Source of the DNA: Thiotrichaceae bacterium
GTDB taxonomy: Bacteria > Pseudomonadota > Gammaproteobacteria > Thiotrichales > Thiotrichaceae
DNA length: 42,777 nt
Assembly: GCA_026989145.1 (NCBI GenBank)
Contig: JALSJU010000123.1
Coordinates: forward strand, 1-42,777
Reading direction: 5' to 3'
Under the pieces are notes generated by a model. It did not search any database and was not told the DNA's origin. It saw only the letters and a list, made by a program, of their open reading frames with translations. This document shows, in pieces, positions 1 to 42,777 of the stretch. The stretch's first letter is position 1; every line of letters starts with the position of its first letter. The translations under genes and the position numbers were made by a program.

Positions 1-20
1 ATTAGTTTTGGCTTGGGCAT
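1..20 (-). CDS. Start of a truncated CDS running off the left edge (possibly dnaE)
   Basis: On the minus strand an ATG at 20-18 follows a clear AGGAG Shine-Dalgarno with about six bases of spacing. Only the first six codons (MPKPKL) are inside the window. In many gammaproteobacteria the gene after lpxB-rnhB is dnaE, so DNA polymerase III alpha is the positional guess, but six residues cannot confirm it. It lies about 100 bp downstream of rnhB with a small tandem repeat between. Confidence 0.45.
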
Positions 21-52
21 GGTAACTCCTCGAATAAATTAAATTATTTTAC

Positions 53-79
53 CATGAAGGGCATGAAGCACATGAAGAA
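53..79. repeat. Three tandem 9-nt units (CATGAAGNN)
   Basis: Three adjacent 9-base units each begin CATGAAG, at 53-61, 62-70 and 71-79, between rnhB and the next gene. No good reading frame uses them. It is probably a small intergenic simple repeat. Function is unknown. Confidence 0.6.
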
Positions 80-122
80 AAGAAAAATAAAAAAGATGAC
101 GTGTAAGCGGTGAGACTGCTCG

Positions 123-704
123 CTAAATAAGCACATCACGCACAGGCTTAAAACTACGGCGGTGCTCACAAATTGCGCCGTGCTTTTTTAATGCTTCTCG
201 GTGTGCTTTGGTGGGGTAGCCTTTGTGACATGCGAAGCCGTATTGCGGATATTGCTTATCGAGTTCGACCATTTCTTTGTCGCGTGCGACTTTGGCAATA
301 ATGGATGCGGCGCTGATAGCGGCTATTTTTGAATCGCCTTTTATGATCGCTTCCATGCTTATTTCGATTTCATCTTCTTTACAAAAGCAGCGATTTCCGT
401 CTATTTTTAGGTGATCAGGTTTTATGGATAAGCCTTCTACCGCTCGCCGCATCGCTAACATGCTGGCGTGTAGAATATTAATTTCATCAATTTCACTAAC
501 TTCTGCGCGTCCTAGTGACCATGCCAACGCTTTTTCCTTGATCACTTTGTCTAATTCATTACGCTTTTTTTCATTTAATACTTTTGAGTCGGCTAAGCCG
601 TCAATCCAATTTTCAGCAGTTAAAATCACCGCCGCCGCTACCACCGCGCCCGCTAACGGGCCTCGACCGACTTCATCAACCCCTGCAACCAATCGTTTAC
701 GCAT
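123..704 (-). CDS. rnhB: Ribonuclease HII
   Basis: This enzyme cleaves RNA in RNA-DNA hybrids and starts removal of single ribonucleotides misincorporated in DNA, in the cytoplasm. The 193-residue length is normal for the family. The N-terminus carries the diagnostic [10 protein letters not shown] motif with catalytic D10 and E11. Further acidic residues follow in the IDGN segment and in the [12 protein letters not shown] block. The ATG start lies inside the end of lpxB (8-base overlap), so the two are probably translationally coupled. It is the last complete gene of the envelope cluster, matching the usual lpxB-rnhB order. Nothing looks broken. Confidence 0.97.
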
Positions 705-1890
705 TGTTATTTCCCCTGTTACGCTCTATTAAATTATACAGAGCGAGTGCCGCCCGTTCACTGGCATTTTGTTTTAACTGCAAGTGAATTTCTTTAAAAC
801 GCGTTAAGATTTCTTCTCGTGCTTCTGCGCTTTGATGAAGTTGCTTTTCAACTTCTAGCACGATGTTTTCTGGGCTTAACTCTTCTTGAATTAATTCAGG
901 TACTAAATAATCATCGGCGAGGTTATTCGGTAGCGTGAAGTATTTAGATTTAATCAGTTTAAAGAAGCGAATTATGTGTGCCGTAAAAGGAGCGACGCGG
1001 TAAGCGGCAACCATCGGTCGACCGAGTAGCATGCCTTCTAAAACAGCGGTTCCCGATGCCATGAGGATTTGATCGGCGGCTTCCATAACTACTCTCGACT
1101 GCCCGTTTATGTAAGTTATGACTAATTCTGGTGCTATTGATTGTTTGATTTCGTCAAACTGTTGCTCTAATTTTTTATTCACCATCGGCACAACAAACTG
1201 CCAGTCGGGGTGTTTTTTTTGTAACAGGTTTGCGCCTTTTATAAAGTCTGGCGCAAGCTTGTTAATTTCACCCTGTCGACTCCCCGGTAATACCGCAAGA
1301 ATAAAGCCCTGCTCTTGCAGGCTAAGTTTCTGGCGGGCTGCTAATTGGTTCGGCTCAAGTGGAATTTCATCCGCTAATGGATGTCCTACAAACTCAGCAG
1401 GAACATTATGCTTTTTATAAAAATCCACTTCAAAGGGAAACAGAGTCAACATTAAATCCATCGCACCTTGCATTTTTTTAACCCGCCCTTCTTTCCATGC
1501 CCAGATTGAGGGACTGACGTAATGCGCAGTGGTAATGCCTGCATGGTAAAGTGTCTTTTCTATTTTTAGATTAAAGTCTGGCGCATCTATGCCTATCATT
1601 AAATCAGGTGGGTTCGCTTTCCAGCGTTGAATAAGTGCTTTGCGTGTTTTTAACAATTTAGGTAAGCGCGAAAGGACCTCGGCGTAGCCCATAATGGATA
1701 ATAACTCCATCGGGTATAAAGATTGACACCCAGCTTGCTGCATTTCATCACCAGCAATGCCTTCAAAGGTGGCATTTGGGTAATGCTTTTTTAGCGATTG
1801 GATTAAGCGTGCGCCTAATAAATCACCTGATATTTCACCCGCGATTATCGCAATGGTTAATGGGCTTGAATTTATCGCTGGTTTTGACAA
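697..1890 (-). CDS. lpxB: Lipid-A-disaccharide synthase
   Basis: LpxB is a GT19 glycosyltransferase at the inner membrane that joins UDP-2,3-diacylglucosamine to lipid X, forming the lipid A disaccharide. The 397 residues open with the family's [16 protein letters not shown] segment, contain [10 protein letters not shown] and the [10 protein letters not shown] loop, and reach the expected C-terminus. The start appears to be TTG at 1890. No in-frame ATG lies before the conserved block and no strong Shine-Dalgarno is visible, so translation may be coupled to lpxA, whose stop lies 11 bases upstream. It overlaps rnhB by 8 bases. Confidence 0.96.
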
Positions 1891-1901
1891 GGGTAATCAA
1901 A

Positions 1902-2678
1902 TCAACGGATGATTCCGCGCCCGCTTTGGCTGCGTAAACAAAAATCTGCCATCAGTTGAATATTAGGATCATCACTGGCTTGTAATTGGCTAATCGCTTC
2001 GCTCAATGGCTGGTCTTGCCGGTACAGTAATTTATAAGCATCCTTTACATTACTGCGTTGCTCAGCCGTAAAACCGTTACGCTTTAGCCCTTCATTATTA
2101 AAGCCGCGTGGCACGCCTGGCGCACCATAAGCGGTAATATAAGGGGGCAAGTCTTTGCCTAAGGAGGTTCCCATACCTGTCATGGCGTATTCACCAATGT
2201 GACAGAATTGATGCACCAAGGTAAAGCCGCCGAGGAGCGCATAATCATGAATCGTGACATGCCCCGCCAAGGTCGCGTTATTGGCAAAAATAGTGTTATT
2301 GCCGACGACGCAATCATGCGCGATATGTACGTATGCCATGATCCAGTTATCATCTCCGATAACTGTCTTTCCTATGTCTTGTACAGTACCACGGTTAATC
2401 GTGACATTTTCACGAATCACGTTACGATCGCCAATTTCTAGCGTGGTTGGCTCGCCTTTATACTTTTTATCTTGAGGTTCTGCGCCAACCGAGGCAAATT
2501 GAAATATGCGATTATCTTTTCCTATCGTAGTCGGGCCTTCAATCACTGCATGCGGCCCTACCCAACATCCGCTATCCATTTTCACACCTGCGCCAATTAC
2601 CGCGTAGGGTGATACTTCAACATCATCCGCTAGTTCAGCTTTTGAGTCGATAATGGCAGTAGGGTGAATATTACTCAT
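1902..2678 (-). CDS. lpxA: UDP-N-acetylglucosamine acyltransferase
   Basis: LpxA catalyses the first step of lipid A synthesis, O-acylating UDP-GlcNAc with a 3-hydroxyacyl-ACP. The 258 residues consist of many hexapeptide repeats (left-handed beta helix) followed by a helical C-terminus. The catalytic histidine is seen as H121 in the HIAHDCVVGN segment, aligned with E. coli H125. The ATG at 2678 has a good AAAGGA ribosome site. It lies 17 bases after fabZ and 11 before lpxB in the usual lpxD-fabZ-lpxA-lpxB order. Confidence 0.97.
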   Translation of the reverse strand: MSNIHPTAIIDSKAELADDVEVSPYAVIGAGVKMDSGCWVGPHAVIEGPTTIGKDNRIFQFASVGAEPQDKKYKGEPTTLEIGDRNVIRENVTINRGTVQDIGKTVIGDDNWIMAYVHIAHDCVVGNNTIFANNATLAGHVTIHDYALLGGFTLVHQFCHIGEYAMTGMGTSLGKDLPPYITAYGAPGVPRGFNNEGLKRNGFTAEQRSNVKDAYKLLYRQDQPLSEAISQLQASDDPNIQLMADFCLRSQSGRGIIR

Positions 2679-2695
2679 ACGTTCCTTTTCTCAGC

Positions 2696-3190
2696 TTACT
2701 TTTCTTGATTAGCAGGAACTGCGGCACATTTAATTTCAGCAACGGTTGCAATTTCACCATTAACGCGGGCTTCTGTTTTAAATATCCACATTTGACCTTT
2801 GTGACGCAAAACTTCGGCGCGTAGTTCTAGCTGGTCACCCGGTACCACTTGCTTTTTAAATTTCACTTTATCAACACCCACAAGGATGTATAGCATGTCC
2901 GTTTGAGGCTCTTCACCCATTGTACGAAAGCCTAATAAGCCAGTCGCTTGAGCCATCGCTTCGATAATTAGCACACCCGGCATAATCGGTTGATCAGGGA
3001 AGTGCCCGTTAAAAAATGGCTCATTAATGGTAACATTCTTTATTGCCGTAAGTGACTTTCCAGATTCAAATTGAGTCACCCGATCGACCAATAAAAACGG
3101 GTAACGATGCGCTAAAAAACGTCTTATTTCGGTTACATCCATAAGGCTTTCGTTGTTCAAGGCGTACTGTTCTTTTGTGTCATTCCCCAT
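2696..3190 (-). CDS. fabZ: 3-hydroxyacyl-[acyl-carrier-protein] dehydratase FabZ
   Basis: FabZ is a hotdog-fold dehydratase of type II fatty-acid synthesis. It competes with LpxA for 3-hydroxyacyl-ACP, which explains the linkage with lpx genes. HRYPFLLVDRV and the active-site segment GHFPDQPIMPGV (catalytic His, then Glu in IEAMAQ) are intact. The start is uncertain. The open frame extends to a TTG at 3223. ATG at 3190 has a weak purine-rich site and overlaps the end of lpxD. ATG at 3142 (MDVTEIRRF) gives 148 residues, the usual family length. I list the 3190 ATG; the extra 16 residues may be untranslated. Confidence 0.93.
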   Translation of the reverse strand: MGNDTKEQYALNNESLMDVTEIRRFLAHRYPFLLVDRVTQFESGKSLTAIKNVTINEPFFNGHFPDQPIMPGVLIIEAMAQATGLLGFRTMGEEPQTDMLYILVGVDKVKFKKQVVPGDQLELRAEVLRHKGQMWIFKTEARVNGEIATVAEIKCAAVPANQEK

Positions 3191-4220
3191 CTGTATTCTC
3201 TTTATCCTGTAGTTTCTTTTCAAGTTGGTTTAATTGTTTTGCCATTTTATCAAGGCTTCTAAAGCGTGCCGCATTACGTCGCCATTTTGTATTTTCTTCC
3301 GTTGTGATTCCCGATGAATATACGCCGGCTGTTTTCAATGAGTTAGTGACCATACTGCGCCCTGTGATCATAACATCATCTGCTATTTCAAGGTGCCCCG
3401 CGATTGCCACACCACCACCAATTTGGCAGCGCTTACCGATGTTAGTACTACCTGCAACTAATGATCCGCCCGGCATGATGGTGTTTTCATCAATTTTTAC
3501 GTTGTGCCCTATTATAACCTGATTGTCTATTTTAACACCGTTAGCAATGTTAGTTGAGCCTAATGCAGCTCGGTCTATGGTTGTATTTGCCCCAATCTCA
3601 ACATCATCGCCGATGACTACATTGCCAACTTGCAGAATTTTATACCAGCTTTTATCCTCTTGTAAGACAAATCCGAAGCCATCTGCGCCTATCACTACGC
3701 CCGAATGAATAATGGTATTTTTGCCAACTTGTGAATCCGAGTAGAGCGTAACATTAGCATATAAAAGCGTATCTTGATCAATATTGGAGTTCTCACCAAT
3801 ATAACTTCCTGCCCCTATTTGTACACCATCTTTTATGTTTACCCCTTTTTCAATCACCACGTTTGCGGCGATATTGACGCTTTTACCAAGGACTGCTAAT
3901 TTATCAATCACTGCACTTGGGTGGATACTTGCCGCTGGCTTTTTAGGCGGATTAAACAGTCGAACAACTTTGGCGAAAGTTAAGTAGGGGTCTTTTGCGA
4001 TTAAAGCATTACCATCGTAGTTCTCGGCTAACTGTGCTGACAAAATAACCACAGATGCTTTTGTTGTTTCTAATTGACGTTTATATTTTGGATTACTCAC
4101 AAAACTAATGTCACCTGCCATTGCATCTTTCAATGTAGCAACATTCCTTAACATGGTTTGTTTATCGCCCTTGGGCTCAGTTTGCGTAAGTTCCGCCAAC
4201 CTAGAAAGAGTAAATTCCAT
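3180..4220 (-). CDS. lpxD: UDP-3-O-(3-hydroxyacyl)glucosamine N-acyltransferase
   Basis: LpxD adds the N-linked 3-hydroxyacyl chain in the third step of lipid A synthesis. The 346 residues show the N-terminal uridine-binding domain (about 1-100), then a hexapeptide-repeat beta helix, then a helical tail with a charged end (QLNQLEKKLQ). The histidine in the NQVIIGHNV segment aligns with the catalytic His of E. coli LpxD. The ATG overlaps the skp stop codon by one base (TAATG), indicating coupling. Its 3' end overlaps the fabZ reading frame. Confidence 0.96.
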   Translation of the reverse strand: MEFTLSRLAELTQTEPKGDKQTMLRNVATLKDAMAGDISFVSNPKYKRQLETTKASVVILSAQLAENYDGNALIAKDPYLTFAKVVRLFNPPKKPAASIHPSAVIDKLAVLGKSVNIAANVVIEKGVNIKDGVQIGAGSYIGENSNIDQDTLLYANVTLYSDSQVGKNTIIHSGVVIGADGFGFVLQEDKSWYKILQVGNVVIGDDVEIGANTTIDRAALGSTNIANGVKIDNQVIIGHNVKIDENTIMPGGSLVAGSTNIGKRCQIGGGVAIAGHLEIADDVMITGRSMVTNSLKTAGVYSSGITTEENTKWRRNAARFRSLDKMAKQLNQLEKKLQDKENTDGE

Positions 4221-4840
4221 TACGGTTGCTTTTTATTTTGTTGTTTATTGGCTTTGGCTGAGTCTGTATCTGTAGCAGGCCGTTTCACTGCTTGTTTTAA
4301 GTACTTTAAAACCAAAGGCGTTACATCAACCCGTTGGCTCGCTGATAGATAATCTTGTAAAATTATATCCAATTTATTTTGTTCTCGAATATGATCAATT
4401 GCAGCAAAAACACCACGCTGTACATCATCTAATGCAGTGTCTCTTGCAAAACGTAATTCCTCTCGAAAGTCCTGCAGTAAGCGACTGCGAGCGCGTTTTT
4501 TGGTACGTAGCTCACGTTCTTTTTGGCGTATTAATTCTTTGTCTGTTGTTAGGTCGGTTACTTTGTCTAAATCTGCACTTAAGCGATTAATTTCGTCCAA
4601 TGCATCAGCAAGCTTTTTTTCTTGCGGGATGAATTTTTCTTTGAGTGCTGCGCTGGCAAGCTCTGCCTGGGGTGCGTGCTCCATAAGGTAAGGTACGTTA
4701 ACTACTCCTATTGAGATCGGGTCTGCGGCATGTAGTGCTTGAAAACTAATAAGCGAGAATAAAACAGCAGTCATAACCAGCCATGATTTATAGATGGAAA
4801 GGTTTTGTCTGATGTATTTTCTTGCTAAAAAGAGTCTCAT
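4220..4840 (-). CDS. skp: Periplasmic chaperone Skp / OmpH family protein
   Basis: This is an OmpH-family chaperone that carries unfolded outer-membrane proteins across the periplasm to the BAM complex. The 206 residues start with a basic stretch and a hydrophobic segment ending FQALHAADP, a plausible signal peptide. A charged, heptad-rich helical region (about 70-150) matches the Skp tentacles. A C-terminal tail rich in Lys, Gln and Asp follows, a little longer than in E. coli Skp (161 aa). It lies between bamA and lpxD, exactly as in other gammaproteobacteria, with a one-base overlap with lpxD. Confidence 0.9.
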   Translation of the reverse strand: MRLFLARKYIRQNLSIYKSWLVMTAVLFSLISFQALHAADPISIGVVNVPYLMEHAPQAELASAALKEKFIPQEKKLADALDEINRLSADLDKVTDLTTDKELIRQKERELRTKKRARSRLLQDFREELRFARDTALDDVQRGVFAAIDHIREQNKLDIILQDYLSASQRVDVTPLVLKYLKQAVKRPATDTDSAKANKQQNKKQP

Positions 4841-4873
4841 AAAAGCCGATTGTACGCGTTGTTAAATCAGAGT

Positions 4874-7168
4874 CTAGAAATTTGCACCTATTGAGAATTG
4901 TAATTTCTGTTCATCATCACCTTTTTTAGCATTAAGCGGTTTTGCATAGCTTAAAGTAAACGGCCCAAGCGGTGAAATCCATGTGGTTGCCAAGCCGGTT
5001 GAAAAACGAAGTTCATCTGCCTTAAAGCTCTTGGTGCCTTCAAAGACATTACCACCATCAACAAAAGCACTCATGCGTAGACCTTTAACGTCATCACCAA
5101 GAAAGGGGACAGGGAAAAGAAACTCTGCTCTGGTATCCACACTAAAGGCACCGCCTTTAGAAGTTTTATTAGAATCTTGTGGGCCTAAACTATTGTATTC
5201 AAATCCACGCACCGTTCCGATACCACCTGAGTAAAACCTTTCAAAAAACGGCAACTCAGACGTGGAACCGTATGCACTGCCATATGACAGACCTCCTTTT
5301 AATGCAAATGTCATCTTTTCTGTTACAGGGTGGTATGTCGATGTTTTAAGTTTTACTTTGTAATATTCTAAATCACCGCCAGGCAAACCAGTTTCTAATG
5401 AAATACTGTGACGCTGACCTTCAGATGGGAATAAAAAGCGATTACGTGTATCATGGATATAACTCATCGAGCCGATAATATTATTATAGCTATCACCGTT
5501 GTTCTCATCTTTAATATACTCTTTAATGTGATCTGGCGTTGATTTAGAGGTTTTTATTTTACGGTGCTCGCCACCTAAGCTAAAGCGGATTGAGTTATCT
5601 TCCGTCATCGGGATTGTATAGTTCACCGTTGCGCCGTAGGTATCACTGCTGTAATCAGAAATATTATCCGCTTCTGCATCCGATTTATTAAGATAGATAT
5701 TGAACCCGCGACCGACCCCATCGATTGTGTGGTAAGGATTGTTGTAACTCAAGTTAAAGCTTTTGTTTGATTTGCTGTTAGAAGCACTAACAGACATACT
5801 TTTACCCATGCCCATAAAGTTATTTTGTTTTAAACCGACATTAAACAAAAAACTGCTGCCAGAGTATCCAATCGACGCGCTAATATCATTCGATGATTGT
5901 GCATCTGTGACAATCACATCTAAATCAACTTGGTCGCTCCGCCCTGCTACGGGTGATGTTGCAATTCGAACACTTTCAATAAATGGTAAGCGCTGAATAC
6001 GAGCCTTTGAGCGACGGACGTTTTCTTTTGATAGAAAAGTACTTTCTAACTGACGCATTTCGCGACGAATCACGATATCTTTAGTTCTCAAATTACCGCG
6101 AATATTAATTCGTCTTACATAAACACGTTGGCCTTTTTCTGCCTGAAAATTTAAATTTACGCGCTTATTTACATTGTCAATTTGCGGAACTACGGCAATT
6201 TTTGAAAAGGCAAAACCTTCTTTACCGAGGCGCTCTTGAATGCTATTTCGGGTATCGGCCAGCTTGGTTTGCGAGAAAACCTCACCTTTTTTCATTCGTA
6301 CTAATTTCTTTGCATCTTGTTTTGAAATACCTGCATCACCTCCAACATGTACATCACCAACATGAAAACGATCGCCTTCTTTAATATTGATATTAACAAA
6401 TACTGACTGTTTATCATCTGATAAAGAAACTTGACTGGATAAAACCTGAAAGTTTAAATAACCGCGATCACGATAAAAGGAGGTGATTTTATCAATATCA
6501 CCAACTAACTTCTCTCTTGCATATTTATCCCTATCACTAAAAAATGAAAGGCGACCTTTAGTACCAGACTCCATCATTTTAAGTAGCTGCTGTTCTGAAA
6601 AGGCCTTATTTCCGCTAATATTCACCTGCTTTATTCGGGCAACACCCCCTTCGTGAATATTAATATTCACCGCAACACGGTTACGATCTAACTTTTTTAA
6701 TTCTGTTCTAACTGTAGCGGAGTAATTTCCCCCCGCTAAATACTGTTGTTTGATTTGTGCTTGTATTTGATTAAGCGCTGACTTATCCAGTGGACGACCT
6801 TGTGAAATACCAGCCTGCTTTAATGCACCAAGCAATACTTTTGTTTCTAATTTATGATTGCCTTCTAGATTAATTTCACCAATCACTGATCGCTCATGGA
6901 CTTTAATCAATAAGGTATTGTCACGTCGACCTAATTGAACATCATCAAAAAGGCCTGTTTTATAAATGGATCGAATGATGGATGTCGATAAAGTATCGTC
7001 ATATTTTTCACCAACCTTTACAGGAATATTCGCTTTTACTGTTTCAGCAGTGATTCTATCTAAACCGCTAACTTGAATATTTTTTAACACAAAGCTCTCA
7101 GCCCAAATGCTTGTGGTTAGTGTCGATAACAAGAGTAAGCTGGCTACTTTAAGTATATTATTTTTCAT
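4874..7168 (-). CDS. bamA: Outer membrane protein assembly factor BamA
   Basis: BamA is the Omp85 core of the beta-barrel assembly machine in the outer membrane. The 764 residues have a signal peptide ending at about residue 23 (TTSIWAES), five POTRA domains to about residue 420, and a C-terminal 16-strand barrel ending in aromatic F (GANF). The VRGF motif of loop 6 is present (GTVRGFEYN). The ATG at 7168 has an AAAGGGA ribosome site. A strong terminator-like hairpin sits just upstream of that site, between rseP and bamA, so transcription from rseP may be attenuated. Confidence 0.97.
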   Translation of the reverse strand: MKNNILKVASLLLLSTLTTSIWAESFVLKNIQVSGLDRITAETVKANIPVKVGEKYDDTLSTSIIRSIYKTGLFDDVQLGRRDNTLLIKVHERSVIGEINLEGNHKLETKVLLGALKQAGISQGRPLDKSALNQIQAQIKQQYLAGGNYSATVRTELKKLDRNRVAVNINIHEGGVARIKQVNISGNKAFSEQQLLKMMESGTKGRLSFFSDRDKYAREKLVGDIDKITSFYRDRGYLNFQVLSSQVSLSDDKQSVFVNINIKEGDRFHVGDVHVGGDAGISKQDAKKLVRMKKGEVFSQTKLADTRNSIQERLGKEGFAFSKIAVVPQIDNVNKRVNLNFQAEKGQRVYVRRINIRGNLRTKDIVIRREMRQLESTFLSKENVRRSKARIQRLPFIESVRIATSPVAGRSDQVDLDVIVTDAQSSNDISASIGYSGSSFLFNVGLKQNNFMGMGKSMSVSASNSKSNKSFNLSYNNPYHTIDGVGRGFNIYLNKSDAEADNISDYSSDTYGATVNYTIPMTEDNSIRFSLGGEHRKIKTSKSTPDHIKEYIKDENNGDSYNNIIGSMSYIHDTRNRFLFPSEGQRHSISLETGLPGGDLEYYKVKLKTSTYHPVTEKMTFALKGGLSYGSAYGSTSELPFFERFYSGGIGTVRGFEYNSLGPQDSNKTSKGGAFSVDTRAEFLFPVPFLGDDVKGLRMSAFVDGGNVFEGTKSFKADELRFSTGLATTWISPLGPFTLSYAKPLNAKKGDDEQKLQFSIGANF

Positions 7169-7185
7169 TTTAAATCCCTTTAAAC

Positions 7186-7222
7186 AATAAAGCCTTCATA
7201 TTAAAAATACAAAGGCTTTATT
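7186..7222 (-). terminator. Terminator-like hairpin in the bamA 5' leader
   Basis: A perfect 11-bp stem (AATAAAGCCTT at 7186-7196 pairing with 7212-7222) has a 15-base loop, with T-rich sequence on both sides. In the minus-strand transcript it lies after rseP and only a few bases before the bamA ribosome site. It could be a rho-independent terminator or attenuator, or an mRNA processing element. Confidence 0.6.
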
Positions 7223-7293
7223 TTACACGCTTCCTGTGCAGTAAGTAAGCCCTCACCATTGAATTGGTTTTCAGGCTAGCATTCATGCATTTA

Positions 7294-8676
7294 TCAGTTT
7301 ATCAAACGCCCAATATCATTATAAATCGCAATCACCATCATTACCCCGACAAGGCTCATACCAACACGCATCCCCATTGCTTCAAACTTTTCTGAAACAG
7401 GACTACCTTTAATAATTTCAATCACATAATACATGAGGTGTCCGCCATCTAGCATGGGAACTGGCAATAAGTTAAGCACACCAAGACTTAAACTGATAAT
7501 AGCGAGAAAACCTAAAAAGGCGGTTAAACCATGATTGGCACTTTTCCCAGCATAGTCTGCAATGGTAATTGGCCCAGAAAGATTCTTTAAAGATGCTTCA
7601 CCGGTAATTAATCGGCCCATGACTTTAAGCGTCATTACCGACATATCCCATGTGTTTTGTAAGCCGATCTGCATTGACTCTAGAAAAGGTGCTTGACGTG
7701 TAAAACGCATCTTATCTATTTCTGCCATCGCATTATCGTCATACTTTCTTGCTAAGCTAACGCCGATTAGACCACGCGTTTTACCTTCAACTTCAGTTAA
7801 CTTTGGCGTCATCTGCAATGTCATTTGTGTGCCTTCACGGTCAATAACTAACTCAACAGGCTTACCTGCATGTGAGTTTATATAGTTTGAAAAGAACTCA
7901 GTTGAAACTACTGGCTTACCGTCAACAGTAACAAGCTTATCTTTCGCTTTCACCCCAGCTGATTCTGCTGCTTTACCCGGCAACACCTGATGAATTAACG
8001 TAGTGTGAGAAGGCTGCCAAAAATTAAGGCCCGTTTTAGCAAGGTAATCACCTTCGTCTGCTAACAAAGAAAGTCCGTTTAGATCCATATTACGCACGGC
8101 TTGTGCACCTGATTCCGTTTCGACATGGATTGCTAGTTTTGGATTTTTTAAATATTCGTTCAACAGGGTCAAGCGTACTTGGCTCATCGACTCCGTTTCC
8201 ACATCGTTGATCGCAACAATTTTATCTTTAGGCTCAAATCCAGCTTTCGCAGCATAACTACTTTGCGTGACATCACCTACTAACGGACGAATTGAATCAA
8301 TGCCTAACATTTGAATTGCAGCAAAGGCTGCAATTGCAAATAAAAAATTAAACATGGGTCCAGCTAATACCACTAAAAAGCGCTTCCACACCGGCTGTGT
8401 GTTAAATGCTCGATGTTTTTCGGCAGGGTCTACCTCACCTTCTCGCTCATCCAACATTTTTACGTAACCACCCATTGGGATTGCGGCTAGCACGTATTCG
8501 GTACCGTCTTTATCATTAGACTTATGCGTCCACAATGGCTTCCCAAAGCCAATAGCAAAACGAATAATTTTAATGCCAAGTTTACGTGCTACCCAAAAAT
8601 GACCGAATTCGTGGATACCCACTAAAATTCCAATAGCGACGAAAAATGAAAGGACTGAAATTAGGACTGTTAACAT
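7294..8676 (-). CDS. rseP: Site-2 zinc metalloprotease RseP
   Basis: RseP is an inner-membrane intramembrane protease that cuts anti-sigma-E RseA and remnant signal peptides. The 460 residues contain the HEFGH zinc motif in the first membrane segment (H22, E23, H26), two central PDZ domains, and the second active-site segment NLLPVPMLDGGH (Asp about 410) near the C-terminal membrane helices. Length is close to E. coli RseP (450). It follows dxr after 106 bp. That gap holds a TATAAT box and a sigma-E-like arrangement, so it may have its own promoter. Confidence 0.96.
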   Translation of the reverse strand: MLTVLISVLSFFVAIGILVGIHEFGHFWVARKLGIKIIRFAIGFGKPLWTHKSNDKDGTEYVLAAIPMGGYVKMLDEREGEVDPAEKHRAFNTQPVWKRFLVVLAGPMFNFLFAIAAFAAIQMLGIDSIRPLVGDVTQSSYAAKAGFEPKDKIVAINDVETESMSQVRLTLLNEYLKNPKLAIHVETESGAQAVRNMDLNGLSLLADEGDYLAKTGLNFWQPSHTTLIHQVLPGKAAESAGVKAKDKLVTVDGKPVVSTEFFSNYINSHAGKPVELVIDREGTQMTLQMTPKLTEVEGKTRGLIGVSLARKYDDNAMAEIDKMRFTRQAPFLESMQIGLQNTWDMSVMTLKVMGRLITGEASLKNLSGPITIADYAGKSANHGLTAFLGFLAIISLSLGVLNLLPVPMLDGGHLMYYVIEIIKGSPVSEKFEAMGMRVGMSLVGVMMVIAIYNDIGRLIN

Positions 8677-8740
8677 AGTTTGATTTTCTTATGAGTGTTT
8701 ATGAATAGAGGTGTGTGTTTTGCTGCTCTCTTGAATTTTT

Positions 8741-8771
8741 ATTATAGACCGTCAAAAAGCGGCATGGTTCT
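8741..8771 (-). promoter_or_regulatory. Possible rseP promoter (TATAAT box; sigma-E-like spacing)
   Basis: On the minus strand a perfect TATAAT (8746-8741) overlaps a GTCTATA sequence. The latter lies 15 bases downstream of AGAACCA (8771-8765), resembling the sigma-E GGAACTT/GTCTGA pair. No good sigma-70 -35 box is present. rseP and bamA are sigma-E targets in E. coli, which makes the assignment plausible but unproven. Confidence 0.35.
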
Positions 8772-8782
8772 TGCTGAATTAT

Positions 8783-9976
8783 TTAATTCAGCCTAGCAAC
8801 GCTTTCATTGGCATGTTCACGGCTGTTTAAATCTTGCGCGAGTATATCATCAATTATGGTCGATGTCCCTGTAGAAGCCTGTTCTAATGCCTTTTCTATG
8901 ACAAGCGGTATATCCGTAAAGAAGATTTGTTTGTTCAAAAAGGCTTCTACTGCAATTTCATTTGCCGCATTCAATGCGATGGTTGCATTGCCGCCCAATC
9001 GGTGTGCATCATAGGCAAGCTGTAAGCAAGGGTAACGATCAAAATCCGGCTTTTCAAAATCAAGTCTTGCAACCTCAAATATATCGAGTGCTTCCACGCC
9101 TGACTCAATCCGCTCGGGATAAGCTAATGCATAGGCGATCGGTGTGCGCATATCAGGGTTGCCAAGTTGCGCGAGCACTGAGCCGTCATTATACGAAACC
9201 ATCGAATGAATCATGCTTTGTGGATGGATCACCACTTGAATGTGATCTTCCGGCACATCAAACAACCAACATGCTTCAATTACTTCTAAGCCTTTATTCA
9301 TCATGGTGGCGGAATCAACTGATATTTTCTGACCCATCACCCAATTAGGGTGAGCCACGGCTTGCTCGGGTGTTACATCACTAAGCGTTGAAACGTCACG
9401 CGTTCTAAATGGCCCGCCAGATGCAGTTAGTAATATTTTTTCAACACCTGCTTTGTGTTGTTCGCCGTTGACCAAAGCTGGCATGGATTGAAAAATAGCA
9501 TTATGCTCGCTATCTATTGGCAAGAGTTCAGCGCCTTTATGGCGATTATTATGAATCGCATCCATAAACAACTTGCCTGACATGACGAGTGACTCTTTAT
9601 TTGCGAGCATGACGCGTTTACCTGCCTCGGCTGCGGCAAGGTTTGGCAATAGTCCTGCAGCCCCTACAATTGCTGCCATCACATAATCAACTTCTGGCAG
9701 GCTGGCAATCATTTCTAATGCTTGCTTACCAGCAATAACCTTTGTAGAGCAAGAGCCCTGCTTTAAGCGCTGCTCTAATTGACTTGCGGCATCTTCATTA
9801 ACCATTACGGCATAAACAGGGTTAACAGCTAAACATTGCTCAGCTAGCTTATCGACATTGCTATTAGCGCTCAATGCAACCACATGATAGTGTTCAGGAT
9901 GACGTGCTAACACATCCAGCGTGTTCACCCCAATTGTACCTGTTGCACCTAAAATACAAATTCCCTTTGAGTTCAT
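8783..9976 (-). CDS. dxr: 1-deoxy-D-xylulose 5-phosphate reductoisomerase
   Basis: Dxr makes 2-C-methyl-D-erythritol 4-phosphate, the committed step of the MEP isoprenoid pathway, supplying precursors to UppS nearby. The 397 residues begin with the NADPH-binding GATGTIG motif (10-16). They keep the metal-binding PIDSEHNAIFQ segment and the SATMMNKGLEVIEA block. Length matches E. coli Dxr (398). It lies 34 bases after cdsA, in the standard cdsA-dxr-rseP order. No anomalies are visible. Confidence 0.97.
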   Translation of the reverse strand: MNSKGICILGATGTIGVNTLDVLARHPEHYHVVALSANSNVDKLAEQCLAVNPVYAVMVNEDAASQLEQRLKQGSCSTKVIAGKQALEMIASLPEVDYVMAAIVGAAGLLPNLAAAEAGKRVMLANKESLVMSGKLFMDAIHNNRHKGAELLPIDSEHNAIFQSMPALVNGEQHKAGVEKILLTASGGPFRTRDVSTLSDVTPEQAVAHPNWVMGQKISVDSATMMNKGLEVIEACWLFDVPEDHIQVVIHPQSMIHSMVSYNDGSVLAQLGNPDMRTPIAYALAYPERIESGVEALDIFEVARLDFEKPDFDRYPCLQLAYDAHRLGGNATIALNAANEIAVEAFLNKQIFFTDIPLVIEKALEQASTGTSTIIDDILAQDLNSREHANESVARLN

Positions 9977-10010
9977 CTAAGCATACTCAGTAGACAGCCA
10001 TCCAAACAGC

Positions 10011-10826
10011 TCATGTGAGCACCCCACCCCAAAAGATACCAAGAGTAAATAAGGGCAACGTTGCAATCAAACCATCCACACGATCAAGAATCCCACCATG
10101 ACCAGGCAAAATATTACCTGAATCTTTTTTACCTGCTTCACGTTTAATAAGGCTTTCAAATAAGTCACCTGCTACTGATAATATCGCGACAGCAAGTGAC
10201 AGAAAAATAAAGTAAAACCAGTCTGAAATACCCAAATACCATGCACCAAGAACCGACCAAATAACTGCTCCAACCAAACCACCCAGCATACCTTCACGAG
10301 TCTTACCTGGGCTAAGCTCTGGCGCCAATTTATTTTTCCCCATTGCCTTACCACTAAAGTAAGCACCGCTGTCTGCAATAGCAACTAGAAATATAAGGTA
10401 AAGCACCAAGGCTGGGCGCTGTTGATGCAAGGTTACCAATGCAGACCATGCTGGAATCAGTACCAAAAAAGCAGCAATTCGAAGTATCCATTTATTGTTT
10501 TTATACAAGCTCATGCCTTGCTCGTAGGTCGCCAACAATACCAAGGCAACACCCCAAGCGATCACCCCTACAGCAATAAAAACCCAACGTGAATCATGCC
10601 AAAGGATGGGGATAATACTTACTAACAATAATATTGTGACAAATATGCCACGTGATTTATCGTCATCACAACCTACCAAGCGCGCCCACTCCCACCCGCC
10701 AAGACTAACAAAAGCAATAAGTGCAATAATAGAAAAAAACGTGTTTGGCAACAGAGTAACACCCAGCAACACCGCAATAATTAATATCGCGCCGGTGATT
10801 ACTCGTTGTTTTAGCGCTTCATCCAT
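10011..10826 (-). CDS. cdsA: Phosphatidate cytidylyltransferase
   Basis: CdsA is an integral membrane enzyme that makes CDP-diacylglycerol, the precursor of all bacterial phospholipids. The 271 residues contain about seven or eight hydrophobic segments. The family signature sits near the C-terminus: KREAGKKDSGN, then the LPGHGGILDRVDG segment with its conserved acidic residues. The ATG at 10826 is the first residue of a normal-length protein. A 146-bp inverted-repeat element fills most of the gap separating it from uppS. Confidence 0.95.
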   Translation of the reverse strand: MDEALKQRVITGAILIIAVLLGVTLLPNTFFSIIALIAFVSLGGWEWARLVGCDDDKSRGIFVTILLLVSIIPILWHDSRWVFIAVGVIAWGVALVLLATYEQGMSLYKNNKWILRIAAFLVLIPAWSALVTLHQQRPALVLYLIFLVAIADSGAYFSGKAMGKNKLAPELSPGKTREGMLGGLVGAVIWSVLGAWYLGISDWFYFIFLSLAVAILSVAGDLFESLIKREAGKKDSGNILPGHGGILDRVDGLIATLPLFTLGIFWGGVLT

Positions 10827-10857
10827 AACTAAGCCTTTCTTTAATTTGTTAGGAGAG

Positions 10858-11003
10858 TTTACACGACTCGGATGACGAGTAAATATGGCTGAAATTTCAC
10901 TACTGGTCGTTGGAAGCTGGCTAATAACACATTATAGTAGCTTCATTTCTCGACTCAATCAGTGAAATTCAGCCCTATTTCTTTCGCCATCGACTCGTGC
11001 AAA
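10858..11003. repeat. MITE-like inverted-repeat element, copy A
   Basis: The 146-bp element has ends that are imperfect inverted repeats about 40 bp long. TTTACACGACTCG at the left faces TTTGCACGAGTCG (reverse complement) at the right, and GGCTGAAATTTCACT pairs with an inner right-hand copy. It contains no reading frame. It shares ends with the element at 13137-13248 and an internal TTGGAAGCTG. It sits between uppS and cdsA, so the operon mRNA would carry a large hairpin here. Confidence 0.7.
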
Positions 11004-11018
11004 GATCTCGTTAAATTC

Positions 11019-11789
11019 TTACTTTTCAGAGAGTGCCGCCTGTTCGGCAACAACCTGCTCACTAGTTTTACCAAAACGTCGTTGACGTGATGAGTAATCG
11101 GTAATTGCTTTCATTAACTCTGCATCCTTAAAGTCAGGCCATAGTGCATCGGTAAAATAAAGTTCGGCATACGCCATCTGCCATAATAGAAAATTGCTAA
11201 TCCGTTTCTCGCCACCCGTACGAATAAATAAATCAGGGTCAGGCACACCCTCTTCGCTTAAATGATAGGTACTTAAATTTTGAGAGATTAATTCTTCGCT
11301 AATCTGATCTGCTTTAAGCTCATTATTAGCTACTTGCTTTGCAAGGTTTTGTACGGCTCGAGTAACATCCCAGCGACCACCATAGTTTGCGGCAACGATG
11401 AGCCGTAAGCCGGTACTTTTCTCAGTACGCTGCTCTACTTGCTTAATTTTATCTTGTAGCTTTTGTGAAAACTTTGAAAGCTCACCAATTATTTGCAAGC
11501 GGACGTTATTTCGAGCCAAAGATTTAGCTTCTCGATCAAGCGCCATCATAAACAAACCCATTAGATTGGTGATTTCTTCTTCGGGGCGCTTCCAGTTCTC
11601 ACTGCTGAAGGCGAATAAGCTTAAACATTCAACGCCCAGCTTTGAGCAACTTTTAACAATCTCACGAACCGTTTCAACACCTTCTTTGTGCCCCATAAAA
11701 CGCGGCCGATGTTTACGCTTGGCCCAACGACCATTGCCATCCATAACAATGGCGATGTGGCGAGGAATGTTTAATTTGGTTTGCGTCAT
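11019..11789 (-). CDS. uppS: Undecaprenyl (di-trans,poly-cis) diphosphate synthase
   Basis: UppS condenses isopentenyl diphosphate onto farnesyl diphosphate to make the C55 carrier for peptidoglycan and O-antigen. The 256 residues open with AIVMDGNGRWAK containing catalytic D17. They end with the cis-prenyltransferase signature DLFIRTGGEKRISNFLLWQ and AYAELYF. Length agrees with E. coli UppS (253). It starts 16 bases after frr, so it is co-transcribed with pyrH and frr. The spacing to cdsA is enlarged by the inverted-repeat element. Confidence 0.97.
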   Translation of the reverse strand: MTQTKLNIPRHIAIVMDGNGRWAKRKHRPRFMGHKEGVETVREIVKSCSKLGVECLSLFAFSSENWKRPEEEITNLMGLFMMALDREAKSLARNNVRLQIIGELSKFSQKLQDKIKQVEQRTEKSTGLRLIVAANYGGRWDVTRAVQNLAKQVANNELKADQISEELISQNLSTYHLSEEGVPDPDLFIRTGGEKRISNFLLWQMAYAELYFTDALWPDFKDAELMKAITDYSSRQRRFGKTSEQVVAEQAALSEK

Positions 11790-11805
11790 AATAGTGCTAA
11801 AAGAT

Positions 11806-12363
11806 CTAAACTTTCATTAAGTCCACTTCTTTCTCGGCAATAATCTCATCAATTTGTTTAACACAAATATCGGTAATTTTTTGAATACTTTCTTGTGCGT
11901 TACGCTCAGCATCTTCTGAAATTTCTTTTTCTTTTTCGAGTGACTTAAAATCAGAGTTTGCATCACGGCGAATATTACGGATCGCAACTTTTGCATTTTC
12001 ACCCTCGTGGCGAACAACCTTTACTAAGTCACGGCGGCGCTCTTCAGTAAGTTGCGGCATAGGGATTCGAATAACCGAACCTGCTGAATTTGGGTTTAAA
12101 CCTAGGTCGGACTTCATAATGGCTTTCTCAACCGCTTGTACCATGGGTTTTTCCCACGGCGTTACAGTTAAAGTTCGGGCATCCTCTACACCGATATTAG
12201 CAACTTGATTTAGCGGTGTATCATTACCGTAATAATCCACCATAATATGCTCAAGTAAACTTGGATGAGCTCGCCCTGTACGTACTTTTGACAACTCACC
12301 TTTTAAAGATTCAATACTTTTTTTCATTCTTGAATCTGCATCTTTTATTATTTCATCTATCAT
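11806..12363 (-). CDS. frr: Ribosome recycling factor
   Basis: RRF works with EF-G to split post-termination ribosomes. The 185 residues match the family length exactly. They show the three-helix-bundle pattern, with the conserved [12 protein letters not shown] segment near residue 30 and the [13 protein letters not shown] block around residue 115. It lies 24 bases downstream of pyrH and 16 upstream of uppS, in the conserved pyrH-frr-uppS order. The ATG at 12363 is well placed. Confidence 0.97.
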
Positions 12364-12387
12364 GATTCATTCCCTCTAAACTTTGGG

Positions 12388-13110
12388 TTAACCCGCCGCC
12401 TCAACGATTGTTCCTGTTGTTTTATCGCCCGCTACAATTTTACTAAGTGCACCAGACTCAAACATATCAAATACACACAGTGGCATTTTATTCTCACGAC
12501 ATAATACCATTGCTGTTAAGTCCATCACACCTAGTTCTTTAGAAATTGCTTCATTAAAGCTAAGTGATTCATAACGTACTGCATTAGGGTTCTTTTTAGG
12601 GTCAGAGTCATAAACACCATCAACCATCGTTGCTTTTAAAATAAGATCAGCTTGAATTTCAATTGAGCGTAAACTGGCCGCGGTATCCGTTGTAAAGTAC
12701 GGATTGCCTGTTCCGGCTGCAAATATAACGACTTCACCTTGTGATAAATACTCACGTGCGCGGTGTGCAGAAAACTCCTCGCCCAGTTGGTCTATCTTTA
12801 AGGCCGACATCACGCGACACTTTTTACCCTGCTTTTTAATCGCATCTTGCATCGCAAGCGCATTCATCACTGTTGCCAACATACCCATTTGATCAGCACT
12901 TACACGATCAATACCACCTTGTGCTAAGCCTGCACCTCGAAAAATATTGCCGCCACCAATCACCAAGCCAATTTCTGTACCACTATTCAGCTGTGCTACA
13001 ATTTCTTTGGCTGTCGATGCTAAAACTTCAGAATCAATACCAAAATCTCCTTTACCCATCAGCGCTTCACCGCTTAATTTTAGTAAAATTCGTTTATATT
13101 TTTGAGCCAT
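12388..13110 (-). CDS. pyrH: Uridylate kinase (UMP kinase)
   Basis: PyrH phosphorylates UMP to UDP in pyrimidine nucleotide synthesis and belongs to the amino-acid-kinase fold, usually hexameric. The 240 residues start YKRILLKLSGEALMG and contain the GGGNIFRG glycine loop and the DTAASLRSIEIQAD segment. Size is as in E. coli (241). It is separated from tsf by 439 bp containing a terminator and an inverted-repeat element. pyrH therefore probably starts a new transcript with frr and uppS. Confidence 0.97.
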   Translation of the reverse strand: MAQKYKRILLKLSGEALMGKGDFGIDSEVLASTAKEIVAQLNSGTEIGLVIGGGNIFRGAGLAQGGIDRVSADQMGMLATVMNALAMQDAIKKQGKKCRVMSALKIDQLGEEFSAHRAREYLSQGEVVIFAAGTGNPYFTTDTAASLRSIEIQADLILKATMVDGVYDSDPKKNPNAVRYESLSFNEAISKELGVMDLTAMVLCRENKMPLCVFDMFESGALSKIVAGDKTTGTIVEAAG

Positions 13111-13136
13111 ATTAATTTACCTAATTTACAGACAAT

Positions 13137-13248
13137 ACTTTGCACGACTTAGAGATGAAATAAGTAGTAAGTACAGCTTCCAAAAGTCGAATGAAATCGT
13201 CTTTATCGTGGTGACAGTTTCTTTACTCGTCTCCGAGTCGTGCAAAGT
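13137..13248. repeat. MITE-like inverted-repeat element, copy B
   Basis: The 112-bp element has ends ACTTTGCACGACT (13137-13149) and its exact inverted copy (13236-13248). The similarity continues inward as YRGAGAYGARTAA-like sequence. It matches the ends of the element at 10858-11003 and shares its internal TTGGAAGCTG (here on the opposite strand). It has no coding capacity. It lies directly upstream of pyrH and may affect its promoter region. Confidence 0.7.
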
Positions 13249-13489
13249 TTTCTTATACCAGAATTTTGACTTCTATGCGGATAACAAGACCTAAGATATT
13301 GGTTTAAAAGATAATTTAAAAACCTTAGCCTCACCCTTAGGTTAAGCAGATATTTTAAACCCATAATGAATCAAGAGCTTACGTCTGCGCCGTAGTGAAG
13401 TCACGAATTAAAGTTATAGACTATACAAAAAGAATAATAAAGCATAGCTGTCTGGGAGCCAATCACTAACCCTTTATTTTTTGCAAAAA
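13249..13489. other. Non-coding remainder of the tsf-pyrH gap
   Basis: Between the inverted-repeat element and the tsf terminator there are about 240 bases without a credible gene. The sequence is AT-rich, with a weak dyad around AACCTTAG / CTTAGGTT near 13321-13343. A pyrH promoter should lie here or in the adjacent element, but I could not pick a convincing -35/-10 pair. Confidence 0.5.
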
Positions 13490-13514
13490 AAAAGGAGCGA
13501 TGGACGCTCCTTTT
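13490..13514 (-). terminator. Rho-independent terminator of rpsB-tsf
   Basis: A perfect 10-bp stem (AAAAGGAGCG / CGCTCCTTTT) has a five-base loop. In the minus-strand transcript it is followed by an uninterrupted run of T. It lies about 35 bases after the tsf stop, so it should end the rpsB-tsf transcript. Confidence 0.9.
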
Positions 13515-13549
13515 CAAAATACTGATTCAGGCGAAGAAATTAAATGATA

Positions 13550-14428
13550 TTAACCGCCTTTAACTTGCGCCATGACTTCTGCCGCAAAATCCTCTTCTTT
13601 CTTTTCGATACCTTCACCAACTTCGTAACGAATAAATGCTGTCACCTCTGCACCCGCCGCTTTCAAAAGCTGCTCGATTGTTTGATCAGGATCTTTTACA
13701 AACGACTGACCGAGCAAAGTAATTTCAGCAAGATATTTTTTCATGCGTCCGCCAATCATCTTTTCAATGATTTCTGGTGGCTTACCACTGTCTTGTGCTT
13801 GCGCAATTAAAATCTCCTTCTCTTTTTCTAATACGTCTTCCGGTACATCCGCTTCAGAGACACAAACAGGGCGGCTTGCTGCGATATGCATTGCTATGTC
13901 TTTGCCTAACGCCTCATCTCCACCCGTCATGGCAACCGCTACTCCGATGCGTACACCATGACTATAAGCGTAAACTGCGCCTTCAGAAGAAAGTATCTCA
14001 AAACGACGCACCTGCATATTCTCGCCAATTTTCGCAACCAGGTTTGCTCTTGCTTCTTCAACTGTTTCACCAGAGTCTAAAGGCATTGCAGATAGCGCTG
14101 CAACATCTGCAGGTTTATCTGCAAGTACCCGTGCACCCACTGCGTTTACAAAGTTGATGAAATTTTCATCTTTTGCGACGAAGTCTGTCTCACAGTTTAC
14201 TTCAACGATTGATGCTTCTTTAGCATCTTCTGAAACTGTAATAACGACTTTACCGTCTGCCGCCACACGACCGGCTTTTTTGTCTGCTTTTGCCGCACCA
14301 GATTTGCGCATAACATCAATTGCCGCTTCTAAATCACCGTTGGTTTCGGTAAGCACTTTTTTGCAATCCATCATGCCAGCGCCTGTGCGCTCGCGTAATT
14401 CTTTTACCATTGAAGCTGTAATAGCCAT
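13550..14428 (-). CDS. tsf: Translation elongation factor Ts
   Basis: EF-Ts is the guanine-nucleotide exchange factor for EF-Tu. With the ATG at 14428 the protein is 292 residues and starts [20 protein letters not shown], the expected N-terminus. That ATG has a GAGGA ribosome site. An in-frame ATG 16 codons upstream is open but not conserved. The [12 protein letters not shown] motif that contacts EF-Tu is present at about residue 80. It follows rpsB by 67 bases and is closed by a strong terminator. Confidence 0.97.
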
Positions 14429-14495
14429 AGTTCTAATCCTCTTTTCAACATGGGTGAAGCTAAAAATCTCACCCATGATTAGTGCAAACTAGCGG

Positions 14496-15686
14496 TTAAA
14501 CACCACCCATTAGTTCATCTTGCAATACTTTAAGCTCATCCCACTTACCATCTGCAGCAAGTTGTGCTTGCTGAGGCCAAGTTTTTGGCTCTTTTGATTT
14601 CAGTGTAGAAACTGTATCTAAAATAGCTTTAATGGCATCACGATCCATTTTTGCAAGCTCTGAAAATGTTGTTACACCGGCATCATTAAGAGTCTCGGCA
14701 ATTTTAGGACCAATGCCTTCAATTTTTTTAAGATCATCCGAATCAGCTTTTTTTGCTGGAGCCTTTTTTGTAGCAGGCTTTTCTTCTGCTACCGCCTTTT
14801 CCTTAGCAGGAGCAGCTGCAACTTTTTTAGTTGCCTCTGGCTTTTCTGCTACTTTCTCTTCCTTTTCTACAGTTGCTTTTGCATCTACAGGCTTATCTTC
14901 TGACTTAGCGGCCTTTGCTGTTACTTTTGCAGCAGGCTTTGCATCTTTTGCCGGTGCTTTTGGCTTTGGTGCTGCAGCAGCCATTTCTTCCGCATTCGTT
15001 GCAGCTACCAAGTGACCTTCTACGACAGCATCAGCAATGGCTGAGGTATAAAGTTGAATTGCACGAATAGCGTCATCATTACCCGGTATAACATAATCCA
15101 CATTCTCAGCGGAGTTATTAGTATCTACAATACCAATAACTGGAATACCCAGTGTTTTAGCTTCTTTAATAGCGATGCTTTCATGCCCTACATCAATAAC
15201 AAAGAGTGCATCAGGTAATCCGCGCATATCTTTGATTCCGCCTAAACCTTTCATGAGTTTTTCTAACTCACGAGTCAGCATAAGGGCTTCTTTTTTACCG
15301 CCACGATTTATCGTGCCGTCAGCTTCCATCTTTTCAATGTCGTGCAAACGACGTACTGATTGCTTAATCGTTTTAAAGTTAGTCAGCATACCGCCCAACC
15401 AACGCTGATCAACAAATGGCATTTTACAACGAACAGCTTCGTCGCGTATTGCTTGTTGCGCAGGGCGTTTTGTTCCAACGAACATAACCTTGCCGCCTTT
15501 GGCAGCAATTTTACCAGCAAAGTTTAACGCATCGTTAAACATTGGTAATGTTTGCTCAAGGTTGATGATATGAATTTTGTTACGGTCACCGAAGATGTAC
15601 GGTGCCATTTTTGGGTTCCAGTAGCGGGTTTGATGTCCGAAATGAACACCAGCCTCCAGCATTTGGCGCATAGTTACTTTAGCCAT
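14496..15686 (-). CDS. rpsB: 30S ribosomal protein S2 with C-terminal helix-hairpin-helix extension
   Basis: Residues 1 to about 224 are a complete S2 core ([20 protein letters not shown] start, [10 protein letters not shown], and [10 protein letters not shown] segments) that binds the 30S head-body junction. E. coli S2 is 241 residues, whereas this one is 396. The extra part is a roughly 90-residue linker of Lys, Ala, Pro and Glu. It is followed by an 80-residue module from residue 317 with [21 protein letters not shown], a helix-hairpin-helix-type sequence. The reading frame is continuous and tsf follows normally, so this is a real fusion, not a missed stop. An S2-leader fold precedes it. 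Confidence 0.95.
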
Positions 15687-15713
15687 GATAAGTTTCCTCT
15701 TGGGTTAGGCCTC

Positions 15714-15789
15714 CACATACCGGTTATAGCGACTTGCTGGCTTTCAACTGAAAACGAACAAGCACCCCGCTATACCCTGTTGGTATGTG
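15714..15789 (-). ncRNA. S2 (rpsB) mRNA leader, autoregulatory structure
   Basis: In the rpsB 5' leader an outer perfect 8-bp stem (CACATACC 15714-15721 with GGTATGTG 15782-15789) encloses a second perfect 7-bp stem (TATAGCG 15725-15731 with 15768-15774). Additional CAAG/CTTG pairing lies inside. The layout and position, just upstream of the ribosome site, match the S2 leader by which S2 represses rpsB-tsf in gammaproteobacteria. Identification rests on fold and position, not a covariance search. Confidence 0.7.
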
Positions 15790-15890
15790 TGTGAATTTGA
15801 AGCATTAAGCACAATATAAATAGAATGTTTTCTACTTCATGAAGTTTCCGTTTTATTACGACTGCAGGCAGCCATCTAAATCGGGCGCAC

Positions 15891-15896
15891 TTTATA
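15891..15896 (-). promoter_or_regulatory. Possible extended -10 of the rpsB promoter
   Basis: On the minus strand TATAAA is preceded by TGG (extended -10 pattern) and followed by a GC-rich stretch GTGCGCCC, typical of stringently controlled ribosomal promoters. No good -35 is seen. It lies about 200 bases upstream of the rpsB start and would include the S2 leader. Confidence 0.4.
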
Positions 15897-15976
15897 CCAT
15901 AAACAACTTCGCTTCTCTATCTAATTTCTGCATAATTCAGGATTATTTGAAGTTTCCCTATTAAAAGGCAAAAGCC

Positions 15977-16768
15977 ATGACTAGCATCACCATTAAAACC
16001 CCAGAACAGATTGAGAAAATGCGTGTTGCTGGAAGGCTTGCCGCAGAAGTTCTTGAAATGATAGAGCCGTTTGTTGTAGCAGGCACAACAACCGATGAAC
16101 TCGACAAAATTTGTCATGACTATATTGTAGATGTGCAACAGGCCATCCCTGCGCCACTTAATTATCATGGCTTTCCTAAATCGATTTGTACCTCAGTCAA
16201 CCATCAAGTGTGTCACGGCATCCCCAGTAATAAAAAATTAAAGAAAGGCGATATCATCAATATCGACATTACCGTGATTAAAGATGGCTTTCATGGTGAC
16301 ACCAGCAAAATGTTTTCCGTAGGCAAGCCTAATGTTGCGGTTACGCGACTGTGTGATATTGCTCAAGTGGCGCTTTATATCGGCATTGATATGGTTAAAC
16401 CTGGCATCAAGCTAGGTGACATTGGGCATGCCATCCAAACGTACTCTGAAGCACAGCATTACTCCGTTGTACGTGAATACTGTGGCCACGGCATTGGTGA
16501 GCAATTCCATGAACCACCGCAAGTTTTGCATTACGGTAAAGCCGATACCGGCGATGTATTAAAGGAGGGTATGACATTTACGATTGAACCTATGATTAAC
16601 CAAGGGAAACGTCAAATTAAAGTACTTCCAGACAAATGGACCGTTATCACTAAAGATCATAAACTATCAGCCCAATGGGAACATACCCTTTATGTGACAG
16701 CTGAAGGTGTAGAAATTTTAACACTTCGAGAAGAAGAAAAAGATTGGCGAAGCCGTTTACCAGCATAA
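15977..16768 (+). CDS. map: Methionine aminopeptidase, type I
   Basis: Map removes the initiator methionine from nascent proteins using a two-metal site. The 263 residues match E. coli Map (264). The expected ligands are visible: Asp in NIDITVIKDG, Asp in FHGDTSK, His in CGHGIG, Glu in FTIEPM and Glu in QWEHTLYVT. It is transcribed divergently from rpsB, the normal gammaproteobacterial arrangement. The ATG at 15977 lies eight bases after an AAAGG-type site. Nothing is missing. Confidence 0.97.
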   Translation: MTSITIKTPEQIEKMRVAGRLAAEVLEMIEPFVVAGTTTDELDKICHDYIVDVQQAIPAPLNYHGFPKSICTSVNHQVCHGIPSNKKLKKGDIINIDITVIKDGFHGDTSKMFSVGKPNVAVTRLCDIAQVALYIGIDMVKPGIKLGDIGHAIQTYSEAQHYSVVREYCGHGIGEQFHEPPQVLHYGKADTGDVLKEGMTFTIEPMINQGKRQIKVLPDKWTVITKDHKLSAQWEHTLYVTAEGVEILTLREEEKDWRSRLPA

Positions 16769-16996
16769 ATGCTACACTCATACTGTGAGTTGCTTGACTC
16801 TGACCATTCGATATTATAAATTCCCACCTGCAAGTAAGGGTTCTCATGGTCAATACTTAAAATATAGAGCCTGCTAGCAATACTCTTCAAAACATATAAA
16901 CATTTATTAAAACAGCTTACCGTTTTCTCATGACTTTCGAGTCTGCCTAATTGAGAATTATTAACGGTTACCCGCACTATTAACTGGGAGACGGGT

Positions 16997-18739
16997 TTGT
17001 CATTCTCAAACTTTAATTTACAAAAAGATTTCATCAGCTCTATTGAAGATGCAGGTTATACAGAACCGACACCGCTACAAGCAGAGCTTATACCGTTGGT
17101 TTCCGAAAAGAAAAACGCCCTTATTTGGACGCAGTCAGCATCCGGTAAAACAGGGGCTTTTTTAATCCCAGCGATGAATTATATCCTCGAAAACCCGAAC
17201 CCTGAAAAACGTGGTGCGCGTGTTTTGATACTGACATCTCGTCGTGATCGCGTTAGCCAAATTAATTATACAATTAAACGCTTAAGTGCTAACCACACCA
17301 TGCGCTTTGGTTTTGTTGTCAGTGGCAGACCTTATCAAACACAAATGCGCTTAATGCGTCGCCCTTTAGATATTATGATCGCCACTCCCGGCCGTTTGAA
17401 TGATTTAATGAATAACGGCAAAGCTGATTTTTCACAATTGGAAATGCTAATTATTGACGACCTAACCAGTATTTATAAAAAGAACTTACAAGGTTTGGTT
17501 GAGAAAATCATTCAACAAGCCGGTTCGTCCTGCTCAACAATAGTCTTTGCGCATGATGATCAACACGTAACCAGCTATGCTAAAGAGCTATTAAATGATG
17601 CCGTAGAGTTGATTTTTGAAAGCGAGCCAAGTGATGAAGATCAAAAGCCTAAACATTCGCACGAGCCTCAACACCCTAATTCACAAGCTACAACGCCTGA
17701 GAATCAAGAAAAAGCTGTAAAGCAGATAAACAAACCAAAAACAGAGCCATTATTACACATCAACATTAAAGACCTAATGCCACAAAAAGTGCATATCGCC
17801 GATGACTACACGCATAAGATTGCCATGATGGATCATTTAATGGATGAATACGCGGGTGAAAAAACACTGATTTACACCGCTACAAATAAAGCAGCAAAAA
17901 CGCTACTAGAAAATTTATCGAATCATGGTCATGCAGCAGAGATGCTGCAAGAGCTTGACCCTAATGAGATCAATGACAGTGATATTCTGATCTACTCTGA
18001 CCAAGACAAAGCACAATTAACTCCAGAACTTATGGCAGAGAGTGATCTCAATATTATCCACTTTGACTTACCTAGAAAAACAGATCAATACTTAAAACGC
18101 TTACAGAACCATAATTCTGTTAAAGAGAAAGAATCGCTCCTCATCGTAGATGGCTATAACTTTAATGAACTTAAGCATCTTGAAAAAACCTATGGTGAAT
18201 CATTAGAGCAGATTACCGTACCAGGATTGGAACCACTAAACCCTTTTGTTAATCAAAACAAACGACGCTCTTCTAACCAAAACCAACAAACAAACCCCAA
18301 TCAACGCTCTAAGCAAAAATCAAACCGTAATAGTAACTCGCGTAATAAAAATAGCGCACGTAGCGCACGCACTAAAAACCCGCGTAACGCTCGAAATAAT
18401 AACAGCCCCAATAAAGATAACCAAAGTAATTCTAAGCAAAAGAACAACAACGGAAAACAACAAACACGCCAACGCAAAGGGCCTTTCGGCAGAACAAACG
18501 GAGGAGGGCGAACTAATAATGCTGGGCGTAATAACGGTGCTACATCTAGCAACAATAGAGGCCGTAAGAAGACCACCGTTGGCGTGAGCAGGCGCGGCAC
18601 ACAAGCACCAAATAATGACAGAGCATGGGAATCAGACTTTGCTGAGCCTCAAGAAAGAAAGGTTGAATCAAAAGCAGTTGTAATTAGTTATAAAAAGCGA
18701 TCGTTCTCGATGGAAAAGCCTGATGGTGATGATTCTTAA
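16997..18739 (+). CDS. DEAD-box-like protein with degenerate catalytic motifs and a basic tail
   Basis: The 580-residue protein begins with TTG at 16997 after a GGGAG ribosome site; this start gives the RhlE-like opening MSFSNFNLQ. The Q motif (GYTEPTPLQ, 20-28) and TPGRL (130-134) are intact. The P-loop is TQSASGKT (45-52), keeping GKT. Motif Ia is altered (SRRDRV), motif II reads IDDLTS in place of DEAD, motif III SAT is absent, and the HRxGRxGR arginine fingers are replaced by YLKRLQNHN. Residues about 415-560 are a low-complexity Asn/Arg/Gln/Lys tail with RGG-like pieces. It probably binds RNA without normal unwinding activity. The true function is unknown. Confidence 0.85.
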   Translation: MSFSNFNLQKDFISSIEDAGYTEPTPLQAELIPLVSEKKNALIWTQSASGKTGAFLIPAMNYILENPNPEKRGARVLILTSRRDRVSQINYTIKRLSANHTMRFGFVVSGRPYQTQMRLMRRPLDIMIATPGRLNDLMNNGKADFSQLEMLIIDDLTSIYKKNLQGLVEKIIQQAGSSCSTIVFAHDDQHVTSYAKELLNDAVELIFESEPSDEDQKPKHSHEPQHPNSQATTPENQEKAVKQINKPKTEPLLHINIKDLMPQKVHIADDYTHKIAMMDHLMDEYAGEKTLIYTATNKAAKTLLENLSNHGHAAEMLQELDPNEINDSDILIYSDQDKAQLTPELMAESDLNIIHFDLPRKTDQYLKRLQNHNSVKEKESLLIVDGYNFNELKHLEKTYGESLEQITVPGLEPLNPFVNQNKRRSSNQNQQTNPNQRSKQKSNRNSNSRNKNSARSARTKNPRNARNNNSPNKDNQSNSKQKNNNGKQQTRQRKGPFGRTNGGGRTNNAGRNNGATSSNNRGRKKTTVGVSRRGTQAPNNDRAWESDFAEPQERKVESKAVVISYKKRSFSMEKPDGDDS

Positions 18740-18754
18740 GAACTCTCTGAAAGC

Positions 18755-18921
18755 CTAGGAGCCTATCCGAGAACTTAGACCGTAGCGAAAATTACAGAAT
18801 TATCATAAGTTGTGATTATCGAAAGAGGCGAATAGCACGGCTATTTAACGATTTTGATAAGCTCAAATTATGATGATTGTGAAATTTGTAGTAGGTTTTT
18901 AGTTCTCGGACAGGCTCCTAG
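18755..18921. mobile_element. 167-bp palindromic MITE-like element
   Basis: Nearly the whole element is an imperfect palindrome. CTAGGAGCCTATCCGAGAAC at the left matches CTAGGAGCCTGTCCGAGAAC at the right (reverse complement), and the similarity continues through AT-rich sequence to the centre (CGAATAG with TTAAATAG). No reading frame is present. The terminal CTAG could be a target duplication of the YTAR type known for some IS5 and IS701 group elements. It lies 15 bp after the degenerate helicase gene. Confidence 0.7.
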
Positions 18922-18951
18922 ATTTTAGTCAAAGAAACACGCAATACTAAA

Positions 18952-18986
18952 CCCCAAAACGGACTACTAAGCAGTCTGTTTTGGGG
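18952..18986 (-). terminator. Bidirectional terminator-like hairpin
   Basis: A 14-bp stem, CCCCAAAACGGACT with AGTCTGTTTTGGGG (one G-T pair), encloses a seven-base loop. It stands between convergent genes, 16 bases after the stop of the peroxiredoxin gene on the minus strand. The T-run is short on both sides. Confidence 0.75.
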
Positions 18987-19001
18987 CTTAAATATATGAC
19001 G

Positions 19002-19736
19002 CTAAGATTTCAACCACTCAGCAAGATCAGTAGAGCCACCAACATGATCACCGTTAATAAATACTTGTGGCACAGAAGATGAGCCCACCATCGCACGCAA
19101 GCTACGATCGGTATAATCTTCGCCCATCATTAATACTTCGTACTCCATACCAGCATCTTCTAGCATCTGCTTCGCCTTCGCACAAAAAGGACAGCCTTTA
19201 CGCGCCATTACCGTTACACTCGCAGGTACCTCCGCATTCGGTGCAATGTAGTGCAGCATGGTGTCGGCATCAGAGACATCAAACGGGTCGCCTTCAACAT
19301 CGGCTTCGATAAACATTTTATCGACAACACCATCTTTAACAAGCATTGAATAACGCCATGAGCGTTTGCCAAAGCCTAAGTCTGACTTATCGACTAGCAT
19401 CCCCATGCCTTCTGAAAACTCGCCATTACCATCTGGCATAAAGGTAATATCATTTGCGCCTTGGTCTGCCTGCCATTCGTTCATAACAAAGGTATCGTTG
19501 ACCGACATGCAAATAATTTCATCCACGCCATTAGCTTTAAATGCGGGTAGTAATTGATTGTAACGTGGCACATGCGCTGATGAACAGGTTGGCGTAAATG
19601 CGCCCGGTAGTGAAAACACGACGACAGTTTTCCCTTTAAATAGTTGATCCGTTGTTACATCAACCCAGTCGTTATCTTGACGAGTATGAAAAGTAACGTT
19701 TGGAATATTTTGACCTTCTTTGTTCTCAAATGACAT
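19002..19736 (-). CDS. Peroxiredoxin 5-glutaredoxin fusion (hybrid Prx5)
   Basis: This cytoplasmic peroxide reductase carries its own glutaredoxin reductant. Residues 1 to about 165 are a Prx5-type domain with [14 protein letters not shown], where C51 is the peroxidatic cysteine. From about residue 170 there is a glutaredoxin domain with GCPFC (C182, C185), a cis-proline (SVPQVF) and the GGSTDL motif. The 244-residue length agrees with hybrid peroxiredoxins such as that of Haemophilus influenzae. It is divergent from oxyR, with a probable OxyR site between, so peroxide induction is expected. The ATG at 19736 follows an AGGAT site. Confidence 0.95.
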
Positions 19737-19813
19737 GATTTTATCCTGTTTATGATTGATTATTTCGCTTTGTAAATATGCATTAAATATTAAAATACAA
19801 GAGTCTTAGTAGT

Positions 19814-19850
19814 TACTCTTAAAACTATCGCCATAATAGTTAATGATCGT
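19814..19850. promoter_or_regulatory. Probable OxyR binding site
   Basis: CTAT (19825-19828), exactly seven bases, then ATAG (19836-19839) matches the central half of the E. coli OxyR consensus. The flanks keep the T and A expected about 5-7 bases away on each side. It lies between oxyR and the hybrid peroxiredoxin gene. Confidence 0.65.
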
Positions 19851-19930
19851 GGTTTTGTAAAATATATTGTTTTTATTATTACGTTCTATAAAATAGATCA
19901 AATAAGAACCCCCTGAATAGGAAAAAATCT

Positions 19931-20815
19931 ATGCAACTTCCCACCATTAAGCAGTTACGCTATTTTGTTGCACTAGAAAAACACAAACATTTTGGCAATG
20001 CAGCTAAAGCTTGTTTTGTTTCCCAATCTGCATTTAGTGTGGCGATTAAGGAGTTAGAGTCACAACTCGGCGCTCAGCTAGTAGACCGCACCAACAAAAG
20101 TGTTACGATTACTCGCACAGGAAGAGAAATTGCCTCTCACGCACGCCTTTGCTTGCGTGATATTGAACACTTAACTGAGCTTGCCCGTAGTAATCAATCC
20201 CCATTAACCGGCCGTTTAAATCTTGGCATTATTCCCACTATTGCGCCCTTTATGCTCCCCGAGTTATTACCCAGCATTCGCCAAGACTACCCTGATCTAA
20301 AGCTCTACTTACGAGAGGACACCACGCGTGCATTACATCGATTATTGCTCGAAGGCGAGCTTGATATAATTTTAATCGCACTTCCCTACAAATTAAGCAA
20401 TGTAGAAATCAAGCCTTTATTTAAAGATCAGTTTTTTCTTGCTTGTCACGAAAACAGTCAACTGATAAACCCTAAAGATTACAGCTTAGAAAATTTACCC
20501 AAAGAAAGTGTTATTTTATTAGAAGATGGACATTGTTTACGCGGCCATGCCCTCTCTGCATGTAAAATAAGAAACCAAGATACAGTCAGTCGTTTTGCTG
20601 CAAGTAGTTTATTGACCCTAGTAAATATGGTTGATTCAGATATTGGCATTACCTACCTCACTCAAATGGCGCAAAACTCCTCGTTATTAATAAATACCAA
20701 TATAAAAACCTACCCTTTGGATAAAAATAGCTTCCGTGAAATTGGTCTTGCGTGGCGTAAAGGAAGCGCACGTGAAGAAGAGTTTATGATGTTAGCTGAA
20801 CTACTCAAACAATAA
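19931..20815 (+). CDS. oxyR: LysR-type hydrogen peroxide sensor OxyR
   Basis: This is a LysR-family regulator of 294 residues. The N-terminal winged helix (QLRYFVALEKHKHFGNAAKACFVSQ) is followed by a periplasmic-binding-like sensor domain. The redox pair is present: C202 and C211 in EDGHCLRGHALSAC, spaced nine residues apart like E. coli C199 and C208. This supports OxyR rather than another LysR protein. It is transcribed away from the hybrid peroxiredoxin gene, its likely target. An inverted repeat follows the stop and may terminate transcription. Confidence 0.94.
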   Translation: MQLPTIKQLRYFVALEKHKHFGNAAKACFVSQSAFSVAIKELESQLGAQLVDRTNKSVTITRTGREIASHARLCLRDIEHLTELARSNQSPLTGRLNLGIIPTIAPFMLPELLPSIRQDYPDLKLYLREDTTRALHRLLLEGELDIILIALPYKLSNVEIKPLFKDQFFLACHENSQLINPKDYSLENLPKESVILLEDGHCLRGHALSACKIRNQDTVSRFAASSLLTLVNMVDSDIGITYLTQMAQNSSLLINTNIKTYPLDKNSFREIGLAWRKGSAREEEFMMLAELLKQ

Positions 20816-20832
20816 ATACTAACGAAAGGTCT

Positions 20833-20890
20833 TTAAGGAAATCCTGATTAAGTCGATTAAAATAATTGGGCTTGATCAGGGTTTCCTTAA
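20833..20890. repeat. 58-bp inverted repeat, short relative of the 37.4-kb element
   Basis: TTAAGGAAATCCTGATTAAG at the left pairs with TTAAGGAAACCCTGATCAAG (reverse complement) at the right. The left arm and its AAGGTCT flank closely match the terminal repeat of the element at 37415-37587. It has no coding capacity. It lies 17 bp after oxyR and could serve as a terminator. Confidence 0.65.
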
Positions 20891-20956
20891 GCTTGTATTC
20901 AGTATTTTTAGACTATTATCATCACAATAATAATTAAAATAACTAAAGGTTACTGT

Positions 20957-21676
20957 ATGTCTTCTGGCGATATGCCAACAATTCAGCCCGCGCTATCGTT
21001 AATTTTTCCTTCACTAGAATCAGTTTCTGAGTGCAAAGAAGATTTAAACCCACACGCTGCATGGCATTTTTTCTCTCATTCCGTGAGCAGAAACCCTACA
21101 GATTTAAAAATGCATACACATAGAATATTTTTTGCGATTAAACATCAAGATGCAGAATATCTGCCTGGAGCCTTGCATGATTTATTTTATATTCTCAAAG
21201 ATTTAGGTCAAAACTTACGACTTCGTTTGTTAAAAGCTTCAGCACCTTATCTAAATGAAGAGGATAAAAGATATTATGCAAAATGGCTGAAAACCGGCGA
21301 ACAAAGCGGCATGGACTATAAGTGGGTAAATGGTTCGGTATTATCACAAGGGCTTTTTGATAGCGACAAACCTCTAATTAGTAAACATTCAGATAAAGGT
21401 TCCGTTAGCTTATCACCCTTAGAGGAAGCACGAGCATGCATGGAGTATGGTCAACTAGAAGTGGCAAAACAAATATTAATGAGCGCATTAGAAATAGAGC
21501 CTGAAAATATGCAACTAAAAGAAGAGCTTGCGCTTGTAACCAGTTATACCGATGAACCACAAAAGAACACACATTTAAAAACTGATAAATTAAAAAATAC
21601 CGGACTTTTTGAACGAATTCAAAATATAAAAACAAATCTATTTATTAAAAAAGATACTAGGCAAATTGACTCATGA
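20957..21676 (+). CDS. TPR/FimV-like protein, first gene of the GTPase-roadblock cluster
   Basis: I do not recognise the whole protein (239 residues). The first 130 residues are predicted helical and soluble, with a conserved-looking aromatic stretch (HAAWHFFSHSVSRNP). Residues about 155-195 (LEEARACMEYGQLEVAKQIL, then ALEIEPENMQLKEELALV) are a tetratricopeptide-like unit resembling the FimV C-terminal repeat. No signal peptide or membrane helix is visible. Its stop overlaps the start of the next gene (ATGA), so the two are translationally coupled. It probably acts as an adaptor for the system encoded downstream, which is inference from context. Confidence 0.75.
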   Translation: MSSGDMPTIQPALSLIFPSLESVSECKEDLNPHAAWHFFSHSVSRNPTDLKMHTHRIFFAIKHQDAEYLPGALHDLFYILKDLGQNLRLRLLKASAPYLNEEDKRYYAKWLKTGEQSGMDYKWVNGSVLSQGLFDSDKPLISKHSDKGSVSLSPLEEARACMEYGQLEVAKQILMSALEIEPENMQLKEELALVTSYTDEPQKNTHLKTDKLKNTGLFERIQNIKTNLFIKKDTRQIDS

Positions 21677-23730
21677 TAAACACTCATAATAATACATCAC
21701 CTATTGATATAGGGATCCTAGAAGTTAGCTCACAAAATAGAGCGGTTTTATCATTTTTTATAGACAGCGTTGGAGCAGACTTTTTTAAAGAGGTTGATAT
21801 TGATCAGGCTTCAGCCTTTATCATCGACTTTGACTTTCCAGGCGCAAAAGAAAGCTGGCAGGAGCTTCAAGCAACAAATAAACCTGCAATAATTTTATCG
21901 ATTAAAGAAGTTGATATGCCGGGAAGCATCTGGGTTCAAAAACCTCTAACAGCAAAAACACTTACTAGCGCAGGTCAAAAATTAAAAGCTCTTATAAGTA
22001 ACAATGCAATTAACCAACCTGTAGAGGAGGCTATTGCCTTAGAAACGCTCTCGGCCCCTCAACCTCTTGACTCTTTAGATATTGAAAAGATTGGTGAGCC
22101 AGCAAGAACAGCATTAGAAACACCCTCCGACTTATTACCTACGTTAGAAAATGAACTTACTGATACTGACGGAACCAATACCAGTAATAAAATTACCGCT
22201 ACGGATGACCTTGATAGCTTATTGTATGATTTACATACTGAACCCCAGTCTAAGGATGAATTCGCAATTGACGCAAACGCTAATGACCGTAATGAGATAT
22301 TAGCTGCTTCTAGCTTTATGCCCGAATTAATTACAGAAAGTGTACCTACTATACAAGCTGAAACGACAAGAAGCGTAACGAAATTAACAACACCCTCAAC
22401 CGACCTTGCCGATACACTCACACTAGAAAAACGCGAAGAATCTACCCCTTTAATGACAGATGTCGCTGACCCTGAAGTTAGTGAACTTGACAGCTTACTA
22501 AGTGATTTAAAGTCAGAGCATCAGACAGATAATGAAATTCCTAATATTGAAATTGATACTATAAAGTCACCTGTAAGCAATGAAGAACTATCAACGCCAC
22601 CACATAACAATAGCGTTGAACAACCTGAAATAACAATTGAAAATCACAAGAATCAAAATGAACTAAGTCAAGCCAAAGAGAAAATAGAGTCCGAGCTATA
22701 TACTGAACCACATGTTGTTGAATCATTTCCTCAAGACACCCAAGCTAACGAGCAAACTACAGCAATTGATGATACCAATATCACTAATGACTTTGATAGC
22801 AATATACCTAGTACCACTGATTTGGAAACTGAGGTCATTGAAGAAACCGTTGAGTCATACGCCGAAGCCACTGACGTCGACTTAGAGGCTATGCTTGATG
22901 AACTCCAGCAAGAAATGGGGAATACGGCAGGGGGTACACCAAATATTAACTCAGAAAGCACTGATGGCAGCACTCAAAAAACCTATCAAGGCACCCAAGC
23001 CCAAGAGCGCTGGGCGTTATTATGTGGCGACAAAAAATTGGTTCGGAGTGCATCCGATATTAAAAAATCTGCATTTACCCTAGAAGAACACTTTTTATCA
23101 AGCCTGCTCAATACACTTAAAGAAGGTAAAGAGACAAAACAAATAAAGCGTATAAAATACGATGACCTACTGATATTCATAGACTATGAAACAGACACGG
23201 TTTACTCTGACCTATCCATTCACTCTGATGAATATGCCCAAATTTGTTTCGAGCCAATAAAGGCTGAATCCATCAAAATTCATGCACTAGATAATAGTGA
23301 AGTTAGAATGCTTCAAAAAACAATTATCAATGAGCCTCATAACGTTTACTCAACTGAAGCATTTATTTGGACCACTAGTTTACTTACATCACGTGGGCGC
23401 TTAGTTAAAAACACAAGTACGAGTAAAGCAATAGGGCTAAAGTCTTGGCCGAACCTTACTCGAGTGGAAAGTTTTCCCCATATGATGAATATCGCTGCGG
23501 TATTCAGTAAAAATCCAGGGAACCTAATGGATGTATCGAAATGGTTAAATATTCCTCAATGCTACGTTTTTGCATTTTATAATGCTGCATTTTTTCTGAA
23601 TATGATCGATCTCGATTCAAACGTAGGTAGTAAAAATAAAAGTAGAAGACTACCGTTTAACTTTGGATCAAAAAAGAAATCTGAAAATAGCGGTATGTTC
23701 TCTCGCTTGCTTAATAAAATCAAAGGTTAA
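21673..23730 (+). CDS. Receiver-like protein with long acidic linker and C-terminal domain
   Basis: The 685-residue protein has three parts. Residues about 9-115 look like a response-regulator receiver fold, with an acidic FIIDFDFPG strand and a KP (VQKPL), but lack the usual acidic pair after the first strand. Residues about 115-430 are Glu/Asp/Thr/Ser-rich and disordered, with three short motifs, LDSLLYDL (180-187), LDSLLSDL (272-279) and LEAMLDEL (404-411). Residues about 435-660 form a globular domain including RWALLCGDKKL and a helical SWPNLTRVESFPHMMNIAAV region. The tail is basic. It overlaps the previous gene by four bases and ends seven bases before the GTPase. Function is unknown. 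Confidence 0.8.
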   Translation: MINTHNNTSPIDIGILEVSSQNRAVLSFFIDSVGADFFKEVDIDQASAFIIDFDFPGAKESWQELQATNKPAIILSIKEVDMPGSIWVQKPLTAKTLTSAGQKLKALISNNAINQPVEEAIALETLSAPQPLDSLDIEKIGEPARTALETPSDLLPTLENELTDTDGTNTSNKITATDDLDSLLYDLHTEPQSKDEFAIDANANDRNEILAASSFMPELITESVPTIQAETTRSVTKLTTPSTDLADTLTLEKREESTPLMTDVADPEVSELDSLLSDLKSEHQTDNEIPNIEIDTIKSPVSNEELSTPPHNNSVEQPEITIENHKNQNELSQAKEKIESELYTEPHVVESFPQDTQANEQTTAIDDTNITNDFDSNIPSTTDLETEVIEETVESYAEATDVDLEAMLDELQQEMGNTAGGTPNINSESTDGSTQKTYQGTQAQERWALLCGDKKLVRSASDIKKSAFTLEEHFLSSLLNTLKEGKETKQIKRIKYDDLLIFIDYETDTVYSDLSIHSDEYAQICFEPIKAESIKIHALDNSEVRMLQKTIINEPHNVYSTEAFIWTTSLLTSRGRLVKNTSTSKAIGLKSWPNLTRVESFPHMMNIAAVFSKNPGNLMDVSKWLNIPQCYVFAFYNAAFFLNMIDLDSNVGSKNKSRRLPFNFGSKKKSENSGMFSRLLNKIKG

Positions 23731-23737
23731 CCGAACA

Positions 23738-24283
23738 ATGTCACTTGTTAATAAAAAAATCATATTCACTGGGCCAGTCGGAGCAGGTAAAACAACTGCA
23801 ATAGAAGTCATGAGTGATGTTCCCATCATTTCTACCAACGAAGAAGCCACTGATATGACCAAAGAGCGTAAACCACAAACAACAGTTGCGATGGACTATG
23901 GGCGTATTAATATCGGTAAAAATGAAAAAATTCACCTTTATGGTACACCTGGGCAAGAACGTTTTAGCTTTATGTGGGATATTCTTACAGAAGGAGCTTT
24001 AGGTCTTATTTTATTATTGGATAACTCTAGGGAGAACCCAAAACAAGATCTTAAGTTTTATACGCAGTCTTTTCAGAGTTTTATTGATAAAGGTGAGTTG
24101 GTCATAGGTGTAACTCGACTCGATGAAATAAAGTCACCCAGCCTTAATGATTACCGTAACTGGGCTAATGAACTTAATTTAAATGCACCTATTTTTACTG
24201 TAGATGCGAGGCAACGATCTGATATTTCATCACTTCTTCAAGCCCTACTTTATTCTATTGACCCTGGGGTGGCAGCAGCATAA
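23738..24283 (+). CDS. Small Ras-like GTPase (COG2229 / CvnD-MglA type)
   Basis: This is a 181-residue single-domain GTPase. The P-loop GPVGAGKT spans residues 12-19. TTVAMDYGRI lies at the switch I position. G3 reads YGTPGQERF (68-76), with Gly in place of the eukaryotic Asp, as in bacterial MglA-like and COG2229 GTPases. G4 is degenerate, GVTRLDE. The start at 23738 gives the normal N-terminus; the upstream in-frame extension overlaps the previous gene. It is sandwiched between the receiver-like protein and two roadblock proteins, which in known systems act as GTPase regulators. The next gene starts one base inside its stop. Confidence 0.92.
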   Translation: MSLVNKKIIFTGPVGAGKTTAIEVMSDVPIISTNEEATDMTKERKPQTTVAMDYGRINIGKNEKIHLYGTPGQERFSFMWDILTEGALGLILLLDNSRENPKQDLKFYTQSFQSFIDKGELVIGVTRLDEIKSPSLNDYRNWANELNLNAPIFTVDARQRSDISSLLQALLYSIDPGVAAA

Positions 24284-24915
24284 TGGACACATTCACACTC
24301 AATGATGGACTTTTCATTAACGTAACACCGCGTGGTGTTTACTACGCCATACAAAGTAATCATCAGGATAAATCAAGAGATCTATTACAGAAGTTATTGC
24401 AGTATGAAGAAACGCCTTCGTTAACAGCAGAAACACTTAACGAAATATCATCAGCGAATGCCGATGACACAATGAACCTACTGCATAATATGCAAAAAAC
24501 AAAATTAATTTCTGGTCACACCCAGCCTGAGACCATCAAACAAGGAGCTTTAGAAGATTTATTGCCTGATTTACTAAAAAACCTTTCAGAGTCAGGCAAA
24601 GTATTACTCGCGGAAAAAAGTGGCTTATATCTTGGAGCTTCAGGTTTTCCACATGAAGCCGCAGAAGAGTTAGCGGCTATTAGTGCAAGCCTTTCGGAAG
24701 TTTATCAACGCCATAAAGGTCTACTCCAAGGAAATTTAGGCTTTAGCCAACATGCTTGGGGATTAATTGACGCAGCAGGAAATAGTGAGGTCGGCTTTTG
24801 GCCTTTATATGTGGGCGACAATCAATTCACCTTAGTAATTGAGGGCTTACCACAACTAAATAGTCCGTCGTTTAAACATTTAATCTGGGTATTAATCAAA
24901 AGATATGGCGAATAA
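24283..24915 (+). CDS. Divergent roadblock/LC7-like protein
   Basis: This is a 210-residue protein. Residues about 1-90 form a small, mostly helical N-terminal domain I do not recognise. From about residue 90 the pattern LPDLLKNLSESGKVLLAEKS, then GLYLGASGFPHEAAEELAAI, followed by beta-rich sequence and a C-terminal helix resembles a diverged roadblock/LC7 fold. Its start codon overlaps the GTPase stop by one base, so the pair is coupled. It may bind the GTPase as an alternative or second regulator beside the canonical roadblock gene that follows. The assignment is based on pattern only. Confidence 0.75.
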   Translation: MDTFTLNDGLFINVTPRGVYYAIQSNHQDKSRDLLQKLLQYEETPSLTAETLNEISSANADDTMNLLHNMQKTKLISGHTQPETIKQGALEDLLPDLLKNLSESGKVLLAEKSGLYLGASGFPHEAAEELAAISASLSEVYQRHKGLLQGNLGFSQHAWGLIDAAGNSEVGFWPLYVGDNQFTLVIEGLPQLNSPSFKHLIWVLIKRYGE

Positions 24916-25028
24916 ACAAGCCTTTCATCGGCTTATTCTAACCAATAAACTGAGACTCATTTATAATCATCAAAGTAGCAAAAAGTTACTTAATAACAAG
25001 AAAAACACTAATTAAAAGGGGAACCTAA

Positions 25029-25391
25029 ATGCGTTCTGAAATGATTAACTCAATATTAAGCGATCTTAACGGATCAAGTGCCGATATTGAAGCTTCGGCC
25101 GTTCTATCAACAGACGGCCTAATGATGGACTCTCTATTGCCAGCAGGCATGGATGAAGACCGTGTTGGTGCAATGAGTGCAGCGATGCTTTCACTTGGTG
25201 ACCGTACCTCTGTGGAATTAGAAAGGGGTAAGTTAGAGCAAGTACTCATCAAAGGCGACAAAGGATTTATCCTAATGACCTATGCTGGCACTGATGCCGT
25301 AGTAACGGTGCTAACAAAACCTGAAGCACGTCTAGGGCTTATTTTTCTTGATGTAAAACGCGCTGCTGACGGTATTGCAAAAATACTTTAA
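25029..25391 (+). CDS. Roadblock/LC7 domain protein (MglB/CvnB-like)
   Basis: This is a 120-residue single roadblock/LC7 domain of the COG2018 type. It has an alternating helix and strand pattern with ASAVLSTDGLMMDSLLP, ALS-type dimer helix (MSAAMLSLGDRTSVELERG) and VLIKGDKGFILMTYAG. In MglB such homodimers are the GAP for the MglA GTPase, and in Streptomyces conservons the equivalent is CvnB. It has its own strong AAAGGGGA ribosome site and is 113 bp from the previous gene. A weak AAGCC/GGCTT hairpin lies in that gap, so it may be expressed more strongly than the rest. Confidence 0.92.
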   Translation: MRSEMINSILSDLNGSSADIEASAVLSTDGLMMDSLLPAGMDEDRVGAMSAAMLSLGDRTSVELERGKLEQVLIKGDKGFILMTYAGTDAVVTVLTKPEARLGLIFLDVKRAADGIAKIL

Positions 25392-25422
25392 TAAATAGCA
25401 GCAGTCATTAATACAAACGGCA

Positions 25423-25453
25423 AAGCATCATGCTAATTAATACCATGATGCTT
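25423..25453. terminator. Bidirectional hairpin between roadblock gene and hrpA
   Basis: A perfect 10-bp stem (AAGCATCATG / CATGATGCTT) has an 11-base AT-rich loop, placed between two convergent genes. No long T-run follows on either strand, so it is a probable but weak terminator. Confidence 0.6.
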
Positions 25454-25460
25454 ACAGTAG

Positions 25461-28400
25461 TTACGAAACAAACATCTTCGCAACACGCTTTGCAGATACA
25501 GGGCATGCAGTACCTAAATCTTGTGCAAATAATGATACTCTAAACTCTTCCAGCATCCACCTAAGTTTCTTCACTTTTTTGGAGTTGCCTTCTTTGTTAC
25601 GCAACTTTTTATAATCATCCCAATAAGGTTGCACTTGTAAGTATAAGCCTCGATCTTTATGAGCATCACCTGCTAGCTTATCAAGCCGTTTTATAATTGC
25701 TTTCATATAACGTGGGTATTGGCGTAACTCATCCAACGTTAAATCATTTAAAAAGCCGACATAAACTAATGATTCAACCTGCTCACGCACATCATTTAAT
25801 GCCTCCAATAAACTTATATCTATATTGCCTTTCAATCTTTTTCTAATCTGGTGATTCAAGGGTAATAAAACTAATAACTGCTGAGACAATTCTTTTAAAG
25901 TCCCACTTAAACTCTTTTTACTTTTTTCTAGCTCATTGCAAAACTGTATATTGCTTAAACCAACACCCCTACTCCTTTTAAGTAAAGCTCCACTCATAAA
26001 GTTCAAGCGAAATACATTTTCTATGATGCTTTTTTTAAGCTCATCGCACTTTCCCGTAGAGTTATAATGCAAACACATTTTTTCTAAATCAGGGATTTGT
26101 TTTGCCATAGCTTTTGCTTCATCGGCGTATTTCAGTAAAACTAATCGTAATAAGCCATTTTGTTGTTGCGCCTTGTCTGCAGAATCAAATAGCTTAATCT
26201 CAACCGAGTCCCCTTTATCAACCAAGGCTGGCCATGCTTTAATTTTCATCCCCGAAATATCTACGATGGTGCTTTCTGGCAAAGGTTCAAAATCCCACGC
26301 GGTTATTCCCTTGCGTTCAATGCTTTTCTGTGGACTCGATTTTGACAAACTAACCGCTGATGTATTACCGAAAATTTTCTTTAAATGCTCTAAGTCACGC
26401 CCTGTTTTAAGCGTTTTTCCTGCCTCATCAATAATTTCAAAACGCATCAACATATGCTCACTAAACCGATGCGCTTTTAAAAGATCCTCATCAATTCTAA
26501 AGCCTGTCATACGCCTTAAAGACTCTGCAATCGCATTAGTTATTGGGCCTTTCAACTCGTCATCGCTTTGCAATGATTCTAAGCAAGCCTTCGCATATTC
26601 CGGGGCTGGCACAAATTGTTTACGCACTTGCTTTGGCAAGCTTTTAATAAACTCAATAACCTTCTCTTCAAGCATTCCCGGTACTAAATAATCAAAATCT
26701 TCATTATTTAACTGATTGATTGCAGCTGCAGGAATTCGAATCGACACACCATCATTTTCACTACCCGGTTCAAAGTGATAGCTTAAAGGCAACATCATGT
26801 CCAGCACTTTTAGATGGTCAGGATATTGTTCACCCTGCACATGCGAATCATCCCGTTGCATTAGATATTCGCGTGTTAGCAGTAACGCTTGCGGGTTCTC
26901 TTGCTCAAATTTGTTACGCCACTTTTCAAAAGCGGGGCCGCTGTAAATATTACCGGGAATGTGTTGGTCGTAAAAGTCATATAATATTTCTTCATCGACC
27001 AAAATATCACGACGGCGTGATTTAGCTTCCAGCCCTTCGACTTCTTCAATCAACTGGCGGTTATGACTAAAAAATTCTGCTTTACTGTTATATTCGCCAT
27101 AAACCAACGCATGGCGTATAAATAATTGTCGTGAAACGACAGGATCAATCGGCCCAAAATTAATACGCTTTTTGGGGTTTACGGTAATTCCGTAGAGTGT
27201 TGTGCGTTCATCCGCAGCCACCTGCATGGCGCGCTTCTCCCAGCGCGGCTCGCTATAATGGTATTTAAGTAAGTGTCTGGCAGCATACTCAACCCACTTT
27301 GGTTGAATAGTTGCAACCGTTCGAGCAAACAAGCGGGAGGTTTCTACAATCTCCGCCGACATCAACCACTTGGGCGAACGTTTGCGTAAACCTGATGCGG
27401 GAAAGATAAAAAACTTACGCCCATTTGCGCCCAAATATTCTTGGTTTTCTTCTTGAAACCCTATATTACTCAGCAAGCCGGTTAATAAGCTTTGATGGAT
27501 GACATCATATTTTGCAGCATATTTATCATCCTCTCGGCTATTTGATTGGGCTGGTTTTTTCTCTTGCCTGGTCACTTTTTTAGGTTTTTGTTTATCCCTG
27601 TTTTTCAAAGCGCCAGATTCTTTTAAGCTCATCCTTAACTGACGATAGGTTTCATTCCACTCGCGCAAACGCATAAAAGATAAAAATTCACGTTTACATA
27701 ACTTACGCAGTTGTCCTTGTGATAGCTCACCATTTTTATCATGGTAGTAATCCCAAATTTTTAATAGACTAATAAAATCGGACTTGTCATCTTTAAAACG
27801 GCTGTGTTTTTGATCAGAGGCTTGTTGTTTATCTAACGGTCGCTCACGCACATCTTGAACAGATAACGCGCTAACAATCACTAAAATCTCTTCCATAACA
27901 CCCAGATCTTTTGCGGCTAACAACATCCGACCCAATCGAGGATCAATGGGTAAACTTGCTAACTGCCTTCCTACTGGGGTGATTTTTATATTTTCCCCAG
28001 ACACTCTATTAACCGCACCTAGCTCAAACAATAACTTATAACCATCGCGAATCATGCCGGCATCAGGCGCTTCAACATACGGAAATTTATAGACATCTCC
28101 CAAATTTAAGGAAGCCAGTTGCAAAATAACTGAGGCTAAATTAGTCCGTTGAATCTCGGGTAATGTAAATTCTGGGCGTGCAAGGTAATCATCTTCTGCA
28201 TACAACCGAATCGCGATACCATCACTGGTTCGACCGCAACGTCCAGAACGCTGGTTGGCTGAAGCCTGTGATATTTTTTCAATCGGTAAGCGTTGCACTC
28301 GTGAACGCCATGAGTAGCGTGATATACGTGCCATGCCGGTATCTATCACGAATTTAATACCAGGTACGGTTAACGAAGTTTCCGCCACATTCGTTGATAA

Positions 28401-29507
28401 CACAATGCGCCGTGCTCCACCGCTACCTTTATTCGATATTTTAAAAATCCTGTTTTGCTCAGATGCTGACAATCGTGCAAATAAAGGCAATATTTCAACA
28501 CTGGGCTTATGGTGTTTACGCAATGCCTCACTGGCTTCTCTAATTTCTCGTTCACCTGACAAAAATATTAATATACCACCCGGCGCTTCCAGCATTAGCT
28601 CATCCGTGGCATCTATAATGGCTTGTACCATTTCTTTTTCTTTTGGTTCGGTCTTATTTGTTGATTGCTTGTCACTCTGATTACTTGGCGAGTTTTCAGG
28701 CACTAATGAGTGGTAACGAATTTCAACAGGGTAGGTACGACCAGAAACTTCAATAATTGGCGCATCATCGCCTTTTTTTCCGCTAAAGTTAAAGTGCCTG
28801 GCAAAACGTTCAGGGTCGATAGTTGCAGAGGTAATAATAACTTTTAAATCTTTACGCCGTGGTAATAACCACCGCAAGTAGCCGATGAGAAAATCAATGT
28901 TCAAGCTACGCTCATGCGCTTCATCAATTATTAAGGTATCGTATTGATTTAAAAAACGATCATTGCGAATCTCTGCCAACAAGATGCCATCAGTCATTAA
29001 CTTAACGTAACCTTGTTCATTCGTTTGATCGTGAAAGCGAACTTTGTAACCAATAATAGCACCGATTTCGCTATTTAACTCTTCAGCAATTCTTGCGGCA
29101 ACGCTCCTTGCTGCAATACGCCTTGGTTGCGTATGCCCTATCATTCCATCCACGCCTCGACCAAGCTCTAGGCACATTTTTGGTAATTGGGTCGTTTTTC
29201 CGGAACCTGTTTCACCACAAATAATGGTTACTTGGTTTTCTTTAATCGTTTTTATTATTTCATCACGCCGGTCTGCAACAGGTAAGTCAGGATAGCTAGG
29301 AGTTGGTAAGTTAGCTACACGCTGGCGACGCTTCTCAATAGATTGGGCAAACTTATTTTCAAGGCGCTTAATATCTTCTGAAAAATTATCGCCGGACTTC
29401 GTTGCTTGTTTTAATAATCGTTGCAGGCTACGACTAAGGTAGAAACGTTGCGAGCCCTGACAATTTTTTAATACTGATTTAAGCCGCTGTAAGGTCTGCG
29501 TTGGCAT
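25461..29507 (-). CDS. hrpA: ATP-dependent RNA helicase HrpA
   Basis: HrpA is a large DEAH-box helicase that resolves stalled or collided ribosomes on mRNA in E. coli. With an ATG at 29507 it has 1348 residues (E. coli 1300). GETGSGKT (98-105), DEAH (195-198) and QRSGRCGR motif VI are intact. They are followed by helicase-associated, OB-fold and long DUF3418 C-terminal regions. The start is unsure: the frame stays open to an ATG at 29597, and GTG at 29540 has an AAGG site. Every option overlaps the end of the diguanylate cyclase gene, showing coupling to it. Confidence 0.95.
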   Translation of the reverse strand: MPTQTLQRLKSVLKNCQGSQRFYLSRSLQRLLKQATKSGDNFSEDIKRLENKFAQSIEKRRQRVANLPTPSYPDLPVADRRDEIIKTIKENQVTIICGETGSGKTTQLPKMCLELGRGVDGMIGHTQPRRIAARSVAARIAEELNSEIGAIIGYKVRFHDQTNEQGYVKLMTDGILLAEIRNDRFLNQYDTLIIDEAHERSLNIDFLIGYLRWLLPRRKDLKVIITSATIDPERFARHFNFSGKKGDDAPIIEVSGRTYPVEIRYHSLVPENSPSNQSDKQSTNKTEPKEKEMVQAIIDATDELMLEAPGGILIFLSGEREIREASEALRKHHKPSVEILPLFARLSASEQNRIFKISNKGSGGARRIVLSTNVAETSLTVPGIKFVIDTGMARISRYSWRSRVQRLPIEKISQASANQRSGRCGRTSDGIAIRLYAEDDYLARPEFTLPEIQRTNLASVILQLASLNLGDVYKFPYVEAPDAGMIRDGYKLLFELGAVNRVSGENIKITPVGRQLASLPIDPRLGRMLLAAKDLGVMEEILVIVSALSVQDVRERPLDKQQASDQKHSRFKDDKSDFISLLKIWDYYHDKNGELSQGQLRKLCKREFLSFMRLREWNETYRQLRMSLKESGALKNRDKQKPKKVTRQEKKPAQSNSREDDKYAAKYDVIHQSLLTGLLSNIGFQEENQEYLGANGRKFFIFPASGLRKRSPKWLMSAEIVETSRLFARTVATIQPKWVEYAARHLLKYHYSEPRWEKRAMQVAADERTTLYGITVNPKKRINFGPIDPVVSRQLFIRHALVYGEYNSKAEFFSHNRQLIEEVEGLEAKSRRRDILVDEEILYDFYDQHIPGNIYSGPAFEKWRNKFEQENPQALLLTREYLMQRDDSHVQGEQYPDHLKVLDMMLPLSYHFEPGSENDGVSIRIPAAAINQLNNEDFDYLVPGMLEEKVIEFIKSLPKQVRKQFVPAPEYAKACLESLQSDDELKGPITNAIAESLRRMTGFRIDEDLLKAHRFSEHMLMRFEIIDEAGKTLKTGRDLEHLKKIFGNTSAVSLSKSSPQKSIERKGITAWDFEPLPESTIVDISGMKIKAWPALVDKGDSVEIKLFDSADKAQQQNGLLRLVLLKYADEAKAMAKQIPDLEKMCLHYNSTGKCDELKKSIIENVFRLNFMSGALLKRSRGVGLSNIQFCNELEKSKKSLSGTLKELSQQLLVLLPLNHQIRKRLKGNIDISLLEALNDVREQVESLVYVGFLNDLTLDELRQYPRYMKAIIKRLDKLAGDAHKDRGLYLQVQPYWDDYKKLRNKEGNSKKVKKLRWMLEEFRVSLFAQDLGTACPVSAKRVAKMFVS

Positions 29508-30723
29508 TTTTTTGTAAGGCTTCTGAAAGTTTTTGGTCACCACAACCTTGTTCAGAAACTTGATTTCGTCCCTGCTCTTTTGACACATATAAGGCATTAT
29601 CTGCGGCGGTTAACAGCATAGCAGGGAAAACAACCTTTTGATCTTCATCAGGTGTTTTTCCTGTAAAGTCCCACGCAGGCTCGCAGCACGAAACACCAAT
29701 ACTAACTGTAACAACGCCAAAGCTTGAACGCTCATGCTGGATATTTAAGTTCTCAATTTTTTTACGTAATCTTTCGGCAAGCATTGCTGCATTCTCTTGC
29801 GAAGTTGCCGGCAATAAAATTGCAAATTCTTCTCCCCCATAACGTGCGGATAAATCAGCAGGACGGTTAGTGATTGAGCCCATTGCCTTAGCTATTGCTT
29901 GCAAACATTTATCACCTTCTTGGTGTCCATAGCTATCGTTATACTTTTTGAAATAATCAACATCTATCATCATCATCGAAATTGGGTTTTGATCTCTCAT
30001 TGCTCTACGCCATTCAACTTTAAACTTACGATCAAAATGACGGCGGTTTGCAATATCAGTTAATTGATCAGTATCCGCCAAGGCTTGCAATGCTATATGT
30101 GTGGTTTGAAGTTCAAATAGAAGGTGGTAAATATATGTAGAAATCAGTATTAATGTTATGCCAAGAATAATTATGGCAAATGCCATTAAGCCATGTCCTT
30201 CTTCTTCACTTAGCAAAAGCAAGCTAATAGTCGGCAATAAAATTACAATAATTTGAAAATAAAATGCCAGACGCGACGCAGCTAAGGTGGGAATAGCAGC
30301 TAGTAGCACGCTAGAGAGAATAAAGGCTAGTAGTACTTGGTGAATTAAATCCTGCGGGAAGAACATAATCCCCGCGATACCCCATATTGTACTTAGAAGA
30401 GTAGTAAAAAACACATGCCGATTCGCCCAATAGGAAAGTTCATCCTGTGTATACTGACGATTAATTTTAAAGTTTTTGCCCATCAAAAAACGGACAATAC
30501 TTAGAGTAAGGATAAGTCCATACCAAATAAGTAAAGACATTTTTTGACTAGGAAGGTGATTCCAAAAAACAGCTAAAAAAATACTTGCTAGAACAAAATT
30601 ATTCCAGATTCCAAATGCTTTATTTTTATAAAGATATGCTATTTGCCCTTGCATTAAGCTCGGAGCAACATTGTTATCCTCTTTTTCTACTAGTCCTGGC
30701 TCCATTTTTTCTTGCAAAAGCAC
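29479..30723 (-). CDS. Membrane-bound diguanylate cyclase (GGDEF)
   Basis: This protein makes cyclic di-GMP from two GTP. Residues about 35-205 contain six or so hydrophobic segments, an integral-membrane sensor region without a recognised name. The C-terminal GGDEF domain carries an active GGEEF signature (296-300), and an RxxD product-inhibition site (RPAD, 287-290) exactly five residues upstream, so it should be catalytic and feedback-controlled. The first start is GTG at 30723. ATG at 30705 is an alternative. It lies 31 bp after the SPOR gene and overlaps hrpA. Confidence 0.93.
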   Translation of the reverse strand: MLLQEKMEPGLVEKEDNNVAPSLMQGQIAYLYKNKAFGIWNNFVLASIFLAVFWNHLPSQKMSLLIWYGLILTLSIVRFLMGKNFKINRQYTQDELSYWANRHVFFTTLLSTIWGIAGIMFFPQDLIHQVLLAFILSSVLLAAIPTLAASRLAFYFQIIVILLPTISLLLLSEEEGHGLMAFAIIILGITLILISTYIYHLLFELQTTHIALQALADTDQLTDIANRRHFDRKFKVEWRRAMRDQNPISMMMIDVDYFKKYNDSYGHQEGDKCLQAIAKAMGSITNRPADLSARYGGEEFAILLPATSQENAAMLAERLRKKIENLNIQHERSSFGVVTVSIGVSCCEPAWDFTGKTPDEDQKVVFPAMLLTAADNALYVSKEQGRNQVSEQGCGDQKLSEALQKNANADLTAA

Positions 30724-30754
30724 CCTTTAAATTTTAAGACTCGACAGTAGTGTT

Positions 30755-31432
30755 TTATCGAACTGAAATAACCATAGGGTGATGCCCTAATTTTTCTGCC
30801 GCATTTTTCCAAGTATCAATATTTCCTTGGTCAACAGGTCCTGCTACCACACGATACCACATACGGCCTTTAACTTTTCTCTTTTTGATATAAGCTTTTA
30901 CCCCTTTTTTTGCTAAACGACCGCGGGTAAGGTTTGCCATGCTTTTACGTTTAAAAGATGCCACTTGAAGTAGGTAGTCGCCACGTTTTCTTTGTGACTT
31001 TCGTTGTGTTGCATCTTCAATGTTATTTTTTGTTGCTACAACTTCTACACTTTGTTTATTTTCAGCAATTACATCTACTCGTGTTTCAATTGGCTTGGCT
31101 GTATTTATAGGCACGTCTAAATTCGGTAATACAGCATAGTAACTAAAAGGAACCGGCTTATCTGCCTTCTTTTTCGTTATTTCATTTTGGTCGATTTGTT
31201 GCTTTATTGGCTTTCCAGTAGAAGGCTTTTGATTAGAGGAAGCCTCTTGCACTTTTGCAATTTTATTTTGCACTAAATCGGTTGTAGATAGTAAGGTTGT
31301 ATTGTTGTTAGAAAGGAAGTACATACCTATTCCAACCATTAAACCTAAAACAATCCCAGAAAACATCCAGATGATGCCGCTACCCCCAACAAGTCCCGTA
31401 TCTAAAGACTCTACTTTTTTATAATCTTTCAT
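30755..31432 (-). CDS. SPOR-domain inner-membrane protein (FtsN-like)
   Basis: The 225-residue protein has a short cytoplasmic start, one membrane helix at about 19-40 (IIWMFSGIVLGLMVGIGMYF), a Lys/Gln/Asn-rich linker, and a C-terminal SPOR domain from about residue 150 (YLLQVASFKRKSMANLTRGR, ending in VISVR). SPOR domains bind denuded septal peptidoglycan and this layout matches FtsN. The sequence does not show FtsN essential motifs clearly enough to use that name. It is the first gene of the SPOR-GGDEF-hrpA transcript. Confidence 0.9.
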   Translation of the reverse strand: MKDYKKVESLDTGLVGGSGIIWMFSGIVLGLMVGIGMYFLSNNNTTLLSTTDLVQNKIAKVQEASSNQKPSTGKPIKQQIDQNEITKKKADKPVPFSYYAVLPNLDVPINTAKPIETRVDVIAENKQSVEVVATKNNIEDATQRKSQRKRGDYLLQVASFKRKSMANLTRGRLAKKGVKAYIKKRKVKGRMWYRVVAGPVDQGNIDTWKNAAEKLGHHPMVISVR

Positions 31433-31682
31433 TATCAGCCACTCAATTTGTTTGTTTATTTATCTTTGCCTACGTTAAATTCTTGCAAAGATCTTGTTTT
31501 TAAACTTATTTTGAAGAATTTCACTCTTTCTTCTACATAGTTAGTCTGTTTCCCCAAACAAATTAACCATGCAACCGTTCATCGCGGGTTAAGGATATTG
31601 CCATTATTTACCGTAACTTACAAGTAACTTCTCATCTATTACATTTAATAAGAAATTATTTTAATCTGCATATTTTTAATAC

Positions 31683-34004
31683 TTATAGGAAGTCGGAGGG
31701 GTCAACGTCAATAGCCCAACGCACACCACCTGTTCTCCTAAAACTACTTAATTCTGCCTGAGCTTGATTCAGTAATCTGTGCAACTCCAATCTGTTTTTA
31801 GCCGTAATTAAATACTGAAATCGAAAACGTTTGGCTCTCTTTGCAATCGGTGACGGCATCGGCCCCATGGTACTAACGCTTGCAAAAAGTTCGCTATTAG
31901 TCTCAATGTAAGCCGATAATTGAATATTCAGCTTTAATAAAAATCTCATTGCCGCATCACTGTTTTCTGCATTGGCTTTTACCATTGCTAAGGCGCCTAC
32001 TGGTGGGTAGTCCCATACGCCTCTTTCGTTCAAAATTTGTTTGGCTGTTGGTTTATAGCCTTTAGAAAGCAGGCTTAATAATAGTGGATGTTCAGGCTGT
32101 GATGTTTGCAATACCACCCGCCCTTTTTTATCTCCACGTCCCGCTCTGCCTGCAACTTGTACCACTTGTTGGGCGAGTCGTTCTTGCGCGCGATAGTCCA
32201 GACTAAACAAGGCTTGATCTACATCTAAAATACCTACTAAGGTTAGATTCGGAAAATCATGCCCTTTCGTTAGCATTTGTGTCCCTATGAGAATAACAGG
32301 GTCACCCGCATGAACTTGTTTTAACTTTTTTTCTAAAGAACCTTTACTTGATGTGCTGTCACGATCAATGCGAATAACCGTCGTCTTTGGAAAATGAGTA
32401 TTAAGTACTTGCTCTATACGCTCAGTTCCTTGCCCCTGTGTGGTGAGCTTAGGGCTACCGCAATCGGGGCATTTTGGTGTTATTTTTTGTTCAAGCCCGC
32501 AGTGATGGCAAATAACTTTTGAGGCTTGAGCATGGTAAGTCATACCGCTATCACAGTGTTGGCAACTTGCATGCCAACCACAAGACGGGCACATGATAAT
32601 GGGCGCAAAACCACGTCTGTTTAAAAAAAGCATCACTTGGTTATTTTGTTCTATATGTTGGCGAACTTCGCTCATGAGTAGCTGGCTAATGCCCGCTTCT
32701 AAATCTAATGTACGCGTATCTAATAAAGCCATCTCTGGCGGTTTACTTTTACCTGGGCGACTTTTTAGACGTAAGTATTGATAGCGCTCTTGGTTTACAT
32801 TTTCTAATGATTCTATCGAAGGTGTTGCGCTCCCCAATAGTATTGGAATACCTTGGTTATATGCCCGTTTTACAGCCATATCACGACCTTGGTATAAAAA
32901 GCCCTCCTGCTGTTTAAATGATGCGTCGTGTTCCTCATCAATCAAAATAACACCAAGATTTTTCATCGGAGTAAAGACTGCCGAGCGGGTGCCAATGATT
33001 ATATTAATCTCACCACTACGTGCGCCTTGCCAAATACTGACTCGCTCACCATCTGCTAATCCAGAATGCACCGCATTGATGGTTAGGTTAGGAAAATGTT
33101 CTTTAAAACGAAATAGCAGCTGAGGCGTTAGGCCTATTTCTGGCACGAGTACTAAAACTTGTCTGCCAGATTCTAAAGTCGGCGTAATCGCTCGTAAGTA
33201 GACTTCGGTTTTACCGCTACCTGTGATTCCATGTAATAAGATGGGTTTAATTGACCCTTCTTGAAAGGAGTCAGCAATACTTTGTATTGCGCTTTGTTGT
33301 TCATCACTTAAGGTGATATTACCTTTCTCAGGAATTGCGGTTAATACAGCTTGTTCGCTTATGGCTGTATCAACTTCTCGGCTTTCTACCAAACTTTTTT
33401 TCTTTAATTCACGTAAGGTGTTCCGCCAATTTGTTGAGAAGTCATCACGAAGCTGACTTTCCGTACATTCGCTTTGTTTTAATCGCTGTAAAAATGCTAA
33501 CTGTTTAGGCGCCCGTTTTAAATTATTTTCATCGTATAGTTGACCTTGCTCACTCGCCTTCCACATTAATGCCTTAGGTAGCACCTTTCCTTTTCGCAAA
33601 GCAATAGGTAGAGCATGAAATAATACTTCACCAATAGGATAACAATAATAGCGGCTTGCCCAGTTGAGTAGCGCCATCATGGACGCATCAAGTAGTGGTT
33701 TTTCATCCAGAACTTCAATAATGCTTTTTAATTTTTCAAACTCACTTTCAACCTGTGTCTCTACAACAATCGCTGTAATAATAGAGTTACCTAAAGGAAC
33801 GCGTACCCGACAACCAATTTGAGGATGCCGACCTTGTTCACCATTTTCATCGCTCAGGCTATCACAACTATAATCAAGCAACTTATAAAGCGGGCGCTGA
33901 ATAGCTACGCGAGCAATATTATTTTTATTGCTTTGGGTTAACTGATTACGATTAGATTCTTCCACTAAATAAGTATAACAAGAAAAATTTAGGTGCGGTT
34001 CCAC
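31683..34004 (-). CDS. priA: Primosomal protein N' (replication restart helicase PriA)
   Basis: PriA is a 3'-5' DNA helicase that recognises stalled forks and reloads the replisome. The 773 residues show the N-terminal 3'-end-binding domain (ARVAIQRPLYKLLDYSC), Walker A in GITGSGKTEVYL, a DEEH box, and the zinc cluster of paired cysteines (CPSC, CQHC, CHHC, CPDC). RAGRG motif VI is also present. The start is GTG at 34004; conserved sequence begins only near residue 29, so a later start is possible. DnaA-box-like sequences lie upstream. Confidence 0.95.
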   Translation of the reverse strand: MEPHLNFSCYTYLVEESNRNQLTQSNKNNIARVAIQRPLYKLLDYSCDSLSDENGEQGRHPQIGCRVRVPLGNSIITAIVVETQVESEFEKLKSIIEVLDEKPLLDASMMALLNWASRYYCYPIGEVLFHALPIALRKGKVLPKALMWKASEQGQLYDENNLKRAPKQLAFLQRLKQSECTESQLRDDFSTNWRNTLRELKKKSLVESREVDTAISEQAVLTAIPEKGNITLSDEQQSAIQSIADSFQEGSIKPILLHGITGSGKTEVYLRAITPTLESGRQVLVLVPEIGLTPQLLFRFKEHFPNLTINAVHSGLADGERVSIWQGARSGEINIIIGTRSAVFTPMKNLGVILIDEEHDASFKQQEGFLYQGRDMAVKRAYNQGIPILLGSATPSIESLENVNQERYQYLRLKSRPGKSKPPEMALLDTRTLDLEAGISQLLMSEVRQHIEQNNQVMLFLNRRGFAPIIMCPSCGWHASCQHCDSGMTYHAQASKVICHHCGLEQKITPKCPDCGSPKLTTQGQGTERIEQVLNTHFPKTTVIRIDRDSTSSKGSLEKKLKQVHAGDPVILIGTQMLTKGHDFPNLTLVGILDVDQALFSLDYRAQERLAQQVVQVAGRAGRGDKKGRVVLQTSQPEHPLLLSLLSKGYKPTAKQILNERGVWDYPPVGALAMVKANAENSDAAMRFLLKLNIQLSAYIETNSELFASVSTMGPMPSPIAKRAKRFRFQYLITAKNRLELHRLLNQAQAELSSFRRTGGVRWAIDVDPSDFL

Positions 34005-34239
34005 ACAACCTTACAATTAATAACTTTAATCACAATAGCCTGTGGATAAGTCTGTGGATTAAAGCCTTATAAGTCAGCTAAGTAATTGTCTTTATGGATA
34101 ATATTTGCACAAACCATTTCTTTCAGAAAGACACATATAACTATTGTAAATCAATAAGTTAGATGACTTTTATTTTCTTTATCACAAAGTAAGGTAAGTA
34201 AACCACAGTTTCCCACAAGGCTTGTGTATAACATAAATA
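34005..34239. other. priA upstream region with DnaA-box-like sites
   Basis: This AT-rich gap has no credible gene. It holds four 9-mers in one orientation on the minus strand: TTATCCACA (34041-34049, perfect consensus), TAATCCACA (34053-34061), TTATCCATA (34093-34101) and TTATACACA (34223-34231). A perfect CACAAG-G-CTTGTG palindrome sits at 34214-34226. It may bind DnaA, either to control priA or for another role. Confidence 0.5.
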
Positions 34240-34268
34240 AAAAACGCCTCATTGTAGAGGCGTTTCTA
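34240..34268 (-). terminator. Rho-independent terminator of the pnt operon
   Basis: A 9-bp stem (AAACGCCTC / GAGGCGTTT) has a six-base loop. In the minus-strand transcript it is followed by a T-rich run. It lies about 85 bases after the pntB stop. Confidence 0.85.
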
Positions 34269-34350
34269 AAAAATCAAGCATTATTTTATAAAAAATTACT
34301 GAAAAATAATGAACCTGGTTTAATCTATTATCTTTATAGACAAAAAGTTA

Positions 34351-35724
34351 TTAAAGCTCCTTTAAGCTGGTTACAAGATCATTTGCAACATCCTGACCGT
34401 CGCCATATAGCATACGCGTATTATCCGCAAAGAAGAGGTGATTCTCGATACCTGAGAAACCTGTACCTTTACCGCGTTTAACCACGATTACATTCTTCGC
34501 ATAGTCAGCATTTAGAATAGGCATTCCATAAATTGGGCTAGCAGGATCTGTGCGAGCCGCAGGGTTCACTACATCATTAGCGCCAATAACTAGCACTACA
34601 TCTGTCGTCGGGAATTCTTCATTAATTTCATCAAGATCATAAATAATATCGTAGGGAACGCCAGCTTCTGCTAGCAATACATTCATATGCCCAGGCATAC
34701 GACCAGCGACAGGATGAATCGCAAATTTAACCGTAACACCACGCTCCTGTAGCTGCTTTGTCATTTCCCATACTTTATGCTGTGCCTGCGCTACTGCCAT
34801 GCCGTAGCCGGGGATAATAACTACTTTTTCAGCAAACGCCATCATCACCGCAACATCCGTTGAATCAATTTCTTTCATGCTACCAGAAACTGCTTGAGCC
34901 TCACCATCACCGCCCTCACCAAAGTTACTAAACAGCACATTTGAGATGGGGCGATTCATTGCTTTTGCCATTAACTGGGTTAACAAAGTACCTGCAGAAC
35001 CTACCACAACACCTGCTATCATCATTGCAGGGTTACCAAGCACATAACCTTCAAAACCAACTGCTAAGCCTGTTAGTGCATTGTACAGTGATATAACCAC
35101 AGGCATATCTGCGCCACCAATGGGTATCGTCATCATTACACCAAACGCTAATGCAAAAACAAAGAAGGCTACCAAGGTGCCAATAGCGTAATTATTACCA
35201 CTTAAGATAATTGCTAAACCTAAGGTCAAGGTAATAACAAAAACCAAGGCATTAACCCACTGCTGCATAGGAAAACGTATTACGCCTTTCATTAAACCTT
35301 GTAGTTTTGCAAAAGCGATTAAAGAGCCAGAAAAAGCTACGGTACCGATCACCGCACCTAACACGGCTAAAGTCTGCACAATACCGTTGGTAAATTCCAT
35401 TTTAAGCAAGACTACTGCTGCTATTGCTGCTGCTGCGCCACCACCCATGCCATTATAAAGAGCAATCATTTGTGGCATGTCAGTCATAGCAACTTTTTTG
35501 CCGCTAATGTAAGCAACAATACCACCAAGAGCAATTGCTACAGTCATCCAAATATAATTATGCGTGATTTCGCTGTGAAAATAGGTAATAAGGGTAGCCA
35601 AAAGCATACCAAAACCTGCCCACACGATACCTTTTCGAGCAGTAATTGGAGAGCCCATCATTTTTAAGCCAAGAATAAATAACAAGGCACCAATAAAGTA
35701 GATAATTTGAATAATCAAATCCAT
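34351..35724 (-). CDS. pntB: NAD(P) transhydrogenase subunit beta
   Basis: This is the NADP(H)-binding and proton-channel subunit of the proton-translocating transhydrogenase, which uses the membrane potential to drive NADH + NADP+ to NADPH. The 457 residues contain about nine membrane helices in the first 270. They are followed by a soluble Rossmann domain with VVIIPGYGMAVAQAQ and GANDVVNPAARTDPASPIYG. Length matches the three-subunit type. It starts two bases after pntA2, and a terminator follows. Confidence 0.97.
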   Translation of the reverse strand: MDLIIQIIYFIGALLFILGLKMMGSPITARKGIVWAGFGMLLATLITYFHSEITHNYIWMTVAIALGGIVAYISGKKVAMTDMPQMIALYNGMGGGAAAAIAAVVLLKMEFTNGIVQTLAVLGAVIGTVAFSGSLIAFAKLQGLMKGVIRFPMQQWVNALVFVITLTLGLAIILSGNNYAIGTLVAFFVFALAFGVMMTIPIGGADMPVVISLYNALTGLAVGFEGYVLGNPAMMIAGVVVGSAGTLLTQLMAKAMNRPISNVLFSNFGEGGDGEAQAVSGSMKEIDSTDVAVMMAFAEKVVIIPGYGMAVAQAQHKVWEMTKQLQERGVTVKFAIHPVAGRMPGHMNVLLAEAGVPYDIIYDLDEINEEFPTTDVVLVIGANDVVNPAARTDPASPIYGMPILNADYAKNVIVVKRGKGTGFSGIENHLFFADNTRMLYGDGQDVANDLVTSLKEL

Positions 35725-35726
35725 GA

Positions 35727-36038
35727 TTAGTGACCTCCTTTATTTTTACTTTCTTTTAACTTATCGCTGGGTTTAAACATTTCTAACATACGCTCAGTTA
35801 CCACGTAACCACCTACTGCGTTACCTGCGGCAAGTAAAACGGCAATAAAGCCGATGGTTGTTTCAGCGGCCCCTTCAGCATGCCCCATTACAACCATAGC
35901 GCCGACTAATACAATACCGTGAATAAAATTAGAACCAGACATAAGCGGAGTATGTAAAATCACCGGTACTTTGGTAATAAGCTCATAGCCTACAACGGCT
36001 GCCAGCATGAAAATATATAACGCTACAAAGCCTTCCAT
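35727..36038 (-). CDS. pntA2: NAD(P) transhydrogenase subunit alpha 2 (membrane part)
   Basis: The 103-residue membrane protein corresponds to the C-terminal membrane segment of E. coli PntA, here as a separate gene. Three hydrophobic helices are visible (including TPLMSGSNFIHGIVLVGAM), ending in a charged tail. Its ATG overlaps the pntA1 stop by one base (TAATG), and pntB follows after two bases. The split arrangement is widespread in bacteria, so it does not point to a broken gene. Confidence 0.95.
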   Translation of the reverse strand: MEGFVALYIFMLAAVVGYELITKVPVILHTPLMSGSNFIHGIVLVGAMVVMGHAEGAAETTIGFIAVLLAAGNAVGGYVVTERMLEMFKPSDKLKESKNKGGH

Positions 36039-37204
36039 TACTTTTCCTCCGTTTCTTTGTTAAGAGATTTGTTAAGTGTCTTATTGAGTAACTCCAGCGT
36101 ACCTTCGTGCATGACTTCGCCATCTTTTGTTAGTAACGCACCTATGACAATTTCGTCTTCATAGTCTGGAACATAGTCACCTTTATCATCAATTAATAAC
36201 TGCATGAAGTTGTATAAATTTTTGGCGTACATTTCACTGGCATGTACAGGAACTTGTGAAGCGACATCTAGCGGAGCATGGATAATCACATCGCCATGTG
36301 TAATGGTTTTACCTGGCTCAGTCAAAACGCAGTTCCCTCCGCCTTCAGCTGCAAGGTCAATAATAACCGCGCCTTCTTTCATGCCTTCAACCGTTTCTAC
36401 AGGTATAATTTTTGGTGAGGACTTCCCCGGTACAGCCGCCGTGGTGATTAATACATCGGCACTAGAAATGTATTTTGCCAGCTCTTTTTGCTGTTGATCT
36501 CGCTCATCGCTAGTCAGTTCACGCGCGTATCCGCCTTCTCCAGTTGCTGATATTGAAAGCGTAATTGCCTTAGCCCCTAATGACTCGATTTGCTCAGCTG
36601 TTTCTGGTCGAACATCATAAGCTTCAACCACAGCACCTAAGCGCTTTGCCGTTGCAATAGCCTGTAAGCCTGCAACACCTACACCAATAACAATCACTTT
36701 AGATGGACGAATCGTGCCTGCGGCAGTGGTTAACATGGGGAAGAAACGGGGCGCAATATCAGCACCCATGACCGCTGCTTTATAACCAGCTATCGCCGCT
36801 TGTGATGAGAGTACATCCATTGATTGAGCACGCGAGATACGCGGTATAAGTTCCATCGCAAAGCTTGTTATTTTCTTATCTTCTAAAGCTTTGAGCATGG
36901 CAATATTATTATGTGCCATGAGTGTACCTATTAGCACACTACCATCACGCATCATCGAAATTTCATCAGCTGTTGGTGCTTGCACGCGCCAAATTACATC
37001 AGATTTCTCTGCAAGTTCCTGTGCATTTGCGACTATTGTTGCACCTTCAAATTGCGCATCTGAAATCAATGCTGATTTGCCTGCGCCTTGCTCAACAAAT
37101 ATTTCAATCCCAAGCTTTGTCAAACGAGCAATTACCGCAGCATCTATCGCTACACGGCGTTCACCTTTGGCAGTCTCACGTGGAATACCTAACTTAATTG
37201 GCAT
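36038..37204 (-). CDS. pntA1: NAD(P) transhydrogenase subunit alpha 1 (NAD-binding part)
   Basis: This is the soluble NAD(H)-binding subunit of the transhydrogenase, related to alanine dehydrogenase. The 388 residues start KLGIPRETAKGERRVA. They contain the Rossmann loop VIGVGVAGLQAIATAKRLGA, VEAYDVRPET and the mobile-loop EGGYAREL region. It is the first gene of the pntA1-pntA2-pntB operon. The upstream 390-bp gap holds an inverted-repeat element on its far side. Confidence 0.97.
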   Translation of the reverse strand: MPIKLGIPRETAKGERRVAIDAAVIARLTKLGIEIFVEQGAGKSALISDAQFEGATIVANAQELAEKSDVIWRVQAPTADEISMMRDGSVLIGTLMAHNNIAMLKALEDKKITSFAMELIPRISRAQSMDVLSSQAAIAGYKAAVMGADIAPRFFPMLTTAAGTIRPSKVIVIGVGVAGLQAIATAKRLGAVVEAYDVRPETAEQIESLGAKAITLSISATGEGGYARELTSDERDQQQKELAKYISSADVLITTAAVPGKSSPKIIPVETVEGMKEGAVIIDLAAEGGGNCVLTEPGKTITHGDVIIHAPLDVASQVPVHASEMYAKNLYNFMQLLIDDKGDYVPDYEDEIVIGALLTKDGEVMHEGTLELLNKTLNKSLNKETEEK

Positions 37205-37414
37205 TTTGAATCATCCCCTTTTCTAGCAGCTTGGCTAATATATCGCTCTAAAACTGCAGTCCATTAATAGCACGCTACTTTACCAGAGGTGGATTAGAAT
37301 GGGAATGATGTTTGTCCTTTACCTGATATTGCGACTTACACAAGTAGCTTTTACTTTTTAAAAGACCTTTCACACGAATTGATTACAAGTTATTGAACCA
37401 TGCAAGGTCTCTTT
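37205..37414. other. pnt upstream region
   Basis: About 210 bases upstream of pntA1 contain no credible gene. A pnt promoter is expected, but I saw no convincing -35/-10 pair; a TATATT at about 37237-37242 is the best -10 candidate. The end near 37401-37414 carries the AAGGTCT flank shared with the oxyR-side repeat. Confidence 0.4.
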
Positions 37415-37587
37415 AGGAAAGCCTGATTAAGTCCCATAAATCTGGCAAAGCCAAAGGGTAAGGCTCTAGGGCAACATCTCAGTTGTTGTATTTCTCATGA
37501 AGGCAATAAGCATTCATTTCAAAATACGCCTAGGATATACTGCCCTAAAGACTTACAGAATTTTATGGGACTTAATCAGGCTTTCCT
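37415..37587. mobile_element. 173-bp element with 26-bp perfect terminal inverted repeats
   Basis: The left end at 37415-37440, beginning AGGAAAGCCTGATTAAGTCC, is an exact inverted copy of 37562-37587. Inner sequence is also partly palindromic (AGGGCA / TGCCCT). It holds no transposase. The short inverted repeat at 20833-20890 shares the end sequence. It lies seven bases from the stop of the BspA-like gene. Confidence 0.8.
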
Positions 37588-37594
37588 TTATAGA

Positions 37595-39370
37595 CTATTT
37601 TTGCCCAGCATCCCTGATAGTCCAACCGTATGTATTAACTAATTTAGCTCTAGCAGCACGAGCTACAACGCTGTATTTAACCTTTGGGGCACTCAAAATA
37701 ATATTTCTTTGCACACTTTGCTGACTCCACGCTATCAATAATTTATCGTAGTTGCTTGTAGATAAATTAGCCCCGTCAAACATTCCCTCCATACCATAGT
37801 AGCGAGTAACTGAGGGTTTTACGCTGGTCACATTCCAACTACTAATATCCTGATTAAAGCTTTCGGCCTTGTAAAACATATTGTACATATTTTCGACTTT
37901 AGCTAAATCCCAAACACCTATTCTTTGATTAAATGCTTTTGCACCCCAGAACATTTCTGAAGTATTTGTCACTTGACTCATATTCCAAACACTAATATCT
38001 TGATTAAACAACTCGGCTTCATCAAACATATACGCCATATCAGTAACATTACTTACATCCCAGCCAGTAATATCTTGATTGAAAACTCTCGCCAAACCAA
38101 ACATATCACTCATATTTGTCACACCACTTACATCCCAATCACCAATATATTGATCCAATTTACTGGCAAGCCAGAACATACGATACATATTTTTAACTCG
38201 ACTTAAATCAGGTTTGTCTGAGGCCGTTATAACCATGTTTTCTGCACCTGCAAATGCATTTTCCATTGAGCGCCACTTCTGATCACCCCACTGTACAATC
38301 TCAGTGATTTTACGCGCGTCAGTTTTATAGTTTGGAATACCCGAAGCAGGAGCATCAAAATATATTTGAGGAAAATTACCCACGATACTTATCGTATATA
38401 CACCTGGTGCTGGGTAGCGGCAAAGATAATTACTTGTAATCGCGATCCCATCAAGAATTCCATAAACACCATCACTATTACAATCAATCTTATAGTTATA
38501 GCCAGAACCTTTGGTAGTAAGTAAAAACTGGTTGTTAGGCGTAACACTTAGGTGAGTCTTTCGAGTATCAACTTTTATTTTAAAAGCTTTGCTAGCTTGA
38601 GGTGGTGGTGTCGACGTTTTTATTGAAAAATTTGCTCCTGCACTCCACATCCCCCATCTATTATTAACTAGCGAGCGTACCCACCATGTTAATTTATCCC
38701 CTACGTTGAAATGAGCTCGAGGAGGTCTAAAAAAACAACTAGATGATTGACAGAAGGCTTGGCTAGGGCTAACTGATTCTGTGCTCCACTGAGTACCGTT
38801 TTGATATTCATAACCAATTTGATATAACGTTGCATTACTATCAGATGTCCATTTAAGCGTTGGAAATCTTGTATCAATTTCCCCTTTAGGGCTAATTGGT
38901 TCTGCACCTAATGTAGGTGTTGGTGTACTACTGACAACTTTAAACACATGTGAGCTTGACCATGCGCGCCATGCTCCAGCTACTTTAGCTCTAACCCACC
39001 ATGCTTTTTGATCACCAACAGTAAATGATATGTCTGCTGGCTTATAAGAACAAGTAATAGCGGTGCAATTTAACTGGTTGGCACTGAGCACATAATCATG
39101 CCACCGCAACGATCCATTTACATCCTCATGCCCTAATTGATAACTATTAGCGCCATTTACCGCTGCCCAAGTGAATGTAGGCCTTGTATCCGTAATATCG
39201 CCTGAAGGAGTGTAGTTATTAGATACGCCGACCAAAGACCAACTAAAAGTCGGGCGATCATTATCTGAAGTAGTTGGAGCAGTACCTTCTCCACCACATG
39301 CAGTAAGTCCAAGTGTAGTAAAAAACAAAAGGGCAGCTGATCTTATTTGTTTAGTCATTAAAAATTGCAT
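37595..39370 (-). CDS. BspA-like lipoprotein with DUF285 repeats
   Basis: The 591-residue protein has a lipoprotein signal (FFTTLGLTAC, Cys 25), so it should be lipid-anchored and exported. Two roughly 100-residue units follow (each with PTF/PTL-W, a Cys pair and WWVR-W), resembling a fibronectin-like fold. A linker domain comes next, then five perfect-length 25-residue repeats (37814-38188) of the MSDMFxxAxxFNQDISxWDVSxVTN kind. These are DUF285/BspA-type leucine-rich repeats, known from surface proteins of mycoplasmas, Vibrio and Bacteroidetes. The ATG at 39370 has a GAAGG site. It lies 129 bp after argH. Lateral origin is possible. Its role is unknown, perhaps adhesion. Confidence 0.9.
   Translation of the reverse strand: MQFLMTKQIRSAALLFFTTLGLTACGGEGTAPTTSDNDRPTFSWSLVGVSNNYTPSGDITDTRPTFTWAAVNGANSYQLGHEDVNGSLRWHDYVLSANQLNCTAITCSYKPADISFTVGDQKAWWVRAKVAGAWRAWSSSHVFKVVSSTPTPTLGAEPISPKGEIDTRFPTLKWTSDSNATLYQIGYEYQNGTQWSTESVSPSQAFCQSSSCFFRPPRAHFNVGDKLTWWVRSLVNNRWGMWSAGANFSIKTSTPPPQASKAFKIKVDTRKTHLSVTPNNQFLLTTKGSGYNYKIDCNSDGVYGILDGIAITSNYLCRYPAPGVYTISIVGNFPQIYFDAPASGIPNYKTDARKITEIVQWGDQKWRSMENAFAGAENMVITASDKPDLSRVKNMYRMFWLASKLDQYIGDWDVSGVTNMSDMFGLARVFNQDITGWDVSNVTDMAYMFDEAELFNQDISVWNMSQVTNTSEMFWGAKAFNQRIGVWDLAKVENMYNMFYKAESFNQDISSWNVTSVKPSVTRYYGMEGMFDGANLSTSNYDKLLIAWSQQSVQRNIILSAPKVKYSVVARAARAKLVNTYGWTIRDAGQK
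37814..38188 (-). repeat. Five tandem 75-bp coding repeats (DUF285)
   Basis: Five units of exactly 25 codons lie in the BspA-like gene, from MYRMFWLASKLD to NVTSVKP. They are conserved at protein level (MF, FNQDI, W, V), while third positions differ between units. Confidence 0.85.
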
Positions 39371-39499
39371 TGTTTAACCTTCAGTGATTATTAGCATTAA
39401 CATGAAGAAATAATCATAAGACTAAACTTAACAGGCTTCTTTTTTATAAATGATTAACGGTCTATCTTTTTAGATATAAGCCTTCCTTAAATTACAGAC

Positions 39500-40894
39500 T
39501 TAACTTTTAGCTTCAGCTACGCGAGCTAAAACCTGTGCAGGCGCAGTTCCACCGAGATGATTGCGTGCACTAACAGAGCCTTCTAAAGTCAATACTTCAA
39601 AGACTTCTTTGCCAATCACATCAGAGAATTTTTGTAACTCTTCTAAAGTCATTTCACTTAAATCTTTGCCTGTTTCTACCCCATATGCAACCGCGTTACC
39701 AACCACTTCGTGCGCGTCTCTAAAGGGCATATCTTTACCTACTAAGTAATCAGCGAGGTCAGTAGCAGTTGAAAATCCCTGCATTGCTGCTTGGCGCATG
39801 CTTTCTTCATTTGTTGTGACATGTGGCATCATATCCGCAAAAGCGCGTAGGCTACCAAGTAAAGTATCTACCGTATCAAACAATGGTTCTTTATCTTCTT
39901 GATTATCTTTATTGTAGGCTAAGGGCTGGCTTTTCATAATGGTTAATAGCGAGATTAAGTTGCCGTAAACCCGTCCTGTTTTACCACGCACAAGCTCTGG
40001 TACGTCGGGATTTTTCTTTTGCGGCATGATGGATGAGCCGGTGCAAAAACGATCGGGTAAATTAATAAAGTTAAATTGTGCCGATGTCCACAAGACTAAC
40101 TCTTCAGAGAAACGTGACAGGTGCATCATAATTAATGAAGCTGCAGAAATAAATTCAATCGCAAAGTCTCGATCACTGACACTATCTAAAGAATTGTTTG
40201 AGGCACAATCAAAGCCTAATAGTTCAGCGGTGTAATCGCGGTCAATCGGGTAGGTTGTTCCCGCCAGCGCAGCAGCACCTAATGGCAAAATATTAACGCG
40301 TTTGCGGCAATCTTGCAGGCGCTCAAAATCACGTACCAACATTTCATACCACGCCATCATATGATGCCCAAAGGTGATTGGCTGGGCGACTTGTAAATGT
40401 GTAAAGCCCGGTAATATTGTCTCCGCTTCTCTTTCTGCTACTTCCACCAAGCCTGATTGTAAGCGTTTAAGTTCTGCTGAGATTAAATCAATTTGCTCTC
40501 GTAGCCACAAACGAATATCAGTTGCGACTTGATCATTGCGAGAACGACCCGTGTGTAGCTTTTTCCCGGTAATGCCTATTTTATCAGTTAAACGCGCTTC
40601 GATATTCATATGAATATCTTCAAGCTGAATTGACCATTCAAAGTTACCGGCTTCTATATCTTCAATAATTTCATCTAAGCCTGTATGAATGTCATCAACT
40701 TCTTGTGGCGTAAGAATGCCAACCTTCTGCAACATTTTAGCGTGCGCCTTAGAGCCCGCGATATCATGTTTGTACAAGCGCTTATCAAAAGTAATAGACG
40801 CGGTAAAGGCTTCAACAAAAGCATCGGTTGATTCGGTAAAGCGACCGCCCCACAGTTTATCGGCTTCATTTGAGTTTTTTTCAATGGTAGACAT
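39500..40894 (-). CDS. argH: Argininosuccinate lyase
   Basis: ArgH cleaves argininosuccinate to arginine and fumarate, the last step of arginine synthesis. The 464 residues match the family. The fumarase/aspartase-superfamily signature [12 protein letters not shown] is present, with [13 protein letters not shown] and the [16 protein letters not shown] block carrying the catalytic His. It is divergent from algZ, the same neighbourhood as in Pseudomonas. The intergenic 206 bp probably holds promoters for both, with a TTGACT/TACAAC pair visible in the argH direction. Confidence 0.97.
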
Positions 40895-41029
40895 GCTTGT
40901 TCAGTTTCCAGAAAGTAAAAGGTATCTATAATGCGATAAGCGTTGTAGCTTTGCTGACAAAATAGTCAAACGGTTACAATATAAATAATAAAAATAAGAC
41001 TCGCTTCATTAGTTGCTTATTAGCGTCGC

Positions 41030-41048
41030 AATACACATGCGTTGTATT
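41030..41048. promoter_or_regulatory. Small dyad in the argH-algZ intergenic region
   Basis: AATACA (41030-41035) and TGTATT (41043-41048) form an inverted repeat about 50 bp upstream of algZ. It could be an operator. No known factor is matched. Confidence 0.3.
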
Positions 41049-41100
41049 CGGCATTATAAGCAATATTGGCGCCGGTTGAATAAATAAAAATTAAAATAAT

Positions 41101-42156
41101 ATGACCACTGCTGTTTCACAATCCAGTACTTCGGGTAATTTTTTACCTGAGCTATGCACACCACAGGCAATCTTGCGTGTGATGTTGGGTGCGCAGGTTT
41201 TAGCGGTGGTACTTGCACTCACGAGTGCATCAGAAACTTATCTAGCGGCTTTTCTCAATATTGGCTTGACCTCTCTATTCGTTCAGTGGATTGCTTTAAG
41301 CTCTGTGTTGGCCATTTGTTTGCTCTCAAAAAAGTTAAACAAACTTAGTGTAACCCAAACCGCTGCTGCAGTTAGCGGGCTTGTGGTGCTTTTTACTATT
41401 GGCGCATCTGTAGTATCAACGATGGCTGAAAGCTACCAAAATGTAGGCGGACTTCAATACTGGAACAGCCCCTTTATTCTGCGAAATACATTTATCGCTT
41501 TAGCGTTAACCTTGATGGTTTTACATTATTTTCATCTTTTAAATCAAAAAACAGAATTAACAAATGCCGATACAGGTGCACAATACGATGCGCTACAGTC
41601 ACGAATGCGCCCACATTTTTTATTCAATAGTTTAAATACCATTGCGCAATTAATTCACGTAGACCAAAACAAAGCTGAAGATGCGCTACTTGATTTAGCT
41701 GATATTTTTAGAACCACCTTAGACACCCGTAACCGTATTTCATTAGGCGAAGAGCTTGATGTGACGTTGCGTTATTTGCGAATGGAAGCGTTACGTTTAG
41801 GTAAACGTCGTTTAAACATTGTATGGGATATGGATAAGAAAACCCTGCCATTCAATATGGAAATCCCACCACTTTTATTACAACCACTCGTTGAAAATGC
41901 CATCTATCACGGTATCCAACCTTGTAAGGATGGCGGCACGCTAGGCATAAGTTTATACGATGCCGGGCAACGTCTTGATGTGGTTGTAACCAACCCTGTT
42001 CCACCTGATAACACAACAAAACATTCCAAAGGTAATCACATTGCACAAGAGAATTTAAAAAACCGACTGAGGCTTGCTTACGGTGATCAAGCTAATTTAA
42101 AAATAACAAAATCTGAGCACCAATACCGCGTCTCATTTTCCATTCCTAAGGAGTAA
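41101..42156 (+). CDS. algZ: LytS-family sensor histidine kinase (AlgZ/FimS-like)
   Basis: The 351-residue inner-membrane kinase pairs with the LytTR regulator encoded next. It starts with a short conserved segment (FLPELC) followed by about four membrane helices to residue 145. The His-kinase domain has MRPHFLFNSLNTI with phospho-acceptor H172, and LLLQPLVENAIYHGI as N-box. The ATP lid is reduced, as in LytS/AlgZ. No clear Shine-Dalgarno precedes the ATG at 41101. AlgZR controls alginate and type IV pili in Pseudomonas. The targets here cannot be read from sequence. Confidence 0.93.
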   Translation: MTTAVSQSSTSGNFLPELCTPQAILRVMLGAQVLAVVLALTSASETYLAAFLNIGLTSLFVQWIALSSVLAICLLSKKLNKLSVTQTAAAVSGLVVLFTIGASVVSTMAESYQNVGGLQYWNSPFILRNTFIALALTLMVLHYFHLLNQKTELTNADTGAQYDALQSRMRPHFLFNSLNTIAQLIHVDQNKAEDALLDLADIFRTTLDTRNRISLGEELDVTLRYLRMEALRLGKRRLNIVWDMDKKTLPFNMEIPPLLLQPLVENAIYHGIQPCKDGGTLGISLYDAGQRLDVVVTNPVPPDNTTKHSKGNHIAQENLKNRLRLAYGDQANLKITKSEHQYRVSFSIPKE

Positions 42157-42162
42157 ATAATA

Positions 42163-42777
42163 ATGACAATGAATATCCTAGTCGTCGATGATGAAGAATT
42201 AGCTCGTCAACGCATCCACAGTCTATTGAAAGACCACGACGATTACACAATTTGTGCAGAAGCCGAAAACGGGGCCGAAGCATTAATGATGGTAGAACGC
42301 CATCAGCCAGACTTGATACTACTTGATATATCTATGCCAGTAATGGATGGCTTAGAAGTAGCTAAACATCTTGCCGGCATGCCAAATCCACCAGCCGTAA
42401 TCTTCACAACTGCATACGGGGAGTATGCGCTTGAAGCCTTTTCAACCAAAGCAACAGGGTACCTTATGAAACCAATTAGACAAGAACAACTATTAAAAAG
42501 TCTACAACAAGCACGTTCACTTAACCGCGCACAGCGTACTGGCGTTGATGCAGCTGAAGAATCAGGCGCTGGTCGTAAGCACATTTGTGCACGTATGCGT
42601 GGCAACTTAGAGCTCATCCCAATTGAAGATGTTTTCTACTTCCAAGCAGATCAAAAGTACGTGACAGTACGTCACAAGAAAGGTGAAGTAATTATTGAAG
42701 AATCACTCAAGTCACTTGAAACTGACCTATCAGACAAGTTTATTCGTATTCACCGCAATGCCTTAGTCGCTAAAAGC
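42163..42777 (+). CDS. algR: LytTR response regulator AlgR (3' truncated by window)
   Basis: Five or six bases after algZ, with a TAAGGAG ribosome site overlapping the algZ stop, an ATG at 42163 opens a receiver domain. Acidic pair D9-D10, phospho-acceptor D55 (LLDISMPVMDG) and the KP near residue 105 are intact. From about residue 137 a LytTR DNA-binding domain begins (HICARMRGNLELIPIEDVFYFQADQKYV). The frame stays open for 205 codons to the edge; AlgR is usually about 248 residues, so some 40 are missing. It is the cognate partner of AlgZ. Confidence 0.95.
   Translation, partial: MTMNILVVDDEELARQRIHSLLKDHDDYTICAEAENGAEALMMVERHQPDLILLDISMPVMDGLEVAKHLAGMPNPPAVIFTTAYGEYALEAFSTKATGYLMKPIRQEQLLKSLQQARSLNRAQRTGVDAAEESGAGRKHICARMRGNLELIPIEDVFYFQADQKYVTVRHKKGEVIIEESLKSLETDLSDKFIRIHRNALVAKS

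Follow-up and report, generated by a model that had tools for sequence, protein, structure and literature searches.

Among described systems, the locus reported here comes closest to the Group 3 MglA systems that Wuichet and Sogaard-Andersen delineated in beta- and gammaproteobacteria in 2014 (PMC4316618), where a receiver-like/winged-helix protein is encoded together with a small GTPase and either one roadblock protein or two. As set out in the sections of that survey covered here, the group is recognized by a GTPGQ motif, a G4 motif that often lacks its Lys, a DAR motif and an Asp-Gly pair in the MglB homologues, and most of the GTPases surveyed are functionally uncharacterised. Experimental work on Group 3 in the literature searched comprises only a study of the bee symbiont Snodgrassella, where, in the passages covered, point-mutating one of the Group 3 mglB genes altered colony spreading (PMC11112851). 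In Myxococcus, the TPR protein SgmX acts as an effector or localiser of MglA, according to the part of the source covered (PMC7519303). The polar hub proteins FimV and HubP consist of a LysM-like core, a transmembrane region and a C-terminal FimV TPR, as given in the covered portion of PMC12918733.

Our window is a whole stretch of 42,777 nucleotides of DNA from a Thiotrichaceae bacterium with a genome of the Cocleimonas type, in which we confirmed five genes, named P1 to P5 (P0001 to P0005) in gene order, with the following features.

20957..21676, + strand: P1 (P0001), TPR protein of 239 aa; C-terminal half with a FimV-type TPR at about 21407-21565
21673..23730, + strand: P2 (P0002; the Group 3 "protein of unknown function"), 685 aa; receiver-like domain, acidic linker, modelled winged helix and predicted C-terminal amphipathic helix
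21673..22017, + strand: P2 receiver-like domain; D52, D54 and K90-P91 conserved, acidic pair unconserved
22018..22962, + strand: P2 acidic linker; 73 D/E against 14 K/R over 315 residues
22996..23622, + strand: P2 conserved C-terminal domain with a winged helix at its end, from conservation and the model
23695..23724, + strand: P2 basic amphipathic C-terminal helix, putatively membrane-targeting (or roadblock-binding)
23738..24283, + strand: P3 (P0003), MglA-family small GTPase of 181 aa; GTPGQ in G3, TT in G2, TRxD in G4, DAR in G5
24283..24915, + strand: P4 (P0004), 210 aa; winged helix and divergent roadblock, without the Asp-Gly pair of P5
about 24283-24522, + strand: P4 winged helix; limits from the order of modelled elements
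about 24544-24909, + strand: P4 divergent roadblock
25029..25391, + strand: P5 (P0005), canonical MglB-type roadblock of 120 aa; invariant Asp-Gly pair

The original prediction of five contiguous genes, the first four overlapping or nearly touching, is borne out by these coordinates: P1 and P2 overlap by 4 bases, a 7-base gap separates P2 from P3, P3 and P4 overlap by 1 base, and P4 and P5 lie 113 bases apart. The mechanical open reading frame of P3 opens at an earlier TTG, at 23663, and adjacency in the window is limited to the core five genes.

The five genes are a conserved unit. P2 to P5 stand together in 29 of 30 same-order loci, the contig of the thirtieth stopping inside the GTPase gene, and this is therefore more than chance. 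All five are together in 25 of the 33 module loci of wider genomes, which were drawn from 40 fetched stretches (L092-L098, the remaining seven, had been chosen because of a second copy of the GTPase), and in 70 of 80 named loci, which rank best among 181 confirmed P4 matches and are hence selected for P4 and closeness, several belonging to the same genomes as some of the G-numbered ones. Among the ten of these 80 without the full set, nine start at an upstream contig end and L149 does not; L121, also one of the 80, lacks P5 as well despite the downstream sequence being present. The eight incomplete wider loci include L066, which opens at a contig end, L080 and L081, whose contigs stop just past P4, and L073 and L075, which carry the module without its GTPase, none being found in those genomes at E 1e-20. 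In the genome of the window itself, one GTPase was found at E 0.001 and one P5 at E 0.01. The view that the five genes form one module depended on their being neighbours in related genomes, and neighbours they proved to be. Within this subset of modules the TPR protein is regularly present. P4 was not found in 22 of 45 GTPase-positive genomes of the class, and neither P1 nor P4 occurred in any of 20 loci taken from those 22 genomes (G275 and G317 were left out); P1 and P4 are therefore not general to Group 3.

P3 is a P-loop GTPase (PF03029, 45.8 bits against a Pfam cut-off of 27) and has the bacterial GTPGQ form of G3 initially read from its sequence. In an alignment of 116 rows, second GTPase copies included, G69, G72 and Q73 are found in all 116, T70 in 114 and P71 in 115; T48 and T49 of G2 are likewise kept in 116/116, placing Thr where the Arg finger would be; the G4 site holds Lys in 5/116, and D156, A157 and R158 of G5 are kept in 116, 110 and 116 rows. 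The GTPGQ, a G2 with Thr rather than an Arg finger, the G4 often without Lys and the DAR are features of Group 3, as are the neighbours: P2 has a receiver-like N-terminus, a variable linker and a winged-helix-like C-terminus (by a weak profile match and a borderline Z), and P5 is a coupled MglB homologue with the Asp-Gly pair. The G2 Arg finger and TVPGQ of Group 1 MglA (Myxococcus, Thermus) are absent from the alignment. On motifs and neighbours, compared with the covered sections of PMC4316618, the module would belong with the Group 3 MglA systems as a five-core-gene variant, a placement that shares the slightly-below-even standing of our best explanation as a whole. The original prediction thus stands in describing one MglA/MglB-like module, distinct from conservons, with receiver-like and TPR partners. 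It does not stand in calling the biology of such a system undescribed: the covered sections of PMC4316618 already described the core in 2014, and work published in 2024 dealt with a mutant of a Group 3 mglB (PMC11112851, in the passages covered).

The last gene had been called a canonical roadblock and the fourth a divergent one, and both descriptions agree with our results. P5 matches Robl_LC7 with 50.4 bits (Pfam cut-off 23) and keeps the Asp-Gly pair in 107/107 rows. The Robl_LC7 match of P4 is below the Pfam cut-off (16.0 bits, E 0.0098), and its model shows a roadblock fold (pLDDT 95.2, roadblock Z 11.1) with a winged helix ahead of it. The site in P4 equivalent to the Asp of the pair holds Asp in 2/65 rows, and an acidic residue stands two positions before it in 63/65. 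P5 would act as the GAP of P3, and P4 may, like MglC, be an additional roadblock with an adaptor-like role, an assignment less secure than any of our others. In the covered sections of PMC4316618 a shifted Asp of like kind is noted for MglB proteins of Group 1, which do act as GAPs, and to say that P4 is no GAP would therefore be guesswork.

The first protein had been described as a TPR/FimV-like module partner, and this too is supported. Pfam gave sub-threshold TPR matches to P1, and the profile of its family matches TPR proteins in the PDB as well as the 918-aa FimV ORF of the window's own genome, which indicates homology between the TPR of P1 and that of FimV, a polar hub. P1 is not itself taken for a FimV protein, as it has no FimV_core or FimV_Cterm match at E 1 and shares the TPR alone. 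Elsewhere in the same genome (G000:C37), a P1 paralogue lies 8 bases ahead of a FimV-family gene, and such a gene follows the module in 20 of the 80 named loci, touching it or slightly overlapping in 8 of these, as judged with a home-made profile; the one family member checked reached 40.0 bits with FimV_core, short of the 43.45 required, and 38.1 with FimV_Cterm, which is above the cut-off. Neighbours of the FimV and bactofilin kind occur almost solely in records of Thiotrichaceae type and do not adjoin the module in L099-L105, the seven loci closest to the window, and may therefore be one inherited arrangement. P1 would link the switch to the FimV pole hub as its effector or localiser. In the literature searched, MglA and FimV were not found together among the matches listed, subscription papers being mostly outside the search, and MglA and HubP do occur together in two of the 15 papers listed out of 24, in the second of them once each.

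Our best reading, drawn from sequence, models and analogy and given slightly less than an even chance, is that of an MglA-type switch, bound to the membrane, that links sensing with polar organization, most likely of type IV pili. The genome of the window has four pilT-family matches over the cut-off, though these say little for a pilus role since such genes are common.

P2 was expected to be a receiver-like acidic partner, which a weak receiver match and the acidic linker support. Its one Pfam match is at chance level (E 0.053), and the best response regulator in a profile search reaches E 0.0019. On the reading of P2 as an ordinary phosphorylated response regulator the receiver sites speak both ways: Asp52 is kept in 90% and Lys90 in 98%, but the acidic pair is not, position 19 being Asp in 41% and Ser in 37%. 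The model places a tail helix after a low-confidence linker. Among 110 P2 tails, which are related to one another and from which identical tails and those with X were removed, the median hydrophobic moment is 0.72 and the median net charge +5, against 0.46 and 0 in 820 other ORF tails; the motif was defined only after the tails had been inspected, and the membrane helix is a prediction. We suggest that P2 would be a RomR-like scaffold, with this helix holding it at the membrane or pole. The helix might instead bind a roadblock, leaving the module otherwise a polarity switch, as the C-terminal helix of RomR by itself binds the roadblock MglC at nanomolar affinity (PMC12719032, as far as covered). 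However, RomR-C is glutamate-rich with an invariant Trp and Pro (PMC3441718, in the portion covered), whereas the P2 tails are basic, and we regard this alternative as rather unlikely. In these features P2 does not match RomR itself.

A further proposal is that the module governs transcription, with P2 binding DNA in the manner of a response regulator and the GTPase acting as its gate; it was put forward for Group 3 by the authors of the 2014 survey themselves, from the receiver-like and winged-helix folds (PMC4316618, sections covered). The model of the P2 C-domain does hold a winged helix (best match Z 8.1 over 71 residues at 2.6 A, a borderline Z), and many of its lower-ranked structural matches are DNA-binding proteins. 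Its best matches, however, are Npr2/Nprl2 of GTPase-regulating complexes (Z 7-8.1, borderline), and P4 likewise has a winged helix before its roadblock. An evolutionary link to eukaryotic Npr2/Nprl2 is not claimed, because these top rows have a Foldseek E of 0.04 and Z values within background. Given the basic amphipathic helix conserved at its C-terminus, P2 is more probably a scaffold bound to the membrane or pole than a transcription factor, and a transcriptional role appears improbable. The winged helix of P2 would then serve protein-protein contact.

Sensor genes and kinase fusions suggest inputs to the polarity switch that we favor, and fusions among the parts of the module also speak for it. 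PAS and PhnD-like genes occur in 46/80 and protoglobin in 12/80 of the named loci (best 80 of 181), and truncated globins adjoin other Group 3 modules (L092, L221); as for sensor partners elsewhere in the genome of the window, a single frame, of 439 residues, matches PF12974 weakly (25.6 bits, or 28.2 with neighbours, cut-off 27). A kinase is fused to the GTPase in two relatives (L064, L071), P1 to P4 in L080 and, by reading only, the GTPase to a roadblock in L093, L095 and L096 and a receiver-like domain to the GTPase in L097; a P2-GTPase fusion in L128 was not counted, its record containing N bases and maybe a sequence error. The switch would be fed, in relatives, by sensors of redox state or oxygen (PAS, protoglobin), by a binding protein of the PhnD-like kind or by a Ser/Thr kinase fused to the GTPase. 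That these genes instead mark a redox or oxygen signalling switch with no polarity role, its FimV contacts being neighbourhood accidents of Thiotrichaceae, is no more probable than a transcriptional role, as the TPR homology of P1 and FimV, their separate gene pair in the window's genome and the Snodgrassella mglB effect on spreading argue against it.

Among known systems, the actinobacterial conservons (Group 2 MglA) share a GTPase with GTPGQ and DAR, a roadblock and a conserved operon, and differ in G4 (NxFD against TRxD in P3). Conservons also have a histidine kinase and a partner of CvnC type, a DUF742 protein. No histidine kinase or DUF742 Pfam match was found among our five proteins, so conservon membership was rejected, as originally predicted. 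The Group 3 systems of the 2014 survey share the P2-like protein, the GTPase, one or two MglB homologues and the motifs; unlike them, as presented in the sections of PMC4316618 covered, which are without these extras, the locus here has a FimV-related TPR protein as fifth gene, a second roadblock with a winged helix, a conserved amphipathic tail on P2 and, in relatives, sensor genes often downstream. The Snodgrassella mgl locus shares a Group 3 mglA and several mglB genes, but the mutated mglB is an orphan and the passages covered are without a TPR gene or winged-helix roadblock (PMC11112851). The circuit of Myxococcus xanthus differs in that its GTPase is of Group 1 and shows an Arg finger and TVPGQ, in having mglA away from the genes of its partners, and in the receiver, linker and Glu-rich RomR-C layout of RomR; it shares a GTPase, a GAP roadblock, a second roadblock, a receiver protein with a long linker and a TPR effector acting on type IV pili. 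More tentatively, many gammaproteobacteria may possess a one-operon counterpart of this MglA-RomR-MglB-MglC-SgmX circuit, a membrane-bound Ras-like polarity switch on a FimV hub via P1, with redox, oxygen or kinase input. The FimV-related TPR partner, winged-helix roadblock, amphipathic tail, sensors and kinase fusions make an orphan cluster a concrete circuit which, if true, would unite two polarity fields, that of MglA switches and that of FimV/HubP hubs.

The five genes lie where the original prediction placed them, all on the plus strand, in the order P1 (a TPR protein), P2 (receiver-like domain, acidic linker and winged helix), P3 (an MglA-family GTPase), P4 (a winged helix with a divergent roadblock) and P5 (a canonical MglB-type roadblock). 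P1 and P2 overlap by 4 bases, 7 bases separate P2 from P3, P3 and P4 share 1 base, and 113 bases lie between P4 and P5.

20957-25391, plus strand: the five-gene module
22996-23622, plus strand: P2 C-terminal domain, with its winged helix
25029-25391, plus strand: P5

The expectation that these genes would be neighbours in related genomes is supported by 29 of 30 loci from the same order, in which P2, the GTPase, P4 and P5 are adjacent; the GTPase itself occurs in 60 of 63 genomes of that order, and all 46 of the best assemblies have it. In wider stretches the complete set was found in 25 of 33 module loci (15 families). Among the other eight, L066 begins at a contig end and the remaining seven have no GTPase in the stretch, with L080 and L081 ending just after P4. 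Loci L073 and L075 have the order P1-P2-P4, and no GTPase was found in their genomes at E 1e-20. Versions with no GTPase in the stretch comprise L073, L075, L079 and L081-L083, and a protoglobin-cluster gene is present in L073 and L081-L083. Among the named loci, chosen by P4 as the best 80 of 181 confirmed matches, 70 hold all five genes; the nearest named relative is a Thiotrichaceae MAG (P4 identity 94%), followed by six Thiotrichaceae MAGs and Cocleimonas records, including C. flava (63-66%). In the host genome (2.63 Mb, 97.7% complete; the window is its contig C123), one GTPase of this type (E 0.001) and one canonical roadblock of the P5 type (E 0.01) were found. The flank at 19002-20815 appears, by reading, to hold a gene resembling a peroxiredoxin-glutaredoxin together with a divergent regulator of the LysR type; judged by the lengths and strands of its ORFs, C. 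flava (L084) probably shares this gene order.

The P3 motifs match Group 3 MglA as defined in the portions of Wuichet and Sogaard-Andersen (PMC4316618) consulted, and the proposal that this kind of module was undescribed does not stand, as the kind is already known there. The module is a variant of that kind with a fifth core component and further features unmentioned in the parts of the published Group 3 accounts consulted. Of the 274 genomes sampled from the class, 26 have P4 (E 1e-5) and 45 have the GTPase (E 1e-20); G162, G207 and G259 carry P4 with no Group 3 GTPase found at E 1e-20, and 22 genomes have the GTPase without P4. Loci from 20 of these 22 hold a P2-like gene in 16 cases and a P5-like gene in 18; in several, reading points to a further short roadblock-like gene, some 120-140 residues long. 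Because none of the 20 has P1 or P4 (E 0.01), P1 and the winged-helix P4 mark off part of Group 3, and the window falls within that subset. For Group 3, the literature searched yielded functional data on Snodgrassella alone: in the part of PMC11112851 consulted, G78R in an orphan mglB, in an evolved isolate compared with a background mutant, changed how colonies spread on 0.5% agar, with no such effect on 1.5%, as well as competition in bees, and the authors cite older transposon data in which its three mglB genes aid colonisation.

The P5 Asp-Gly pair is kept in 107 of 107 sequences. The PDB sequences closest to P5 are Asgard archaeal roadblocks (7f8m, E 8.4e-26; 9jue, 3.8e-17), then conservon cvnB5 (3.7e-11), well ahead of Myxococcus MglB (0.046). 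In the P4 model, built from 65 sequences (mean pLDDT 95.2), residues 88-209 form a roadblock (Z 11.1 to 3kye, with 106 residues aligned at 3.0 A; Z 9.9 to Myxococcus MglB), and residues 1-80 look winged-helix-like from the order of modelled elements alone. The residue aligned with the P5 Asp is Asp in 2 of 65 P4 rows; the next Gly is invariant, and 63 of 65 rows carry an acidic residue two positions earlier.

Across 81 rows, the receiver-like domain of P2 conserves D52 (90%), D54 (100%), K90 (98%) and P91 (100%), and the acidic pair is not conserved. The linker holds 73 D/E against 14 K/R over 315 residues, and the modelled C-terminal part (pLDDT 87) contains a winged helix and a distinct terminal helix. 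For the tails of 110 distinct P2 proteins the hydrophobic moment has a median of 0.72, against 0.51 for their own shuffles and 0.46 for 820 other ORF tails, and the median net charge is +5 against 0; a motif written after viewing the tails fits 91 of 110, against 9 of 820. We take this helix to resemble the membrane-targeting helix of MinD. Npr2/Nprl2, part of the Rag GTPase regulators SEA/GATOR1, rank first against the winged helix (seven entries, Z 6.8-8.1), within background.

A P1 profile from 50 members matched TPR proteins in the PDB, FimV included (E 0.0045), and has matches in 170 of 274 class genomes. Besides full-length P1 genes, the matches listed consist chiefly of the TPR stretch (positions ~150-235) in long open frames, for the most part of 600-1200 residues; we take these frames for FimV, an identity shown only in the window's genome, where the frame also has the FimV core. 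Contig C37 of that genome has a second P1 (217 aa), and 8 bases beyond it comes a 418-aa gene scoring above the FimV_core cut-off; just upstream are a regulator resembling CRP and a gene resembling a protein kinase, both by reading (L246, 6584-8502 and 9355-11121 for the whole arrangement). In 20 of the best 80 of 181 loci the module has a FimV-family gene downstream of it, in 8 of these within 3 bases of the module's end or overlapping it by a few. The titles of 18 of the 20 name Thiothrix, Leucothrix or Thiotrichaceae, and the seven loci closest to the window are not among the 20. Bactofilin genes occur near the module in 21 of the same 80, 19 of them upstream of P1. Both assignments rest on home-made profiles; one FimV-family member checked fell below the FimV_core and above the FimV_Cterm cut-off, and one bactofilin passed PF04519.

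In relatives, putative sensor genes also accompany the module: PAS and PhnD-like (PF12974) genes co-occur in 46 of the best 80 of 181 loci, one further locus has PhnD only, and a protoglobin gene is present in 12. In the window the module has neither a PAS nor a PhnD gene of these families next to it; at L103, which is a MAG from the window's genus, both are present. Ser/Thr kinase-GTPase fusions were found at L064 (PF00069, E 8.4e-38) and L071 (3.1e-41), and a P1-P4 fusion at L080; by reading, second GTPase copies appear fused to a roadblock-like region (L093, L095, L096) or a receiver-like N-terminus (L097). The Group 3 modules L092 and L221 have a truncated globin (below cut-off in L092, with a 2Fe-2S domain) and an ABC-ATPase/dual-specificity-phosphatase fusion, the latter checked against Pfam in L221 only.

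In the portions of the Myxococcus literature consulted, MglA-GTP works on type IV pili via the TPR protein SgmX (PMC7519303), the roadblock MglC is bound by the RomR C-terminal helix (PMC12719032), and in RomR an unstructured linker joins a receiver domain to a conserved C-terminus (PMC3441718). Four matches to the pilT family score above cut-off in the window's genome. By analogy, we infer that P5 would provide the GAP step, P4 would serve as adaptor, P2 would supply anchoring, P1 may bind FimV, and the output may fall on type IV pili. The roles would pair P3 with MglA, P5 with MglB, P4 with MglC, P2 with RomR, and P1 with SgmX or a hub adaptor.
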